Assembly: GCA_018402765.1 (NCBI GenBank)
Contig: JAGYIE010000003.1
Coordinates: forward strand, 310,001 to 374,000
Direction of reading: 5' to 3'
DNA from: Vicingaceae bacterium
Lineage (GTDB): Bacteria; Bacteroidota; Bacteroidia; Flavobacteriales_E; Vicingaceae
Length of the DNA: 64,000 nucleotides
Numbering within the stretch: position 1 is the stretch's first letter; each line of letters opens with the position of its first letter. Below the pieces are notes generated by a model. The model was not told the origin of the DNA. It saw only the letters and a program-made list of their open reading frames with translations, and ran no database searches. Below are positions 1-64,000 of this stretch, piece after piece. The translations under genes and the position numbers were made by a program.

Positions 1-47
1 ATCTTGTGGCTGTTTTCTGTAGTTTTTATTTAAAATCAATTAATAAT

Positions 48-2975
48 ATGAAAGTCAAAAAGTTTACTATTGGATTAGTTGCGGTTGGAGGACTCTTATT
101 TGGAACTTCTACATTGTTAACTAGTCACGAACAGGCTTATTTTCCCCAAAGTACTTCTTTGCTATCCGAAGCTCCTTTAGCAGAGGGCATGGCGGAATAT
201 TACAAAATGCTTCGACAAGATCAGCGGACAGGAGAAATACCTGTAGAGGCTGTGCTAAATGCAAGGAAATCAATAGCATCTTTGCCTTCAGCAAAAACGC
301 CAAATCTCAACTGGATTGAGATGGGCCCTGATAATGAAGCTGGTCGAACTCGAGCATTGATAGTAGATAACCAAAATCCAAATAGATATATCGCAGGATC
401 TGTTTCAGGTGGTATTTGGATTTCTGAAAATAGAGGAGTCTCGTGGACTTCATATAATAATCAAATGGAAAGTCTAGCAGTTTCAGACTTGGCTCAAGCT
501 CCTGACGGTACAATTTATTTTGGAACCGGACCATTATTTGATGGAGGTTCAAATAATAAGGGTTTAGGTTCAGAAATGATCGGAGCCGGATTATTTAAAA
601 TTACAGGTAATGGTCAAGTTGAGAAATTGGTAGGCCCTTCGATTGATAATGCTAGAGGTATAACATGGTCAGGAATTAACCATATTGCTATTGACCCGTC
701 TAATCCGCTTAAGATGTATGCGGCTCAAGTAAATGGGCTTATGGCAACTACTGATGGTGGGGTTAGCTGGTTTAATCCGATACCTAACAGAACTATGATG
801 TGTCAGGATGTTGATGTTACATCTACCGGTAAGGTAGTGGTTTCATTTGGAACTGAAATATTCTTATCAAATGATGGGAGTTTAAACTCTTTCGTGAGTT
901 CACCTTTACCAAGAAATGTAGGACGTACAGAGATTGCAATTGCTCCTTCTAACGAGAATGTAATTTATGCTTCTGCTACAGTTGGTTCATTAGCAGGAAT
1001 CTATAAATCTATCGATGGCGGTTTAAACTGGACTGTAATTGGTCCTGGAGGTAGTTCATCTTTCGATCCATTTTGTAGTTCACTTTCTTGCCAAGGTTTT
1101 TATGATAATGCGATTGCTGTATCTCCAACCGATCCTGGTTTGATTTACTTGGGTGGCGTTACATTATGGCGATGGCAACAAGGAAGTTCAGATTTCCAGG
1201 GATCGTGGGAGCAAGTGGCTTATAATTTTGAATTTCCTGGAAATAATAGTTTTGTTCATTCAGATGTTCATCGAATTCTTTTTGTTTCAGGAAATGAAGT
1301 CTTAGTTGGCAGTGATGGTGGAGTTCAACGAACTATGAATGCCGCAGATGCACGACCAACTTTTGCTACGCTAAATAGAGGTTATAATGTGACACAATTT
1401 TATGATATCGGCGTAGGTCCCACAGGAAAAGTTATGGGTGGCACTCAAGATAACGGTACAATTATTGTTGGGTATAAATTTAATAACAATACATCAGGCT
1501 TTGATGTTAGAGGCGGTGATGGATTCGACACTGAATTATCAGCATTAGTTCCAACAATCGGATTTGCTTCTTTATATTTCGGTAATGTTTCCAAAGTAAC
1601 AGGTTTAGCTGAAAATTTCTCTGATGTTAACGTTGATGCAGGTAGTTTCTATAACCAAGATTTGTCTGCAAGATGTCTAGTTCCAACTAGAGGATGCGGT
1701 CCATTTTACACTTCATTTAAACTTTGGGAAACATTTAATGATGTTAATTCTAGAGATACCCTAACTTTAACTGTGGTAGCAGATAAGAAATACTATAGAG
1801 GAGATACTATTTTATTACCGAGTAGAACTATTGGACGATTCATTAAACATGCAGTTAATCAAGATTCTATCAATCCAAATGCTACAGTAGTTTTTGATAG
1901 TATAATAGATCCTTATCAATCAATAGCAGCATTAGCGAATGCTGTACCACCTAATCCACCAACAACTTCTGCTACAAGTATTCATATTACAAGAGATGCA
2001 CTTAAAAATATTCCAAGTACTGAAATTGCTTGGTTTAGAATCACAGGTCCTGCTTCAAATCCGGAGCCAATAAATGGCACAATTATCACTATGGCTTTCT
2101 CAAGAGATGGCGATATTATATATGCAGGTACTTCAAGTGGTGAAGTCTTTAGAGTATCGGGATTGAACGCTGCTTGGCAAAATAATGACTATAGTTTTAA
2201 TTCTACTAGCTCGTTTATTAAATGTAAAAGAATTGGAACCTTTGGTGGTCGATCTATTACAGGTATAGCAGTAGATCCTAATGATGCTGATAACGTAATT
2301 GTTACCTGTGGAAACTACAACAATACGGCATATGTTTACCGGACAGATTTTGCTACTACTGCAGGAGATCCATTTAATACTTTTGAGTCCATTCAAGGTA
2401 CGGGATTATCTAGCTTCCCTGTTTATTCTGCTGTTATTGATAAAAACAATAATCAAAATATTATCATCGGAACTGAATTCGGAGTTTATGCTACCGAAAA
2501 TGGATTTACAGCCAATGCTACTGATGTAGTTTGGAGTGAAGAGAACGCTGGTTTAGCTAAAGTGCCTGTATATGAAGTTCAACAACAAGTGTTCAATTAT
2601 GAGTATGCCTCAAACGACGGAATGGTTTACGCAGGTACTCATGGTAGAGGAATTTTTAGATCAGACAAGTATGTGGGCATAAGAGATTTAGGTTCTAAAG
2701 GGGCAAATTCTACTTTTGAATCAAAAATTAAAATGTATCCTAATCCTGTTGTAGATAACGCAACAATTGAATTTAATTTAAAAGCTCAAGAGAATGTGAA
2801 GTTATCTGTTTATTCAATTTCAGGAAGATTAGTTCACACTGAAGATCTTGGCCTTCTTCAAAAAGGAGAAAGAAAAATTAATATCCAACTAAATGATTTA
2901 AGCGCTGGGTCTTATATATTGACACTGCAGGGATCTAAGGAGATTAAATCGACCAAATTTTTGGTCGCTCAATAA
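48..2975 (+). CDS. Large secreted BNR/Asp-box beta-propeller protein with T9SS sorting tail
   Basis: Predicted exported protein of 975 residues, probably delivered to the cell surface by the type IX secretion system. The ATG at 48 is chosen over an in-frame start at 6 because it is followed at once by a Lys-rich n-region and a hydrophobic stretch typical of a signal peptide (residues 1-25). The body has several Asp-box-like motifs of the S/T-x-D-G-G-x-x-W type (for example TTDGGVSW and SIDGGLNW), which are known from sialidase/sortilin-like beta-propellers. The last 80 residues (from about 895) form a typical type A sorting domain, with a YPNP motif, an SISGRLV strand and a final KFLV-type strand. 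No catalytic residues are recognisable, so enzyme versus adhesin role is open. It is followed by a strong terminator and is probably monocistronic. Confidence 0.85.
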   Translation: MKVKKFTIGLVAVGGLLFGTSTLLTSHEQAYFPQSTSLLSEAPLAEGMAEYYKMLRQDQRTGEIPVEAVLNARKSIASLPSAKTPNLNWIEMGPDNEAGRTRALIVDNQNPNRYIAGSVSGGIWISENRGVSWTSYNNQMESLAVSDLAQAPDGTIYFGTGPLFDGGSNNKGLGSEMIGAGLFKITGNGQVEKLVGPSIDNARGITWSGINHIAIDPSNPLKMYAAQVNGLMATTDGGVSWFNPIPNRTMMCQDVDVTSTGKVVVSFGTEIFLSNDGSLNSFVSSPLPRNVGRTEIAIAPSNENVIYASATVGSLAGIYKSIDGGLNWTVIGPGGSSSFDPFCSSLSCQGFYDNAIAVSPTDPGLIYLGGVTLWRWQQGSSDFQGSWEQVAYNFEFPGNNSFVHSDVHRILFVSGNEVLVGSDGGVQRTMNAADARPTFATLNRGYNVTQFYDIGVGPTGKVMGGTQDNGTIIVGYKFNNNTSGFDVRGGDGFDTELSALVPTIGFASLYFGNVSKVTGLAENFSDVNVDAGSFYNQDLSARCLVPTRGCGPFYTSFKLWETFNDVNSRDTLTLTVVADKKYYRGDTILLPSRTIGRFIKHAVNQDSINPNATVVFDSIIDPYQSIAALANAVPPNPPTTSATSIHITRDALKNIPSTEIAWFRITGPASNPEPINGTIITMAFSRDGDIIYAGTSSGEVFRVSGLNAAWQNNDYSFNSTSSFIKCKRIGTFGGRSITGIAVDPNDADNVIVTCGNYNNTAYVYRTDFATTAGDPFNTFESIQGTGLSSFPVYSAVIDKNNNQNIIIGTEFGVYATENGFTANATDVVWSEENAGLAKVPVYEVQQQVFNYEYASNDGMVYAGTHGRGIFRSDKYVGIRDLGSKGANSTFESKIKMYPNPVVDNATIEFNLKAQENVKLSVYSISGRLVHTEDLGLLQKGERKINIQLNDLSAGSYILTLQGSKEIKSTKFLVAQ

Positions 2976-2990
2976 AATAAATAATTATAA

Positions 2991-3021
2991 AAAGGCGGAG
3001 TATTTTTACTCCGCTTTTTTT
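2991..3021 (+). terminator. Rho-independent terminator after the exported propeller gene
   Basis: A perfect 8-bp stem (GCGGAGTA at 2995-3002 with TACTCCGC at 3007-3014), a TTTT loop and a run of seven T to 3021. It begins 16 nt after the stop codon and separates this gene from carB. Confidence 0.92.
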
Positions 3022-3116
3022 ATGCCTTCATGTTAATAAATTGCCAAGGATATTTTATGTTTAATCCTTAATTTCGCACATCAGTTAAATGACTTAATCA
3101 AGAAAATTAAAGTATA

Positions 3117-5936
3117 ATGCCAAAAGATACTAGTATAAAGCACGTATTGATAATAGGTAGTGGACCCATCGTGATTGGACAAGCGTGTGAATTTGATTAT
3201 TCAGGTTCACAAGCATCAAGATCTTTGCGAGAAGAAGGGATAGAAGTTACCTTAATTAATTCTAATCCTGCAACTATCATGACTGATAAAGTAGTTGCAG
3301 ATAACATATACCTGCAGCCACTTGAGCCTGAATCTATTGAGTCGATTTTAATTAACCATCCAGATATAGATGCTGTATTGCCAACTATGGGAGGACAGAC
3401 AGCGTTGAACCTAGCTATAAAGTGCGATGAAATTGGAATTTGGGAAAAATACAATATCAGAATGATTGGTGTTGATATCGCGGCCATCAATATAACTGAA
3501 GATCGGGATCAATTCAAATCTTTGATGGAGAAGATTGGTATCCCTTGCGCTCCGTCTAAAATAGCGAATTCATTCCTGGAAGGAAAGAATTTCGCACAAG
3601 AGATTGGTTTTCCTTTGGTGATACGACCTTCATTTACATTAGGAGGAACCGGTGCATCATTTGTTCATACCGCAGAAGAATTTGATAAACTTTTAACGAG
3701 GGGTCTGCATGCTTCACCAATTCATGAGGTACTTATAGACAAGGCCGTTCTAGGTTGGAAGGAATATGAGCTTGAATTATTGAGAGATAAAAATGATAAT
3801 GTAATTATTATTTGTTCTGTAGAGAATATGGACCCAATGGGTATTCATACAGGGGATTCGATCACTGTAGCTCCTGCAATGACTTTGTCTGACACTACTT
3901 TTCAGAAAATGCGGAACATGGCAATACATATGATGCGATCGATTGGGGATTTTGCAGGTGGGTGTAATGTTCAATTTGCTGTTAGTAATGATGAGAAAGA
4001 AGACATTATTGCAATTGAAATAAATCCAAGAGTTTCAAGATCTTCTGCATTGGCCTCAAAAGCAACAGGATATCCTATTGCTAAAATTGCAGCAAAACTT
4101 GCAATAGGTTATCATTTAGATGAACTGAATAATCAAATAACAGGTACTACTTCGGCATTATTTGAACCGACTTTAGATTATGTTATCGTTAAAATACCAC
4201 GATGGAATTTTGACAAATTTGATAGCCCTGAAAAAACATTAGGACTTCAGATGAAATCTGTAGGTGAAGTAATGGGGATCGGTAGGTCTTTTCAAGAAGC
4301 ACTTCAAAAGGCTTGTCAATCTTTAGAAATCAAAAGGAATGGACTTGGGGCAGATGGCAAAGAGTTACGAGATCAAGAAGTTATTTTACATAGCTTGAAG
4401 AATCCTAGTTGGAATCGATTATTTCATATCTATGATGCTATTAAGTTAGGGATTCCTTTATCAAGGGTTTATAGTGCTACATTAATCGATAAGTGGTTTT
4501 TATCACAAATTGAGGAAATGATTGCTCTTGAGAATGAGATTGAACGTTTTAATCTTTCTACACTACCAAAAGACCTTCTTTTGGAGGCCAAGCAAAAAGG
4601 CTATGCAGATAGACAAATAGCTCATTTATTAAAATGCCTAGAAAGTGAAGTTTTTGCTAAACGTCATGAATTAGGGATTAATAGAGTTTATAAGCTAGTA
4701 GACACTTGTGCTGCTGAGTTTGAAGCACAAACTCCATATTATTACAGTACATTCGAAGAGGAAAATGAATCTCCTGTATCAGATAAAAAGAAAATAATTG
4801 TTCTTGGAAGCGGTCCTAACAGAATTGGACAAGGAATTGAATTTGATTATTGTTGTGTGCATGGAGTACTAGCTGCAAAAGAATGCGGGTACGAAACAAT
4901 CATGATTAACTGTAATCCTGAGACAGTTTCTACAGACTTTGATACAGCAGATAAATTGTATTTTGAACCTGTATTCTGGGAGCATATTTACGATATCATT
5001 TTACATGAGAAACCTGAAGGAGTTATTGTTCAGCTTGGGGGGCAGACCGCATTAAAGCTGGCAGCAAAGTTAGACCGTTATGGTATAAAAATAATTGGGA
5101 CTAGTTATGATGCCTTAGATTTAGCAGAAGATAGAGGTCGTTTTTCTGACTTATTAAAAGCTAATGATATTCCGTATCCCCAATATGGTTCAATTGAAAC
5201 TGCTGATGAGGCAGTTGAATTAAGTAAAGAGATTGGTTTTCCTTTATTAGTAAGACCTTCATACGTTCTGGGAGGTCAAGGAATGAAGATAGTTATCAAT
5301 GAAGAGGAACTAGAGCGGCACGTTGTTGAAATCTTAAAGGATTTACCGGGTAATAAAATATTGTTAGATCACTTTTTATCCGGTGCTATTGAAGCTGAAG
5401 CCGATGCAATATGTGACGGAGAGAATGTTTATATTATTGGCATTATGGAACATATAGAGCCTGCTGGCATACATAGTGGGGACTCTTACGCTGTTTTGCC
5501 TACCTTTGATTTAAGTGGTCATGTTTTAAAGCAAATTGACGATCATACTAGAAAGATTGCAGTAGCACTAGAGACTAAAGGGTTAATTAATATCCAATTT
5601 GCGATAAAGGATGAAATTGTTTATATTATCGAAGCTAATCCAAGGGCTTCTAGAACGGTTCCATTTATTTCAAAGGCCTATGATGAGCCTTATGTCAATT
5701 ATGCAACTAAGGTTATGTTAGGTGAGAAGAAGGTTACAGATTTTAACTTTTCACCCAAAAAGTCAGGCTATGCAATCAAAATTCCAGTTTTCTCATTTGA
5801 TAAATTTCCAAATGTGAACAAGGAGCTAGGTCCAGAGATGAAATCAACAGGAGAAGCAATCCGATTTATAACCGATTTAAAGGATAAGTTTTTTAGAGAG
5901 ATTTATTCTGAAAGAAACTTATATTTAAGTAAATAA
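3117..5936 (+). CDS. carB: Carbamoyl-phosphate synthase large subunit (short form)
   Basis: Makes carbamoyl phosphate from bicarbonate, glutamine-derived ammonia and two ATP, feeding pyrimidine and arginine synthesis. Two homologous halves are visible. Each has the opening ATP-grasp signature (GSGPIVIGQACEFDYSG near residue 14 and GSGPNRIGQGIEFDYC near 562) and a later PSF/PSYVLGG glycine-rich loop. At 939 residues it is about 130 shorter than the E. coli enzyme. It stops just after the second synthetase unit (PEMKSTGEA region), so the C-terminal MGS-like allosteric domain that binds UMP, IMP and ornithine is missing. There is no frameshift remnant: the next gene begins 3 nt after the stop. 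The partner carA lies about 51 kb away at 57421. Short CarB is common in Bacteroidota. Confidence 0.95.
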   Translation: MPKDTSIKHVLIIGSGPIVIGQACEFDYSGSQASRSLREEGIEVTLINSNPATIMTDKVVADNIYLQPLEPESIESILINHPDIDAVLPTMGGQTALNLAIKCDEIGIWEKYNIRMIGVDIAAINITEDRDQFKSLMEKIGIPCAPSKIANSFLEGKNFAQEIGFPLVIRPSFTLGGTGASFVHTAEEFDKLLTRGLHASPIHEVLIDKAVLGWKEYELELLRDKNDNVIIICSVENMDPMGIHTGDSITVAPAMTLSDTTFQKMRNMAIHMMRSIGDFAGGCNVQFAVSNDEKEDIIAIEINPRVSRSSALASKATGYPIAKIAAKLAIGYHLDELNNQITGTTSALFEPTLDYVIVKIPRWNFDKFDSPEKTLGLQMKSVGEVMGIGRSFQEALQKACQSLEIKRNGLGADGKELRDQEVILHSLKNPSWNRLFHIYDAIKLGIPLSRVYSATLIDKWFLSQIEEMIALENEIERFNLSTLPKDLLLEAKQKGYADRQIAHLLKCLESEVFAKRHELGINRVYKLVDTCAAEFEAQTPYYYSTFEEENESPVSDKKKIIVLGSGPNRIGQGIEFDYCCVHGVLAAKECGYETIMINCNPETVSTDFDTADKLYFEPVFWEHIYDIILHEKPEGVIVQLGGQTALKLAAKLDRYGIKIIGTSYDALDLAEDRGRFSDLLKANDIPYPQYGSIETADEAVELSKEIGFPLLVRPSYVLGGQGMKIVINEEELERHVVEILKDLPGNKILLDHFLSGAIEAEADAICDGENVYIIGIMEHIEPAGIHSGDSYAVLPTFDLSGHVLKQIDDHTRKIAVALETKGLINIQFAIKDEIVYIIEANPRASRTVPFISKAYDEPYVNYATKVMLGEKKVTDFNFSPKKSGYAIKIPVFSFDKFPNVNKELGPEMKSTGEAIRFITDLKDKFFREIYSERNLYLSK

Positions 5937-5939
5937 CTA

Positions 5940-6224
5940 ATGGTTCAAGAAGCGGGTTTGGTAAGCTTAATAAAGACAATTGCAATAATTTTCGCTGTTT
6001 ATTACAGCTTAAAAATTATAGGTCGTTATTTTTTGCCATGGCTTTTAAAGCAATTCATTAAGAAGCAAAAAGAAAAGTATCAGCAACAAAATGGATTTTC
6101 AAATTTTGAGGACTCGAAAAGAAGAGAGGGAGAAGTAAAGATTACATCCACACCTAGTAAACAAAACACAGGTGATGATTTAGGTGAGTATGTTGATTAT
6201 GAAGAAATAATGGACGATAAATAA
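5940..6224 (+). CDS. DUF4834-family small membrane protein
   Basis: A 94-residue protein starting 3 nt after carB and ending 9 nt before the YfhO-type gene, so cotranscription is likely. One N-terminal hydrophobic segment (about residues 9-35) is followed by a basic, Gln/Lys-rich stretch and an acidic tail. This organisation and the sequence match the DUF4834 family of Bacteroidota, whose function is unknown. It is probably a single-pass inner-membrane protein with a cytoplasmic tail. Confidence 0.8.
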   Translation: MVQEAGLVSLIKTIAIIFAVYYSLKIIGRYFLPWLLKQFIKKQKEKYQQQNGFSNFEDSKRREGEVKITSTPSKQNTGDDLGEYVDYEEIMDDK

Positions 6225-6233
6225 ATTTATATT

Positions 6234-8930
6234 ATGGCATTTGATTTTAAGAAAGCACTACCACACATTATTGCAATTCTCTTATTTTGGTCACTTGCTG
6301 CGGTCTATTATTATCCTGCTTTACAGGGTTATGCGGTAAAGCAAAGCGATATTTCTCAACACAAAGGAATGTCTAGTGAGATTACCTCTCATAAAGATCT
6401 GTTTAATGAAGAGCCTCTTTGGCAAGGAAATATGTTTGGGGGTATGCCTTCTTATCAAACATCTCGTGTAGAGTATGATGGAAACATCTTTGGATACATA
6501 TATGCTGGTATTAATAAGCTAATACCGCTACCAATCAGTGTTACCTTCCTCTACATGCTGGGATTTTATCTGTTGATGCTGTGTATTGGATTGAATCCAT
6601 GGTTATCGGTCTTTGGTGCAATAGCTTTTGGTTTTTCTTCATATTTCTTTATTATAATTGAAGCGGGGCATAACTCTAAGGCATTCGCTATTGCGTTCAT
6701 GGCTCCCGTATTAGGAGGTGTTCTTTTAGCCTATCGTAAAAATTCACTTTTAGGCATGTTAATCATTGCAATTTTTATGTCTCTTGAGATTTATGTAAAT
6801 CACCTTCAAGTAACGTATTACTTAGGTTTCCTAGTTGCATTAATCATTCTTTATTATTTAATTCAGTTTGTTCGAAATAATGAGAAAATGAAATTTATTA
6901 AAATTTCATCTCTTGTTATTGTTGGATTTGCAATTGGCGTATTTACAAATAGTGGAAATTTATTAACGACCTATGAGTACTCAAAAGCGTCAACTCGCGG
7001 TAAATCAGAGTTGACTATCAAACCACCAAATCAACAAACAGATATTATTGCTAAAGAGGGCTTAGATCGAGATTATATAACTCGATGGAGTTACGGAAAG
7101 CAAGAAACGTTTTCATTGTTAATTCCAGATGTTAAAGGTCCAGGGTCAGGTGCCATTATAGCGGATCAAGATGAAGTAGAGCGATTAAGAAGAGAAGATC
7201 CTAACTTCTTTAATTATTTGGTGGAAGAGTATCAAAAAAGAGGAAACATCGTCAATACTTATTGGGGAGACCAGCCAATTACTTCAGGCAATGTTTATGT
7301 TGGTGCAATTGTTTTTCTTCTTGCTTTCTTAGCGATGTTTTTCGTGAAGGATACGATTAAATGGCCTCTATTTATTATGTTAATCCTATCTATATTCTTA
7401 GCATGGGGAAAGAATATGATGTGGTTTACTGATCTTTTTATAGATTATTTTCCTATGTATAATAAGTTTAGAGCAGTAACTATTATTATGGTAATTGTGG
7501 AACTAATATTCCCTTTATTGGCTGCACTTTTCCTTTTAGAGTTTATTAATCGTAAAGCTGATTTTATTAGTCACCAAAAATCTCTTTATAAGGTAGTTGG
7601 AGGTTTTTTGCTCCTGCTGATTATTGTTGCATTTACTCCTGATACTTTCTTTGATTTTACATCGGCTAATGAGGAGGCTCAATTTTCACAACAATTATCT
7701 CAATCGAATCCTCAAATAATTAATCAGCAACGTGATGCGTTGATAGATTATAGAATTGATGTTTTCCAAACTAGCGCATTTAGAACTTTGGGATTCATTG
7801 CTATTGGATTAGTTCTACTTTTATTATTTATAAGAGATAAAGTAAATTGGAAAGTATTAGTTGGAAGTTTAACAGTTTTAACATTAATAGATTTAAGTTT
7901 TAATGATAAGCGATTTATCAATAATGAAAAGCTTCCTAATGGAGGCGGTTATGCAATGTGGGAGAAAAAGGATAAAACAGTCACTCCCTACGCAGCTGGA
8001 GTCGCTGATAAAGAAATATTGAAAAGAGAACTTTCAAAGAATCCTTCTATTGGAAATGAGATCCAAACAATTAGTAGTTTGTACCAGCAAAATGGTGAGA
8101 GGCTTACCGCAGCTAAGAATGAATACATAGCTTTTACAACTTTAATGAGAGAAACGCATTACAGAGTGCTGAATACTACTTCACGATTAGATGCTGATGC
8201 TAGAACTGCCTACTTTCATAAAACTCTAGGCGGATATCATGGAGCTAAAATGAAAAAATATCAGGAATTGGTAGACTTTCATTTGGCAAAAGAGCAGTAT
8301 ACGCTGCAACAAGCAATAGCACAAGGAGGACAGTCTTTAGCAGAATCGTATCTTCCTCAATTGAATATTACCAATATGCTTAATGCTAAGTATATTATTG
8401 GAATGACTAACACGAAACAAGGTCAGGGTACAGTATTAGTTGAAAATGAATTTGCATACGGTAATGCTTGGTTTGTTGAGCAGATAGAGCAAGTTGAGAA
8501 CTCAGACTCCGCAATGTTAGGTTTGTCTAAAAATAATTTAAAAAAAGTGGCTTTGGTGACTCCTGATGAAGCTATTATCACTAATAGCTTTAATCCTACA
8601 ATCAATGATCAGATTAAATTGTTAGATTATTTGCCAAATAAATTGACTTATCAATATTCAACTACTGATAACCAATTTGCAGTATTTTCTGAAATCTTTT
8701 ATGAAAAAGGTTGGAAAGCATTTATAAATGGAAAACAGCAAGCAATACACGAAGTTAACTTTTTATTGAGAGGTATTGAATTGCCAAAAGGTCAAGGTGA
8801 GTTAATTATGATTTTTCAACCCGACTCTTTTAATATTGGAGTAATTGCATCTTATGTTGGAACAGGCATAATTTTTTTACTACTAATACTGGTATTGATT
8901 CAATCTAAAAAGAAAAATGAAATGGCTTAA
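6234..8930 (+). CDS. YfhO-family multi-pass membrane protein (GT-C-like)
   Basis: An 898-residue integral membrane protein. The first membrane helix lies near residues 9-28, about a dozen further hydrophobic segments occupy roughly 100-560, and one closes the protein at about 865-890. A large soluble region lies between about 570 and 860. This matches the YfhO family (Bacteroidota versions are near 800-900 residues). The family is distantly related to GT-C glycosyltransferases, and a Gram-positive member glycosylates lipoteichoic acid. The substrate here is not known. It may act on a lipid-linked sugar at the outer face of the inner membrane, consistent with the glycan genes that follow. It is the last gene of the carB-DUF4834-yfhO run and meets a leftward gene 12 nt later. 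Confidence 0.82.
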   Translation: MAFDFKKALPHIIAILLFWSLAAVYYYPALQGYAVKQSDISQHKGMSSEITSHKDLFNEEPLWQGNMFGGMPSYQTSRVEYDGNIFGYIYAGINKLIPLPISVTFLYMLGFYLLMLCIGLNPWLSVFGAIAFGFSSYFFIIIEAGHNSKAFAIAFMAPVLGGVLLAYRKNSLLGMLIIAIFMSLEIYVNHLQVTYYLGFLVALIILYYLIQFVRNNEKMKFIKISSLVIVGFAIGVFTNSGNLLTTYEYSKASTRGKSELTIKPPNQQTDIIAKEGLDRDYITRWSYGKQETFSLLIPDVKGPGSGAIIADQDEVERLRREDPNFFNYLVEEYQKRGNIVNTYWGDQPITSGNVYVGAIVFLLAFLAMFFVKDTIKWPLFIMLILSIFLAWGKNMMWFTDLFIDYFPMYNKFRAVTIIMVIVELIFPLLAALFLLEFINRKADFISHQKSLYKVVGGFLLLLIIVAFTPDTFFDFTSANEEAQFSQQLSQSNPQIINQQRDALIDYRIDVFQTSAFRTLGFIAIGLVLLLLFIRDKVNWKVLVGSLTVLTLIDLSFNDKRFINNEKLPNGGGYAMWEKKDKTVTPYAAGVADKEILKRELSKNPSIGNEIQTISSLYQQNGERLTAAKNEYIAFTTLMRETHYRVLNTTSRLDADARTAYFHKTLGGYHGAKMKKYQELVDFHLAKEQYTLQQAIAQGGQSLAESYLPQLNITNMLNAKYIIGMTNTKQGQGTVLVENEFAYGNAWFVEQIEQVENSDSAMLGLSKNNLKKVALVTPDEAIITNSFNPTINDQIKLLDYLPNKLTYQYSTTDNQFAVFSEIFYEKGWKAFINGKQQAIHEVNFLLRGIELPKGQGELIMIFQPDSFNIGVIASYVGTGIIFLLLILVLIQSKKKNEMA

Positions 8931-8942
8931 AGAATTAACAGG

Positions 8943-10571
8943 TCATTCTTTATCTTTAATTGTTTGTTCAATTCTCTTAGAGGTTTCTCCATCGATAGAG
9001 TGAAAGTATCGCTCGATAAATAGGTCATATTGTACTTGATTTATTTCCGAGGAGAGATTTGACAAAACACTAAAAAGTTTTTCTTTATTGTCTATTTCAA
9101 TTCCCACGCCTTCTTTAATGTATCCAACTATATCTTCTTTGAAATAGTCTAGAATAAGTAAGGGTTTGTAGTATTCAATAAATTCTGCACCTACAGTAGA
9201 GTATGCTGTAATTAGAAGGTCACACTTTTTAAACTGTTCGTCCAATGTTACCCCTCTTTCAATTTTATAATTTGTGAAGCCAATCTCTTCAGCTAAATCA
9301 CAAAAATAACTATCGTCTTTTTCGTTTGGATGTGGTCTAATTATTAAGAAAAAATCTTTTCCTAATTGATTAAATGTTGAGAAAATATCCATTAGGTAAT
9401 TATCTCTAATAATTTTGTTCGGGATCGGTTGAGATGCGAAAAGAGCTATTTTAACTGAGCTATCTAAATTTTTTGTTTTGTTGGTGATTATTTGCTTCCT
9501 TAGACTACCTACCGCTTTAATTTGATTCGGTGGGTAGCCACATTTTCTTGTTAATACTTCATTATAATATTCCCCCCATGTAAAGGTAATATCGGGCAAA
9601 AGAGGTTTCTTGTTATAATCCCCATAATCGTAGGCAAAATGATTCTTATAAATAGCTCCATGTTGAATCGCATATACTTTCACGTTGTTTAATTTTGCAG
9701 CGTATTGGATAACTTTCTGCTGTGGACTATTTTCATCACTAATAAAGAATGATTTTATTTTTCCTTTTTTGAATAGGTTATAAAAAGAAATCATTCGCAT
9801 ATATAGAATGCAAAAATATAGATGGTTAGAAAAAAATAAGTTGCAAATTTCTCTTTCGCTTTCACTTGTAAGCTCTTTTTTTAAATCAAGCTCGAGTTGT
9901 TTTGTTTTTCTGAAAAACCTAATTATTGCTAAATGAGTAGAAGGCTTAATTAACGATTTAAATAACAGTGAATCTGAATTTAAATATTCCTTCAATAATT
10001 TCTGTTTGGGTAGCTCTTTTTTTAGATCAAACAAACTTCGGATCTTTAAAATGGGATAAACCTTAGTCAATTCACCAAATAAGCCCTTTGTTGAATAGCC
10101 TTTGTATTTTTCGTCATGTATTATTATCGTACCTTTTAATTCAATATTGTTAAATACACCTAAAATAATGTATACTAATTCTTTAGAGAGCCGTTTGACT
10201 GATGTAATCTTACTTGAAGTTGTTGATTTATAGTTGTAAAAATCTCCTTCAGGATATACTTTTTTAAAATGTAACTCGGTAGCATTGCTTAACCTTCTTT
10301 CAATTAATCTAAAATTTGTTCTGAAATGCTCTAAAAACCATATATTAATACCTATCTCTTTTTCTAATTCAATAAAGTGGCGGTCAAAAGAGTTATAGAA
10401 ACTGACAACATCAGCTATGCTCTGTCTTTTAATAGACTCTTCTTTCTCTTTAGGTAACTTAAAGGCTTGAATTTTTTTATTTTTCATTTCAATTCTCGAA
10501 AAGAGAGTCTCGTTTTGAAATTTTTCCGGATTAAAGTTATTTAAATCGCCTTTTAGAAATATCTTTTTCAA
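8943..10571 (-). CDS. GT-B-like surface-carbohydrate transferase
   Basis: Up to 542 residues. The C-terminal half resembles GT-B enzymes of capsule and CDP-glycerol or polysialyl transferase type: a short QHGA motif, an RPHPNE motif, and a late segment with LLITAYSTVGAEF followed by KPLLILD, typical of the nucleotide-sugar binding half. The N-terminal 250 residues are not recognised. No signal peptide or membrane segment is seen, so it is probably cytoplasmic. It is divergent from the nonulosonic acid operon beginning at 10668, which makes it a candidate for transferring the finished sugar; that role is inferred. The start is uncertain: the longest frame opens with TTG at 10571 and the first ATG is at 10487. 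The 28 residues between look protein-like. Confidence 0.7.
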   Translation of the reverse strand: MKKIFLKGDLNNFNPEKFQNETLFSRIEMKNKKIQAFKLPKEKEESIKRQSIADVVSFYNSFDRHFIELEKEIGINIWFLEHFRTNFRLIERRLSNATELHFKKVYPEGDFYNYKSTTSSKITSVKRLSKELVYIILGVFNNIELKGTIIIHDEKYKGYSTKGLFGELTKVYPILKIRSLFDLKKELPKQKLLKEYLNSDSLLFKSLIKPSTHLAIIRFFRKTKQLELDLKKELTSESEREICNLFFSNHLYFCILYMRMISFYNLFKKGKIKSFFISDENSPQQKVIQYAAKLNNVKVYAIQHGAIYKNHFAYDYGDYNKKPLLPDITFTWGEYYNEVLTRKCGYPPNQIKAVGSLRKQIITNKTKNLDSSVKIALFASQPIPNKIIRDNYLMDIFSTFNQLGKDFFLIIRPHPNEKDDSYFCDLAEEIGFTNYKIERGVTLDEQFKKCDLLITAYSTVGAEFIEYYKPLLILDYFKEDIVGYIKEGVGIEIDNKEKLFSVLSNLSSEINQVQYDLFIERYFHSIDGETSKRIEQTIKDKE

Positions 10572-10643
10572 AAGATTGTAATTGAGAGTAATTAAAAATT
10601 CAACTTGTATTCAGGTCAATAAGGAATGTATTTATTAATTACA

Positions 10644-10651
10644 TACCTTTG
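10644..10651 (+). promoter_or_regulatory. Candidate Bacteroidota -7 element for the nonulosonic acid operon
   Basis: TACCTTTG matches the TAnnTTTG -7 consensus and ends 16 nt before the neuA ATG, giving a short leader. No TTG box sits 19 nt upstream, so support is moderate. Confidence 0.45.
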
Positions 10652-10667
10652 AATAAAGATATATAAA

Positions 10668-11357
10668 ATGAGTAAAACCATAGCTTTCATACCTGCAAGA
10701 GGAGGCAGCAAATCTATAAAATTAAAAAATATAAAGCTATTTTATGGTAAACCATTAATACAATGGAATATTAATGAATTAATAGCATTAGATCAAATTG
10801 ATGAGATCATAGTAGCAACAGACAGCCAAGAAATAGAATCGGCAATTGAACCAAATCCAAAGGTTAAAATTTATCATCGGGAAGCTGAAAATGCGCAAGA
10901 TTGTTCTTCTACTGAATCGGTAATGCTGGAATATATTAGAAATGCTAAATTGAATGATGATGATGTATTTATTTTAGTTCAAGCTACATCACCCTTCACA
11001 CATAAAAGCGATTTTGTGTCAGGCTTTACACTATTTGAAAAAGAAGATAATGATTCTGTTTTGGCAGTAGTTCCTTTTAAAAGACTTGTATGGTCAGAAG
11101 ATAAGAAACCATTAACTTTTGACTTAGATAAAAGACAAAGAAGGCAAGATTTTGATACTTATTACCTTGAAAATGGTGCTTTTTATATAAATACGGTAAA
11201 AAATATTGTAGAAAATAAGAGTAGAATTTCAGGTAGATTTGGATTCCATATTATGCCAGAATATACTGCACTAGAAATGGATGAACTAATTGATTGGGAT
11301 TTTGGAGAAATTCAAATGAAAAAACTTATAGAAAATAAAGAATTTATACCTAGTTAA
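10668..11357 (+). CDS. neuA: CMP-nonulosonic acid cytidylyltransferase (NeuA/PseF/LegF type)
   Basis: Activates a sialic acid-like nine-carbon sugar with CTP to give the CMP-sugar donor. The 229-residue protein opens with the nucleotide-binding signature IPARGGSKSIKLKN (residues 7-20), followed by the QATSPF motif of the family and a late EYTALEMDELIDWDFGE segment with the acidic metal-binding residues. The length is typical. The sequence cannot tell whether the substrate is neuraminic, legionaminic or pseudaminic acid. It is first in a run of five genes with 1-4 nt overlaps or direct abutment, and its TAA shares one base with the neuB ATG, indicating translational coupling. Confidence 0.9.
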   Translation: MSKTIAFIPARGGSKSIKLKNIKLFYGKPLIQWNINELIALDQIDEIIVATDSQEIESAIEPNPKVKIYHREAENAQDCSSTESVMLEYIRNAKLNDDDVFILVQATSPFTHKSDFVSGFTLFEKEDNDSVLAVVPFKRLVWSEDKKPLTFDLDKRQRRQDFDTYYLENGAFYINTVKNIVENKSRISGRFGFHIMPEYTALEMDELIDWDFGEIQMKKLIENKEFIPS

Positions 11358-12403
11358 TGAAATTTAATAGATCAATAAAAATACTGAACAAAGAAATTTC
11401 AAATTCTTGTCCTACTTTCATAATTGGTGAAGCAGGCGTTAATCACGGTGGTGATATGGCCATAGCAAAACAATTAATAGATGTTGCGGTAGAAGCAGGC
11501 GTAGATGCTGTAAAGTTTCAGGCCTTTCGCACTGATGAGCTGATTATTGCTGATGTTGAGAAGGCTCCATACCAAAGGTTAACAACCTCTGAACAGGAGT
11601 CTCAATCGGATATGTTAAGAAAGTTGGAATTAAAGAAAGAACAATACATTGAACTGAAAGATTATTGTGAATTAAAGGGAATTTTATTTCTTATTACACC
11701 ATTCGACGAAGTTAGCTTAAATGAACTCGAAGAAATAGGTGTATTTGCCTATAAAGTAGCTTCCACTGATACAACTAATTTACCTTTCCTTAAACGAATT
11801 GCTAAAACAGGAAAACCTATTTTTCTTTCTACAGGGATGACTTATTTAAACGAGGTAAGAGCCGCTTTAGAAGAGATTCATCCTTTTAATAAAAATGTTA
11901 TATTAATGCAGTGCACAGCCAATTACCCTATTAAGGATAATGAAGCAAACCTCAATGTTATTAATACCTTTAAAGAAGAATTTGATGTTTTGATTGGCTA
12001 TTCAGATCATTCAGTTGGTATTGGGGCTACACCCTACGCAGTCCCAATGGGGGCATGTTTGGTTGAAAAGCATTTTACTATTGATAGAAATGCTCAAGGC
12101 CCCGACCATTTAGCTTCTTTAACCCCTGATGAGTTAAAAGGATTGGTAAAGGAGATAAGAAGAATTGAGTCATATCTGGGTTCTTATATAAAATCGCCAA
12201 CAGACTCTGAGTTGCAAACGAGAAACTCCTTGCAAAAACGTCTAGTAGCGAAGAAAGAAATTAAAAAAGGCGAATTGTTTAGTGAAAGTAATTTGGTAGC
12301 TAAACGAACCGGTGGAGTTGGTATTTCACCTCTCGATTATAAAAATATAATTGGAAAGAAGGCTGAGATAGATTTTGCAATAAATTCTATTATCCAGCTA
12401 TGA
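11357..12403 (+). CDS. neuB: Nonulosonic acid synthase (NeuB family)
   Basis: Condenses phosphoenolpyruvate with a six-carbon N-acetylated sugar to form a nonulosonic acid. The 348-residue protein has the NeuB TIM-barrel signatures GEAGVNHGGD near residue 23, VKFQAF, GYSDHSVG and EKHFTIDR followed by GPDH, the last two supplying metal and PEP contacts. The C-terminal 65 residues (RLVAKKEIKKGE onward) form the SAF/antifreeze-like domain that covers the active site of the partner subunit. Length is normal. It overlaps neuA by one base and the next gene by four (ATGA). Whether it is NeuB, LegI or PseI cannot be settled by eye. Confidence 0.92.
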   Translation: MKFNRSIKILNKEISNSCPTFIIGEAGVNHGGDMAIAKQLIDVAVEAGVDAVKFQAFRTDELIIADVEKAPYQRLTTSEQESQSDMLRKLELKKEQYIELKDYCELKGILFLITPFDEVSLNELEEIGVFAYKVASTDTTNLPFLKRIAKTGKPIFLSTGMTYLNEVRAALEEIHPFNKNVILMQCTANYPIKDNEANLNVINTFKEEFDVLIGYSDHSVGIGATPYAVPMGACLVEKHFTIDRNAQGPDHLASLTPDELKGLVKEIRRIESYLGSYIKSPTDSELQTRNSLQKRLVAKKEIKKGELFSESNLVAKRTGGVGISPLDYKNIIGKKAEIDFAINSIIQL

Positions 12404-13005
12404 AGAAGGTTTCAATTATAGGGGCAGGAGGTCATACCCGAACGCTGATTAATCTTTTAACGTTAAATAGCATACCTGTAAATGCTATTTACGATGATAA
12501 TCAAATAAATAATGCAGAGCGAATTTCTGGCATACCTGTTTTACATTTAGCTTCTATATCTGAAGATGAAATAGTGTTAATCAGCAAAGGAAATGTACCT
12601 GACAAATTTTTTTATACTCAAAAGTATTCAAAACAATTAATGGAGGAGAATATAATACATCCTAAGGCATTGATAGAGACCTTTCAAATTGGGTTGTTTA
12701 ATCAAATATCTCCTTTGGTTTATATTTCCAATACCTCGATTGTAGGAAGTCATAATATAATCTATTCAGGTTCAGTTTTAGAGCATGAATCAGAAATAGG
12801 AGATTTTAATATTATTACTGTTAATGTATCAATTTGTGGAAGAGTTAAGATTGGAAATAGATGTTATCTAGGTGCTGGAAGTGTTATCTTACCAAATATT
12901 ACCATTTGTGACGATGTTATAGTTGGAGCAGGAGCAGTTGTAACTAAAAATATATCGACCAAGGGTACTTATGTTGGAACTCCCGCTAAAAATATAGAAT
13001 TATGA
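12400..13005 (+). CDS. neuD: NeuD-like sugar O/N-acyltransferase
   Basis: A 201-residue acyltransferase of the NeuD/PglD/VioB group. Residues 1-60 form the small Rossmann-like sugar-nucleotide domain (VSIIGAGGHTRTLINLL). From about residue 95 hexapeptide repeats of the left-handed beta-helix are visible, including GAGSVILPNI and VGAGAVVTKNI, ending in VGTPAKNI. In known clusters such proteins acetylate a nonulosonic acid or its 4-amino precursor. Given the aminotransferase three genes on, N-acetylation of an amino sugar is a reasonable alternative to O-acetylation. It overlaps both neighbours by 4 nt (ATGA). The symbol reflects family resemblance only. Confidence 0.75.
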   Translation: MKKVSIIGAGGHTRTLINLLTLNSIPVNAIYDDNQINNAERISGIPVLHLASISEDEIVLISKGNVPDKFFYTQKYSKQLMEENIIHPKALIETFQIGLFNQISPLVYISNTSIVGSHNIIYSGSVLEHESEIGDFNIITVNVSICGRVKIGNRCYLGAGSVILPNITICDDVIVGAGAVVTKNISTKGTYVGTPAKNIEL

Positions 13006-13859
13006 TTTATGTTTCTAGTTCTTGCATTAAGTCAGATAGTATAGAGCAATCTATACGGGCACTCGCTGCAGAAGGATTTAAGAATATTGAGTTATCAGGC
13101 GGTACAAGTTACAGAGAAGATACACTAGATTTACTACTTAGTCTTAAAAAGGAATTGGATCTTAATTATTTACTCCACAACTATTTTCCACCACCAAAGG
13201 AGCCTTTTGTTTTAAATTTGGCATCTTTAGATGATGAAGTTCACACAATGACCCTGAACCATATTAAAAAGGCTGTTGATTGGTCAGTTAAACTTGCTGC
13301 AGAGAAATTTGCGTTTCATGCCGGTTTTTTGTTGAATATTCCATTAAGTCAAATTGGAAAAAAAATAGACAAAATCGGGCTATTTGATGAATTATACGCG
13401 TACCGTCGTTTTAACGAAAGTTTAATAGAAATTCGCAATTTCGCAAAAGAAAGAATTGACTTATACATTGAAAATAATGTATTGAGTACAGATAATTTTA
13501 AATCCTTTAACTCAATTGATCCTTTCTTTTTTACTTCTGAGAAGAATATGGGTAAAGTTGAGTGGTCTAAAGATTTTAATTGTTTATTAGATGTGGCTCA
13601 TCTAAAGGTTAGTTGCCAAGCTCTGTCTTTAAATTTTCAAGAACAATTGAAGGGCTTATATAAAAAAACAGATTACATTCATATAAGTGATAATAATGGT
13701 TTAGAAGATTCAAATCAAGTGGTAACTGAAGAAAGTGATTTATATGAACAACTTAAATCCATTTGGGTTAAAAATAAAACGATTACAATAGAAGTCTATT
13801 CAGGTATGGATGATATAAAAACTACTTATAACTTACTGCATAATTTAAATACGAATTAA
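13002..13859 (+). CDS. Sugar isomerase/epimerase-like TIM-barrel protein (AP_endonuc_2 family)
   Basis: A 285-residue protein resembling the xylose isomerase-like TIM barrels. Candidate metal ligands appear in the expected order: an early IELSGG strand, HAGF near residue 106, YIENNV near 157, LDVAH near 198, HISDNNG near 225 and TIEVYSG near 263. The family includes sugar-phosphate isomerases, epimerases and inositol-pathway enzymes, so the exact reaction is unknown. It sits inside the nonulosonic acid operon, overlapping the acyltransferase by 4 nt and abutting the aminotransferase. No NeuC/LegG-type hydrolysing 2-epimerase is encoded nearby, so it could supply the hexosamine-like precursor for NeuB; this is inference. 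Confidence 0.7.
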   Translation: MIYVSSSCIKSDSIEQSIRALAAEGFKNIELSGGTSYREDTLDLLLSLKKELDLNYLLHNYFPPPKEPFVLNLASLDDEVHTMTLNHIKKAVDWSVKLAAEKFAFHAGFLLNIPLSQIGKKIDKIGLFDELYAYRRFNESLIEIRNFAKERIDLYIENNVLSTDNFKSFNSIDPFFFTSEKNMGKVEWSKDFNCLLDVAHLKVSCQALSLNFQEQLKGLYKKTDYIHISDNNGLEDSNQVVTEESDLYEQLKSIWVKNKTITIEVYSGMDDIKTTYNLLHNLNTN

Positions 13860-15260
13860 ATGGAATCAATATTTAAAGTAGGTCAAAGCCTTAAAGTCCT
13901 ATTAGGTTCAATTAATCAAAAACCATATGGTACTGCTTTTGTAGAAGATGAAAATAACAAATTAATAGGAATCGTAACTGATGGGGATTTTAGAAGAATG
14001 CTCTTAGATGGTAAGGAGCTAACTGATACTTTAGAAAAATCGGATTTAAAAACCTTTGTATCCGCGAAGGAGGGTGAAGACTTTGATCAACTGCTAAAGA
14101 AAACCAATAATAAAATACACATTATACCTATAGTTAATAGTCAAGGAGAATTGATTGATTACTTTGAGTTTAAGCATCAAACAAAATTTACTCCGGTGGC
14201 TGAACCTACTTTAGAAAATAAAGAATTAGAATATTTATTAGATGCTTTTTCATCAACATGGATATCAAGTAGAGGTAAGTATATTGATAGATTTGAAGAA
14301 GAGTTTTCTACTTATTGCGGAGTTAAGCATGGGGTAGCTACCTCTAATGGAACTGTAGCTATTCACTTGGCTCTATTAGCATTAGGCATTAAAGAAGGTG
14401 ACGAGGTAATTGTTCCTGACTTAACTTTTGCTGCCACAATAAATGCTGTCCTCTACATAAAAGCAATACCTGTTATTGTAGATATAGACCCAGATACCTG
14501 GACTATTTGCCCGAAGGAAATAGAAAAGGCCATAACGCCAAAAACGAAAGCTATCATACCTGTGCATGTGTATGGACAGCCTTGTCAAATGGATCAGATA
14601 ATGGATATCGCTCATAGGAATAATTTAAAAGTTATTGAAGACTGTGCTGAGGCGCACGGAGCAGAGTTCAATGGAAAAAGAGTGGGAAGTTTTGGTGACA
14701 TTTCTACCTTTTCATTTTTTGCAAATAAGATAATTACGACAGGAGAGGGCGGGATGTGCGTTACCAACGACTTGGCGCTAGATATGCAAATGAGAAAACT
14801 TCGTGACCATGGCATGAATAAAGAGAAAAGGTATTGGCATGATGAAATTGGTTTCAACTATCGAATGACTAACTTACAGGCTGCGATAGGCTGCGCTCAG
14901 ATTGAACAAATTGATCAAATTTTAAAAAGAAATAATCAAATAGAAGAAGATTATATTAATTTCTTGTCCGACTTAAACTTATTTGATTGGCAAAAAACAT
15001 TTGAAAATAGGAAAAAGGTTGTTTGGTTGATGTGCTGCACTACCAATAAAAGAGAAGAAGTTATGAAGGCTTTATCGTCAAATAATATCGATGTTAGACC
15101 ATTCTTTTATTGTTTGTCTGAAATGCCTATCTATAGTGAGTATACATTTTCAAACAGAAACTCAACTCGTATTTCTAAAATAGGATTGAATTTACCAACC
15201 GTTAAGAATATTGACTACACTAGGGTTAAAGAAATCTTAGGAACAATAATAAAGCATTAA
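13860..15260 (+). CDS. CBS-pair domain fused to DegT/DnrJ/EryC1-family aminotransferase
   Basis: A 466-residue fusion. Residues 1-105 form a pair of CBS motifs: the first has GIVTDGDFRRMLLDG, the second IIPIVNSQGELIDYFEF. The rest is a complete PLP-dependent sugar aminotransferase, with AEPTLENKELEYLL and STWISSRGKYI at its start, Asp261 in EDCAEAHGAE and the PLP lysine Lys290 in SFFANKIITTGEGG. Such enzymes make 4-amino sugars on nucleotide-sugar keto intermediates. In legionaminic acid clusters a CBS pair is instead attached to a nucleotidyltransferase (PtmE), so this fusion is unusual. The CBS part may bind an adenosine nucleotide and regulate the enzyme. It starts directly after the preceding stop. 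Confidence 0.88.
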   Translation: MESIFKVGQSLKVLLGSINQKPYGTAFVEDENNKLIGIVTDGDFRRMLLDGKELTDTLEKSDLKTFVSAKEGEDFDQLLKKTNNKIHIIPIVNSQGELIDYFEFKHQTKFTPVAEPTLENKELEYLLDAFSSTWISSRGKYIDRFEEEFSTYCGVKHGVATSNGTVAIHLALLALGIKEGDEVIVPDLTFAATINAVLYIKAIPVIVDIDPDTWTICPKEIEKAITPKTKAIIPVHVYGQPCQMDQIMDIAHRNNLKVIEDCAEAHGAEFNGKRVGSFGDISTFSFFANKIITTGEGGMCVTNDLALDMQMRKLRDHGMNKEKRYWHDEIGFNYRMTNLQAAIGCAQIEQIDQILKRNNQIEEDYINFLSDLNLFDWQKTFENRKKVVWLMCCTTNKREEVMKALSSNNIDVRPFFYCLSEMPIYSEYTFSNRNSTRISKIGLNLPTVKNIDYTRVKEILGTIIKH

Positions 15261-15280
15261 AATTTCATAGAAATTTAAGA

Positions 15281-16087
15281 ATGAGTGATTTTTCGCATAG
15301 AATAGTACAGAATTTAAAGAATGGTACATTAATTTCAAATGGACTTACTGCCATAAAAAATAGAATATTAAAGTATACTGTAAACAATAATCTTTTTTAT
15401 GTTTTTGATGCTAATAGAGTAAGAACCAAAAAGTATCTATGCGATATTCAACCAATTGATGAGAATCACTATTTGGCAGGTAATTATTATCTAGACAAAA
15501 GAGTAAATATTGATAAGAATTCACTTGTTTACTCTTTAGGTATTTTAAATGATATTCGCTTTGATCGCTATTTATCAAAGCAGTTTGGATGTTCCATTTT
15601 TATGTATGATCCGACTCCTCTTTCTATTGAATTTATGGGAAATCAGAAGGATGATAACTTTAAGTTTTTTCCTTATGGTGTTTGGACTGAAGAAACAACG
15701 TTGACTTTTTATGAACCTAAATATGGGGGGTCATCATCAATACATGTTGATGGGGATAAAGGACAAATGAACTCTTTTGATGCTAAATGCTTTACCATCA
15801 AAAAACTAATGGAGGATAATGAACATCAACATATAGATCTTTTTAAGGCTGATATTGAAGGGGCTGCATTGCCTATTTTAGAACAAATGATAGATCAACA
15901 CATATTTCCTACAGAAATTGTTGTGGAATTTGAACGGCCAAGGTCAGGAGAGTCAGAAATAAATGATTTCTTTTTAAGGGTAGATGCAGTTAGAAATAAA
16001 TTAAAATTGGAAAATTATAAGGAATATCAGATACCAAGGGTCCACGCAAAGTATTATTCCATAGAATTTTTATTTGTTAAAATCTAG
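15281..16087 (+). CDS. FkbM-family methyltransferase
   Basis: A 268-residue protein with the FkbM-like class I methyltransferase pattern: a SLGILNDIRFD segment at the SAM-binding loop position, an acidic strand (MYDPTP) and the characteristic DLFKADIEGAALPIL motif near residue 185. FkbM relatives O-methylate sugars or polyketides. In this setting a glycan O-methyltransferase is likely, though the substrate is unknown. It follows the aminotransferase by 20 nt on the same strand and is probably the last gene of the operon. It meets the leftward dioxygenase gene 9 nt later. Confidence 0.72.
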   Translation: MSDFSHRIVQNLKNGTLISNGLTAIKNRILKYTVNNNLFYVFDANRVRTKKYLCDIQPIDENHYLAGNYYLDKRVNIDKNSLVYSLGILNDIRFDRYLSKQFGCSIFMYDPTPLSIEFMGNQKDDNFKFFPYGVWTEETTLTFYEPKYGGSSSIHVDGDKGQMNSFDAKCFTIKKLMEDNEHQHIDLFKADIEGAALPILEQMIDQHIFPTEIVVEFERPRSGESEINDFFLRVDAVRNKLKLENYKEYQIPRVHAKYYSIEFLFVKI

Positions 16088-16096
16088 TATCTAAAA

Positions 16097-16897
16097 TTAC
16101 ATTAGCTCTTTCCACTTTTTCTTTACCGATGGAGTAAAGTGGTGTTTAGGCATGAAATAATTTGTAAGTGCATATCGGTTGCCTTCTTTTATCGGCATAC
16201 CTCTGTGTATTCCCCTTGTGTCTACCAATATCACAGTCCCTTTAGAAGCTGTAAATACTTTTTTCTCTAATTGCTTGTTTGATTTTAAAAATGCTTCAAT
16301 TTGACTCTCTTCGATTCTATTTTGATGAGCGTTAAATTTATTTACAAGAATTGAATTGTATATAGTTGATATTTTATGACTACCAAGAATATATTCAAAT
16401 GGACCATTATTCTCGTTAACATCTGTTAGGTAAACTATACTCTTGTATTGTATGCGATAAACACTATCTCTATGCCACCCTTCTCCTGAACCTAAATTGT
16501 TGTCTTTTGGTACTAGTTTAGCACCAAGTGTATGAGAGTTTATAAGTTCGCAGTTTGTGTAACTCTCTCCTATTTGCGTTAATTTAGGATCAGTATGAAA
16601 GCTCATTATATTTTTGGAATATTGATGTGATCCGTAAATTCTAGTATCAGAACTTTCTTTATCTGTCCATTTTTTGATGCTATCGTCGGTTATCATTCCG
16701 TCTATTTCAGCCATAATAGCTTTGCATTGCTCTTTCGTATAGTACTTAGGTATTACAGCGACACCATTTAATTCGAGTTCTATTAATATTTTTCTATCTT
16801 CATCAGATATATTTGTGGTTGTTTTGGAATGCAACTTATCCTTTAATGTTTCATAAGATATTAAAGAATAAGCTTTGGCTAAATCTAGGACAGACAT
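16097..16897 (-). CDS. Phytanoyl-CoA dioxygenase (PhyH) family protein
   Basis: A 266-residue Fe(II)/2-oxoglutarate-dependent oxygenase of the PhyH type. The metal triad is visible as His142-x-Asp144 in GWHRDSVYR and His231 in DTRGIHRGMP, with Arg232 next to it. The start at the ATG of MSVLDLAK is preferred over a TTG ten codons upstream. Family members hydroxylate diverse small molecules and sugars in secondary metabolism. Its place between the methyltransferase and the flippase suggests glycan tailoring, but it is on the opposite strand and could be unrelated. Confidence 0.75.
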   Translation of the reverse strand: MSVLDLAKAYSLISYETLKDKLHSKTTTNISDEDRKILIELELNGVAVIPKYYTKEQCKAIMAEIDGMITDDSIKKWTDKESSDTRIYGSHQYSKNIMSFHTDPKLTQIGESYTNCELINSHTLGAKLVPKDNNLGSGEGWHRDSVYRIQYKSIVYLTDVNENNGPFEYILGSHKISTIYNSILVNKFNAHQNRIEESQIEAFLKSNKQLEKKVFTASKGTVILVDTRGIHRGMPIKEGNRYALTNYFMPKHHFTPSVKKKWKELM

Positions 16898-16987
16898 AAT
16901 GGGAATTTTTATATTTAAAAACAACAATAAAGATTAAAATTATTCATTTTATTCTTAATTCTGTCATCAATCATTAAAATATAAGCT

Positions 16988-18463
16988 TTGGGAATTGTTT
17001 TAAAACAAGCATCTCTTTCATCTTTTAGTAGCTATTTAGGAGCCTTAATTGGGTTTTTTAATGTATCTCTCTTTATGAATAGATTATTTTCATACGAAGA
17101 GTTTGGATTGCGATCTGTGCTCCTAGATATCACCGTCGTTGTTGCTATTCTTGCCCAATTCGGAACCGGTCGCAGCCTTGTTCGGTTTTTTACTTTTTTT
17201 ACAAATGGAAATGCAAAAGAAGATAATGGATTATTTTCAGTAACCCTATTTATCTCTATTATTGGGTTTCTTTTTTTTACGCTATTACTTTTCATCTTTC
17301 AACCACTATTAAGTAACTACTTTATCGATAAAAGTGCATTGATTGTTGATTATTATTGGGCCTTATATCCGCTGATTTTTTTAATGCTATTGAACAATCT
17401 TTTCGAGCAGAAACTTCAAGCAAATTCAAATACAGCAGTATCTACTTTTTTAAAGGAAGTACTTAATAAGTTGATTACAACTTTCTTGTTAGTGTTGTAC
17501 TATTTTGATTCGATTAATTTTGAAGGATTCATTATTGGATTTATTCTTTCATACCTCTTTAATTCAGTTGTTTATTTCTTCTATTTGCATCGGGAGAAGC
17601 AATTTTCATGGAAAATAAATTGGAAGTTTTTCAATGTTAGGCTTAGAAAAATTTATCTCCGATACAGTTTCTTTACCGTATTTACCAACCTTTCGGGTAT
17701 TATTTTATCTAAGTTGGATATTATAATGCTTCTATTTTTGCTGAATTTAACTTCTGTCGGAATATATGCAAATGCTCTTTACTTCTGTATCCTAATTACT
17801 ATTCCATCAACATCAATTGTCAAAATATCATTCCCAATATTAGCTCATAACTACAAACGAAAGCGATTTGATTTAATTGAAGATCTGTACAAGAAAACTT
17901 CCATCAATCAGTTTTTGGTGGGGGGAGTCTTATTCACACTACTGTGGATAAATATTGATGCGGTATTTGAATTTCAAAAAGCAGAATATGCAACTGGAAA
18001 AATGGTGATTCTAATTTTAAGTATTACTCGACTTATTGATATGCTAACTGGTGTAAATGGACAAATAATAAATGCTTCGAAGTATTACCCTTTTGAAGGA
18101 ATGACCTCTTCTGTTTTAGTTGTAATAGGGGTATTAACAAACTTGTACTTTATTCCAAAATTTGGCATTGAAGGAGCCGCTATTGCAACTTTAATTTCAT
18201 CTTCCTCATACAATATCCTAAGAGTATTTTTCATTTATCAAAAGATGAGGTTAAGTCCTTTTAGTAATCAGACTTTAAAGACTATAGGAATCGTATTGGC
18301 TGGGATTGGATTAGGATCTCTGCTTCCCACTAGTGGAATAGGTATTGTTGATATAGTGTATAAATCAGTGCTGATGTGTTTGCTTTTTGCATTTTTAATT
18401 CTAAAGTTAAAAGTATCAGAAGATATTTCTCAGCTTTTTAAAAAGTATTACACAAGATTGTGA
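16988..18463 (+). CDS. Polysaccharide flippase (Wzx-like, MOP superfamily), TTG start
   Basis: A 491-residue membrane protein with about 12-14 hydrophobic helices across its length, matching the oligosaccharide flippase/polysaccharide synthase family. It would move lipid-linked glycan repeat units to the outer face of the inner membrane. The TTG at 16988 is accepted as the start because the next ATG lies inside the first membrane helix (FFNVSLFM), while the sequence MGIVLKQASLSSFSSYLGALIGF matches the usual beginning of this family. Its stop is one base from the end of the convergent yihY-like gene. A Wzy polymerase was not found in the window. Confidence 0.85.
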   Translation: MGIVLKQASLSSFSSYLGALIGFFNVSLFMNRLFSYEEFGLRSVLLDITVVVAILAQFGTGRSLVRFFTFFTNGNAKEDNGLFSVTLFISIIGFLFFTLLLFIFQPLLSNYFIDKSALIVDYYWALYPLIFLMLLNNLFEQKLQANSNTAVSTFLKEVLNKLITTFLLVLYYFDSINFEGFIIGFILSYLFNSVVYFFYLHREKQFSWKINWKFFNVRLRKIYLRYSFFTVFTNLSGIILSKLDIIMLLFLLNLTSVGIYANALYFCILITIPSTSIVKISFPILAHNYKRKRFDLIEDLYKKTSINQFLVGGVLFTLLWINIDAVFEFQKAEYATGKMVILILSITRLIDMLTGVNGQIINASKYYPFEGMTSSVLVVIGVLTNLYFIPKFGIEGAAIATLISSSSYNILRVFFIYQKMRLSPFSNQTLKTIGIVLAGIGLGSLLPTSGIGIVDIVYKSVLMCLLFAFLILKLKVSEDISQLFKKYYTRL

Positions 18464-18464
18464 T

Positions 18465-19418
18465 TTAATCTTCTATTGATTGATGCTCAAAATTTTCTTT
18501 TACTTTTCTTATAGATCCTGCTTGCTGAATTGATGCATTTAGCTCAAAACCAATCAGCAATACTAAAGAATTGAAATAAATCCACAGCATCACTACAATC
18601 AATGTCCCAATGGAGCCATAAATTTTATTGTAATTTGCAAAGTTATCTACATAGAAAGCAAAACCTATAGATACAACCAATACTAAAAATGTTGCCAAGG
18701 TTGAGCCTGCGCTAAAAAATCGCCATTTCATAGAGCGATTACCTCCTAAATAATACATAAAGGAAATGGCAAAAAAGCATAGTAACATAATTATTAACCA
18801 TTTCCCTAAAGTTAGAAGAATGGCTCCTATGGTGTCGCTTTCTTCTAAGAAATAGTAAATAATAACCTCTGAACTTACTATTGCAGCAATTGCAATAATG
18901 ATTAGTATCGTCAATATAAATAAAAGCGATACACTTAACATCTTTTGCTTTATGGCGCTTCTTTTGAATGTCGTATTGTAGCTATCTTTAAAGGCAGTCA
19001 AGAGGCCATCTAGTCCATTTGTTGCTAGATAAATTGCAAATACAAAACCGAATGAAAGCAGCCCTTGGTTGGGCTGAAGGATTATCTCGATTAGGGTCTC
19101 TTCTGCAAAATTATAAGCCGATGTAGGTAGAAGATCATTTAGTATCGCTAGTAATTCTAATTGAAAGTTATTGATTGGAATCAGAGGTATAAGTGTGACA
19201 ATAAAGATAATGGTCGGAAAAATAGCCATAAAAAATTTAAAAGCTAAACTAGAAGCTTTAGTCGCTAGTAGCCCTTTTTGAATTCCTTTCCAAAAGAAGA
19301 CACCAACATAGAAAATAGGTAATCCATCGAATCCTGGTAAGACTAGTCTTTTTGAAAGACTTATTAGAGAAACTACTAAAGGCCAATTTAACACTCGATC
19401 TTTTAGCTTTTCAGTCAT
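18465..19418 (-). CDS. YihY/virulence factor BrkB family membrane protein
   Basis: A 317-residue inner-membrane protein with about six hydrophobic segments and the family features LATKASSLAFKFFMAIFP near residue 51 and NKIYGSIGTLIVVMLWIYF near residue 265. The family was once annotated as ribonuclease BN, which is not supported. Its transport or membrane role remains unclear. It starts 2 nt after the nadC stop and is the last gene of the leftward DUF4783-nadC-yihY run, an arrangement seen in other Bacteroidota. Confidence 0.88.
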   Translation of the reverse strand: MTEKLKDRVLNWPLVVSLISLSKRLVLPGFDGLPIFYVGVFFWKGIQKGLLATKASSLAFKFFMAIFPTIIFIVTLIPLIPINNFQLELLAILNDLLPTSAYNFAEETLIEIILQPNQGLLSFGFVFAIYLATNGLDGLLTAFKDSYNTTFKRSAIKQKMLSVSLLFILTILIIIAIAAIVSSEVIIYYFLEESDTIGAILLTLGKWLIIMLLCFFAISFMYYLGGNRSMKWRFFSAGSTLATFLVLVVSIGFAFYVDNFANYNKIYGSIGTLIVVMLWIYFNSLVLLIGFELNASIQQAGSIRKVKENFEHQSIED

Positions 19419-19420
19419 AT

Positions 19421-20254
19421 TTAGATAGCTTTTAAACTTAGGTCTAAACTATTAATTTGGTGAGTTAAAGCTCCTACAGAAATATAATTCACTCCGCACT
19501 CTGCATAAGCTCTAAGCGTTTCTTTAGTAATACCTCCTGATGCTTCTGTTTCTGACTTCTCACCAATTAGTTTAACTGCTTGTCTTAAGTCAGAATAATT
19601 GAAGTTGTCTAACATAATTCTGTCAACAGGACCTGCTGTAAGTATCTGTTTTACTTCGTCAAGGTTTCGAGCTTCTACTTCAATTTTAAGTGACTTACCT
19701 TCACGTTTTAGATATTCTTTAGTTTTAGCTATCGCTAAATCAATTCCACCTGCATAGTCAATATGATTATCTTTTATCATAATCATGTCGTAAAGTCCAA
19801 AACGGTGATTGTACCCACCGCCAATTTTAACCGCTAATTTTTCAATTTCTCTTAGTCCCGGACTAGTTTTTCTTGTATCCAATAGTTTACAAGGTAACTC
19901 TCCAACAATGCTTACTAGTTCGTAGGTATGTGTGGCTATTCCACTCATTCTCTGCATAAAGTTTAAAGCTAATCGCTCCCCCATTAAAATGGATTGAGAT
20001 GAACCCTCTACATAAAAAGCAATATCACCGTACTTCACCTTATGCCCATCAGATAAAATAATTTCAATTTTTAGATTTGGGTCAACTGCTTTAAACACTT
20101 TTAGAGCAATTTCTACACCCGCTAAAATTCCCTCTTGCTTAACTAATAATTTTGCTTTTCCTTTTGCTTCTTTCGGGATACATGAAAGTGATGAGTGATC
20201 TCCATCTCCGATATCTTCTTTAAGAGCGATATCTATTAATTCGTCTATATTCAT
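19421..20254 (-). CDS. nadC: Nicotinate-nucleotide pyrophosphorylase (carboxylating)
   Basis: Quinolinate phosphoribosyltransferase: converts quinolinate and PRPP to nicotinate mononucleotide, CO2 and PPi in de novo NAD synthesis. The 277-residue protein has EDIGDGDHSS near the start, the central LDTRKTSPGLREIEKLAV segment that binds quinolinate and PRPP, GGGYNHRFGLYDMIMIKDNH, and the C-terminal TEASGGI phosphate-binding loop. The length is normal. It lies 6 nt downstream of DUF4783 and 2 nt before the yihY-like gene, so the three are likely cotranscribed. Confidence 0.95.
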   Translation of the reverse strand: MNIDELIDIALKEDIGDGDHSSLSCIPKEAKGKAKLLVKQEGILAGVEIALKVFKAVDPNLKIEIILSDGHKVKYGDIAFYVEGSSQSILMGERLALNFMQRMSGIATHTYELVSIVGELPCKLLDTRKTSPGLREIEKLAVKIGGGYNHRFGLYDMIMIKDNHIDYAGGIDLAIAKTKEYLKREGKSLKIEVEARNLDEVKQILTAGPVDRIMLDNFNYSDLRQAVKLIGEKSETEASGGITKETLRAYAECGVNYISVGALTHQINSLDLSLKAI

Positions 20255-20260
20255 TGGGGA

Positions 20261-20653
20261 TTATTCGTCTATTTCTACATTAAATTCAAGAATTTGATGC
20301 TTTTCAGCTTTCTTCATTAAAAGTATGTATGTTCTGTAATGATGATTCTCTTTTAAAAGAGAACCTATTAAATAATACGATTCATTTTTAGATTTTCCTT
20401 GGTGCTTTAATTCATAGGAATTTACTTGACCTTCTTCAAAGAAAGATTTTAAAATCAGTTCGGCTTGTTGCTTACTAAATACACCATCTGTTTTTGGAAT
20501 TTTTAGGTCAACATTATCACTAAAGTAGGATGCTAGTGTTTTTGAATCTCCTTGTTGTATTGCTTTTGTAATACCAGAAATGTCTTGTCCATTTGCAGAG
20601 AACGAGAGCATTGCAAGTAAAATTAGGAGTAAGGTAGTTGCTTTAAATTTCAT
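20261..20653 (-). CDS. DUF4783 domain protein, secreted
   Basis: A 130-residue protein. An N-terminal signal peptide (KFKATTLLLILLAMLSFSANG, cleavage after about residue 22) is followed by an NTF2-like small domain of the DUF4783 family, which is restricted to Bacteroidota. Function unknown. It is probably periplasmic. It is divergent from rlmH and sits upstream of nadC, a gene order recurring in this phylum. Confidence 0.8.
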   Translation of the reverse strand: MKFKATTLLLILLAMLSFSANGQDISGITKAIQQGDSKTLASYFSDNVDLKIPKTDGVFSKQQAELILKSFFEEGQVNSYELKHQGKSKNESYYLIGSLLKENHHYRTYILLMKKAEKHQILEFNVEIDE

Positions 20654-20665
20654 CGGTTATATTTG
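20638..20665 (+). promoter_or_regulatory. Candidate rlmH promoter
   Basis: TATATTTG (20658-20665) fits the TAnnTTTG -7 consensus. A TTG at 20638-20640 lies 17 nt upstream, two short of the ideal 19. The rlmH start follows 68 nt later. The -33 part overlaps the beginning of the divergent DUF4783 gene. Confidence 0.45.
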
Positions 20666-20733
20666 GCAAAAATTAAGCCAATTTTAAATGGCTCATATGA
20701 ATAGTTAAAGTTACTCAAAATACTGTATCTGTT

Positions 20734-21204
20734 ATGAAGTTTACCTTATTACTCATTAATAAATCGAAGGAAAATTATATTGACAAAGGCTTTAAAGAGT
20801 ATGAAAGCAGATTAAAGCATTATGCGAAATTAGAGACTGTTGTTCTTGAATTGCCCAAAAAGCTAAAATTTTCATCACAGGAATTACAAAAGATTGAAGA
20901 AGGCAAGCTGCTCATAAATCAATTAGGAGTAAACGATTTTTTGGTATTGTTAGATAATCACGGTAGCTCAGTAACTTCAGAAAGTTTTGCAAAAGAAATT
21001 CAAATGTGGCAAAACCGAGGCCTTTCTTCAGTTTGCTTCGTGATTGGTGGGCCATTTGGGTTTAGTGACGAAGTTTACAAACGAGCTAATTACCAACTAA
21101 GTCTTTCGAAAATGACGTTAACTCACCAAATGGTTAGATTATTTTTCTTGGAACAACTTTACAGGGCGCATACTATCATAAAAGGGGAGAAGTATCACCA
21201 TTAG
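20734..21204 (+). CDS. rlmH: 23S rRNA pseudouridine-1915 N3-methyltransferase
   Basis: SPOUT-class methyltransferase that modifies pseudouridine 1915 in helix 69 of 23S rRNA after subunit joining. The 156-residue length is typical. The knotted SAM-binding part is visible as FLVLLDNHGS near residue 70 and CFVIGGPFGFS near 104, with the conserved C-terminal segment LTHQMVRLFFLEQLYRAHTIIKGEKYHH. The last three bases overlap the stop of the convergent galE gene. Confidence 0.95.
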   Translation: MKFTLLLINKSKENYIDKGFKEYESRLKHYAKLETVVLELPKKLKFSSQELQKIEEGKLLINQLGVNDFLVLLDNHGSSVTSESFAKEIQMWQNRGLSSVCFVIGGPFGFSDEVYKRANYQLSLSKMTLTHQMVRLFFLEQLYRAHTIIKGEKYHH

Positions 21205-22217
21205 TTGCCTTCGTACAAATATAGCTGCCATTTCCATGCACTTAACATCATTTCTTCTAGGCCAAATTTTGGCTGCCAACCCAATAATTTATACGCTTTT
21301 GAATTATTCGCATAAACGGCTTCTACATCCCCTTCTCTTCTGTCAACTATTTCATAGTTGAGTGTTAACTTATTTACTTGTTCAAAGCTCTTAACTACCT
21401 CTAAAACAGTTACACCATTTCCTGTTCCTAGATTAAAAATATCTATTGGTTTATCCATTTTTTCAAGATAATTTAATGCTAATATATGCGCTTCTGCGAT
21501 ATCACTAACATGAATATAATCCCTCACACAAGTACCATCTTTTGTATTGTAATCTCCACCAAATATTTGAAGCTTATCTTTTAGTCCCGCAGCTGTTTGT
21601 GTTATGAATGGAACTAAATTGTTTGGACGCGCAGATGCAGGCTCACCATTTAATCCGGATTCATGTGCTCCTACAGGATTAAAGTATCTTAGTATAATTA
21701 CCTTCAATAATTGATGTGCTTTTACGGTGTCTGCTAATATCCCTTCGCCAATAAACTTAGTCTGGGCATAGGGGGATTCGGGAATTCCTAAACTTGATTT
21801 TTCAGTAACAGGTAATTCCTCAGAATTTCCATAGACTGAACATGAAGATGAAAATATAAATTTATGACAGCTAAATATCTGACAACATTCCAATAAGTTA
21901 ATAAGAGAATCTAAATTATTTCGATAGTATAAAAGTGGATTTGCTAAAGATTCTGGGACTGATTTAAATGCAGCAAAGTGAATAATACTTTCAATTTTTT
22001 CCTGTTCAAATAGTAGTTTACAAGAATTCTGATCGGTTAAGTCAATTGGGTAGTGTTTAACTACAACCCCAGTTATTTTCTCAACTCGTTCATAAGTGGA
22101 TACGTTTGAATTACTGTAATTATCTACAGAAATAAGGTCTCTATATCCTTTATTTATAAGTTCTATCAACGTGTGAGAACCAATATAACCCGACCCTCCG
22201 GTAACTAATATACTCAT
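21201..22217 (-). CDS. galE: UDP-glucose 4-epimerase
   Basis: Extended short-chain dehydrogenase that interconverts UDP-glucose and UDP-galactose (or the N-acetyl forms). The 338-residue protein has the NAD-binding TGGSGYIGSH motif (residues 6-15), SSSCSVYG with the catalytic Ser region, and the active-site Tyr and Lys in SPYAQTKF. RYFNPVGAH follows in the substrate domain, and the late RREGDVEAVYAN segment is typical of GalE. It supplies sugar nucleotides, possibly for the glycan cluster 3 kb upstream. It is divergent from the Gfo/Idh/MocA gene. Confidence 0.93.
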   Translation of the reverse strand: MSILVTGGSGYIGSHTLIELINKGYRDLISVDNYSNSNVSTYERVEKITGVVVKHYPIDLTDQNSCKLLFEQEKIESIIHFAAFKSVPESLANPLLYYRNNLDSLINLLECCQIFSCHKFIFSSSCSVYGNSEELPVTEKSSLGIPESPYAQTKFIGEGILADTVKAHQLLKVIILRYFNPVGAHESGLNGEPASARPNNLVPFITQTAAGLKDKLQIFGGDYNTKDGTCVRDYIHVSDIAEAHILALNYLEKMDKPIDIFNLGTGNGVTVLEVVKSFEQVNKLTLNYEIVDRREGDVEAVYANNSKAYKLLGWQPKFGLEEMMLSAWKWQLYLYEGN

Positions 22218-22236
22218 GGTATTTTATCTTAATGTG

Positions 22237-22244
22237 CAAATATA
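22237..22244 (-). promoter_or_regulatory. Candidate galE -7 element
   Basis: On the minus strand TATATTTG matches the TAnnTTTG consensus and lies 19 nt upstream of the galE ATG. No TTG at the expected -33 position was found. Confidence 0.45.
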
Positions 22245-22318
22245 TGGTTTATCATAAAAGAATAGAGAGCATTGATTTCTCAATTTATCGTATTTTCGTG
22301 ACCTTAAAATCAAAAGGA

Positions 22319-23347
22319 ATGATAGAAGGAAATGTAAATTTTGCGGTTGTAGGAGCGGGTCGTATTGGTCGACGCCATGCGACAATGGTTGTAAAACATG
22401 ATGCTGCAAACCTAATCGCATTAGCAGATATAGATGTTTCAGTGCACCAAGAATTGAAAGAGGAGTTTGGCGTGCCAGTATATAGTTCTCATGAAGAGAT
22501 GTTTAAGAATCACCCTGAGATTGATGTCGTAAATATTTGTTCTCCAAATGGCGAGCATGCAAAACAATCCATAAGTGCATTAGATTATAACTTTCATGTA
22601 GTATGCGAAAAACCGATGGCATTAACAAAGATTGATGCAGAGTCAGTTATGTTTCATGCTTTAAAAAGAAATAAATTGGTGTTTTGTGTTATGCAAAACA
22701 GATACAGTCCGCCTGCAAAATGGCTTAAAGAGATAGTTGAGAGTAACGTGTTAGGGAAAACCTACATGGTTCAAATTAATTGCTATTGGAATAGAGATAA
22801 TGATTATTATAAAAATGGAGATCCTGCTTATTGGAAGGGAAAATTATCAAGTGATGGGGGGACCTTGTTTACCCAATTTAGTCACTTTATAGATACAATG
22901 TTCTGGTTATTTGGAGATATCAAGAATATTGGAGCTAAGTTTTATGACTTTAATCATCAAGAAACAACAGAATTTGAAGATTCAGGAATTATCCACTTTG
23001 ATTTTGTACAAGAAGGAGCAGGAAGTATTAACTATTCTACATCTGTTTGGGATTCGAATTTAGAAAGCAGTATCACGATAATTGGAGAGAAGGGAAGTGT
23101 TAAGGTTGGAGGACAGTATATGAATGAGGTTGAAGTGTGTAACATAGAAAACTATACAATGCCAACCTTGGAAGAGACCCTTCCTGCTAACGATTATGGA
23201 AAGTACAAAGGGAGCGCCGCCAATCATCATTTTGTAATTGAAAACGTCGTAGAAACATTGAAGGGTAGAAATTTTGTCAATACCAATTCACTAGAAGGAT
23301 TAAAGGTTGTAGAGATAATCGAGAATATATATAAATTGAAAAAATAA
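22319..23347 (+). CDS. Gfo/Idh/MocA-family NAD(P)-dependent sugar dehydrogenase
   Basis: A 342-residue oxidoreductase with an N-terminal Rossmann fold (VVGAGRIG, Gly12-x-Gly14-xx-Gly17) and the family's catalytic EKP motif in CEKPMAL. The C-terminal domain has an NCYWNRDNDYY segment and DGGTLFTQFSHFIDTMFWL, which recall UDP-sugar 3-dehydrogenases of the WbpB/WlbA type. That substrate assignment is only a guess. The ATG at 22319 is preferred over an upstream ATG at 22232. It is preceded by AAAAGGA, and the extra 29 residues lack family resemblance. Adjacent to galE, it fits sugar-nucleotide metabolism. Confidence 0.82.
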   Translation: MIEGNVNFAVVGAGRIGRRHATMVVKHDAANLIALADIDVSVHQELKEEFGVPVYSSHEEMFKNHPEIDVVNICSPNGEHAKQSISALDYNFHVVCEKPMALTKIDAESVMFHALKRNKLVFCVMQNRYSPPAKWLKEIVESNVLGKTYMVQINCYWNRDNDYYKNGDPAYWKGKLSSDGGTLFTQFSHFIDTMFWLFGDIKNIGAKFYDFNHQETTEFEDSGIIHFDFVQEGAGSINYSTSVWDSNLESSITIIGEKGSVKVGGQYMNEVEVCNIENYTMPTLEETLPANDYGKYKGSAANHHFVIENVVETLKGRNFVNTNSLEGLKVVEIIENIYKLKK

Positions 23348-23488
23348 ATAATTGCAGATTAATTAGTATTATTGCAAAACATTTATTCAATCATTCTTGT
23401 ATTGACCACTTAAAATTAGCGCATTCGCGCTGTTAGTTCTAATTAAGAACCTCAATTTTTATATTATTATTTCAACATTCCCATATTA

Positions 23489-25255
23489 ATGTACGATATT
23501 CTTGAGTTAAATCAGAAGACAGTAATCGAATTAAAAGAGATTGCTAAAGAATTAGATATTAAAAAATTCAATAAGCTCAAAAAAGAAGAGTTGGTTTATC
23601 AAATACTTGATCAACAAGCAATTCAACCTTTGAAAAAGGAGCTAACTCCTCAGAGAACCACCGGTAGAGAAATTCCCAATAAACCTGCTAGGCCAAAAAA
23701 GACGAAAGTAGCAGCAGTTAAAAAAGAAGCTATTCCCGTTGCAAAGTTAGATTTCCCCGAAGAGGATAAATCAGATGCAGTCTCAACTAATGCTATTCCT
23801 GAGAGAAAGGAAATTCGGTTTAAGAAAAAAGAAACGCCACCTGAAGAAAAACCAAGAGCAGAAAGACAGCAAAAAGAATCAAACGATCCTCCTAAAGCTG
23901 AACCATCTGAAAAAGAGAATGCTGATGCAAATCAACCTGCTAAGCCAGCTAGAAATAAGCCCAATCCTCACCCTTCTAGAAAAGCAGTTAATACCACTCC
24001 AAATGGAAATGGGAATCAAATTGCAAGCCAAGGGAATAGCCTAAGTAATAACTCAGTGAATAGTCCGAACAATAATCAAAACAATATTCAAGGTCAAAAG
24101 AATGCCAATAGACAAAAGTCGGACTATGGCTATAATTTTGATGGTATAATTGTAAGTGAAGGAGTTTTAGAAATGATGCCTGATGGGTATGGATTTTTAA
24201 GATCTTCTGATTATAATTATTTAAATTCTCCTGACGATATCTATGTATCTCAATCACAAGTAAAATTGTTTGGATTGAAAACTGGAGATACCGTTAGAGG
24301 AAGTGTTCGACCACCGAAAGAAGGAGAGAAGTATTTTCCTTTAATTAGAGTTGATGAAATTAATGGTAGAACCCCTGATTTTGTTAGAGATCGTGTTCCT
24401 TTTGACTACTTAACACCACTATTCCCGTTTGAAAAGTTTAATTTAACAGGCCATGTTAAGTCAGGTATTTCAACAAGAGTTATCGACTTATTTACACCAA
24501 TAGGAAAGGGTCAAAGAGGACTAATCGTAGCACAACCAAAAACAGGTAAAACTACCTTATTAAAGGAAGTAGCCAATGCAATTGCTTCTAATCACCCTGA
24601 GGTGTATTTGTTGATTTTATTGATTGATGAACGACCTGAAGAGGTAACTGATATGGCTAGAAGTGTAAATGCTGAAGTTGTGTCATCTACTTTTGATGAG
24701 CCGGCAGAGCGTCACGTTAAAGTTGCCAACTTAGTGCTAGAAAAGGCAAAAAGAATGGTGGAATGTGGACACGATGTGGTTATTCTATTAGATTCTATAA
24801 CTCGACTAGCTAGAGCATACAATACAGTGTCTCCTTCATCAGGTAAAGTGTTATCAGGTGGTGTAGATGCGAATGCTTTACATAAGCCAAAGCGTTTCTT
24901 TGGAGCTGCTCGTAAGATTGAAAATGGTGGTTCATTGACAATTTTAGCGACTGCTTTAACCGAAACAGGCTCAAAAATGGATGAGGTAATATTTGAAGAA
25001 TTTAAAGGTACCGGTAACATGGAGCTTCAATTGGATCGTAAAATCTCTAACAGAAGAATCTATCCAGCTATTGACATTGTATCTTCAAGTACTCGTAAGG
25101 AAGAATTGTTATTGTCTAAAGACATTGTTCAGCGTATGTGGATTTTAAGAAATCATATTGCTGATATGAATCCTGTGGAGGCAATGGAATTTATGAAAGA
25201 TAGAATTACCAAAACAAAAAATAACGAAGAATTTTTAATTTCTATGAATAGCTAA
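23489..25255 (+). CDS. rho: Transcription termination factor Rho with long disordered insertion
   Basis: Hexameric RNA-dependent ATPase that ends transcription. Of 588 residues, 1-45 form the Rho_N helical domain ([29 protein letters not shown]). About 46-215 are low-complexity: Lys/Glu/Pro-rich first, then Asn/Gln/Ser-rich. The cold-shock-like RNA-binding domain starts near 217 ([14 protein letters not shown]). The ATPase follows, with Walker A QPKTGKTT around 350-357, [12 protein letters not shown] and [14 protein letters not shown]. coli Rho is 419 residues; the difference is mostly the insertion. Such insertions are common in Bacteroidota and in Bacteroides have been linked to phase separation. 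The 141-nt leader holds two short inverted repeats. Confidence 0.96.
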
Positions 25256-25285
25256 GCTATTATAGGAATTAGAACACTAGCGATT

Positions 25286-25786
25286 ATGACAAAGACTGTT
25301 TTTTCTACTGCTGTTTGGTTTACTGTTTTTTCTATCATATTAAAGATGGTAGTCTTTCTAACAGGGCAGCAGTTTACTGATTTTGATTTATATCTAGGAT
25401 TAGGATATGTCTTTTTATTAATGACAGCTATATTTATAACAATTAGAAATCATAAATTAAAAGTAGGAGGAACCTCCTCTTTTGTTGACGATATTAAAGC
25501 AGGCATGAAGGTAACAGCATTATATGCTATCTTGATGTCTGCTTTTTTATATGCTTATTATACCCTCATAGATCCTGATTATTTTACCATTATGCTCCAG
25601 CAAAAAGTAGCTGAAGCAGAATTAGCAGGTAATACGAATATAGAAGAAGTCAAGAAGGCCGGAGAGTTTGTATTATCTCCTTACTTTCAATCTACTGTAT
25701 CGTTAGTAATTTTTATGATAGTTGGGGTGTTTTATTCCTCTCTGATAACTTTCTTTGTTCGAAAAATGAGAGGATTTGGTCATTAA
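25286..25786 (+). CDS. DUF4199-family membrane protein
   Basis: A 166-residue protein with four hydrophobic segments (about residues 5-25, 37-53, 75-93 and 136-156) and the DVKAGMK-like stretch between the second and third, matching DUF4199 of Bacteroidota. Function unknown. It follows rho by 30 nt and may be transcribed with it. It converges on mpl with a 4-nt overlap of the two ends. Confidence 0.78.
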   Translation: MTKTVFSTAVWFTVFSIILKMVVFLTGQQFTDFDLYLGLGYVFLLMTAIFITIRNHKLKVGGTSSFVDDIKAGMKVTALYAILMSAFLYAYYTLIDPDYFTIMLQQKVAEAELAGNTNIEEVKKAGEFVLSPYFQSTVSLVIFMIVGVFYSSLITFFVRKMRGFGH

Positions 25787-27147
25787 ATTTGGTCAAGAAT
25801 TTTAGTGCCAAAATCATTCAAATTAACACCATCAAAATTTCCAGAGGTCATTAATAACAGTACGCTGTTATCCCACTGTATCTGCAATAGGTCTTTTTGT
25901 AATTGGGAAGATTCAGTGTAAATTTTAATATTCTCTTGTTGGAAAGCGTTCTTTACCTTTTCAATAGAAATAGGCTCAAGTTTTTTGTGAGCTATTGTTT
26001 TTGGATTGTAATAAACAATGGCTACATCAGCTTCTTTCATACTTCCATTATACTGATTAAGAAAGTCATTATTGAGGCTGCTAAATGTATGTAATTCCAT
26101 CAAAGCGACTACTTTTCTCGTCTTATACTGGTTCTTCACAGCGTTGACAGTTGCTTTTAATTTTGAAGGAGAATGAGCAAAATCTTTATAAACAGTTGTT
26201 TTATTTTTTTCTCCAATTAACTCCAATCGCTTAGCGGCTCCTTTAAAACGTTGTATAGCAGTATAAAAGTCAGTAGAAGATATTCCTATTTTTTGGCATA
26301 CCAATCGTGCACCTTCTAGATTTTGTAGATTGTGATTACCAAATATTTGAAGTGGAATATGATTTACATCTGAGATTAAATTGGTCTTTTCATTTTTAAT
26401 TATATGCTCCGGCGTGTGGTACGGAATCTTTTTTAAGTTGTTTAATTCAGCTGTTCCTGTAATTAAATTTAGTTCTTCATCACCTGAAAAATAGATTAGA
26501 CTCCCTTCCGGTTGAATGGTTTCGGCGAACAATTGAAATTGCTTTTTGTAAAGATCGAATGTTGGAAAAACATTTATATGATCCCAAGCAATACCACTAA
26601 GCAATGCTACATGTGGCTTGTACCATAAAAATTTTGGTGTTAAGTCAATAGGAGAGGATAGATACTCATCTCCCTCGAGAATAATAAGTGGGGCATCCGA
26701 TAATTGCACCATTCGTTCAAATCCATCTAATTGAGCTCCAACTAAATAGTCGAACGGTAAATTTAAATGATTTAAAACATGTAGAATCATTGAGGTAATC
26801 GACGTTTTACCGTGACTGCCTCCAATCACAACTCGTTTTTTATCTTTTGACTGCTCATAGATATATTCCGGATAGGAATATATCTTTAGTCCTAATTCTT
26901 GAGCTTTTAATAATTCAGGATTATCCTTTCTTGCATGCATTCCTAGAATTACGGCGTCTAATTTAGTGGAGATATTTTCAGGATACCAACCCATTTCTTT
27001 TGGAAGGATACCTACTTTTTCTAAACGGCTAAGAGAAGGCTCAAATATTTGGTCGTCTGACCCTGTTACTAAATATCCTTTGCTATTTAATGCCAATGCT
27101 AAATTGTGCATCGCACTTCCTCCAATTGCAATAAAATGTACTCTCAT
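25783..27147 (-). CDS. mpl: UDP-N-acetylmuramate:L-Ala-gamma-D-Glu-meso-DAP ligase (peptidoglycan recycling)
   Basis: Mur-ligase family enzyme that attaches recycled tripeptide to UDP-MurNAc. The 454-residue protein starts at the ATG of RVHFIAIGGSAMHNLALAL, a MurC/Mpl-type nucleotide-binding start; an upstream in-frame start at 27192 adds 15 unrelated residues and is rejected. The ATP loop is GGSHGKTSIT near residue 110, followed by ILEGDEYLSSPID (metal ligand Glu) and YKDFAHSPSKLKAT in the third domain. Mpl is preferred over MurC because of the GSDDQIFEPSL and FAHSP patterns. True murC was not seen in this window. Confidence 0.86.
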   Translation of the reverse strand: MRVHFIAIGGSAMHNLALALNSKGYLVTGSDDQIFEPSLSRLEKVGILPKEMGWYPENISTKLDAVILGMHARKDNPELLKAQELGLKIYSYPEYIYEQSKDKKRVVIGGSHGKTSITSMILHVLNHLNLPFDYLVGAQLDGFERMVQLSDAPLIILEGDEYLSSPIDLTPKFLWYKPHVALLSGIAWDHINVFPTFDLYKKQFQLFAETIQPEGSLIYFSGDEELNLITGTAELNNLKKIPYHTPEHIIKNEKTNLISDVNHIPLQIFGNHNLQNLEGARLVCQKIGISSTDFYTAIQRFKGAAKRLELIGEKNKTTVYKDFAHSPSKLKATVNAVKNQYKTRKVVALMELHTFSSLNNDFLNQYNGSMKEADVAIVYYNPKTIAHKKLEPISIEKVKNAFQQENIKIYTESSQLQKDLLQIQWDNSVLLLMTSGNFDGVNLNDFGTKILDQI

Positions 27148-27608
27148 CCTGAAACTATTTTTTACAATTTTAATCCCAAAAAGGGCTATCAATTGGCGCG
27201 TTTAATAGAAGTTATTAACGCATGCAGTTGGATAACCGAAGCAGTTTGACTTATTGAGGAGAGCGGTTTCTTTTAATTATTTTGACTTGATGCGATGTTG
27301 CATAATAATTGCTCTTTGTGGCACCGCAATCTATCCACTAGTTAAATAAATAAAGAATTGTTTGTTCATCAGTAGATTCGCGACGCATCGCGAATCTACT
27401 GAAAGAATGTTGGTAGTGTCTGGGATCTATTGATTGCAATACTGAAATCCCTAGGTGCTTATTGATTATTATAAAATAAAAAAGTAGTTAAGGTGCTATA
27501 AAATAAATATTTGTAGATAAAGTGAACTAATTGAATTACTAATTTTCTGTAAGTCCGTAATCAATCAATAATCTACAGAAATGCTTTCTAAAGATTATTA
27601 AAGCATAC
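27148..27608. other. 461-bp intergenic region with a perfect palindrome
   Basis: No convincing gene, tRNA or promoter was seen between the mpl start and the response-regulator stop. It holds the 32-bp palindrome at 27370-27401 and a weaker 7-bp inverted repeat (27581-27587 with 27600-27606) just beyond the response-regulator stop that lacks a good T-run. Confidence 0.6.
27370..27401. repeat. Perfect inverted repeat, 14-bp arms, 4-nt loop
   Basis: Left arm CAGTAGATTCGCGA, loop CGCA, right arm TCGCGAATCTACTG, with no mismatch. There is no T-run on either side, so it is not a terminator. It is GC-richer than its flanks. It could be a REP-like element or an operator; see findings. Confidence 0.9.
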
Positions 27609-28775
27609 TTACTTCGGATTAGAATACCGTTTCACATCTTCACCTTCTATCTTTCCATCACAAAGAATAAGTAAGCGTTCAACCAAGTTTCTTAATTCAC
27701 GGATATTTCCTGTCCAATTAATTTCTTGCAACTCTTTAATAGCACTTTCCGTTAGCTCTTTCTTTGGCATACCATTGTCTTCACAGATTTTATCTAAAAA
27801 ATGATTGGCTAAGATTGGAATATCATCTTTACGATCATTTAGCGAAGGCACCTCGACAAGAATCACACTTAATCGGTGATATAAGTCTTCTCTAAAATTG
27901 TTTGCTTTTATTTCGGTTAAAAGATTTTTGTTGGTTGCAGCGAGAATTCTAACATTCACTTTTAGCTCTTTTTCTCCACCAACACGAGTAATTTTATTTT
28001 CTTGTAAAGCCCGCAGTACTTTTGCTTGTGCTGAGGCACTCATGTCTCCAATTTCATCTAGAAATAATGTACCTCCTTCTGCCTGTTCGAATTTACCTTT
28101 TCGTTGTTTTATCGCTGAAGTAAAAGCGCCCTTTTCATGACCAAATAATTCACTTTCAATTAGCTCGGAAGGAATTGCAGCACAGTTTACTTCAATAAAT
28201 GGAGCATTTTTTCTATTAGAATTTTGGTGAATACTTCTTGCAACTAATTCTTTTCCTGTTCCATTTCCACCTGTTATAAGAACTCGAGCATCAGTCGACG
28301 CTACCTTATTTATAAGGTTTTTAACCTCCATAATGGCAGCGCTTTCACCGACAATATCAGTTAATTTATGTTTATCTACTTTCTTTTTTAGCTGTTTTGT
28401 TTCTGCTACTAATACACTTCTATCTAGTGCATTTCTTACCGTAATTAATAATCTATTTAAATCCAACGGCTTTGCGATATAATCAAATGCTCCTTGTTTT
28501 ATGGCATCCACAGCAGTTTCTATTGTACCATGTCCTGAAATCATAACAATAGGAACATCTATTCCTTCGTTCATAACTTCAGTGAGTACTTCTATTCCAT
28601 CTTTTTTAGGCATCTTAATATCACACAAAATCAAGTCGTAACTGCCCTTTTTTATTTTATCTATTCCTACCTGCCCATCTTCTGCTTCATCTACTTTGTA
28701 GTTTTCGTACTCCAAAATATCACGCATTGCATTTCTAATTGGACGTTCATCATCAATAATTAAAATGGTACTCAT
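27609..28775 (-). CDS. NtrC-family response regulator lacking the DNA-binding domain
   Basis: A 388-residue regulator. Residues 1-120 are a receiver domain with phospho-acceptor Asp52 (LILCDIKMP), Asp8/Asp9 and Lys102. Residues 140-375 are an AAA+ domain with Walker A GGNGTGKE (169-176) and Walker B Asp240-Glu241. The sigma-54 contact loop reads GAFTSA (216-221) instead of GAFTGA. The protein ends just after the AAA+ lid (GNIRELRNLVERLLIL), so the usual Fis-type helix-turn-helix is absent. It may act from solution, without specific DNA binding. It is the last gene of the leftward natA-natB-ppx operon, 4 nt after the ppx/gppA stop. Confidence 0.9.
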   Translation of the reverse strand: MSTILIIDDERPIRNAMRDILEYENYKVDEAEDGQVGIDKIKKGSYDLILCDIKMPKKDGIEVLTEVMNEGIDVPIVMISGHGTIETAVDAIKQGAFDYIAKPLDLNRLLITVRNALDRSVLVAETKQLKKKVDKHKLTDIVGESAAIMEVKNLINKVASTDARVLITGGNGTGKELVARSIHQNSNRKNAPFIEVNCAAIPSELIESELFGHEKGAFTSAIKQRKGKFEQAEGGTLFLDEIGDMSASAQAKVLRALQENKITRVGGEKELKVNVRILAATNKNLLTEIKANNFREDLYHRLSVILVEVPSLNDRKDDIPILANHFLDKICEDNGMPKKELTESAIKELQEINWTGNIRELRNLVERLLILCDGKIEGEDVKRYSNPK

Positions 28776-28779
28776 ACAG

Positions 28780-29709
28780 CTAATATTGTTCTAAAATTTC
28801 TTCCATTATACCTTCTTTCATTGCAAAGTCAGAAAGATGTAATTCTTGAATAGTTAGTTTTTGAATAATTAATTTGATAAAGATACACACCACCACCATC
28901 ATATCAACCCGCAAAGGGAGCATTCCTTTCATCATAAGCCGATCGGCAATATTTCGAGACAAGATCTTAGGAATAATTTCCTCTAAATGGCTTAAGTTAA
29001 TCGGCACAGTTGTAAATGCTTTATTAAAAATACTTTCCCCTGATTGCATAAATGAAATCATGTCGGCTAGTGTTTCAAAAGAGCCAGATGAGCCAATCAT
29101 TTTAGTAACGCTATACTTTTTTACCTGTTCTTCTAGCTCTAAAAATTGATTAGTTAAGTAAGTTTCGATCTGAGTTACTTCTTCACTTAAAATTGGATCT
29201 TGGTGGTTAAATTGATCAAGAAGTCTTGCTGCACCTATAGGATAACTTTTTTTCCAGAAGATTTCTTTATTATTTCCTATTATAAATTCAGTACTTCCTC
29301 CGCCAACATCCATAATTAAGTGAGGTTCTTCATTTAAAGGGTAGGCAAGTTTCACACCTTTATAAATTAATTCTGCCTCCCTGTCCCCATCAATTATTTC
29401 AATTTCCAGGTTCAATTGTGATTGAACAGCCTCTTTAAACTCATTTCCATTTGACGCTGACCTCAATGCACTTGTGCCAAAAGCAATAATTTTATCTACA
29501 TAAAATTGATTACATGTTTCTAAATGAATTTTTATAGCTTCTAATCCACGTTCAAATGGAGTAGATAGAATTTTTCCTTTATTTATACCTCCTTCGCCTA
29601 GTTTAACAGCTATTTTATCTTTATGCAGTAATGTAAATGATTTTTTATCAATTTGATGAATTAGTAAGTTGAAGGTGTTGGTACCTAAATCGAGAACGGC
29701 TACTTTCAT
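28780..29709 (-). CDS. Ppx/GppA-family exopolyphosphatase/pppGpp phosphatase
   Basis: A 309-residue member of the ASKHA-fold Ppx/GppA family, which hydrolyses polyphosphate or pppGpp. Visible are the first phosphate loop VLDLGTNTFNLLI (residues 4-16), AFGTSALRSASNG, the second loop LIMDVGGGSTEFI near 132 and MIGSSGSFETL near 207. It lacks the C-terminal HD-type extension of long Ppx proteins, as in other short Bacteroidota versions. It begins 2 nt after natB and sits 4 nt before the response regulator. Ppx versus GppA activity cannot be told from sequence. Confidence 0.88.
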   Translation of the reverse strand: MKVAVLDLGTNTFNLLIHQIDKKSFTLLHKDKIAVKLGEGGINKGKILSTPFERGLEAIKIHLETCNQFYVDKIIAFGTSALRSASNGNEFKEAVQSQLNLEIEIIDGDREAELIYKGVKLAYPLNEEPHLIMDVGGGSTEFIIGNNKEIFWKKSYPIGAARLLDQFNHQDPILSEEVTQIETYLTNQFLELEEQVKKYSVTKMIGSSGSFETLADMISFMQSGESIFNKAFTTVPINLSHLEEIIPKILSRNIADRLMMKGMLPLRVDMMVVVCIFIKLIIQKLTIQELHLSDFAMKEGIMEEILEQY

Positions 29710-29711
29710 CC

Positions 29712-31037
29712 TTAATTTTTATAAAATAGCCATTTACTAATTTCTTTGTAGGTTACTTTTTTACCGTACATTAAAATACCTACACGATATATTTTACCTG
29801 CAAACCAAACAGTGCCGATGAATGAAGCAACTAGAAGGCCCATAGATAAAACTAATTCATGCCACGGCACCCCAAATGGAATGCGTACCATCATAATGAT
29901 GGGGGAGGTGAGTGGAATAATAGAAGTCCAAAATGCTAATGAACCGTCGGGGTTATCAATTACTGTCTGCGCTATAACAAATGAAAATATTAACGGAATG
30001 GTAACCGGCATCATAAATTGCTGGCTATCTGCCTCCTGGTCAACTACTGATCCGATAGCTGCAAAAAGTGCTGAGTATAATAAGTAACCTGTTAAAAAGT
30101 AAAACAAGAAACAACCAAGTATCAATGGAAAATTAATCATCTCCAAATTGGACTGTACTTTGGCAATAAAATTTTCTTGTTGATTAACATCTAATTTGCT
30201 AGCATCAGGATTGAACTGTTCTATCGTTGATTTATTCTTTTCAGCTTTCCCAAATTCGTCTTCAAATACTTTAGAAACACCCACAACTAAAACGGAAGAA
30301 AGAACTACCCAAAGCAGAAATTGTGTCATTGCTACCAATGCAATTCCGATAATTTTACCCATCATTAATTGAAATGGCTTTACAGAAGAAATAATCACTT
30401 CGATAATTCTGCTCGATTTTTCTTCTATAACTCCCCGCATTACTTGTACACCGAATAAGAAAATAAAGAAATAAATAAACACTGCTGAAGCGAATGAAAC
30501 AACCATAGCTACGCCGCCACCTGATTGTTTTTCCTCACCATCTTCATTTAGTTTACTGCTTACAATTCGAACAGGAGTTTTAATAGCAGATATCTGGTCT
30601 TTACTAATCTGAAAGAAATCTAAAAGTTTTTTATCTTCAATAGTGTTAGATAATTCTGTTTTCATGTAGCCCATGGAAGAGGAGCTAGGCTTCTTTTTAT
30701 AAAACAATTGTATCGTATTCGGGGAAGTTATCGCAACATCAGGGATGAATAGTATTCCTGTGGTTTTGGAGGAGTATAAATCAGCTTTTGCATCTTCCAA
30801 TGAGCTGTAGGAGTATTGAAAACTTAGATTTTCGGTATTCTCAAGTTTATTGATAAAAAGTGTCGTTTCATCAATCACTTCTATAACTTGCTTATCCTCG
30901 TCTTGGTTGGCTAACCATACAGGTACTATCATTAATGCAGCTATCAAAAGCGGCCCCAAAATACTCATCACGATAAATGACTTCTTCTTTACACGCGTTA
31001 AGTATTCTCTTTGGATAATTAATACCGTTTTATTCAT
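29712..31037 (-). CDS. ABC transporter permease (NatB/ABC-2 type)
   Basis: A 441-residue ABC-2 type permease. The N-terminal membrane helix (KSFIVMSILGPLLIAALMIV) is followed by a large extracytoplasmic domain to about residue 170, then about five or six helices, including GVIEEKSSRIIEVIISSVKP between the second and third, a hallmark of NatB-like exporters. With the ATPase encoded just upstream it likely forms a Na+/drug-type efflux or membrane-maintenance exporter. The ATG at 31037 is chosen: a clear Shine-Dalgarno (AAAGGAGG) precedes it, and the longer frame overlaps natA needlessly. It overlaps the natA end by 8 nt. Confidence 0.87.
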   Translation of the reverse strand: MNKTVLIIQREYLTRVKKKSFIVMSILGPLLIAALMIVPVWLANQDEDKQVIEVIDETTLFINKLENTENLSFQYSYSSLEDAKADLYSSKTTGILFIPDVAITSPNTIQLFYKKKPSSSSMGYMKTELSNTIEDKKLLDFFQISKDQISAIKTPVRIVSSKLNEDGEEKQSGGGVAMVVSFASAVFIYFFIFLFGVQVMRGVIEEKSSRIIEVIISSVKPFQLMMGKIIGIALVAMTQFLLWVVLSSVLVVGVSKVFEDEFGKAEKNKSTIEQFNPDASKLDVNQQENFIAKVQSNLEMINFPLILGCFLFYFLTGYLLYSALFAAIGSVVDQEADSQQFMMPVTIPLIFSFVIAQTVIDNPDGSLAFWTSIIPLTSPIIMMVRIPFGVPWHELVLSMGLLVASFIGTVWFAGKIYRVGILMYGKKVTYKEISKWLFYKN

Positions 31038-31968
31038 GATTAGCCTCCTTTTTTTCTTCTTGTACTTTTTTGATAAAGATTTCACCCATTGTTGGGATAA
31101 TCTCTTGTAAACCGAGCACTTCTACATGAGGAATAATTGCTTTAAGCAAATCATTGGGTTGTGTATTGTTGAGTAATCGTACGGTGGCATTCGTAACTCC
31201 ATCCAATTCTGTAGAGTCTAATAGTTCAGCACCAGTCCATAAAGCGTTTGTAAAAGCGATCTTATTTCCTTTAAATTGTATGTTGAAGATGCCTTCTTTA
31301 AAATCTTGTTGAATCTGTTTTACCGCTCCGCTTAGGACGACATTGGATTTATTGATCAAAGCAATGTGCTCACAAATTTCTTCTACAGAACCCATATTGT
31401 GAGTAGACAAAACGATGGTAGCTCCATTTTCTCTTAAGCGAAGTATTTCTTCTTTAATCAGGTTCGCATTTATCGGATCAAATCCACTAAACGGTTCATC
31501 TAATATTAAGAGTTTAGGCTCATGTAATACCGTTACGATAAACTGTACTTTTTGGGCCATACCTTTAGATAACTCTTCAATGCGTTTATTCCACCAAGGA
31601 GCAATATCAAATCGTTCAAACCAATCTTTTAGTTTCTTTTTGGCTTCATATTTCTCCATTCCTTTCAGCTGCGCCAAATAAAGTGCTTGCTCACCAACCT
31701 CCATCTTTTTGTAAAGGCCTCTTTCCTCAGGCAAATAACCGATTTGCTCAATATGCTTTGAAGCAAGTGGCTTACCATTGAATAAGATCTGACCACTATC
31801 AGGTCCCGTAATTTGGTTAATGATTCGTATTAAGGAAGTTTTGCCTGCTCCATTTGGACCTAATAATCCAAATATAGATTGCTCAGGAACTGCAATGCTG
31901 ACTTCGTTTAAAGCCATATGATGCTGATAGGTTTTTGTGATTTTGTCAGCAACTAATAGGTTACTCAT
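31030..31968 (-). CDS. ABC transporter ATP-binding protein (NatA-like)
   Basis: A 312-residue ATPase subunit. Walker A GPNGAGKTS (about 38-46), signature LSKGMAQKVQF, Walker B LLILDEPFSGFDP and the switch His in STHNMGSV are all intact. A C-terminal extension of about 90 residues is typical of NatA/DrrA-type proteins (DUF4162). The ATG at 31968 is used because the upstream alternative at 32001 adds a non-homologous stretch. It is first in the operon with natB, ppx/gppA and the response regulator, coupled to natB by an 8-nt overlap. Confidence 0.92.
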   Translation of the reverse strand: MSNLLVADKITKTYQHHMALNEVSIAVPEQSIFGLLGPNGAGKTSLIRIINQITGPDSGQILFNGKPLASKHIEQIGYLPEERGLYKKMEVGEQALYLAQLKGMEKYEAKKKLKDWFERFDIAPWWNKRIEELSKGMAQKVQFIVTVLHEPKLLILDEPFSGFDPINANLIKEEILRLRENGATIVLSTHNMGSVEEICEHIALINKSNVVLSGAVKQIQQDFKEGIFNIQFKGNKIAFTNALWTGAELLDSTELDGVTNATVRLLNNTQPNDLLKAIIPHVEVLGLQEIIPTMGEIFIKKVQEEKKEANHE

Positions 31969-32202
31969 AGTGATAAGATTTAATAGGTCTAAACTAATCA
32001 AATCAATTTTTTGCTCAAAACCGTTTGTACTAAAATTTGAAGGTTTTTTTTTGCGGCTAACAAGGAAAGTGTGACAAAAATTAGAATAGCAGTCTCAATT
32101 TCTTCGCTATTTCTGCATGATAACTTTAAGAACCATATTTATTCCCATTATTCTTGTGGTATAATTTGGTTATGTTTGTTTATATACGACGCAAACGAGC
32201 GG

Positions 32203-32299
32203 GAACAGGGGAAGTTCTTGTATATTAGGATGCACCGCAGGTGTTTCCTCCTAGCGGCAGACAAGTGCAATCTTGTGGAATAAAACGGAAAACTCCGTT
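32203..32299. repeat. Series of four short inverted repeats
   Basis: Successive stems: GAAC/GTTC (32203-32217); TAGGA/TCCTA enclosing CACC/GGTG (32226-32253); ACAAG/CTTGT (32261-32276); AACGGA/TCCGTT (32284-32299). On either strand they could fold as a structured RNA or represent decayed repeats. Confidence 0.55.
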
Positions 32300-32337
32300 C
32301 TCGCGCGATTGTATCCCCGTTCTCGCGCGATTGTATC
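32295..32337. repeat. Tandem direct repeat, two 21-bp copies at 22-bp period
   Basis: Two identical copies of a 21-bp unit beginning CCGTTCTCGCG and ending GATTGTATC, at 32295-32315 and 32317-32337, one base apart. The second copy is followed by CGCGAGA, which pairs with its own TCTCGCG to form a hairpin (to 32344). Confidence 0.88.
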
Positions 32338-32423
32338 GCGAGATTATTATCTACTAAGAAGCTATTTTAATGGACTAAAAGTTCGCCCGAAAGGGTTTAT
32401 TTATTTCATTGAAGAGACAAGCA

Positions 32424-32466
32424 CCAAAAAAAGGGCCTCAAATAACTTGAAGCCCTTTTCTTTTTT
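32424..32466 (-). terminator. Terminator after dnaJ (bidirectional shape)
   Basis: Stem AAAAGGGC (32429-32436) with GCCCTTTT (32452-32459), extended by an inner CTCAA/TTGAA with one mismatch. On the minus strand a T-run of seven overlaps the 3' side of the stem (32426-32432), about 20-50 nt after the dnaJ stop. The plus strand also has a T-run. Confidence 0.85.
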
Positions 32467-32478
32467 AATCTATAGTGG

Positions 32479-33639
32479 TTATCTAAACTGATCTTTCATT
32501 CGTTCGAAAAACCCTTTATCCTTTTCCGTTGGTTGTGGGTGAAAGTTTTTAGAATCCCTTAATTTTTCAATCACTTCCTTTTCATTTTTAGACAGCTTTT
32601 GAGGTGTCCAAATATTTACGTTCACCAATAAATCTCCGGTTCTGTAACCATTTAGTTCAGGAATACCTTTTCCTTTTAATCGAAGTACTTTACCGCCTTG
32701 AGTTCCTTCATCTATTTTTACTTTTACTTTTCCCCCTACGGTTGGGATTTCAGCAGATCCTCCAAGTACAGCATCAGTAAAGCTAATGTGTAAATCGTAT
32801 AACAGGTTTAGTCCATCACGCTTTAGTTCTGCATGCTCTTCTTCCTCTATAGCTACGATTAAATCTCCTGCAATACCACCTTTAGGTCCCATATTACCTT
32901 TTCCGCTTACAGAAAGTTGCATGCCGCCTTCTACACCTGCAGGGATATTAATTTCTACTACTTCTTCTCCTTTTTGTATACCGTCACCATAGCAGGTATT
33001 ACACTTATTGGTAATTATCTTCCCATCACCACCACAAGTAGGGCAGGTAGAAGTTGTTTGCATCTGGCCTAAAAAAGTATTGGTCACTCTATTTACTTGA
33101 CCCGCTCCTTTACACGTATCACAAGTAGAGAATCCACTAGATCCTTCTGCACCTGTACCGCTGCAAGGCTCGCACTTTACATATTTGTTCAGTTTGATTT
33201 TTTTCTTTACGCCATTTACGATGTCGCTTAAGCTCAGGGTAACTTTTACTCTAAGATTACTTCCACGGTTAACTCTTCTGCCACCTCGTTGACCACCTCC
33301 GCCACCGAAGCCGCCAAATCCGCCGCCTCCACCAAAAGCTCCGCCAAATATGTCACCAAACTGTGAAAATATGTCATCCATATTCATTCCACCGCCGCCA
33401 AATCCACCAGCTCCTTGAGTGCCTGCATGACCAAATTGGTCGTATCGTTGCTTTTTCTCCGGGTTACTTAGTATTTCGTATGCTTCGGCTGCCTCTTTAA
33501 ACTTATCTTCCGCCTCTTTATCATCCGGGTTCTTATCTGGGTGATATTTTAAAGCTAACTTCCGATAAGCTTTTTTTATTTCACTTTCTGAAGCGCCTTT
33601 TGAAACGCCTAAAACTTCGTAATAATCTCTTTTTGCCAT
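32479..33639 (-). CDS. dnaJ: Molecular chaperone DnaJ (Hsp40)
   Basis: Co-chaperone that delivers substrates to DnaK and stimulates its ATPase. The 386-residue protein has all domains: a J domain with HPD at 33-35, a Gly/Phe-rich linker (about 72-120), four zinc-binding CxxCxGxG-type repeats ([32 protein letters not shown]) at about 160-235, and the C-terminal substrate-binding domain. It lies 18 nt downstream of grpE, forming a grpE-dnaJ operon. dnaK is elsewhere. Confidence 0.97.
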
Positions 33640-33657
33640 AATTTTATGTCAATGCTT

Positions 33658-34221
33658 TTATTGCCCTACTACTACTTTTGCGTATCTAATTACTTTCTCT
33701 TTAAGTAGGTATCCTTTTTCAACTTCATCAATTACTTTTCCCTTCATATCCTCAGTTGGAGCAGGAATTTGTGTAATAGCCTCTTGGATGTCACTATCAA
33801 ACTTTTCGCCTACTGATGATGGCATTTGTTGAAGACCCTTAGAAGTTAGGCTGCTAACTAATTTATTATAAATCAAATCAACACCTTCTTTTAAAACAGC
33901 AAAATCTGCTTTTTCATCCATTGATTTTTGTGCTCTTTCGAAATCATCAATAATTGGAAGTAATACCTTAAAGATATCTTCACCACCTGTTTGAATTAAT
34001 TCAATACGCTCTTTTTGTGTTCTTTTTCTATAGTTGTCAAATTCAGAATATAATCTCAAGTACTTATCATTAAGCTCCTTTATCTGAATCTCTTTTTCTT
34101 CTAACGGGTCAAGAACCACTGTTTCTGGTGACTCGTTTCCGGTGGTTTCTTCTCCTGCTTCTTTGTTTTCAATGTTGTCGTTTTCAATCGACTCATCTTT
34201 TACATTATCTTCTGCTTTCAT
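33658..34221 (-). CDS. grpE: Nucleotide exchange factor GrpE
   Basis: Releases ADP from DnaK. The 187-residue form starting at MKAEDNVKDES is preferred. It has an acidic, disordered N-terminus (about 1-45), the long dimerising helix with LYSEFDNYRKRTQKERIEL, and the C-terminal beta-domain ending EKGYLLKEKVIRYAKVVVG. A longer frame to 34308 is rejected because a -7 promoter element lies inside the extra part. dnaJ follows by 18 nt. Confidence 0.94.
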   Translation of the reverse strand: MKAEDNVKDESIENDNIENKEAGEETTGNESPETVVLDPLEEKEIQIKELNDKYLRLYSEFDNYRKRTQKERIELIQTGGEDIFKVLLPIIDDFERAQKSMDEKADFAVLKEGVDLIYNKLVSSLTSKGLQQMPSSVGEKFDSDIQEAITQIPAPTEDMKGKVIDEVEKGYLLKEKVIRYAKVVVGQ

Positions 34222-34271
34222 GTTCAGTGTTTCGTTATCATTTCTTGTTGCGCTTGAGTCAACTTTTTTGC

Positions 34272-34279
34272 CAAATTTA
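34272..34279 (-). promoter_or_regulatory. Candidate grpE-dnaJ -7 element
   Basis: On the minus strand TAAATTTG fits TAnnTTTG and lies 50 nt upstream of the chosen grpE ATG. No TTG at ideal spacing is present. Transcription would start downstream of the longer alternative start. Confidence 0.45.
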
Positions 34280-34315
34280 AAATACCGACAAATTGACAGT
34301 TTTCTCATAGTGCAT

Positions 34316-34347
34316 AATATAAAAAAGACAGATCAAAGATCTGTCTT
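34316..34347 (-). terminator. Rho-independent terminator after the TlpA-like gene
   Basis: A perfect 10-bp stem (AAGACAGATC with GATCTGTCTT, 34325-34347) and a 3-nt loop. On the minus strand it is followed by a T-run. It closes the DUF4290-murA-tlpA unit and separates it from grpE. Confidence 0.92.
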
Positions 34348-34374
34348 ATCGTTATTAAAAGGGTTGTGTTGTTT

Positions 34375-34926
34375 TTATTTTGCGAAAGAACTTAATGTGT
34401 TGGTTAGACCTTGTCCTCTTAAACCTTGTCCTTTTCCTATAATAATTCCATTTCCGTCTATTAAGTAAGCTTGAGGGATAGATCGAATAGCATATTGTGC
34501 AGCTGCCTCAGAATTCCAGTATTTTAAATCACTTACATGGTTTGGCCACAATAGTCCATCTTGCATAATTGCATTTTGCCAAGCTGATTTTGTTCTATCT
34601 AAAGATACACTATAAACAGTAAATCCTTTGCCATTCTTAAACTTTTGGTCTTTAAACTTTTTGTAATTAGCTACTACGTTAGGATTTTCCATTCTACATG
34701 GTCTGCACCAACTTGCCCAAAAGTCAATAAGTACCAATTGACCTTTTAAGTCGCTTAATTGGATTGTTTTTCCATTCGGATCGTTCAAAGAAATATTCGG
34801 TGCTTTATTTCCAATTTTTAACCCAACATTCTCACCTTGGAATACAGGTTCTGAAGTAGTAGGAGTGAAGCTATAAATTGCTCCTGTTAAGCTAATAACA
34901 GTAAGGATTGTCCATAAATTTTTCAT
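34375..34926 (-). CDS. TlpA-like thioredoxin-family protein
   Basis: A 183-residue periplasmic or membrane-anchored thioredoxin-like protein. A hydrophobic N-terminus (residues 4-20) acts as signal or anchor, and the redox motif is Cys74-Arg-Pro-Cys77 in FWASWCRPC. The domain is of the AhpC-TSA/Redoxin type (IGNKAPNISLND at its start), with the cis-Pro in RSIPQAYLID. It likely reduces or exchanges disulfides in exported proteins or apocytochromes. It lies 18 nt after murA on the same strand, before a strong terminator. Confidence 0.88.
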   Translation of the reverse strand: MKNLWTILTVISLTGAIYSFTPTTSEPVFQGENVGLKIGNKAPNISLNDPNGKTIQLSDLKGQLVLIDFWASWCRPCRMENPNVVANYKKFKDQKFKNGKGFTVYSVSLDRTKSAWQNAIMQDGLLWPNHVSDLKYWNSEAAAQYAIRSIPQAYLIDGNGIIIGKGQGLRGQGLTNTLSSFAK

Positions 34927-34944
34927 CGCTTTTATTTTAATGTT

Positions 34945-36249
34945 TTATATTCGTTTTATGCTAGCACCTAGCGCATTTAATCTAGTATCAATATTTTGAT
35001 AACCTCTATCTATTTGCTCGATGTTATGAATTGTGCTCTTTCCTTTTGCAGACATAGCCGCAATTAGTAATGATACACCTGCTCTAATATCCGGAGAAGT
35101 CATTTGAATTCCTCTGAGTGGAGTCTTTTTATCCATTCCTATAATGGTAGCTCTATGCGGATCACACAAAATAATTTGTGCACCCATATCAATTAGCTTA
35201 TCAACAAAGAATAATCTACTTTCAAACATTTTTTGGTGCACCAAAACAGACCCTTTGGCTTGTGTTGCGACTACCAATATTATACTCAATAAGTCGGGTG
35301 TGAAACCTGGCCATGGTGCATCAGATATAGTTAAAATAGAACCATCAATAAATGGTTGAACTTCATAACTTTCTTGTGAAGGTATGTAAATATCATCGCC
35401 TCTTCTCTCTAGCTTAATACCTAAACTTTGAAATACTGCAGGAATTCGGCCTAATTCTTCATAATAGACATCCTTAATTGTTATCTCAGATTGAGTCATA
35501 GCGGCTAAGCCAATGAAACTTCCGATCTCAATCATGTCAGGTAGTATCTTATGTTCACAACCGCCAAGTTTATCTACGCCTGTTATCATTAATAAATTAG
35601 ATCCAATTCCTTCAATGTGCGCACCCATGCTATTTAGCATTTTACACAATTGTTGAATATAGGGTTCACACGCCGCGTTGTAAATGGTAGTTAAACCTTC
35701 AGCCATAACTGCTGCCATGATAATGTTTGCAGTACCTGTTACCGAAGCTTCATCTAGTAGCATGTAAGTACCTTTAAGGTTCTTCGCATTTACTTTGTAG
35801 AATTTGCTTTGTTCGTTGTAGATAAATTCAGCACCTAATTTTTCAAATCCTAAAAAGTGAGTATCTAATCTTCTTCTTCCAATTTTATCTCCACCTGGTT
35901 TTGGAATATATCCTTTACCAAATCTGGCTAATAGTGGTCCTAAAATCATTACCGACCCCCTAAGGCTTGCCCCTTTTTTCTTGAAGACTTCGGAATTAAG
36001 GTATTCAATATTTATTTCATCAGCTTGAAAAGAGTATTTCTCTTCTGATAATTGTTCTACTTTCACACCTAAGTCTGACAGTAAATCAATCAGCTTATTT
36101 ACATCTACTATATTGGGGACTTTATCAATGATTACCTTATCAGGAGTAAGCAGTACAGCGCATAATACTTGTAAGGCCTCGTTTTTAGCTCCTTGTGGAA
36201 TTAGTTCGCCTTTTAAACGTTTGCCACCTTCAATTTCAAAAGTTCCCAT
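34945..36249 (-). CDS. murA: UDP-N-acetylglucosamine 1-carboxyvinyltransferase with Asp at the fosfomycin site
   Basis: First committed step of peptidoglycan synthesis: transfers enolpyruvate from PEP to UDP-GlcNAc. The 434-residue enzyme has the EPSP-synthase-like fold, Lys22-Asn23 in PQGAKNEAL and the RGSVMILGPLLARFG stretch. The catalytic loop reads PGGDKIGRRR, with Asp121 (codon GAT at 35887-35889) where E. coli has Cys115. Asp at this position is known from Mycobacterium and Chlamydia and gives resistance to fosfomycin, because the drug alkylates the Cys. It lies between DUF4290 (11 nt) and the TlpA-like gene (18 nt). Confidence 0.96.
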   Translation of the reverse strand: MGTFEIEGGKRLKGELIPQGAKNEALQVLCAVLLTPDKVIIDKVPNIVDVNKLIDLLSDLGVKVEQLSEEKYSFQADEINIEYLNSEVFKKKGASLRGSVMILGPLLARFGKGYIPKPGGDKIGRRRLDTHFLGFEKLGAEFIYNEQSKFYKVNAKNLKGTYMLLDEASVTGTANIIMAAVMAEGLTTIYNAACEPYIQQLCKMLNSMGAHIEGIGSNLLMITGVDKLGGCEHKILPDMIEIGSFIGLAAMTQSEITIKDVYYEELGRIPAVFQSLGIKLERRGDDIYIPSQESYEVQPFIDGSILTISDAPWPGFTPDLLSIILVVATQAKGSVLVHQKMFESRLFFVDKLIDMGAQIILCDPHRATIIGMDKKTPLRGIQMTSPDIRAGVSLLIAAMSAKGKSTIHNIEQIDRGYQNIDTRLNALGASIKRI

Positions 36250-36260
36250 AAAAGTTTTGC

Positions 36261-36911
36261 TTAATATTTTTTCTTTTTGTAGTTGTTATTGTTGTTTGCC
36301 TTAGGTCTTTTTTTCCCCTTCTTCTGAAAGTTTAAATTAGAAACATTTAATCCTGTATTTTTAATGATTGCTTGAGTCGATTCCAATTCAGTATCTTCTG
36401 GCAAGGACAAACCACCTTTTGATAGTCTGTTTAAGTCGTTCAGAATTAATTTATCTTCCACCGAATCTCTATTCCAAGCAAGGTAAAATTTCTTCATTAA
36501 GTTAGCTATAGCTAATGTTAACGCATCTTTCTCTTCTCCATCTTCTTTTTCAACAGCGGCGCCAATTAAATCCTCAACACCTTTTCCATAATGCTTAAAG
36601 CGAATATTACGCTGCGGATATGGCATATGCTTTGGTTTTTCTACCAATTCTTCCACCGCTGGAAGGGGGTATGGCGACTCTACTTTTAACCTAAAGTCAG
36701 ACATGATAAACAAATGATCCCATAATTTATGTGCAAAATCTGGAACATCTCTAAGGTGCGGGTTTAATGTGCCCATTACATTGATAATAGCAACAGCTAC
36801 CTTTTGTCTTTCTTCACTATCTTCTATTGATACGGCATGATCAATCATTTTTTGAATATGTCTTCCATATTCAGGTATGATTAAATACGGTCTTGAGGTG
36901 TTATAATTCAT
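36261..36911 (-). CDS. DUF4290 domain protein
   Basis: A 216-residue protein matching DUF4290 of Bacteroidota: conserved YGRHIQKMIDHAV near residue 14 and NPHLRDVPDFAHKLWDHLFIM near 51. The last 30 residues are rich in Lys and Asn (KKGKKRPKANNNNNYKKKKY), a likely disordered basic tail. No signal peptide. Function unknown. Its steady position directly upstream of murA suggests a link to cell-wall or cell-cycle functions; this is inference. Confidence 0.83.
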   Translation of the reverse strand: MNYNTSRPYLIIPEYGRHIQKMIDHAVSIEDSEERQKVAVAIINVMGTLNPHLRDVPDFAHKLWDHLFIMSDFRLKVESPYPLPAVEELVEKPKHMPYPQRNIRFKHYGKGVEDLIGAAVEKEDGEEKDALTLAIANLMKKFYLAWNRDSVEDKLILNDLNRLSKGGLSLPEDTELESTQAIIKNTGLNVSNLNFQKKGKKRPKANNNNNYKKKKY

Positions 36912-36934
36912 TCTTTATTTTTCGTAATATGTTT

Positions 36935-36942
36935 CAAAAGTA
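36935..36942 (-). promoter_or_regulatory. Candidate -7 element for the DUF4290-murA-tlpA unit
   Basis: On the minus strand TACTTTTG matches TAnnTTTG and lies 23 nt upstream of the DUF4290 ATG. The -33 TTG is not at ideal spacing. Confidence 0.45.
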
Positions 36943-36978
36943 ATAATAATGCTTCCAAGAGGAAACACTATTTATTAC

Positions 36979-39312
36979 TTATTTAAGAATCATCAGTTTT
37001 GCAAACTTCAGCAAAAGTTGTTTTTCGCCTATTTCATCAAATATAATCGTTGCTTTTTGGTTCGGATTATCCCCTTCAATTTTAGTAATTTCTCCTTTAC
37101 CAAATCTTAAATGCCTTACTCGAGTTCCTTCCACTAAGTTTTCAGCAATTACGGAATAGTTGGAGTCTTCAGGTACACTGCTGTTTACTTGTTTTAAATT
37201 TTTTCTCGGTGGTATTACCGTAGCCGGAGTCGGTTCTGGTTTTTTTGTTTTGTAAGTCATCTTATTTGCAGCAGTGTAGTTAGGTTTATTTTCTATTCTT
37301 TCGTTAGATGTTCGTTGCATTTGCCTTATTGGACTTTCGCCAATTGAAGGTGTATCATAATCTAGGTATTTCTCATCGATTTCCTCTATGAACCTGCTTG
37401 GTTCGCAGCTGATCAAATTACCCCATTTATAACGAGAAGAAGCATAACTGATAAAAACTTGCTTTTGCGCTCTAGTAATGGCCACGTAAAATAGTCTTCT
37501 TTCTTCTTCTAAGTCTGCTCTAGAATTTAAAGACATTTGAGAAGGGAATAAGTTTTCTTCTAAACCTACTAAATAGACATAAGGATACTCCAAACCTTTT
37601 GAAGCATGAATAGTCATTAGGCTTACTTTATTTTTATCCTCTTCAGTATCTTTATCTGCGTCTGTTAAAAGTGCAATGTCTTCCATGTATAAGCTTAAAC
37701 CTCGATGAGTTTCATCCCCTTCAGGCCGATCTTCTACGAACTCTTTCATACCATTCAAAAGTTCCTGAATGTTGTCATAGCGCGCTATTCCTTCAGGTGT
37801 CTTGTCAGAAAAATGCTCTTTTAATATACCTGTCGATTGTGCAATATTACTTGCTAAATCGTAAGCACTTAAGTTGTCTAATTGTGAAGCAAAGTTTCTA
37901 ACCATCATTGCAAAATCAGCCAGTTTATTTTGAATTGCGGCGCTCACACCTGCATTAATCGTTTTTATGTTTTTAATAACATCCCACAAGCTTAGTTCAT
38001 TTTCATTTGCTGCGAACATTATCCGCTCTAGAGTAGTATTGCCAATTCCCCTAGCTGGGTAATTAATAACACGCTTTAGCGCTTCTTCATCTGCTGGATT
38101 AATAACTAATCTGCAATACGCTAAAATGTCCTTGATTTCCTTACGCTGATAAAATGATAAACCTCCATAAATCTTATATGGAATATCTTTCTTTCGTAGC
38201 GCTTCTTCTAAAGATCTTGATTGGGCGTTCGTTCTATAAAGAATAGCAAATGCCTCATTTTGAACTTGATTGTTCAACTTTGTCTCAAAAATAGAGTTTG
38301 CTACTTGGCGTCCTTCTTCATTATCCGTCAAACTATGTGTTACCTTTATTTTTGAGCCTTCTTCATTAGATGTCCATACATCTTTTTTTAGTTGCTCTTT
38401 ATTATTTTTAATTGCAGAATTGGCTGCATTGACAATATTCTGAGTAGATCGATAATTTTGTTCCAGCTTAAACGTTTTCATGTCAGGATAATCCTTCTCG
38501 AAGTTTAAGATATTTTGAATATTGGCGCCTCTAAAAGCATAAATACTTTGAGCGTCATCACCTACCACGCATAAATTTTCTGTTACTGCAGCTAGTTTTT
38601 TTACAATTAAATATTGAGAGTAATTGGTGTCCTGGTACTCATCCACTAAAATGTATTTAAAACGATGTTGATATTTATGGAGAACATCTGGGAAGTCTCG
38701 CAAAAGCACATTTGTTTTAAACAATAAATCATCAAAATCCATAGCGCCTGCCCTGAAACATCTTTGCTCATATAGTTTATAAATTTCTCCAATTTTTGGT
38801 TTACCCATTTGCCTGTCTTCAGCTTGTATAGTGACATTATTCAGGTAAGCATTTGCAGACATTAAGTTATTTTTTGCTGAGGATATTCTGTTTAGAACCA
38901 ATGCCGGTTTGTAGCTCTTGTCATCTACACCAACCTGCTTCATAATGTCCTTAAGAAGACTCTTTGCATCATTTGTATCATATATCGTAAAGTTAGAAGG
39001 ATAATGTAGTTTTTCAGCTTCACTTCTTAATATACGAGCAAATACCGAGTGAAAGGTACCCATCCATAGGTTACGAGCTTCTCCAGTACCTACAATTTTA
39101 GAAATACGATCTTTCATTTCCTTCGCAGCCTTATTAGTAAAAGTGAGCGATAGAATATTAAAAGGATCTACTCCCTTTTGCATCATGTGTGCAATTCTGT
39201 ATGTAAGCACTCGTGTTTTTCCTGATCCTGCACCGGCAATTACCATTGTAGGGCCATCGGTGTTTATTACAGCCTGTTTTTGCGCTTCGTTTAAGCCATC
39301 CAAATAATCCAT
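36979..39312 (-). CDS. UvrD/PcrA-type superfamily 1 DNA helicase
   Basis: 3'-5' ATP-dependent helicase for nucleotide-excision and mismatch repair or replication restart. The 777-residue protein has the Q motif (LNEAQKQAV), Walker A GAGSGKT at 27-33, the VDEYQDTN Walker B, GDDAQSIYAFRGA, QNYRST, the TIHASKGLEYPYVYLVGLEE block and VAITRAQ. A linker and a C-terminal basic region (RVRHLRFGKGEITKIEGD) resemble the PcrA/UvrD RNA-polymerase-binding Tudor fold. The ATG at 39312 is used; the longer frame starts with TTG and adds eight unrelated residues. PcrA and UvrD cannot be told apart here. Confidence 0.94.
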   Translation of the reverse strand: MDYLDGLNEAQKQAVINTDGPTMVIAGAGSGKTRVLTYRIAHMMQKGVDPFNILSLTFTNKAAKEMKDRISKIVGTGEARNLWMGTFHSVFARILRSEAEKLHYPSNFTIYDTNDAKSLLKDIMKQVGVDDKSYKPALVLNRISSAKNNLMSANAYLNNVTIQAEDRQMGKPKIGEIYKLYEQRCFRAGAMDFDDLLFKTNVLLRDFPDVLHKYQHRFKYILVDEYQDTNYSQYLIVKKLAAVTENLCVVGDDAQSIYAFRGANIQNILNFEKDYPDMKTFKLEQNYRSTQNIVNAANSAIKNNKEQLKKDVWTSNEEGSKIKVTHSLTDNEEGRQVANSIFETKLNNQVQNEAFAILYRTNAQSRSLEEALRKKDIPYKIYGGLSFYQRKEIKDILAYCRLVINPADEEALKRVINYPARGIGNTTLERIMFAANENELSLWDVIKNIKTINAGVSAAIQNKLADFAMMVRNFASQLDNLSAYDLASNIAQSTGILKEHFSDKTPEGIARYDNIQELLNGMKEFVEDRPEGDETHRGLSLYMEDIALLTDADKDTEEDKNKVSLMTIHASKGLEYPYVYLVGLEENLFPSQMSLNSRADLEEERRLFYVAITRAQKQVFISYASSRYKWGNLISCEPSRFIEEIDEKYLDYDTPSIGESPIRQMQRTSNERIENKPNYTAANKMTYKTKKPEPTPATVIPPRKNLKQVNSSVPEDSNYSVIAENLVEGTRVRHLRFGKGEITKIEGDNPNQKATIIFDEIGEKQLLLKFAKLMILK

Positions 39313-39318
39313 GAAAGC

Positions 39319-39326
39319 AAAATTAA
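39319..39326 (-). promoter_or_regulatory. Candidate -7 element very close to the helicase start
   Basis: On the minus strand TAATTTTG fits TAnnTTTG and ends only 6 nt before the helicase ATG, implying a leaderless or nearly leaderless mRNA if used. No matching TTG upstream. Confidence 0.3.
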
Positions 39327-39507
39327 CGAAACTCAAAAATTCTTTTGATAGGAATTGAAAGAATTAATGAACACTAAGTTAAAATATAGTTTAAAAAGGG
39401 CTATTTTTGCGCGCTAAAAATGATGCACTATCGACTGCTCTTATTGTGCTTTTATGCCTATCTAAAATGAAAGCAAACAAAATATTCAAAAAAAATTAAT
39501 TAGTGCG

Positions 39508-39537
39508 TTGCATTAAATAAAAAATCTTGTACATTTG
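39508..39537 (+). promoter_or_regulatory. Main promoter of the ribosomal superoperon
   Basis: TTG at 39508-39510, exactly 19 nt spacer, then TACATTTG at 39530-39537: a full match to the Bacteroidota sigma-ABfr consensus. The rpsL ATG follows 49 nt after the -7 element. This is the best promoter in the window. Confidence 0.88.
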
Positions 39538-39540
39538 CGT

Positions 39541-39555
39541 CCCCAAAAATTGGGG
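39541..39555 (+). promoter_or_regulatory. Hairpin at the 5' end of the rpsL leader
   Basis: CCCCAA at 39541-39546 pairs with TTGGGG at 39550-39555 around an AAA loop. It starts 3 nt after the -7 element, so it would lie at or very near the 5' end of the mRNA and could protect it from degradation or tune initiation. Confidence 0.6.
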
Positions 39556-39586
39556 ATAATTTGTGCATTTATATAAATAATAACGT

Positions 39587-39961
39587 ATGCCAACAATTCA
39601 ACAACTTGTAAGAAAAGGTAGAGTAAAGCTTGAGAAAAAAAGCAAATCTGCTGCTTTAGATTCTTGTCCTCAGCGCAGAGGAGTATGTGTAAGAGTATAT
39701 ACTACTACACCTAAGAAGCCTAACTCAGCCATGAGAAAAGTAGCAAGGGTAAGGCTAACAAACCAGAAAGAAGTTAACGCTTATATTCCAGGAGAAGGTC
39801 ATAACCTACAAGAGCACTCTATAGTATTAGTAAGAGGTGGTAGAGTTAAAGATTTACCAGGTGTTCGTTACCATATCGTTAGAGGAGCTTTAGATACCGC
39901 TGGTGTTGCCGGACGTACACAAAGAAGATCTAAGTATGGTGCTAAAAGACCAAAAAAATAA
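39587..39961 (+). CDS. rpsL: 30S ribosomal protein S12 (uS12)
   Basis: Decoding-centre protein, 124 residues of normal length. The [19 protein letters not shown] loop (streptomycin-relevant Lys) and [17 protein letters not shown] loop are both wild-type. It is the first gene of the superoperon, 35 nt before rpsG. The start is preceded by an A-rich leader with no Shine-Dalgarno, as usual in this phylum. Confidence 0.98.
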
Positions 39962-39996
39962 AATAACAGACTTTAAAGTATTAAGGTAGAGAAACC

Positions 39997-40467
39997 ATGA
40001 GAAAGACTAGAGCTAAGAGTAGACCAATTCTTCCGGATCCAAAATTTCACAATGTTGAGGTGACAAGATTTGTTAACAATTTAATGTTTGACGGTAAGAA
40101 GAGTATTGCATACGGTATTTTTTATTCAGCAATGGATATTATTCAAGACCGTTTGAAAGAAGAGAACGCATTAGAGGTTTGGAAAAAAGCAGTAGAAAAT
40201 GTAACACCACAGGTAGAGGTAAGAAGTCGAAGAGTAGGGGGAGCAACTTTTCAGATTCCACAACAGATTAGAGATGAAAGAAAGACATCTATGGCTGTAA
40301 AGTGGATGATTGGTTATGCTAGAAAGCGTAACGAAAAAACCATGGCTGATAAATTGGCCGGAGAAATTATTGCTGCATTTAAAGAAGAGGGTGCTTCTCA
40401 CAAGAAAAAAGAAGATACGCACAGAATGGCAGAGGCTAACAAAGCATTCTCTCATTTCAGATTCTAA
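39997..40467 (+). CDS. rpsG: 30S ribosomal protein S7 (uS7)
   Basis: 156-residue 16S rRNA head-nucleating protein. It shows [19 protein letters not shown] at the start, [11 protein letters not shown] in the middle and a C-terminal [21 protein letters not shown] helix. It lies between rpsL and fusA (27 nt gap). Confidence 0.98.
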
Positions 40468-40494
40468 TTATACAATAGGAAGAACAATAGAACA

Positions 40495-42603
40495 ATGGCA
40501 AAAAGAGATCTTAAATACACAAGAAATATTGGTATTGCAGCACATATTGATGCTGGTAAAACTACTACCACAGAGCGTATTTTATATTATTCAGGTGTAA
40601 GTCACAAAATTGGTGAGGTTCATGACGGTGGAGCTACAATGGACTGGATGGAGCAAGAGCAAGAAAGAGGTATTACAATTACTTCTGCTGCAACTACTGT
40701 ATTTTGGCCTTACAAAGACAACCAATACCACATCAATATTATTGACACTCCCGGACACGTTGACTTTACAGTTGAGGTGAATAGATCTCTAAGAGTATTG
40801 GATGGTTTGGTTTTCTTATTTAGTGCAGTTGATGGTGTGGAGCCTCAGTCTGAGACTAACTGGAGACTAGCAAATAATTACAACGTTGCGCGTATAGGAT
40901 TCGTAAACAAAATGGACCGTCAAGGTGCTGAGTTTTTGAAAGTATGTAAGCAAGTTAAGGAAATGTTAGGTAGTACTGCAGTACCATTGCAATTGCCTAT
41001 TGGTTCTGAAGAGAACTTTAAGGGGGTGGTTGATTTGTTAAACATGAGAGGAATTATCTGGAATGAAGATGATATGGGCATGACCTATGAAACCATCGAT
41101 GTTCCTGAAGATATGGTTGAAGAGGCTACGCATTATCGTGAAATGTTATTAGAAGCAATTGCTGAATTTGACGATACGTTAATGGAAAAGTATTTTGAAG
41201 ATCCTAATTCTATTTCAGAGGACGAGATCTTGAAGGCGCTTAGAGAAGCTACTATCTCAATGAAGATAGTTCCTATGCTTTGCGGGTCTTCTTTCAAAAA
41301 TAAAGGGGTTCAAACAATGTTAAACTATGTGATGGAGTTACTTCCTTCGCCAATGGATGTTGAAGCAATTGATGGAATCAATCCTAAGACTGACGAGCCT
41401 GCTAGCAGAAAGCCAAGTGCAGATGAGCCATTCGCAGCTTTAGCGTTTAAGATCGCAACTGACCCATTCGTAGGTCGTCTATGTTTTACCAGAGCATACT
41501 CGGGCGTATTGGAAGCGGGTTCATATATCCTTAATTCTAGAACTGGGAAGAAAGAGCGTATTTCGCGTATCTTCCAAATGCATGCTAACAAGCAAAATCA
41601 AATTGAACGTCTACAAGCGGGAGATATTGCAGCTTTAGTTGGCTTTAAAGATATTAAAACAGGGGATACTTTATGTAATGAGGCTCATCCGATTGTATTG
41701 GAATCTATGGATTTTCCTGAGCCTGTTATCGGTATCGCAATTGAGCCTAAAACCCAAGCTGATGTTGATAAGTTAGGTATGGCTTTAGCAAAGCTATCTG
41801 AAGAGGATCCAACTTTAACAATACATACTGACGAAGAGTCAGGGCAAACTGTATTAAGCGGTATGGGTGAACTTCACTTAGATATCATCTTAGACAGATT
41901 AAAAAGAGAATTTAAAGTTGAGTGTAATCAAGGTGCACCTCAAGTGAATTATAAAGAAACAATCACTGGCGCTGTTCAACATAGAGAAGTCTATAAAAAG
42001 CAGTCAGGTGGTCGTGGTAAGTTTGCAGATATTCAAGTGACTATTGAAGCTGTAGCCGATGTAGAAAAAGAAGGGTTAGAGTTTGTAAACGAAGTAAAAG
42101 GAGGTAATGTGCCTAAAGAATTTATTCCTTCAGTAGAGAAAGGATTTAAAGAGGCAATGAAAAACGGCGTCCTTGCAGGGTATCCTGTAGATAGCTTAAA
42201 AGTTACTTTGCATGATGGATCTTTCCACCCTGTGGATTCTGATCAGTTATCATTTGAATTAGCTGCGAAAATGGCCTATCGATCTGCTATGCCTAAGGCT
42301 AATCCTGTAATTCTTGAGCCAATCATGAAAATGGAAGCTGTTACTCCAGAAGAATACATGGGTGACATTGTAGGTGATTTAAACAGAAGAAGAGGTCAGG
42401 TAGATGGAATGGACGATAGAAATGGAGCTAAGGTCATTAAGGCTAAGGTGCCATTATCAGAGATGTTTGGATATGTGACTTCATTGAGGACAATGTCTTC
42501 AGGTAGAGCTACTTCATCTATGGAGTTCTCACACTATGATCAATTACCACAAAACCTTGCAAAAGTAGTTATTGACAAGGCACACGGAAAAGTAGAAGCT
42601 TAA
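40495..42603 (+). CDS. fusA: Elongation factor G
   Basis: GTPase that drives ribosomal translocation. 702 residues with all five domains. G1 is [15 protein letters not shown] (residues 15-29), G2 lies around RGITITSA, G3 is DTPGHVDF and G4 is NKMD. Domain IV has the [11 protein letters not shown] stretch. Length and motifs match canonical EF-G rather than the mitochondrial-like or TetM forms. There is no tuf gene after it; rpsJ follows by 17 nt. Confidence 0.98.
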
Positions 42604-42620
42604 TATTTAAGATAAATAGA

Positions 42621-42926
42621 ATGAATCAGAAAATTCGTATAAAATTAAAGTCTTACGATTTCAACTTAGTTGATAAATCAGCGGAAAAGATTGTTAAGAC
42701 TGTTAAGTCAACAGGAGCAGTGGTAAGTGGTCCAATTCCATTACCTACTCACAAAAGAATTTACACTGTATTAAAGTCTCCTCACGTCAGTAAGAAGGCA
42801 AGAGAGCAATTTCAGTTAAGTTCTTACAAGCGATTGTTAGATATCTACAGTTCGACATCAAAAACTGTTGATGCTTTAATGAAACTTGAATTACCAAGTG
42901 GAGTTGATGTAGAAATTAAGGTATAG
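42621..42926 (+). CDS. rpsJ: 30S ribosomal protein S10 (uS10)
   Basis: 101 residues; [21 protein letters not shown] at the N-terminus and [20 protein letters not shown] in the tRNA-facing loop are typical. It links the str genes directly to the S10 block without a new promoter that I can see. Confidence 0.97.
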
Positions 42927-42955
42927 AAGTAGAATATTAATTATAATTATATAAG

Positions 42956-43570
42956 ATGCCAGGTTTGATAGGTAAAAAAATAGGTATGACCAGTGTTTTT
43001 AGTGCCGAGGGGAAAAATATCCCATGCACAGTAATAGAAGCCGGTCCTTGTGTTGTAACACAAGTTAAATCAACTGAGATTGATGGTTATTCATCTACTC
43101 AGCTAGCATTTGGCGAGAAGAAGGAAAAGAATACTTCTGCTGCTATGTTAGGTCATTTCAAAAAAGCTGGAACTACTCCTAAATTTAAATTAGTAGAGTT
43201 TGATGGGTTTGATGATAAAAAAATTGGTGATATCGTTGATGCTACGCTCTTCCAAGAAGGAGAATGGGTAGATGTTACAGGCACATCTAAAGGAAAAGGT
43301 TTTCAAGGGGTAGTTAAAAGACATGGTTTTGCTGGAGTTGGAGGTCAAACTCACGGTCAGCATAACAGATTAAGAGCTCCGGGCTCGATTGGTGCTGCTT
43401 CTACTCCTTCTAGAGTTATGAAGGGTATGCGAATGGCGGGGCAAATGGGTAACGTTAGAGTAACTACTGAGAATTTAGAAGTTATCAAAGTATATCCTGA
43501 AAAGAATCTAATCGTAGTAAAAGGATCAATTCCTGGTGCTAAGGGTTCAATCGTAACTATTAACAAGTAA
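42956..43570 (+). CDS. rplC: 50S ribosomal protein L3 (uL3)
   Basis: 204 residues. It begins [13 protein letters not shown] and carries the [18 protein letters not shown] loop that reaches the peptidyl-transferase centre, including the Gln that is methylated in E. coli. It lies 20 nt before rplD. Confidence 0.97.
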
Positions 43571-43590
43571 AATCCGAAGGAAATAACGTT

Positions 43591-44217
43591 ATGGAATTAA
43601 CTGTAAAAAACATCAAGGGTAACGATACCAAGAAGAAGGTAACTCTTTCTGATACAATCTTCGGTATTGAGCCTAACGATCACGCAATATATCTAGATGT
43701 AAAACAATATCTAGCGAATCAAAGACAAGGTACGCACAAGGCGAAAGAGAGAGCTGAAGTTGCAGGTAGTACAAGAAAGATAAAGAAACAGAAAGGCACA
43801 GGAACTGCAAGAGCAGGTAGTATTAAGTCGCCTGTTTTTAAAGGTGGTGGTACTATTTTTGGTCCAAGACCAAGAAACTATAGCTTCAAATTGAATAAAA
43901 AATTAAAGGTTTTAGCAAGAAAATCCGCTTTATCTTATAAAGCACTCTCAGGAAATATTCTAGTAATAGAAGATTTTAATTTCGATAGCCCTAAAACGAA
44001 GGAATTCAAGTCTTTACTAGATAATTTGAAAGTTAATGATAAAAAATCATTAATAGTTCTTTCAGATTTAAATAAAAACATATATTTGTCATCCCGAAAT
44101 TTGAAAAACACTAAAGTAATAACAGCTTCAGGATTAAGTACTTATGATTTGATGAATGCATCAAATATAATGCTTTGTGAAGGTTCTTTAGAGTCTATTC
44201 AAACAATTTTAAGCTAA
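43591..44217 (+). CDS. rplD: 50S ribosomal protein L4 (uL4)
   Basis: 208 residues with the extended exit-tunnel loop ([21 protein letters not shown]) and [14 protein letters not shown]. In E. coli L4 represses the S10 operon by binding its leader; whether this holds here is unknown. An AAGGAAATAACG stretch precedes the ATG. Confidence 0.96.
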
Positions 44218-44223
44218 TTGGCT

Positions 44224-44514
44224 ATGAGTATTATAGTAAAACCAGTAATTACAGAGAAAATGACTAACCTAACTGAAAGTTTAGGTAGGTATGGTTTTAT
44301 AGTGGATAAGTCTGCTAATAAAATTCAGATTAAAGAGGCTGTTGAAAAAGCTTACGGTGTTTCCGTTAAGGAAGTAAACACGATGAACATCTTCGGTAAG
44401 AAGAAAACAAGATATACCCGAACAGGATGGGTAGAAGGAAGAACTAATAGTACTAAAAAAGCTATTGTTACACTAGAAGCAGGTGATACAATTGATTTTT
44501 ACAGTAATATTTAA
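44224..44514 (+). CDS. rplW: 50S ribosomal protein L23 (uL23)
   Basis: 96 residues lining the tunnel exit; start at the ATG of [13 protein letters not shown], which matches the family start. A TTG two codons earlier is rejected. [13 protein letters not shown] and a short C-terminus are typical of bacterial L23. Confidence 0.96.
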
Positions 44515-44525
44515 AGACATTTAAG

Positions 44526-45350
<825 letters not shown>

Positions 45351-45363
45351 TAACTGCTAAAGT

Positions 45364-45645
45364 ATGAGTCGTTCATTAAAGAAACCACCTTTTGTGCATT
45401 ATAAATTAGCTCAAAGAGTTGAGGATGCACAAACCAATGGTAAGAAAACAGTAATAAAAACATGGTCAAGAGCCTCAGTAATTACCCCTGATTTTGTAGG
45501 TTTAACTATAGCAGTCCATAACGGTAATAAATTTATTCCTGTTTACGCTACAGAGAATATGGTTGGACATAAGTTAGGAGAGTTTGCTCCAACTAGAACA
45601 TACCGCGGTCATGGTGGAAATAAAAAGGATAAAGGAAGAAAGTAA
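45364..45645 (+). CDS. rpsS: 30S ribosomal protein S19 (uS19)
   Basis: 93 residues: [29 protein letters not shown], and the C-terminal [20 protein letters not shown] are characteristic. It acts in the small-subunit head with uS13. Confidence 0.97.
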
Positions 45646-45656
45646 AAATTTGAACT

Positions 45657-46052
45657 ATGGGTGCTAGAAAGAGATTAAAAGCAATCGAAAGAAAAGAAGC
45701 TAATAAAACAGTTAGTTTTGCGAGCCTTAAAAATTGCCCTACCTCACCGAGAAAAATGAGGTTGGTTGCTGATATGATTAGAGGTGAAGAGGTTACTAAG
45801 GCTTTATACATGCTGCAGTTTAGTTCAAAAGAAGCTGCTTTGAGAATGGAAAAGTTATTGCGTTCTGCTATTGCAAATTGGGAAGCTAAAAACGAGGGTG
45901 AACGCGCTGAAGATCATAAGTTGGTTGTAAGTATGGTTAAGGTCGATAGCGCAAGGATGCTTAAAAGATTAAGACCTGCTCCTCAAGGACGTGGTCATAG
46001 AATCAGAAAAAGGTCAAATCATGTTACTATCATAGTAGATAGGTTGAAATAA
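45657..46052 (+). CDS. rplV: 50S ribosomal protein L22 (uL22)
   Basis: 131 residues, about 20 longer at the N-terminus (basic [15 protein letters not shown]) than E. coli L22. The core [17 protein letters not shown] and the tunnel hairpin [23 protein letters not shown] are conserved. Confidence 0.96.
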
Positions 46053-46086
46053 TATTAGTTACAGTTACGAAGAATATTAGTATATA

Positions 46087-46812
46087 ATGGGACAAAAAGT
46101 TAATCCAATAGCCAATCGTTTAGGAATCATCAAGGGATGGGATTCTAATTGGTACGGTGGTAGAAATTACGGTGATAAATTAGCAGAAGACGATCAAATT
46201 AGAAAATATTTGATGGCTCGTTTAACAAAGGCAAGTATCTCTAAAATTATTATAGAGCGTACATTAAAGTTAATTACTGTTACCATTAATACTTCTCGAC
46301 CAGGTATTATCATCGGAAAAGGTGGTAAGGAGGTTGATAAGCTTCGTGAAGAGTTAAAGAAGTTAACAAAAAAGGATGTTCAAATTAACATCTTTGAGAT
46401 TAAGCGACCTGAATTAGATGCACAATTGGTTGCTGATAGTGTGGCACGTCAAATCGAAGGTCGTATTTCTTTCAGACGAGCAGCTAAAATGGCTGTTTCT
46501 TCCACTATAAGAATGGGTGCTGAAGGAATTAAGATATCAATCGGTGGTAGATTAGGTGGAGCTGAAATGGCGCGTACTGAATCTTACAAAGAAGGGAGAA
46601 CACCTTTACATACTTTTAGAGCTGATATTGACTATGCATTAGCTGAAGCCCATACAACTTACGGTCGTATTGGTATTAAAGTATGGATCTGCAAGGGGGA
46701 AGTTTATGGAAAAAGAGATTTATCGCCTAATCTTGTATCGAATAAACCAGCAAAAGGTGGTAGAGATAGAAGAGAAACAGGAGATAGATTTAACGGAAGA
46801 AAAAGAAAATAA
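46087..46812 (+). CDS. rpsC: 30S ribosomal protein S3 (uS3)
   Basis: 241 residues. [13 protein letters not shown] starts it. The KH-like [16 protein letters not shown]-type loop and the [12 protein letters not shown] segment of the mRNA-entry helicase site are present, and a basic tail closes the protein. It lies 42 nt before rplP. Confidence 0.97.
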
Positions 46813-46854
46813 TATTTCGAAGATATAAGTAACGATAGATTAAAGTAGAAAGAG

Positions 46855-47274
46855 ATGTTACAACCGAAGAGAACGAAGTTTAGAAAAATGCAGAAGGGTA
46901 GGATGAAAGGTAATGCAGGTAGAGGTACCGAGATTGCTTTTGGAAGTTTTGCTATCAAAACAATGGAATCTGCATGGATTACCGCTAGACAAATTGAGGC
47001 TGCTCGTATCGCAGTTACAAGATATATGAAGAGAGAGGGTCAAATTTGGATCAGAATTTTCCCTGATAAACCCGTAACCAAGAAGCCTGCAGAAGTTAGG
47101 ATGGGTAAGGGTAAGGGTGCTCCTGAACTTTGGGTTGCTACTATTAAACCTGGTCGTATATTATTTGAAGCAGATGGTGTGCCTTTAGAGATTGCTCAAG
47201 AGGCAATGAGATTAGCCGCTCAAAAATTACCGGTTAAAACTAAATTTGTTGTTAGAAGAGATTATAAGGCATAA
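46855..47274 (+). CDS. rplP: 50S ribosomal protein L16 (uL16)
   Basis: 139 residues: [19 protein letters not shown] at the start, the [15 protein letters not shown] loop (containing the Arg hydroxylated in E. coli) and the [11 protein letters not shown] end. Binds near the A-site tRNA. Confidence 0.97.
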
Positions 47275-47290
47275 TCGTAAAGATAGAATA

Positions 47291-47491
47291 ATGAAACAAG
47301 CAGATATAAAGAATCTTTCTACAGATGATCTACGTGAGCAACTTGCTGAAAGTACTGAGCTTATAGGTAAGTTAAAAATGAATCATTCTGTGTCACCGTT
47401 GGAAAATCCAAAGCAAATCACAGTTGCAAGAAAAACAATTGCAAGATTGAATACTGAGATTCGTAAACGAGAACTTCAGGAGGCTAAATAA
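47291..47491 (+). CDS. rpmC: 50S ribosomal protein L29 (uL29)
   Basis: 66-residue helical hairpin protein at the tunnel exit. The ATG at 47291 ([14 protein letters not shown]) is used; a longer frame begins inside rplP and is rejected. [18 protein letters not shown] is the conserved end. Confidence 0.95.
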
Positions 47492-47504
47492 GAAAATTAC
47501 TTCG

Positions 47505-47762
47505 ATGGAAAAGAGAAATTTAAGAAAAGAAAGAATTGGTGTAGTTCTTAGCAATAAGATGGAAAAATCTATTACAATTGCAGTTGAAAGTAAGGTTAAG
47601 CACCCTATTTACGGTAAGTTTATCAAAAAGACTTCAAAGTTTATGGCTCATGATGAAAATAATGAGTGTAACATTGGAGATACTGTAAAGATTATGGAGA
47701 CTCGTCCTTTGAGTAAGAGCAAGAACTGGAGATTAGTAGAAATCATAGAAAGAGTTAAGTAA
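47505..47762 (+). CDS. rpsQ: 30S ribosomal protein S17 (uS17)
   Basis: 85 residues, OB-fold: [21 protein letters not shown] and [20 protein letters not shown] are typical, ending in [16 protein letters not shown]. One base separates its stop from the rplN ATG. Confidence 0.97.
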
Positions 47763-47763
47763 G

Positions 47764-48132
47764 ATGATACAGCAAGAATCAAGATTATCAGTTGCTGATA
47801 ACAGCGGTGCTAAAGAGGTATTATGTATCCGTGTTTTAGGTGGTACAGGTAAGCGTTATGCTAGAATTGGGGATAAAATAGTTGTCTCAGTAAAAAGTGC
47901 TATACCTTCAGGTAACATTAAGAAAGGTGCAGTTTCAAAAGCAGTTGTTGTTAGAACTAGAAAGGAAATCAGAAGACCTGATGGATCCTATATTAGATTT
48001 GATAATAATGCAGTAGTTCTGCTTAATGCAGGTGGTGAAATGAGAGGAACACGTATTTTCGGACCTGTAGCTCGTGAATTAAGAGACAAGCAATTTATGA
48101 AAATTGTTTCACTTGCACCTGAGGTATTATAA
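47764..48132 (+). CDS. rplN: 50S ribosomal protein L14 (uL14)
   Basis: 122 residues: [19 protein letters not shown] start, [12 protein letters not shown], and the [24 protein letters not shown] end at the intersubunit bridge are fully typical. Confidence 0.98.
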
Positions 48133-48155
48133 ATTAATTGAAATCTAAAAAGATC

Positions 48156-48476
48156 ATGTCTAAGTTACATATAAAGAAAGGAGATAGAGTTAAGGTGCTT
48201 GCCGGTGAATCAAACGGTAAAATAGGTACTGTAATTAAAGTTTATCCTGATAGCCACAGAGCGCTTGTAGAAGGCGACGATATAAAAAAGATGAGCAAGC
48301 ATACTAAGCCAAATGCAGCTAACCCTCAGGGTGGTATAGTGCAAATGGACGCGCCTATTCATATTTCAAATCTTATGGTGCTTGATTCTTCAGGTGTAGC
48401 TGGACGTATTGGGAGAAAAATCGAAAATGATAAATCTGTTAGATATAATAAAAAATCAGGGGAGGTAATTAAGTAA
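48156..48476 (+). CDS. rplX: 50S ribosomal protein L24 (uL24)
   Basis: 106 residues; start at the ATG of [17 protein letters not shown], where the KOW motif begins, rather than a TTG six codons earlier. [19 protein letters not shown] is the conserved centre. Its TAA shares one base with the rplE ATG. Confidence 0.96.
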
Positions 48477-49039
48477 TGAACTATTCACCTAGACTAAAAC
48501 AAGAATATAAGGAGACTATTAAAGACTCTTTAATGAAGCAATTTGATTACAAAAGTGTAATGCAAATTCCTAAGCTTACAAAAATATGCCTTAATCAAGG
48601 TGTTGGCAAGGCTGTTTCTGATAAAAAGCTCATAGATTCTGCTGTTTCAGAAATGACAACAATAACAGGTCAAAAAGCAATTGCTACTTTCTCCAAGAAA
48701 GATATATCTAACTTTAAGTTAAGAAAAGGAATGCCTGTTGGTGTTAAAGTTACTCTGCGTGGAGACAAAATGTATGAGTTTTTAGACCGCCTTATTTCAG
48801 TTTCTTTACCTCGTACCAGAGATTTTAAAGGAATTAATAATAAGGGTTTTGATGGAAAAGGTAACTATACTTTAGGTATTAAAGAGCAAATTATATTTCC
48901 TGAAATCGACATTGATAAGATTAATAATATTGGTGGTATGGACATCACATTTGTTACTACTGCTGACACAAATGATGAGGCTAAAGCCTTATTAAAAGAA
49001 TTTGGACTACCGTTTATGAAAACTAATAAAGAAGCATAG
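48476..49039 (+). CDS. rplE: 50S ribosomal protein L5 (uL5)
   Basis: 187 residues. [15 protein letters not shown] start, [23 protein letters not shown] 5S rRNA-binding part, and [23 protein letters not shown] end. Overlaps rplX by 1 nt, with GGGGAGGTAATTAAGTA just upstream of the start. Confidence 0.97.
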
Positions 49040-49041
49040 TT

Positions 49042-49311
49042 ATGGCAAAAGAATCAATGAAAGCCAGAGAGCGAAAAAGACAAAGAATGGTTGAGAAGTA
49101 TGCTGATAAAAGAGCCGCTTTGAAAGAAGCAGGCGATTGGGAAGGTTTACAAAAATTACCTAAGAATTCTTCAGCAGTTAGGTTACACAATCGTTGTAAA
49201 CTGACTGGAAGACCTAAAGGTTACATGCGGCAGTTTGGTGTATCAAGGGTAAAGTTCAGAGAGATGGCTTCATATGGTTTGATACCTGGTGTAACAAAGG
49301 CTAGTTGGTAA
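49042..49311 (+). CDS. rpsN: 30S ribosomal protein S14 (uS14), zinc-free type
   Basis: 89 residues, the long form. The CxxC pairs of the 61-residue zinc form are absent; a single Cys occurs in [17 protein letters not shown]. The C-terminal [18 protein letters not shown] is conserved. It starts 2 nt after rplE. Confidence 0.97.
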
Positions 49312-49339
49312 TTATAGTAACAGATTAAGAGATATAAAG

Positions 49340-49738
49340 ATGACAGATCCAATATCAGATTATTTAACAAGAGTTAGAAATGCAGTGGCTGCTAAGCATA
49401 GAGTGGTAGACGTTCCTGCATCTAATCTCAAGAAAGAGATTACAAAGATTCTACATTCAAAAGGATATATTTTGAATTATAAATTCGAAGATGGTGTAAA
49501 CACTCAGGGGAATATAAAAATTGCTTTGAAGTACCACCCTGTATCGAAAGAGTCTGCTATTAGAAGTTTAACCAGAGTTAGTAAACCAGGACTTCGGAAA
49601 TACGCCCAATCAGATAACCTTCCGCGTGTAATTAATGGATTAGGTATCGCTATTCTTTCTACATCTAAAGGTGTAATAACAGATAAAGAAGCGAAGACGT
49701 TGAAAGTGGGTGGAGAAGTTTTATGTTACGTTTACTAA
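49340..49738 (+). CDS. rpsH: 30S ribosomal protein S8 (uS8)
   Basis: 132 residues: [14 protein letters not shown] start and [21 protein letters not shown]-terminal domain. In E. coli it represses the spc operon; no comparable leader was identified here. Confidence 0.97.
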
Positions 49739-49757
49739 GAATTGAAATAAGTAAGTT

Positions 49758-50312
49758 ATGTCACGAATAGGAAAAGCTCCGGTTAAGATTGCCAAAGGTG
49801 TAGAAGTAACAGTTTCAAATAAGAACTTAGTTACTGTTAAAGGGCCTAAAGGAACCTTAACCCAGCAAATAGATTCAGCAATCACTATTGAAGTAGTTGA
49901 TGGTCAAGTAGAGTTAAAAAGACAAACAGAGCAGAAGCCTCATAAAGCAATGCACGGTTTATATAGATCATTAATCAATAACATGATTATTGGTGTATCT
50001 GAAGGTTTTAAAACTGAACAAGAGTTAGTTGGTGTAGGATATAGAGCTGCTAATACAGGGCAACGTTTAGAGTTATCTCTTGGTTTTTCTCATAATATTG
50101 TTTTTGAGATTCCGGAAGAAGTTACCGTAACAACTGCTAGTGAAAGAGGTAAGAATCCTTTAGTTGTTTTAGAGTCTTATGATAAACAATTAATTGGTCA
50201 AGTTGCTGCTAAAATTAGATCATTAAGAAAACCTGAGCCATATAAAGGTAAAGGAATTAAGTTTAAAGGTGAACAATTAAGAAGAAAAGCTGGTAAATCA
50301 GCTTCTAAATAG
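49758..50312 (+). CDS. rplF: 50S ribosomal protein L6 (uL6)
   Basis: 184 residues with two related domains: MSRIGKAPVKIAKGVEV and the C-terminal KIRSLRKPEPYKGKGIKF, the family's conserved rRNA-binding stretch. 8 nt before rplR. Confidence 0.97.
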   Translation: MSRIGKAPVKIAKGVEVTVSNKNLVTVKGPKGTLTQQIDSAITIEVVDGQVELKRQTEQKPHKAMHGLYRSLINNMIIGVSEGFKTEQELVGVGYRAANTGQRLELSLGFSHNIVFEIPEEVTVTTASERGKNPLVVLESYDKQLIGQVAAKIRSLRKPEPYKGKGIKFKGEQLRRKAGKSASK

Positions 50313-50320
50313 TAAGAGAT

Positions 50321-50677
50321 ATGGCTTTAACAAAAATGGATAGAAGAATCCGTATTAAAAAACGGGTAAGAAAGATCGTTAAAGGATCTGCTGACAGACC
50401 AAGAATGTCGGTTTTTAGAAGCAACAAGGAAATTTACGTTCAGTTTATTGATGATGCAACTGGCACTACTTTATTATCGGTTTCATCAGCAGAACCTGAT
50501 TTAGCTAAAGTAAAATCCACTAAGGTTGAGAAGGCTTCATTAGTAGGTAAAACTGCTGCAGAAAGAGCTAAGTCTGCAGGTATAGATACTGTAAGTTTTG
50601 ATAGAAACGGTTATTTGTATCATGGTAGAATCAAATCTTTAGCTGAAGGTGCTAGAGAAGCAGGTTTAAACTTTTAA
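50321..50677 (+). CDS. rplR: 50S ribosomal protein L18 (uL18)
   Basis: 118 residues; 5S rRNA-binding RPRMSVFRSNKEIYVQFIDD and the C-terminal DRNGYLYHGRIKSLAEGAREAGLNF are typical. Confidence 0.97.
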   Translation: MALTKMDRRIRIKKRVRKIVKGSADRPRMSVFRSNKEIYVQFIDDATGTTLLSVSSAEPDLAKVKSTKVEKASLVGKTAAERAKSAGIDTVSFDRNGYLYHGRIKSLAEGAREAGLNF

Positions 50678-50696
50678 TAGCAATAAAGACTAGATT

Positions 50697-51215
50697 ATGG
50701 CAAATTCAAATATAAAAAGAGTAAAATCAAGCGAAATTGAACTTAAGGATAAGCTTGTTGGTATTCAGAGAGTTACTAAGGTAACTAAAGGTGGTCGTCA
50801 CTTTAGTTTTTCAGCTATTGTTGTAGTAGGAAATGAAAATGGTGTTGTAGGTCACGGTTTAGGAAAAGCTAATGAAGTTACTGAAGCAATTGCTAAAGGT
50901 ATCGACGATGCTAAAAAGAATTTAATTAAAGTGCCTATTGTTAATGGTTCAGTACCTCACGAGCAATACGGAAAGTACAGTGGAGCTTATATTTTCTTGA
51001 AACCTGCTGCTCATGGTACAGGTGTTATAGCAGGTGGTGCCATGCGTTCTGTTTTAGAGAGTGTTGGGATTACAGATGTTTTAGCTAAGTCTAAAGGATC
51101 TTCTAACCCTCACAACGTTGTTAAAGCAACTATTGAAGCGCTTGCAGCTATGAGAGATGCATATACTGTTGCAAAACACAGAGGTGTTGATTTAAATACT
51201 GTTTTTAACGGATAA
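50697..51215 (+). CDS. rpsE: 30S ribosomal protein S5 (uS5)
   Basis: 172 residues: the dsRBD-like N-half with [21 protein letters not shown] and the C-half with [19 protein letters not shown] and [15 protein letters not shown]. Located at the mRNA entry, 11 nt before rpmD. Confidence 0.98.
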
Positions 51216-51226
51216 TATTGATAGAG

Positions 51227-51406
51227 ATGGGAATGATAAAAATCACACAAGTAAGAAGTAATATTGGACGACCAGAGAGACAAAAGAGAACTTTAGTTGC
51301 TCTTGGTTTGAGAAAGAATAACCAATCAGTAGAAGTAGAAGGTACTCCTCAAGTTTTAGGAATGGTTAATAAAGTAAAACACCTAGTCTCTGTAATAGAG
51401 ATTTAA
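51227..51406 (+). CDS. rpmD: 50S ribosomal protein L30 (uL30)
   Basis: 59 residues: KITQVRSNIGRPERQKRTLVALGLRK is the conserved core. The ATG at 51227 is used; ATG at 51233 (two codons later) is nearly as good, and a TTG at 51218 is less likely. Confidence 0.94.
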   Translation: MGMIKITQVRSNIGRPERQKRTLVALGLRKNNQSVEVEGTPQVLGMVNKVKHLVSVIEI

Positions 51407-51417
51407 AATTGGATACA

Positions 51418-51867
51418 ATGGATTTAAGTAATCTTACACCTGCAGAAGGTTCAAATAAAAATGCGAAAGTTAGAATAGGTAGAGGTATTGGGTCTGGTAA
51501 GGGTCGCACTGCCGCTCGTGGTCATAAAGGTGCAAAATCTAGATCAGGTTATTCAAAGAAAGTTGGTTTTGAAGGTGGTCAAATGCCTCTTCAACGACGT
51601 GTTCCTAAGTTCGGGTTTACCAATATCAATAGAAAAGAATATGTAGGGATTAATTTGGACACGCTTCAAGCTATTGCTGACAATAAAAATTTAACAAAAA
51701 TTGATTTCGATACAATAATTGAAAGTGGTTTTGCTTCTAAAAACAGTTTGGTAAAAATTCTTGGTCGTGGAGTATTGGATTCGTCAGTTGAAGTACATGC
51801 GCATGCATTTTCAAAATCTGCTAAAGAAGCAATTGAAACTAAAGGTGGTAAAGCAGAATTAATTTAA
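51418..51867 (+). CDS. rplO: 50S ribosomal protein L15 (uL15)
   Basis: 149 residues starting at DLSNLTPAEGS, the usual beginning; a TTG three codons earlier is rejected. The Gly/Arg-rich GRGIGSGKGRTAARGHKGAKS extension and GGQMPLQRRVPKFGF are characteristic. Confidence 0.97.
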   Translation: MDLSNLTPAEGSNKNAKVRIGRGIGSGKGRTAARGHKGAKSRSGYSKKVGFEGGQMPLQRRVPKFGFTNINRKEYVGINLDTLQAIADNKNLTKIDFDTIIESGFASKNSLVKILGRGVLDSSVEVHAHAFSKSAKEAIETKGGKAELI

Positions 51868-51874
51868 TTCAAAA

Positions 51875-53215
51875 ATGAAGCGATTCCTAGAAACAATACA
51901 AAACATTTTTAAAATTGAAGACCTAAGGGTGCGTATTCTTAATACCCTTGGCTTTTTATTGATTTATAGATTGGGTTCTTACATTGTATTACCCGGTGTA
52001 GACTCTGAGGCTCTTCAAATTGCAAATAGTGGATCTGGCGGCGGTATTGCCGGGTTATTGGACTTATTTGCTGGTGGAGCATTTTCAAGAGCATCCATTT
52101 TTGCATTAGGTATTATGCCTTATATTAGTGCTTCTATCGTAGTGCAGTTGCTAGGTATTGCTATACCTTATTTTCAAAAGTTACAAAAAGAAGGAGAGAG
52201 TGGTCGAAGAACCATTAATCAAATTACTAGATTTTTAACTATTGCGATTGTAGGTTTTCAAGCTCCTGGATATATAGCTTCACAAGTTCCTGAGTTTACA
52301 GGGGGCGGTGCTATGGTTAGACCAGATACTTTCTTTTGGTGGTTTACTACTGTAATTATTCTTATTACAGGAACTATGTTTGTAATGTGGTTAGGAGAAA
52401 GAATTACAGAAAAAGGAATTGGTAATGGTATTTCCTTAATCATTATGATTGGTATTATTGCTAATCTTCCTTTTGCCTTCGTTGCGGAATTTGCATCTAG
52501 GTTAAAAGATGGAGGATTAGTTATACTTCTCGTAGAAATAGTGCTACTTTTAGTTATTATTGTCGGAACTATCCTATTGGTTCAAGGTACAAGAAGAGTT
52601 CCGGTCCAATATGCTAAAAGAATAGTTGGAAATAAACAATATGGTGGTGTGAGGCAATATTTACCTTTAAAAGTAAACGCTGCTGGTGTTATGCCAATTA
52701 TTTTTGCACAAGCGATAATGTTTATTCCCATTACGTTAGTAGGATTTTCTGATTCCGATAGTTTGTCGGGCATCGCTGCTGCTCTCAGTGATTATACAGG
52801 TTTTTGGTATAATTTTATATTTGCTTTAATGATTATAGCTTTTACATATTTTTACACAGCCGTTACTGTTAACCCTAATCAAATGGCTGATGAAATGAAA
52901 AAGAACGGAGGATTTATACCTGGTGTTAAGCCTGGTAAACGAACCGCTGAGTTCTTGGACAATGTATTATCAAGAATTACATTACCGGGTTCTATATTCT
53001 TAGCAATGGTAGCTATATTACCTGCATTTGCAGGTATTTTTGGTGTCAATGCTCAGTTTGCTCAATTCTTTGGAGGTACATCTTTGTTAATTATGGTTGG
53101 AGTCATATTAGATACTTTACAACAAATTGAAAGTCATCTATTGATGCGTCATTATGATGGACTGATGAAATCAGGCCGTATTAAGGGTCGTTCTAGCATT
53201 AATATGGCAGGGTAA
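51875..53215 (+). CDS. secY: Protein translocase subunit SecY
   Basis: 446-residue channel-forming core of the Sec translocon in the inner membrane, with about ten hydrophobic helices. Recognisable are RLGSYIVLPGVDSEAL, the plug-region Gly/Leu-rich segment (LLDLFAGGAFSRASIFALGIMPYISASI), GIGNGISLIIMIGI and the cytoplasmic NPNQMADEMKKNGGFIPGVKPGKRT loop that contacts SecA. It lies 7 nt after rplO and one base before map. Confidence 0.98.
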   Translation: MKRFLETIQNIFKIEDLRVRILNTLGFLLIYRLGSYIVLPGVDSEALQIANSGSGGGIAGLLDLFAGGAFSRASIFALGIMPYISASIVVQLLGIAIPYFQKLQKEGESGRRTINQITRFLTIAIVGFQAPGYIASQVPEFTGGGAMVRPDTFFWWFTTVIILITGTMFVMWLGERITEKGIGNGISLIIMIGIIANLPFAFVAEFASRLKDGGLVILLVEIVLLLVIIVGTILLVQGTRRVPVQYAKRIVGNKQYGGVRQYLPLKVNAAGVMPIIFAQAIMFIPITLVGFSDSDSLSGIAAALSDYTGFWYNFIFALMIIAFTYFYTAVTVNPNQMADEMKKNGGFIPGVKPGKRTAEFLDNVLSRITLPGSIFLAMVAILPAFAGIFGVNAQFAQFFGGTSLLIMVGVILDTLQQIESHLLMRHYDGLMKSGRIKGRSSINMAG

Positions 53216-53216
53216 T

Positions 53217-53999
53217 ATGGTTTATTATAAAACAGAAGATCAAATTGATTTTCTGAGAAATAGTTCTTTATTAGTTTGTAAAACGCTTGCATTGGTTGGA
53301 ACATTAGTAAAACCTGGTGTTACTACTTTAGAATTAGATAGAATTGCAGAGGAATTTATTAGAGATAATAGTGCTGTACCTGGTTTTAAAGGTTTATATG
53401 GTTGTCCTAGTACACTTCTTACTTCTGTCAATTCACAAGTAGTTCATGGTTTACCAAGCAGCACACAGCTCAAAGACGGTGACATCGTTTCTATCGATTG
53501 TGGTGTGTTGATGAATGATTTTTACGGCGATGTTGCGTATACATTTGAAGTTGGCGAAGTTGAAGATAATATTAGAGAGCTTCTAAAAACTACTAAGGAG
53601 TGTTTGAAACTTGGTATCGATGCTGCCGTAGCAGGTAATCGTATAGGAGATATAGGATTTGCCATTCAAAATCATGCTGAGAGTCATGGTTACGGTGTAG
53701 TAAGAGAGTTAGTTGGGCATGGGTTAGGTAAGAAATTACATGAGGCTCCCGAGGTGCCAAATTATGGAAGAAGAGGAGCAGGCATGCTATTGAAGGAATG
53801 TTTGGTGATTGCAATTGAGCCTATGATAAATTTAAAGAGCAGAGCAGTTAAGCAACTAGAAGATGGTTGGACAATAGCAACTCTAGATGGACTTTGTTCT
53901 GCGCATTATGAGCATAATGTTGTTGTTAGAAAGGGTAGGGCAGAAATTTTATCCGATCACAGTATTATTGAAGAAGCATTAAATAAAAATAGAATATAA
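53217..53999 (+). CDS. map: Methionine aminopeptidase, type I
   Basis: Removes N-terminal Met from nascent proteins. 260 residues. The two-metal site is visible in [19 protein letters not shown] (two Asp), [16 protein letters not shown] (His), AIEPMIN (Glu) and the final YEHNVVV (Glu). One base after secY, 5 nt before infA. Confidence 0.97.
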
Positions 54000-54004
54000 C
54001 ATTT

Positions 54005-54223
54005 ATGGCTAAACAGAAGTCTATAGAACAAGACGGTGTAATTGTTGAGGCGCTATCAAACGCAATGTTTCGCGTTGAGTTAGAAAATGGGCATGAGATT
54101 ATTGCACATATTTCTGGAAAGATGAGAATGCACTACATTAAATTACTTCCTGGTGATAAAGTTAAGGTTGAAATGTCACCTTATGATTTATCAAAAGGAA
54201 GAATTAGCTACAGGTATAAATAA
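54005..54223 (+). CDS. infA: Translation initiation factor IF-1
   Basis: 72-residue OB-fold protein: [30 protein letters not shown] and [23 protein letters not shown] are near-invariant. Binds the A site of the 30S subunit. Confidence 0.98.
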
Positions 54224-54237
54224 TAAAATAAAAATCA

Positions 54238-54245
54238 TAACTTTG
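54238..54245 (+). promoter_or_regulatory. Candidate internal promoter before rpmJ
   Basis: TAACTTTG followed by CGCCCC, closely resembling the TACATTTGCGTCCCC of the rpsL promoter. It lies in the 44-nt gap after infA, among the larger gaps of the superoperon. No TTG 19 nt upstream. A short CCT/AGG hairpin (54250-54262) follows. Confidence 0.5.
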
Positions 54246-54267
54246 CGCCCCTGAAAATTAGGAAAAC

Positions 54268-54384
54268 ATGAAAGTAAGAGCATCAATAAAGAAAAGAAGT
54301 GCGGAATGCAAAATTGTAAGAAGAAAGGGAAAACTTTACGTTATTAATAAGAAGAACCCTAAATTCAAACAAAGACAAGGATAA
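54268..54384 (+). CDS. rpmJ: 50S ribosomal protein L36 (bL36), zinc-free form
   Basis: 38-residue protein reading [20 protein letters not shown] and ending in [11 protein letters not shown]. The four zinc ligands of the canonical form (Cys11, Cys14, Cys27, His33) are replaced except Cys14: Ser11, Asn27, Phe33. It lies between infA and rpsM, its usual place. Confidence 0.96.
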
Positions 54385-54409
54385 TAATTAAGAAATAAAT
54401 TAAGCATAT

Positions 54410-54787
54410 ATGGCTAGGATAGCAGGTATAGATTTACCGAAGAACAAAAGAGGTGAAATCGGTTTAACTTACATTTATGGTATTGGTAGAAAGACTGCCC
54501 AAAACATATTAACTGAAGCTAAGGTTGATTTTAATACAAAAGTTCAAGATTGGAATGATGATGAACTTTCTGCAATTAGAAAAGTTATTGGCGACACAAT
54601 AAAAGTTGAAGGTGCTCTTAGATCAGAGACTCAATTAAACATTAAACGTTTAATGGATATTGGCTGTTATCGTGGCGTTAGACACAGAGTTGGATTGCCT
54701 TTGAGAGGTCAAAAGACTAAGAACAACGCTCGTACTCGAAAAGGTAAGAAAAAGACTGTTGCAAACAAAAAGAAAGCTACTAAATAG
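54410..54787 (+). CDS. rpsM: 30S ribosomal protein S13 (uS13)
   Basis: 125 residues: [26 protein letters not shown] start, and [27 protein letters not shown] in the tRNA-contacting tail, followed by a Lys-rich end. Confidence 0.98.
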
Positions 54788-54801
54788 TAAATAGGTATAA
54801 G

Positions 54802-55188
54802 ATGGCAAAATCAACTGCGAAAAAGAAAAGAATTGTAAAGGTTGAAGCTGTAGGTCAAGCGCACATACATGCTACTTTTAATAATATTATTATTTCCCTT
54901 ACTAATTCAACAGGACAAGTTATTTCTTGGGCTTCATCAGGAAAGATGGGTTTTAAGGGCTCTAAGAAAAATACCCCATATGCAGCTCAAATGGCAGCAC
55001 AAGATTGTGCTAAAGTTGCCCATGAAGCAGGTTTAAGAAAAGTTAAAGTATATGTAAAAGGTCCTGGTGCTGGAAGAGAGTCTGCCATCAGAACCATCCA
55101 CAACTCTGGTATTGAAGTTACTGAAATTATCGACGTAACACCTGTACCTCACAATGGTTGTCGTCCGCCTAAACGTAGACGTGTTTAA
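54802..55188 (+). CDS. rpsK: 30S ribosomal protein S11 (uS11)
   Basis: 128 residues: [40 protein letters not shown], and the C-terminal [16 protein letters not shown] of the platform protein, all typical. Confidence 0.98.
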
Positions 55189-55229
55189 TTTATACTTTAG
55201 AGAGTTTATCAAAAAAATAATTATTTGAA

Positions 55230-55835
55230 ATGGCAAGATATAGAGGTCCAAAATCTAAAATCGCACGTAAGTTCAGAGAGCCTATTTTTGGCGCTGACAA
55301 AGCTTTAGAAAAAAAGAATTACCCTCCTGGACAACACGGTCCTAACAAAAGAAGAGGAAAGCAATCAGAATACGCAATTCAGTTAATGGAGAAGCAAAAA
55401 GCTAAGTATACTTATGGTATTCTTGAACGTCAATTCTCTAACTTGTTTGAGAAAGCAAGTAGAAGTAAAGGTATTACTGGAGAGAATTTACTTAAGCTTT
55501 GTGAGTCTAGATTAGATAACGTTGTTTTTAGATTGGGAATTGCTCCGTCTAGACGTGGAGCTAGGCAACTTGTTGGTCATAGACATATCGTAGTAAACGG
55601 CGAGGTTGTGAATATTCCTTCTTATACAGTAAAAGATGGTGACATTATTGAAGTTAGAGAAAAGTCTAAGTCTTTGGAGTCTATTACTGCATCTCTTGCT
55701 AATAGAAACAATAACTATGATTGGTTAGAGTGGAATGTTTCTTCTATGCGAGGGACTTTCATTACAAGTCCGGAAAGAGTTCAAATTCCTGAAAATATTA
55801 AGGAACAATTAATCGTCGAACTTTATTCTAAATAA
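55230..55835 (+). CDS. rpsD: 30S ribosomal protein S4 (uS4)
   Basis: 201 residues: [26 protein letters not shown]-like [20 protein letters not shown], and the S4 RNA-binding domain [26 protein letters not shown]. No zinc cluster at the N-terminus. In E. coli it represses the alpha operon. Confidence 0.98.
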
Positions 55836-55863
55836 TTTATTTTATTCATTAGAAAAAATTAAC

Positions 55864-56856
55864 ATGGCAATATTAGATTTTCAGAAGCCTGATAAGGTAA
55901 TAATGATCGAGTCAAATGACTTTGAAGGACAATTTGAGTTTCGTCCATTAGAGCCGGGTTATGGAATTACTGTTGGAAATGCTATTAGAAGGATATTACT
56001 TTCTTCATTAGAGGGTTTCGCGATTACATCTTTAAAGATTCAAGGAGTAGATCATGAATTTGCTACTATCGAAGGTGTTGTTGAAGATGTTACTTCCATT
56101 ATACTAAACCTGAAACAGGTTCGTTTTAAGCAACAAATAGAAGGCACAGACGCTGAAAAAGTTGTTATTACGGTAGGAAATCAAGATACATTTTCTGCTG
56201 GTGATATCGGTAAGTTTACTTCAGCATTTCAGGTTTTAAACCCTGATTTAGTTATCTGTAATATGGAAACCTCTGTTAAGCTTACAATCGAGATAACTAT
56301 AAACAAAGGCAGAGGTTACGTACCTTCTGAAGAGAACTCACCTATTGAATCTGTTGTAGGACTTATTCCAATCGACTCCATCTACACACCGATAAAAAAT
56401 GTTAAATACAACATTGAAAATTATCGTGTTGAACAAAAGACGGATTATGAAAAATTAGTTCTTACAATAGTAACTGACGGATCGATTCACCCAAAAGAAG
56501 CGTTGAAAGAGTCTGCAAAGATTTTGATTCAACACTTTATGTTGTTTTCTGATGAGAAAATTACAATTGATAGTGAAGAAAAATCTGCTGTTGAAGAATT
56601 TGATGAAGATTCCTTACACATGAGACAGTTGCTAAAGAACAAGCTTGTAGATATGGATTTATCTGTCAGAGCATTAAATTGTTTGAAAGCTGCAGATGTA
56701 GAAACCTTAGGTGAGCTTGTTCAGTTTAATAAAAGTGATTTATTAAAGTTTAGAAATTTTGGTAAGAAGTCATTAACCGAATTAGACGAGTTGGTAGAGA
56801 AAAAAGGCCTTCATTTCGGTATGAATGTAGCGAAGTATAAATTAGATAAGGACTAA
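55864..56856 (+). CDS. rpoA: RNA polymerase alpha subunit
   Basis: 330 residues. The N-terminal assembly domain has [24 protein letters not shown] and [10 protein letters not shown]. The C-terminal domain (about 250-330) has the helix-hairpin pattern [21 protein letters not shown] and [13 protein letters not shown], which contacts UP elements and activators. 4 nt before rplQ. Confidence 0.99.
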
Positions 56857-56860
56857 GAAA

Positions 56861-57334
56861 ATGAGACATGGTAAAAAAGTAAACCACTTAAGCAGAAAAA
56901 GTGGTCATAGAAAATCAATGCTATCTAATATGGCGTGTTCTCTTATTGAACATAAGAGAATTAACACAACAGTTGCTAAAGCAAAAGCTCTAAGAGGTTT
57001 TGTTGAGCCTTTAATTACTAAGTCTAAGGATGATACTACTCATATGCGTAGAACAGTTTTTAGTTATCTTAAAAACAAAGAATCTGTTTCAGAGTTGTTC
57101 AGAGAAGTAGCTCCAAAGGTTGCAAATAGACCTGGTGGTTATACGCGAATCATTAAAACAGGTAACAGACTTGGTGATAATGCAGAGATGTGTTTGATTG
57201 AATTGGTTGATTTTAATGAAATTTATACCTCAGGTGAGGATAAATCTGCTGCTAAACCAAAAAGAAGTAGAAGAGGAAATTCTAAGAAAACTACAGATGT
57301 TACATCTGATGAATCTACGGAAAAAAATGACTAA
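56861..57334 (+). CDS. rplQ: 50S ribosomal protein L17 (bL17) with charged extension
   Basis: 157 residues, about 30 longer than E. coli L17. The core ([50 protein letters not shown]) is followed by a Lys/Ser/Asp-rich tail from about residue 120, likely disordered. Last gene of the superoperon, before a strong terminator. Confidence 0.97.
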
Positions 57335-57357
57335 TATTTTTAGTTCCATATAATATT

Positions 57358-57391
57358 AAAAAGATAAAACGGCTGTTTTATCTTTTTTTTT
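57358..57391 (+). terminator. Terminator of the ribosomal superoperon
   Basis: Perfect 10-bp stem AAGATAAAAC (57361-57370) with GTTTTATCTT (57375-57384), loop GGCT, and a long T-run to 57391. It begins 27 nt after the rplQ stop. Confidence 0.92.
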
Positions 57392-57420
57392 GATTTAATC
57401 TATCTTATATTACACTGCAT

Positions 57421-59824
<2,404 letters not shown>

Positions 59825-59939
59825 CTGCTTTGGAATTGAATGTTTGTTAAGTAAATTAGCAAACCCAAAATGACATAAAGGATAGAATCGTATGTCGCTG
59901 AATTATAGATAAACAAAACAACATAAAGAATTAACAAAT

Positions 59940-61226
59940 ATGGCAGAAATTGTAGAAGTAAAAGTTGGAGACAAAGTATACCAACTTCCTGTTATCGAAG
60001 GTAGTGAAGGAGAGAAGGCAATAGATATTGCTAAACTGAGAGCGGAGTCTGGTCTAGTTACCATAGATCCAGGTTTTAAGAATACAGGTTCAACTCAAAG
60101 TGCTATTACTTTTTTAGATGGCGAAAAAGGTATATTAAGATATAGAGGATATTCTATTGAAGAGCTTGCAGAAAAGTCTTCTTTCTTGGAGGTTTCTTAC
60201 TTGTTAATCAATGGTGAGTTACCTTCTTTTACTGAATTAGAAATGTTTAAATCTGATATTACTCACCATACATTAATTCATGAAGACATAAAAAGTATTC
60301 TTGATGGTTTTCCATCAAATGCCCATCCAATGGGAGTTTTGTCCTCTCTAGTTTCTTCATTAACTGCCTTCTATCCTGAATCGTTAGATCCTAACAGATC
60401 TGCCGAAGGTGTTAATTTAAGCATTCTTAGGATATTAGCAAAGTTGCCAACTATGGCTGCATGGGCCTATAAGAATGAAATTGGACATCCAGTAAATTAT
60501 CCTGATAATAGATTAGACTATTGCTCTAATTTTTTAAAAATGATGTTTGCTTTACCTACAGATGATTATGAAGTTGACCCTGTAGTAGCAGATGCTCTGG
60601 ACAAGTTGTTAATTCTGCATGCAGATCATGAGCAAAATTGTTCTACCTCAACGGTTAGATTAGTTGGTTCGTCTCACGCAAGTTTGTATGCTTCTTTATC
60701 AGGTGGTATAAACGCATTGTGGGGTCCTTTGCATGGTGGAGCAAACCAAGCTGTTATTGAAATGCTTGAGGCAATCAAAGCAGATGGTGGAGATGTAAAC
60801 AAATATATGGACAAGGCAAAGGATAAGAATGATCCGTTTAGATTAATGGGTTTTGGGCATAGAGTATATAAAAACTTTGATCCAAGAGCTAAGATAATTA
60901 AGAAAGCAGCTGATGATGTATTAGCAAAGCTTGGTATTAACGATCCAATTTTAGAGATTGCAAAGGGCTTAGAAGAAGTTGCTTTAAGTGATCCATATTT
61001 CGTGGAAAGAAAACTTTATCCAAATGTAGATTTTTATTCTGGAATTATTTACAGAGCAATTGGAATCCCAACATCTATGTTCACTGTGATGTTTGCTATT
61101 GGAAGATTACCCGGATGGATAGCTCAATGGAAAGAAATGAGAGAGAATGGTGAGCCAATCGGTCGTCCACGCCAAATCTATACAGGAGCTAATTTGAGAC
61201 CATTTGTTCCTATGGGAAATAGATAA
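59940..61226 (+). CDS. gltA: Citrate synthase
   Basis: Condenses acetyl-CoA and oxaloacetate in the TCA cycle. 428 residues, type II-like length. Catalytic residues lie in the HEQNCSTSTVRLVGSSHASLY region, in GPLHGGANQAV (His) and in FGHRVYKNFDPRA (His, with the Asp further on). It starts 116 nt after eno and ends before a clear terminator. No promoter was recognised in the gap. Confidence 0.97.
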   Translation: MAEIVEVKVGDKVYQLPVIEGSEGEKAIDIAKLRAESGLVTIDPGFKNTGSTQSAITFLDGEKGILRYRGYSIEELAEKSSFLEVSYLLINGELPSFTELEMFKSDITHHTLIHEDIKSILDGFPSNAHPMGVLSSLVSSLTAFYPESLDPNRSAEGVNLSILRILAKLPTMAAWAYKNEIGHPVNYPDNRLDYCSNFLKMMFALPTDDYEVDPVVADALDKLLILHADHEQNCSTSTVRLVGSSHASLYASLSGGINALWGPLHGGANQAVIEMLEAIKADGGDVNKYMDKAKDKNDPFRLMGFGHRVYKNFDPRAKIIKKAADDVLAKLGINDPILEIAKGLEEVALSDPYFVERKLYPNVDFYSGIIYRAIGIPTSMFTVMFAIGRLPGWIAQWKEMRENGEPIGRPRQIYTGANLRPFVPMGNR

Positions 61227-61235
61227 ATATAAAAA

Positions 61236-61278
61236 GTATTAAAAAGGCTTTATGTTAACTCATGAAGCCTTTTTTTTG
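61236..61278 (+). terminator. Terminator after gltA
   Basis: Stem AAAAAGGCTT (61241-61250) with AAGCCTTTTT (61265-61274), a 14-nt loop and a T-run. Starts about 10 nt after the gltA stop. Confidence 0.9.
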
Positions 61279-61354
61279 TTTTTTGTTTGAATTGTAAAAA
61301 CTTCAATAGTGCTTTAAGCGTTATATAAATGTATTAGGATTTGAATTTAAAGAA

Positions 61355-63193
61355 ATGGGATATAGAAGTTTACAAGAGTGTGTTGAAGATTTAGAAAAGC
61401 ATGGCCATTTAATTAGAATCAAAGAGGAGGTAGATCCTTATCTTGAAATGGCAGCGATTCATCTTCGAGTATTTGAAAAGGGTGGACCAGCAATATTATT
61501 TGAGAATATAAAAGGATGTGAATTTTCTGCTGTTTCAAATTTATTTGGTTCTGTTGAACGCTCTAAATTTATGTTTAGAGACACTATTAAAAAAGTTGAA
61601 AAGCTCATCGAAATAAAAGGGGATCCGATGTCCGCTTTAAAGCAACCCTTAAAAAATATTTCCGTTCCCTTTACAGCATTAACTGCTTTACCTAAAAGGT
61701 CGCACAGAAATCCTATTTTAGCAAATGAAACAACAGTTTCTAAATTACCTCAGATTCAATGCTGGCCAATGGATGGAGGTCCTTTTGTAACACTTCCAAT
61801 TGTTTATTCTGAAGATATTGATAAACCCGGTGTAATGAATTCAAACCTTGGGATGTATCGCATTCAACTTGGTGGAAATGACTATGAAAAAGATCAAGAG
61901 ATTGGGCTTCATTACCAGTTGCATAGAGGTATAGGAGTGCATCAAACAAAAGCAAATTCGAAAGGGCAGCCTTTGAAGGTTAGCATCTTTGTTGGGGGGC
62001 CTCCATCACATACTTTTTCTGCTGTAATGCCATTACCAGAAGGTATTTCAGAGTTAACCTTTGCCGGTGCTCTGGGGGGTAGAAGATTTAGATATACTTA
62101 TGAAGACGGGTATGCAATTTCATCGGATGCTGATTTTGTAATTACTGGTGATGTTTATCCTGGAGAAAATAAGGCTGAAGGACCTTTTGGTGATCATTTA
62201 GGCTATTATAGTTTGAAACATGACTTTCCACTTATGAAAGTTCATAAAGTCTACCACAAGAAAGGTGCCATCTGGCCATTTACTGTTGTTGGTAGACCAC
62301 CACAAGAAGATACTAGTTTTGGTGCTTTAATTCATGATATGACGGGTGCTGCAATTCCGCAAGAAATCCCGGGATTGCATGCTGTCCACGCTGTTGATGC
62401 GGCCGGTGTTCACCCTTTACTTTTTGCAATAGGTAGCGAAAGATATACACCTTATTTGAGTGAAAAACGTCCACAAGAGCTGTTAACTATTGCAAACCAT
62501 ATATTAGGTACTGGTCAATTAAGTTTAGCCAAATACTTATTTATAGCAAATAAAGCAGATAACCCTTCCCTAGATATTCATATGGAGAAGGACTTTTTAA
62601 TTCATATTTTAGAGCGTATTGATTTATCAAGAGATTTACATTTTCAAACACAAACTAGTATTGATACCCTAGATTATAGTGGCGATGGATTGAATACAGG
62701 ATCTAAATTGATTGTTGCAGCAGTCGGAGATAAGATTAGAAATTTAAGTTCTCAAATACCGAATTTTGTGAGTTTACCAAATGGCTTTTCAAATCCTAAA
62801 GTAGTTATTCCGGGAGTTTTGGCTATTGAAGCAGTTGAATTTGAGGGCTATGATAAAGAAGCGAATCGAATAAAGGAATTAACAGATTTTTTATCTCTGA
62901 ATACTGACTGTCTTAAAGGGTTTCCTATGATACTAATTTCTGATAATACAAACTTTGTCTCAGATAGTATGAATAATTTCTTATGGGAAGCTTTCACTAG
63001 GAGTAACCCATCTCATGACATTTATGGAGTTGATGAGTTTATATTACATAAACACTGGGGAGTTAAAACAGCTTTTATTTTAGATACACGAATGAAGCCA
63101 CATAATGCTCCTGTCTTATTGAAAGATCCCGAAGTAGAAAGAAAGGTTGATCGGTTAGCAGAAAAGGGAGCTTCTTTATATGGAATTATTTAG
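61355..63193 (+). CDS. UbiD-family decarboxylase (possibly menaquinone pathway)
   Basis: 612 residues of the UbiD family, whose members use prenylated FMN to decarboxylate aromatic or unsaturated acids. It opens GYRSLQECVEDLEKHGHLIRI; central motifs are LGMYRIQLGGND, HYQLHRGIGVH, IFVGGPPSHTF and AEGPFGDHLGYYS (acidic active-site residues), followed by VVGRPPQEDT. Length of about 600 residues fits the menaquinone-biosynthesis decarboxylase group of Bacteroidota, but the substrate cannot be settled by eye. No UbiX flavin prenyltransferase is in the window. Confidence 0.88.
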   Translation: MGYRSLQECVEDLEKHGHLIRIKEEVDPYLEMAAIHLRVFEKGGPAILFENIKGCEFSAVSNLFGSVERSKFMFRDTIKKVEKLIEIKGDPMSALKQPLKNISVPFTALTALPKRSHRNPILANETTVSKLPQIQCWPMDGGPFVTLPIVYSEDIDKPGVMNSNLGMYRIQLGGNDYEKDQEIGLHYQLHRGIGVHQTKANSKGQPLKVSIFVGGPPSHTFSAVMPLPEGISELTFAGALGGRRFRYTYEDGYAISSDADFVITGDVYPGENKAEGPFGDHLGYYSLKHDFPLMKVHKVYHKKGAIWPFTVVGRPPQEDTSFGALIHDMTGAAIPQEIPGLHAVHAVDAAGVHPLLFAIGSERYTPYLSEKRPQELLTIANHILGTGQLSLAKYLFIANKADNPSLDIHMEKDFLIHILERIDLSRDLHFQTQTSIDTLDYSGDGLNTGSKLIVAAVGDKIRNLSSQIPNFVSLPNGFSNPKVVIPGVLAIEAVEFEGYDKEANRIKELTDFLSLNTDCLKGFPMILISDNTNFVSDSMNNFLWEAFTRSNPSHDIYGVDEFILHKHWGVKTAFILDTRMKPHNAPVLLKDPEVERKVDRLAEKGASLYGII

Positions 63194-63637
63194 AAGATAT
63201 TTCTATATTTCCTAATATGAAATAACTTCTAATGGGGATGGTATATGGTTTAATTATTGTTAATTAAATCGTTAGAGTAAATATATCAACAGCAGTTTTG
63301 TAGTAAAGAATCATTTTACTTGAGTTCCTCTTCATGTTATATATTATACACCTGAAACTAGGAAGGCATTTGTAGATGTGGATTTCTTTTCATTTTGGTT
63401 TAAAAATCTAACTGAGGAACCGATTAATTCCCTGTTTCAAATAGGTGCGGAATATACCAAGAAGAAATAATCACTCTTTATTTACCATTTTAGTTTTTAT
63501 GGAATGAAGATCAGTTTTATTCTTTTTGGGAAGTCGACTTTTATAGATAAACATATAAATATTGCGGAATAGGAGATGCGTTTAAAAAAAAAGCCATTTT
63601 GCATCTGCAAAATGGCTTGTATAACTCTCTGAAATTT
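63194..63637. other. 444-bp gene-poor region
   Basis: No gene is supported. One frame from about 63325 to 63469 is open for roughly 48 codons without a standard early start and ends EYTKKK; it may be a gene remnant or chance. The right end holds the DUF1573 terminator. Confidence 0.5.
63581..63620 (-). terminator. Terminator of the DUF1573 gene
   Basis: Perfect 12-13-bp stem AAGCCATTTTGCA (63591-63603) with TGCAAAATGGCTT (63606-63618). On the minus strand it runs into a long T-tract. It lies 20 nt after the DUF1573 stop. Confidence 0.92.
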
Positions 63638-64000
63638 TTATCCTTCTTCAGTTGTTCCAGCATTTACATTTGCTTTAACTCTTAAAACAGTAGTTGCAGG
63701 CTCTGTATTTGCAGTAATGCTAACAGTTTTAGTTTGCTGATTAACTTGTTTTCCGGGGCTGTAGACAACCTCGATTTCGCCTGTTTCACCTGGAGCAATA
63801 GGATTTCTAGGATAATTAGGAACTGTGCATCCACAAGAACCTTTTGCATCTGAAATTATTAATGGCTCATTTCCTGTATTGGTAAATATAAATATTTTAG
63901 TATTTTTTGTGTCTTGGTCAATACTTCCAAAATCATGTTCCATTTCAGCAAATTGAATGCTTGTTGTTGGTCCCAAATTTTCCTCAATTACAGGAGGCAT
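63638..64000 (-). CDS. DUF1573 domain protein (cut by window edge)
   Basis: 120 visible residues of a DUF1573 protein, an Ig-like ASH/PapD-like fold common in exported Bacteroidota proteins. Features: MEHDFGSIDQDTKNTKIFIFTNTGNEPLII, then DAKGSCGCTVPNYPRNPIAPGETGEIEVVY, where the SCGCT motif is the family hallmark. The Met at the very edge is probably internal: a signal peptide or lipoprotein leader is expected further upstream. Function unknown. Confidence 0.85.
   Translation of the reverse strand: MPPVIEENLGPTTSIQFAEMEHDFGSIDQDTKNTKIFIFTNTGNEPLIISDAKGSCGCTVPNYPRNPIAPGETGEIEVVYSPGKQVNQQTKTVSITANTEPATTVLRVKANVNAGTTEEG

Follow-up and report, generated by a model that had tools for sequence, protein, structure and literature searches.

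A conserved five-gene nonulosonic acid block of Bacteroidota with a TIM-barrel protein and a possible origin in GDP-mannose

A stretch of 64,000 nucleotides from a Vicingaceae bacterium, the whole of which is referred to here as the window, carries a compact block of five genes that may encode a nonulosonic acid pathway starting from GDP-mannose, with the GDP being removed by a TIM-barrel protein. We give this reading about even chances. It draws on direct observations, namely the gene content, its conservation, missing matches to models of known enzymes, the presence of gmd in three operons, the similarities of the aminotransferase and a set of conserved residues; from these we infer every catalytic step, above all the reaction of the TIM-barrel protein, and the product. 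The wider proposal falls somewhat short of even chances: it would make the block a fourth route to CMP-nonulosonates, from GDP-mannose, with a TIM-barrel hydrolase and a new class of sugar with a hydroxyl at C5, distributed across several Bacteroidota families and Azospirillum, and with the CBS domain acting as a regulator of the aminotransferase in genomes whose Gmd also serves GDP-fucose synthesis.

In genomes, the known nonulosonic acid pathways are recognised by their NeuC, LegG or PseG. Clusters devoid of all three would be missed or misnamed: here the aminotransferase is labelled LegC by its nearest NCBIfam model, and NeuB passes the model for N-acetylneuraminate synthase. If true, the proposal would add GDP-mannose to the substrate pools of nonulosonates and a further enzyme activity to a fold familiar from isomerases and from endonuclease IV, and the predicted sugar would be directly searchable by mass spectrometry.

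Gene content of the block and its flanks

The block and its immediate neighbours comprise the following features:

8943..10571, minus strand, divergent neighbour with weak similarity to CDP-glycerol glycerophosphotransferases (PF04464, 6e-6)
10668..11357, plus strand, neuA-like CMP-nonulosonate cytidylyltransferase (CTP_transf_3, 1.5e-20; PseF model 114 bits, below the cut-off of 205.7)
11357..12403, plus strand, neuB-like nonulosonate synthase with NeuB and SAF domains (PF03102, 4.6e-87; TIGR03569 404.9 bits, over the cut-off of 399.65)
12400..13005, plus strand, neuD/PglD-type acyltransferase (Hexapep and PglD_N; TIGR03570 147.0 bits, just below the cut-off of 160.8)
13002..13859, plus strand, xylose-isomerase-like TIM barrel (AP_endonuc_2, PF01261, 4.6e-10; 40.0 bits, above the Pfam gathering cut-off of 31.1)
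13860..15260, plus strand, CBS domain and DegT aminotransferase, perosamine-synthase-like (PF01041, 2.2e-122; CBS 9.2e-7)
15281..16087, plus strand, FkbM-type methyltransferase downstream of the block (PF05050, 6e-7)

The junctions within the block are, in order, overlaps of 1, 4 and 4 nt and a direct abutment of the TIM-barrel and aminotransferase genes; the open reading frame coordinates and family matches thus bear out the initial annotation of five tightly joined genes, which had not described the N-terminal CBS domain of the aminotransferase. The divergent neighbour occupies the same position beside the block in near relatives (L043, L044, L046 and L047) and could be a user of its product. 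The FkbM-type methyltransferase, for which no match was seen at the other TIM-barrel loci compared, is possibly a tailoring enzyme outside the core. A GalE over its cut-off at 21201-22217 is the sole sugar-nucleotide enzyme of the epimerase, dehydratase or hydrolase kind noted in the window. Scans for promoters and terminators gave no signal above that of shuffled sequences.

Known nonulosonate enzymes in the source genome

The genome is 99.78% complete, and its single NeuB match is that of the block. The initial annotation had seen no NeuC, LegG or PseG-type gene in the flanks, and this extends to the genome as a whole: the NeuC/LegG model (TIGR03568) gives two matches, both on another contig than the block, of 86.5 and 56.4 bits against a cut-off of 235.9, and both are WecB proteins that pass the WecB cut-off. 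For the LegB-type 4,6-dehydratase (TIGR04180) none of 12 matches exceeds 475 bits, and the best of them scores higher on the TviC and GalE models. The PseG model has no match in the genome, which is weak evidence of absence because the same model is silent in four of five comparison genomes with Pse-like clusters. A PglF-like dehydratase is present (L020), scoring 185 bits on the PseB model against a cut-off of 407.75. Cleavage of UDP-ManNAc from WecB by the TIM-barrel protein was considered and rejected as a general answer: this genome has two WecB proteins, but G134, a TIM-barrel locus on one contig in a 100% complete genome, has no match to the family at 1e-15.

The block's NeuB passes the NeuB/NnaB model, and there is no NeuC over cut-off in the genome to feed it ManNAc. 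At the column that holds Gly in Neu and Leg synthases and Phe in Pse synthases it has Thr137, and at the N184 column Ala188; it lacks a Phe at the C2 column and scores 245.8 bits on the PseI model, below the cut-off of 340.25. Among the 14 of 26 TIM-barrel-locus NeuBs for which these columns were read, the C2 column is Thr in nine and Gly in five, with the state differing between TIM-barrel subgroups.

Conservation of the block

The TIM-barrel gene occurs at 26 loci, in 25 Bacteroidota genomes and on one Azospirillum plasmid, always with NeuB nearby and in 24 cases adjoined by an aminotransferase of the block type. The set of NeuB, TIM-barrel and aminotransferase genes is thus found again in Azospirillum and in Bacteroidota that are only distantly related, and the block is a real module rather than a chance grouping. 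No NeuC-like gene of at least 120 bits lies within up to 11 kb on either side of any of the 26 loci, and no NeuC over cut-off was found in any of the 12 TIM-barrel genomes tested. The PseG model makes weak partial matches in three of these 12 (G409, 2e-8, in a frame of 68 residues located at the end of a contig; G297, 7e-7; G432, 3e-5).

In most loci the TIM-barrel gene sits between those for NeuB or the acyltransferase and that for the aminotransferase. A GNAT acetyltransferase is fused to the TIM barrel in six loci (L017 and L180-L184), and a formyltransferase of the sugar-amine kind takes the place of NeuD in L048; the nearest NeuD lies 3.8 kb off in L174, and the stretch of L176 contains no acyltransferase match. 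L179 has the TIM barrel with NeuD and NeuB, and in place of the block-type aminotransferase a CBS-fused nucleotide-sugar dehydrogenase, an epimerase/dehydratase and another aminotransferase, suggesting that the substrate of the TIM barrel is not always GDP-perosamine. The chromosomal place of the block is occupied in the congener G395 by NeuB and a fusion of NeuA to a hydrolase resembling PseG (119 bits against a cut-off of 153.55), as if hydrolase types had been exchanged at one site.

A single-sequence search of the phylum recovered the TIM-barrel protein in 3 of 395 genomes, and a search of the class with an 11-row profile in 16 of 395; absence in single-sequence searches is accordingly weak evidence. 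No match was found in phages or in PHROGs, and none of the 211 pattern stretches that the family profile found in viral contigs is a relative. The only new match in a plasmid search with the L016 protein was a weak one in Haloarcula (6e-4).

The TIM-barrel protein as a candidate GDP-sugar hydrolase

Given that the TIM-barrel protein is the constant partner of NeuB, nearly always with the aminotransferase, while NeuC or LegG over cut-off and any PseG match are lacking, it is the strongest candidate for supplying the NeuB substrate, by a route that would differ from the three known ones. To this extent the suggestion of the initial annotation survives; its notion of a non-nucleotide precursor finds no support, as described below. 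The protein matches neither an NCBIfam model nor the UDP-GlcNAc 2-epimerase family. Its family profile reaches MJ1311 (4e-13) and next, weakly, endonuclease IV (1e-4; a second segment, with an i-Evalue of 150, is not significant alone), before any characterised epimerase. Eight residues, H59, H106, E157, D197, H200, H227, D236 and E264, are invariant in all 26 proteins. Set against what we take to be the nine metal-ligand positions of endonuclease IV, eight are invariant, and the ninth is Asn in 25 of the 26 proteins and His in MJ1311. On these grounds we propose that the protein is a metal-dependent GDP-sugar hydrolase.

An alternative, which we consider improbable, retains the GDP-mannose feed and makes the TIM barrel a sugar epimerase or isomerase, with GDP being removed by an enzyme outside the operon. 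Endonuclease IV is among the nearest solved folds (Foldseek, VIA-align), but so are YcjR, xylose isomerases and tagatose and psicose epimerases, although the structure model behind these matches is weak (two alignment rows, pLDDT 60.6) and such fold matches do not decide function. The conserved residues also contain the four-residue metal site presumably used by these epimerases. Against this stands the precedence of endonuclease IV over any characterised epimerase in the sequence profile, and the pathway so drawn would have no GDP-removing enzyme at the loci, even though the TIM-barrel gene is what defines them.

The aminotransferase and the link to GDP-mannose

The best solved match of the aminotransferase is perosamine synthetase (5e-97, residues 112-458), with which it shares the TTGEGG and YRMTN motifs, whereas 2fn6, which we take to be PseC, matches at 4e-34. 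Its best NCBIfam model is the LegC family (TIGR04181), on which it scores 362.7, below the cut-off of 420 and close to the gmd-linked enzymes of L056 (366.7) and L054 (371.4), versus 506.6 for the LegC of a legB-legC-neuC cluster. TIM-barrel-linked aminotransferases are 40-50% identical to gmd-linked and 30-38% to Leg-type references. Across 44 columns that contrast two gmd-linked with three Leg-type references, all 24 of these enzymes lean towards the former (15-24 gmd-like versus 6-11 Leg-like columns), the window's enzyme having 20 gmd-like, 9 Leg-like and 15 neither. An earlier column test (13 gmd-like, 1 Leg-like, 3 other), which omitted six distant or cut aminotransferases present in the first tree, was discarded as circular because two TIM-barrel-locus enzymes were among its references; the contrast obtained with outside references is the weaker one.

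The trees are less decisive. In the first, Leg-type enzymes share a supported branch (95/92) with L017 and the two gmd-linked references, to the exclusion of the window's group. In the second, built from 15 of the 24 TIM-barrel-locus enzymes, with those longer than 400 residues trimmed to the C-terminal 368 and without the CBS enzymes of L053 and L055, the window's enzyme falls outside the clade of three Leg references, and the data neither reject nor establish a clade uniting the TIM-barrel-linked with the gmd-linked enzymes (p-AU 0.239). Taken together, the sequence similarities point to a perosamine-synthase-like enzyme with GDP-4-keto-6-deoxy-mannose as its predicted substrate, an activity for which the genomic support is the occurrence of gmd in three operons.

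These three loci lie in G134, G297 and G655, and it is the placement of gmd in them, rather than the presence of Gmd as such, that provides the telling evidence for a GDP-mannose feed. Gmd exceeds its cut-off in every one of the 12 TIM-barrel genomes tested, which says little since the same is true of 44 of all 48 genomes. G134 and G297 (97% complete) each have a single Gmd match at 1e-60, and it falls within the nonulosonate cluster. In G655 (one contig, 97%) the order is gmd-neuB-neuD-TIM-aminotransferase-neuA, with Gmd scoring 569.8 bits against a cut-off of 415. The three loci coincide exactly with the three short aminotransferases; by Pfam, all nine long ones tested have the CBS domain and none of the three short ones does. 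In the source genome Gmd is over cut-off on another contig, outside the window's operon, where it adjoins GDP-fucose synthase (L052) and so has another job, which counts against the proposal. The view that missing steps lie elsewhere in the genome holds in part, with this Gmd being the likely dehydratase. NeuC or LegG elsewhere in the genome, which would have told against the proposal of the initial annotation, was sought and did not appear above cut-off.

The gmd-bearing operons and the perosamine-synthase-like aminotransferase together indicate that the precursor of the NeuB substrate is nucleotide-activated and probably GDP-linked. A non-nucleotide precursor is therefore not favoured, also because no spare gene exists in the window's block besides the five.

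Equally improbable, in our estimate, as an epimerase role with GDP removal elsewhere is a route of the legionaminic type that starts from UDP-GlcNAc and has its parts dispersed: the PglF-like dehydratase found elsewhere in the genome, the CBS-aminotransferase as LegC, NeuD as LegH and, in place of LegG, the TIM barrel acting as hydrolysing 2-epimerase. Such a route would accord with the presence of that dehydratase, with LegC as the aminotransferase's best, though sub-threshold, model and with a NeuB that passes the NeuB/NnaB model. It is opposed by the three operons with a 4,6-dehydratase beside the block, all of which hold gmd and none LegB, by the aminotransferase, which scores on the LegC model like gmd-linked enzymes and lies outside the Leg-reference clade, and by the TIM barrel's want of a match to the UDP-GlcNAc 2-epimerase family. 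Less likely still is a tailoring epimerase, acting after NeuB or on a GDP-sugar for some other purpose while the NeuB substrate arises separately, for although in L179 the TIM barrel accompanies NeuB and NeuD in another setting of sugar-nucleotide genes, the GNAT fusions and the usual gene position speak against it, as does G134, in which the lack of a NeuC-family match at 1e-15 and of a PseG match means that no other known source of the NeuB substrate was found.

Proposed pathway

Under the favoured GDP-mannose reading, Gmd, encoded elsewhere in this genome and within the operon in some relatives, would convert GDP-mannose to GDP-4-keto-6-deoxy-mannose, from which the CBS-aminotransferase would form GDP-perosamine. 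The NeuD-like enzyme (a GNAT enzyme elsewhere, a formyltransferase in one locus) would N-acylate the 4-amino group, and the TIM barrel, through an endonuclease-IV-like multi-metal site, would strip GDP to yield free N-acetylperosamine. As this sugar is already of the manno configuration, no 2-epimerisation would be needed. NeuB would condense it with PEP and NeuA would activate the result with CMP. The predicted product is a 7-acetamido-3,7,9-trideoxy nonulosonic acid with a hydroxyl at C5, i.e. legionaminic acid with the 5-amino group replaced by hydroxyl.

No description of this route was found among the open-licence papers searched, which does not prove its absence in print; passages of PMC7281560, PMC8987622, PMC12925313 and PMC7371886 give none, and PMC12925313 treats CMP-legionaminic acid and GDP-perosamine as distinct products.

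Comparison with known systems

Relative to the CMP-legionaminic acid pathway, the predicted route shares transamination of a 4-ketosugar, N-acetylation, freeing of the sugar, NeuB condensation and CMP activation, as well as a GDP-linked precursor. It differs in having Gmd and a perosamine-type aminotransferase and no LegB or LegG above cut-off, in the TIM barrel standing at LegG's step, and in a predicted hydroxyl rather than N-acetyl group at C5. The legionaminic pathway consists of LegB, LegC, LegH, LegG, LegI and LegF, and a 2009 paper, listed among the references of PMC7371886, reportedly established that it is GDP-linked in Campylobacter. The CMP-pseudaminic acid pathway consists of PseB, PseC, PseH, PseG, PseI and PseF. 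It resembles the predicted route in that a separate hydrolase frees a nucleotide-bound 4-aminosugar ahead of a NeuB-type synthase, and some TIM-barrel loci carry a GNAT acetyltransferase like PseH; here, however, the putative hydrolase is a TIM barrel and not of the PseG family, the dehydratase, where the operon carries one, is Gmd and not an inverting enzyme, and NeuB is without the Pse-type Phe.

In the GDP-perosamine pathway N-acylation follows and the GDP-sugar goes to polymer; the gmd-linked reference L056 has O-antigen-type export genes alongside. That pathway (Gmd and perosamine synthase; PDB: 3dr7, 3bn1) shares Gmd, a highly similar aminotransferase and the subsequent N-acylation with the one proposed here, in which the GDP-sugar would instead feed a nonulosonate synthase. 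With the endonuclease IV and MJ1311 branch, the TIM-barrel protein has in common the profile match and eight of nine presumed ligand positions, but its ninth ligand is Asn rather than His, and its operon partners are enzymes of sugar metabolism rather than of DNA repair.

Composition and phyletic distribution of the module

The association of NeuB, a xylose-isomerase-like TIM barrel (hereafter TIM) and an aminotransferase constitutes a real module, one in which the family models detect none of the known epimerases or hydrolases. Its ORF coordinates in the window agree with the initial annotation, which had described genes joined by 1-4 nt overlaps or abutment:

10668-15260, + strand: block of five ORFs; the first three junctions overlap by 1, 4 and 4 nt, the fourth is a direct abutment

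Pfam and NCBIfam identify the products as CTP_transf_3, NeuB with SAF, a NeuD/PglD hexapeptide protein, a TIM barrel of PF01261 and, last, a DegT aminotransferase that carries a CBS domain at its N-terminus.

The order contributed 46 genomes to the profile searches, of which 10 encode TIM; of 395 genomes sampled from the class, 16 do (3 known beforehand). A single-sequence search recovered it in 3 of 395 genomes of the phylum, host included; a further relative lies on an Azospirillum plasmid (L031), surrounded by acetamidino-modification genes. Across the total of 26 TIM loci (L015 and G426, a genome of the host's own Bacteroidota family, being entered as one), NeuB is always encoded nearby, within 1 kb in 25 and at 4.9 kb in Azospirillum, and an aminotransferase of the window's type lies at most 100 bp from TIM or overlaps it in 24. 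The loci without a perosamine-type aminotransferase are L180, where the contig ends, and L179, a true exception; in the latter (L179:5152-11536, genome G690), TIM, NeuD and NeuB are accompanied by an epimerase/dehydratase and a nucleotide-sugar dehydrogenase fused to a CBS domain, and a PseC-like aminotransferase replaces the perosamine-type one. Beside the TIM block in L048:4500-7153, L050, L172, L173 and L179, an extra NeuA, a dihydrodipicolinate-synthase-like protein (identified by Pfam in L173, by eye in the others) and another NeuB, divergent at about 30-35% identity, are encoded in a row. G427 also carries the block a second time in decayed form (L147, on C10), which retains NeuB and NeuA pieces ~70% identical to the window's and a TIM match carrying several stops.

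Whole-genome profile searches of the host (3.10 Mb, 16 contigs, 99.78% complete; the window spans C10:310001-374000) returned a single NeuB match, no PseG, two NeuC-family matches far under cut-off (the family model's own score threshold), both being non-hydrolysing WecB (397 and 312 bits; WecB cut-off 210), and 12 LegB matches, none over cut-off, the best scoring higher with the TviC and GalE models. The genome-wide check suggested earlier for NeuC, LegB, LegG and PseG thus finds none over cut-off in the host, which does encode a PglF-like dehydratase (L020). No NeuC-like gene of at least 120 bits occurs in any of the 26 TIM loci, in stretches of up to 11 kb per side, shorter at contig ends. 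PseG exceeds its cut-off in none of 17 genomes tested, its model giving weak partial matches in 3 of 12 TIM genomes and nothing in 4 of 5 Pse-like comparison genomes.

Relationship to other nonulosonate clusters

Of 48 genomes tested, made up of 46 from the order together with G134 and G297, 24 encode NeuB, including all 12 TIM genomes; others carry Pse-like clusters (L137-L141) or, as judged by eye, clusters with a KdsC-like phosphatase (L144-L146, L149). In G395, from the window's genus, the equivalent chromosomal site, adjoined by CarB, YihY and NadC homologues, encodes NeuB and a 542-aa protein in which NeuA is fused to a PseG-like half (L143:6948-10395; 119 bits, E 3e-34, below the cut-off of 153.55). 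This common site seems to swap nonulosonate cassettes. G426 possesses a second cluster (L148:5715-13713) with LegB, LegC, NeuD-like, NeuB, a divergent NeuB-like protein and a nucleotidyltransferase; NeuC gave no match at 1e-15 in this genome (84% complete).

According to PMC7371886 (section 7), the NeuB column near sugar C2 is Gly in Neu and Leg enzymes and Phe in Pse enzymes, and the N184 column is Asn/Tyr in Neu, Tyr in Leg and Ser in Pse. The window's NeuB has Thr and Ala, respectively, and among the 14 TIM-locus NeuBs aligned the C2 column is Thr in nine and Gly in five. These states may point, weakly, to an altered substrate, since Leg-type rows of the alignment do not all obey the rule given in that paper, showing Thr or Ser at 184 and, in L148, Met at the C2 column.

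Probable source and acylation of the amino sugar

The best-supported reading is that the module is probably fed from GDP-mannose through the perosamine-type aminotransferase. The host has one Gmd over cut-off (598.6 bits; C9:173167-174186), its gene adjoining that of GDP-L-fucose synthase. As Gmd is common (over cut-off in 44 of 48 genomes tested), only gmd position is informative. Three TIM loci bear gmd inside the operon, namely L016 (G297), L017 (G134) and L175 (G655), with 577, 576 and 570 bits (cut-off 415); in G134 and G297, the two of these genomes covered by the search at 1e-60, it is the sole Gmd match. In L174, gmd lies 6.9 kb off, adjoining GDP-fucose synthase. The clearest of the three operons is L175:

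6527-7576: gmd, within the nonulosonate operon
7590-8636: neuB, product 62% identical to the window's
8629-9246: neuD
9243-10109: TIM, 46% identical to the window's
10096-11214: aminotransferase
11230-11946: neuA

The best solved matches of the window's aminotransferase in the PDB are perosamine synthetases; the alignment spans residues 112-458, and the motifs TTGEGG and YRMTN are common to both sides. This ranking alone is no fair contest, because no LegC entry was recognised among the matches. Its LegC-model score resembles those of gmd-linked enzymes, unlike LegC from a legB-legC-neuC cluster, and by separating columns and identity all 24 TIM-linked aminotransferases lean, moderately, to the gmd-linked side. 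Trees set Leg enzymes apart as a clade (support 96/95 in the first, L055 included; 100/100 in the second). The first joins them with two gmd-linked references and L017 (95/92), separate from the window's group; in the second, a single TIM-linked plus gmd-linked clade is neither rejected nor shown (p-AU 0.239). The gmd-bearing operons and the perosamine-type aminotransferase support a GDP-mannose feed better than the non-nucleotide precursor envisaged by the initial annotation.

Of the 24 TIM-linked aminotransferases, 21 are long (at least 464 residues) and 3 short (363-372), the latter being exactly those of the three loci with gmd in the operon. Pfam, applied to 12, detects CBS in all 9 long and none of the 3 short forms tested, the remainder being judged from length. 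On a simple reading, CBS might sense nucleotides where Gmd also serves other pathways. A Sinorhizobium fredii plasmid encodes another CBS-aminotransferase (L053:9869-11359; 47% identity to that of the window), adjoining heptose-kinase-type genes (by eye), with no NeuB match within that stretch.

NeuD or GNAT is encoded close to TIM in most of the 26 loci, with GNAT-TIM fusions in six (L017 by Pfam; L180-L184 by alignment over 418-422 columns); the L176 stretch has no acyltransferase match. In G432, a formyltransferase (L048:8199-8960; Pfam 5.6e-25) lies between NeuB and TIM, where relatives have NeuD; its nearest models, below cut-off, are ArnA-type and dTDP-4-amino-4,6-dideoxyglucose formyltransferase, and the aminosugar of this genome may be N-formylated. 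That acetyl- and formyltransferases occupy one position favours a 4-amino sugar acylated beside the TIM step.

The TIM barrel as a candidate for GDP removal

GDP removal is most economically assigned, as a candidate function, to TIM. Its family profile matches MJ1311 (4e-13) and next endonuclease IV (1e-4), and fold matches also take in sugar epimerases and isomerases. H59, H106, E157, D197, H200, H227, D236 and E264 are invariant in all 26 sequences, and N238 is present in 25. H106, D197, H200 and H227 align with endonuclease IV residues, the second aligned segment not being significant alone; H59, D236, N238 and E264 align with MJ1311, which has His at the N238 position. A multi-metal, phosphoester-cleaving site would be suited to GDP removal. 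Endonuclease IV binds its metals through nine ligands, and the invariant residues of TIM fit eight of these positions; TIM differs at the ninth, which is Asn in 25 of 26 sequences.
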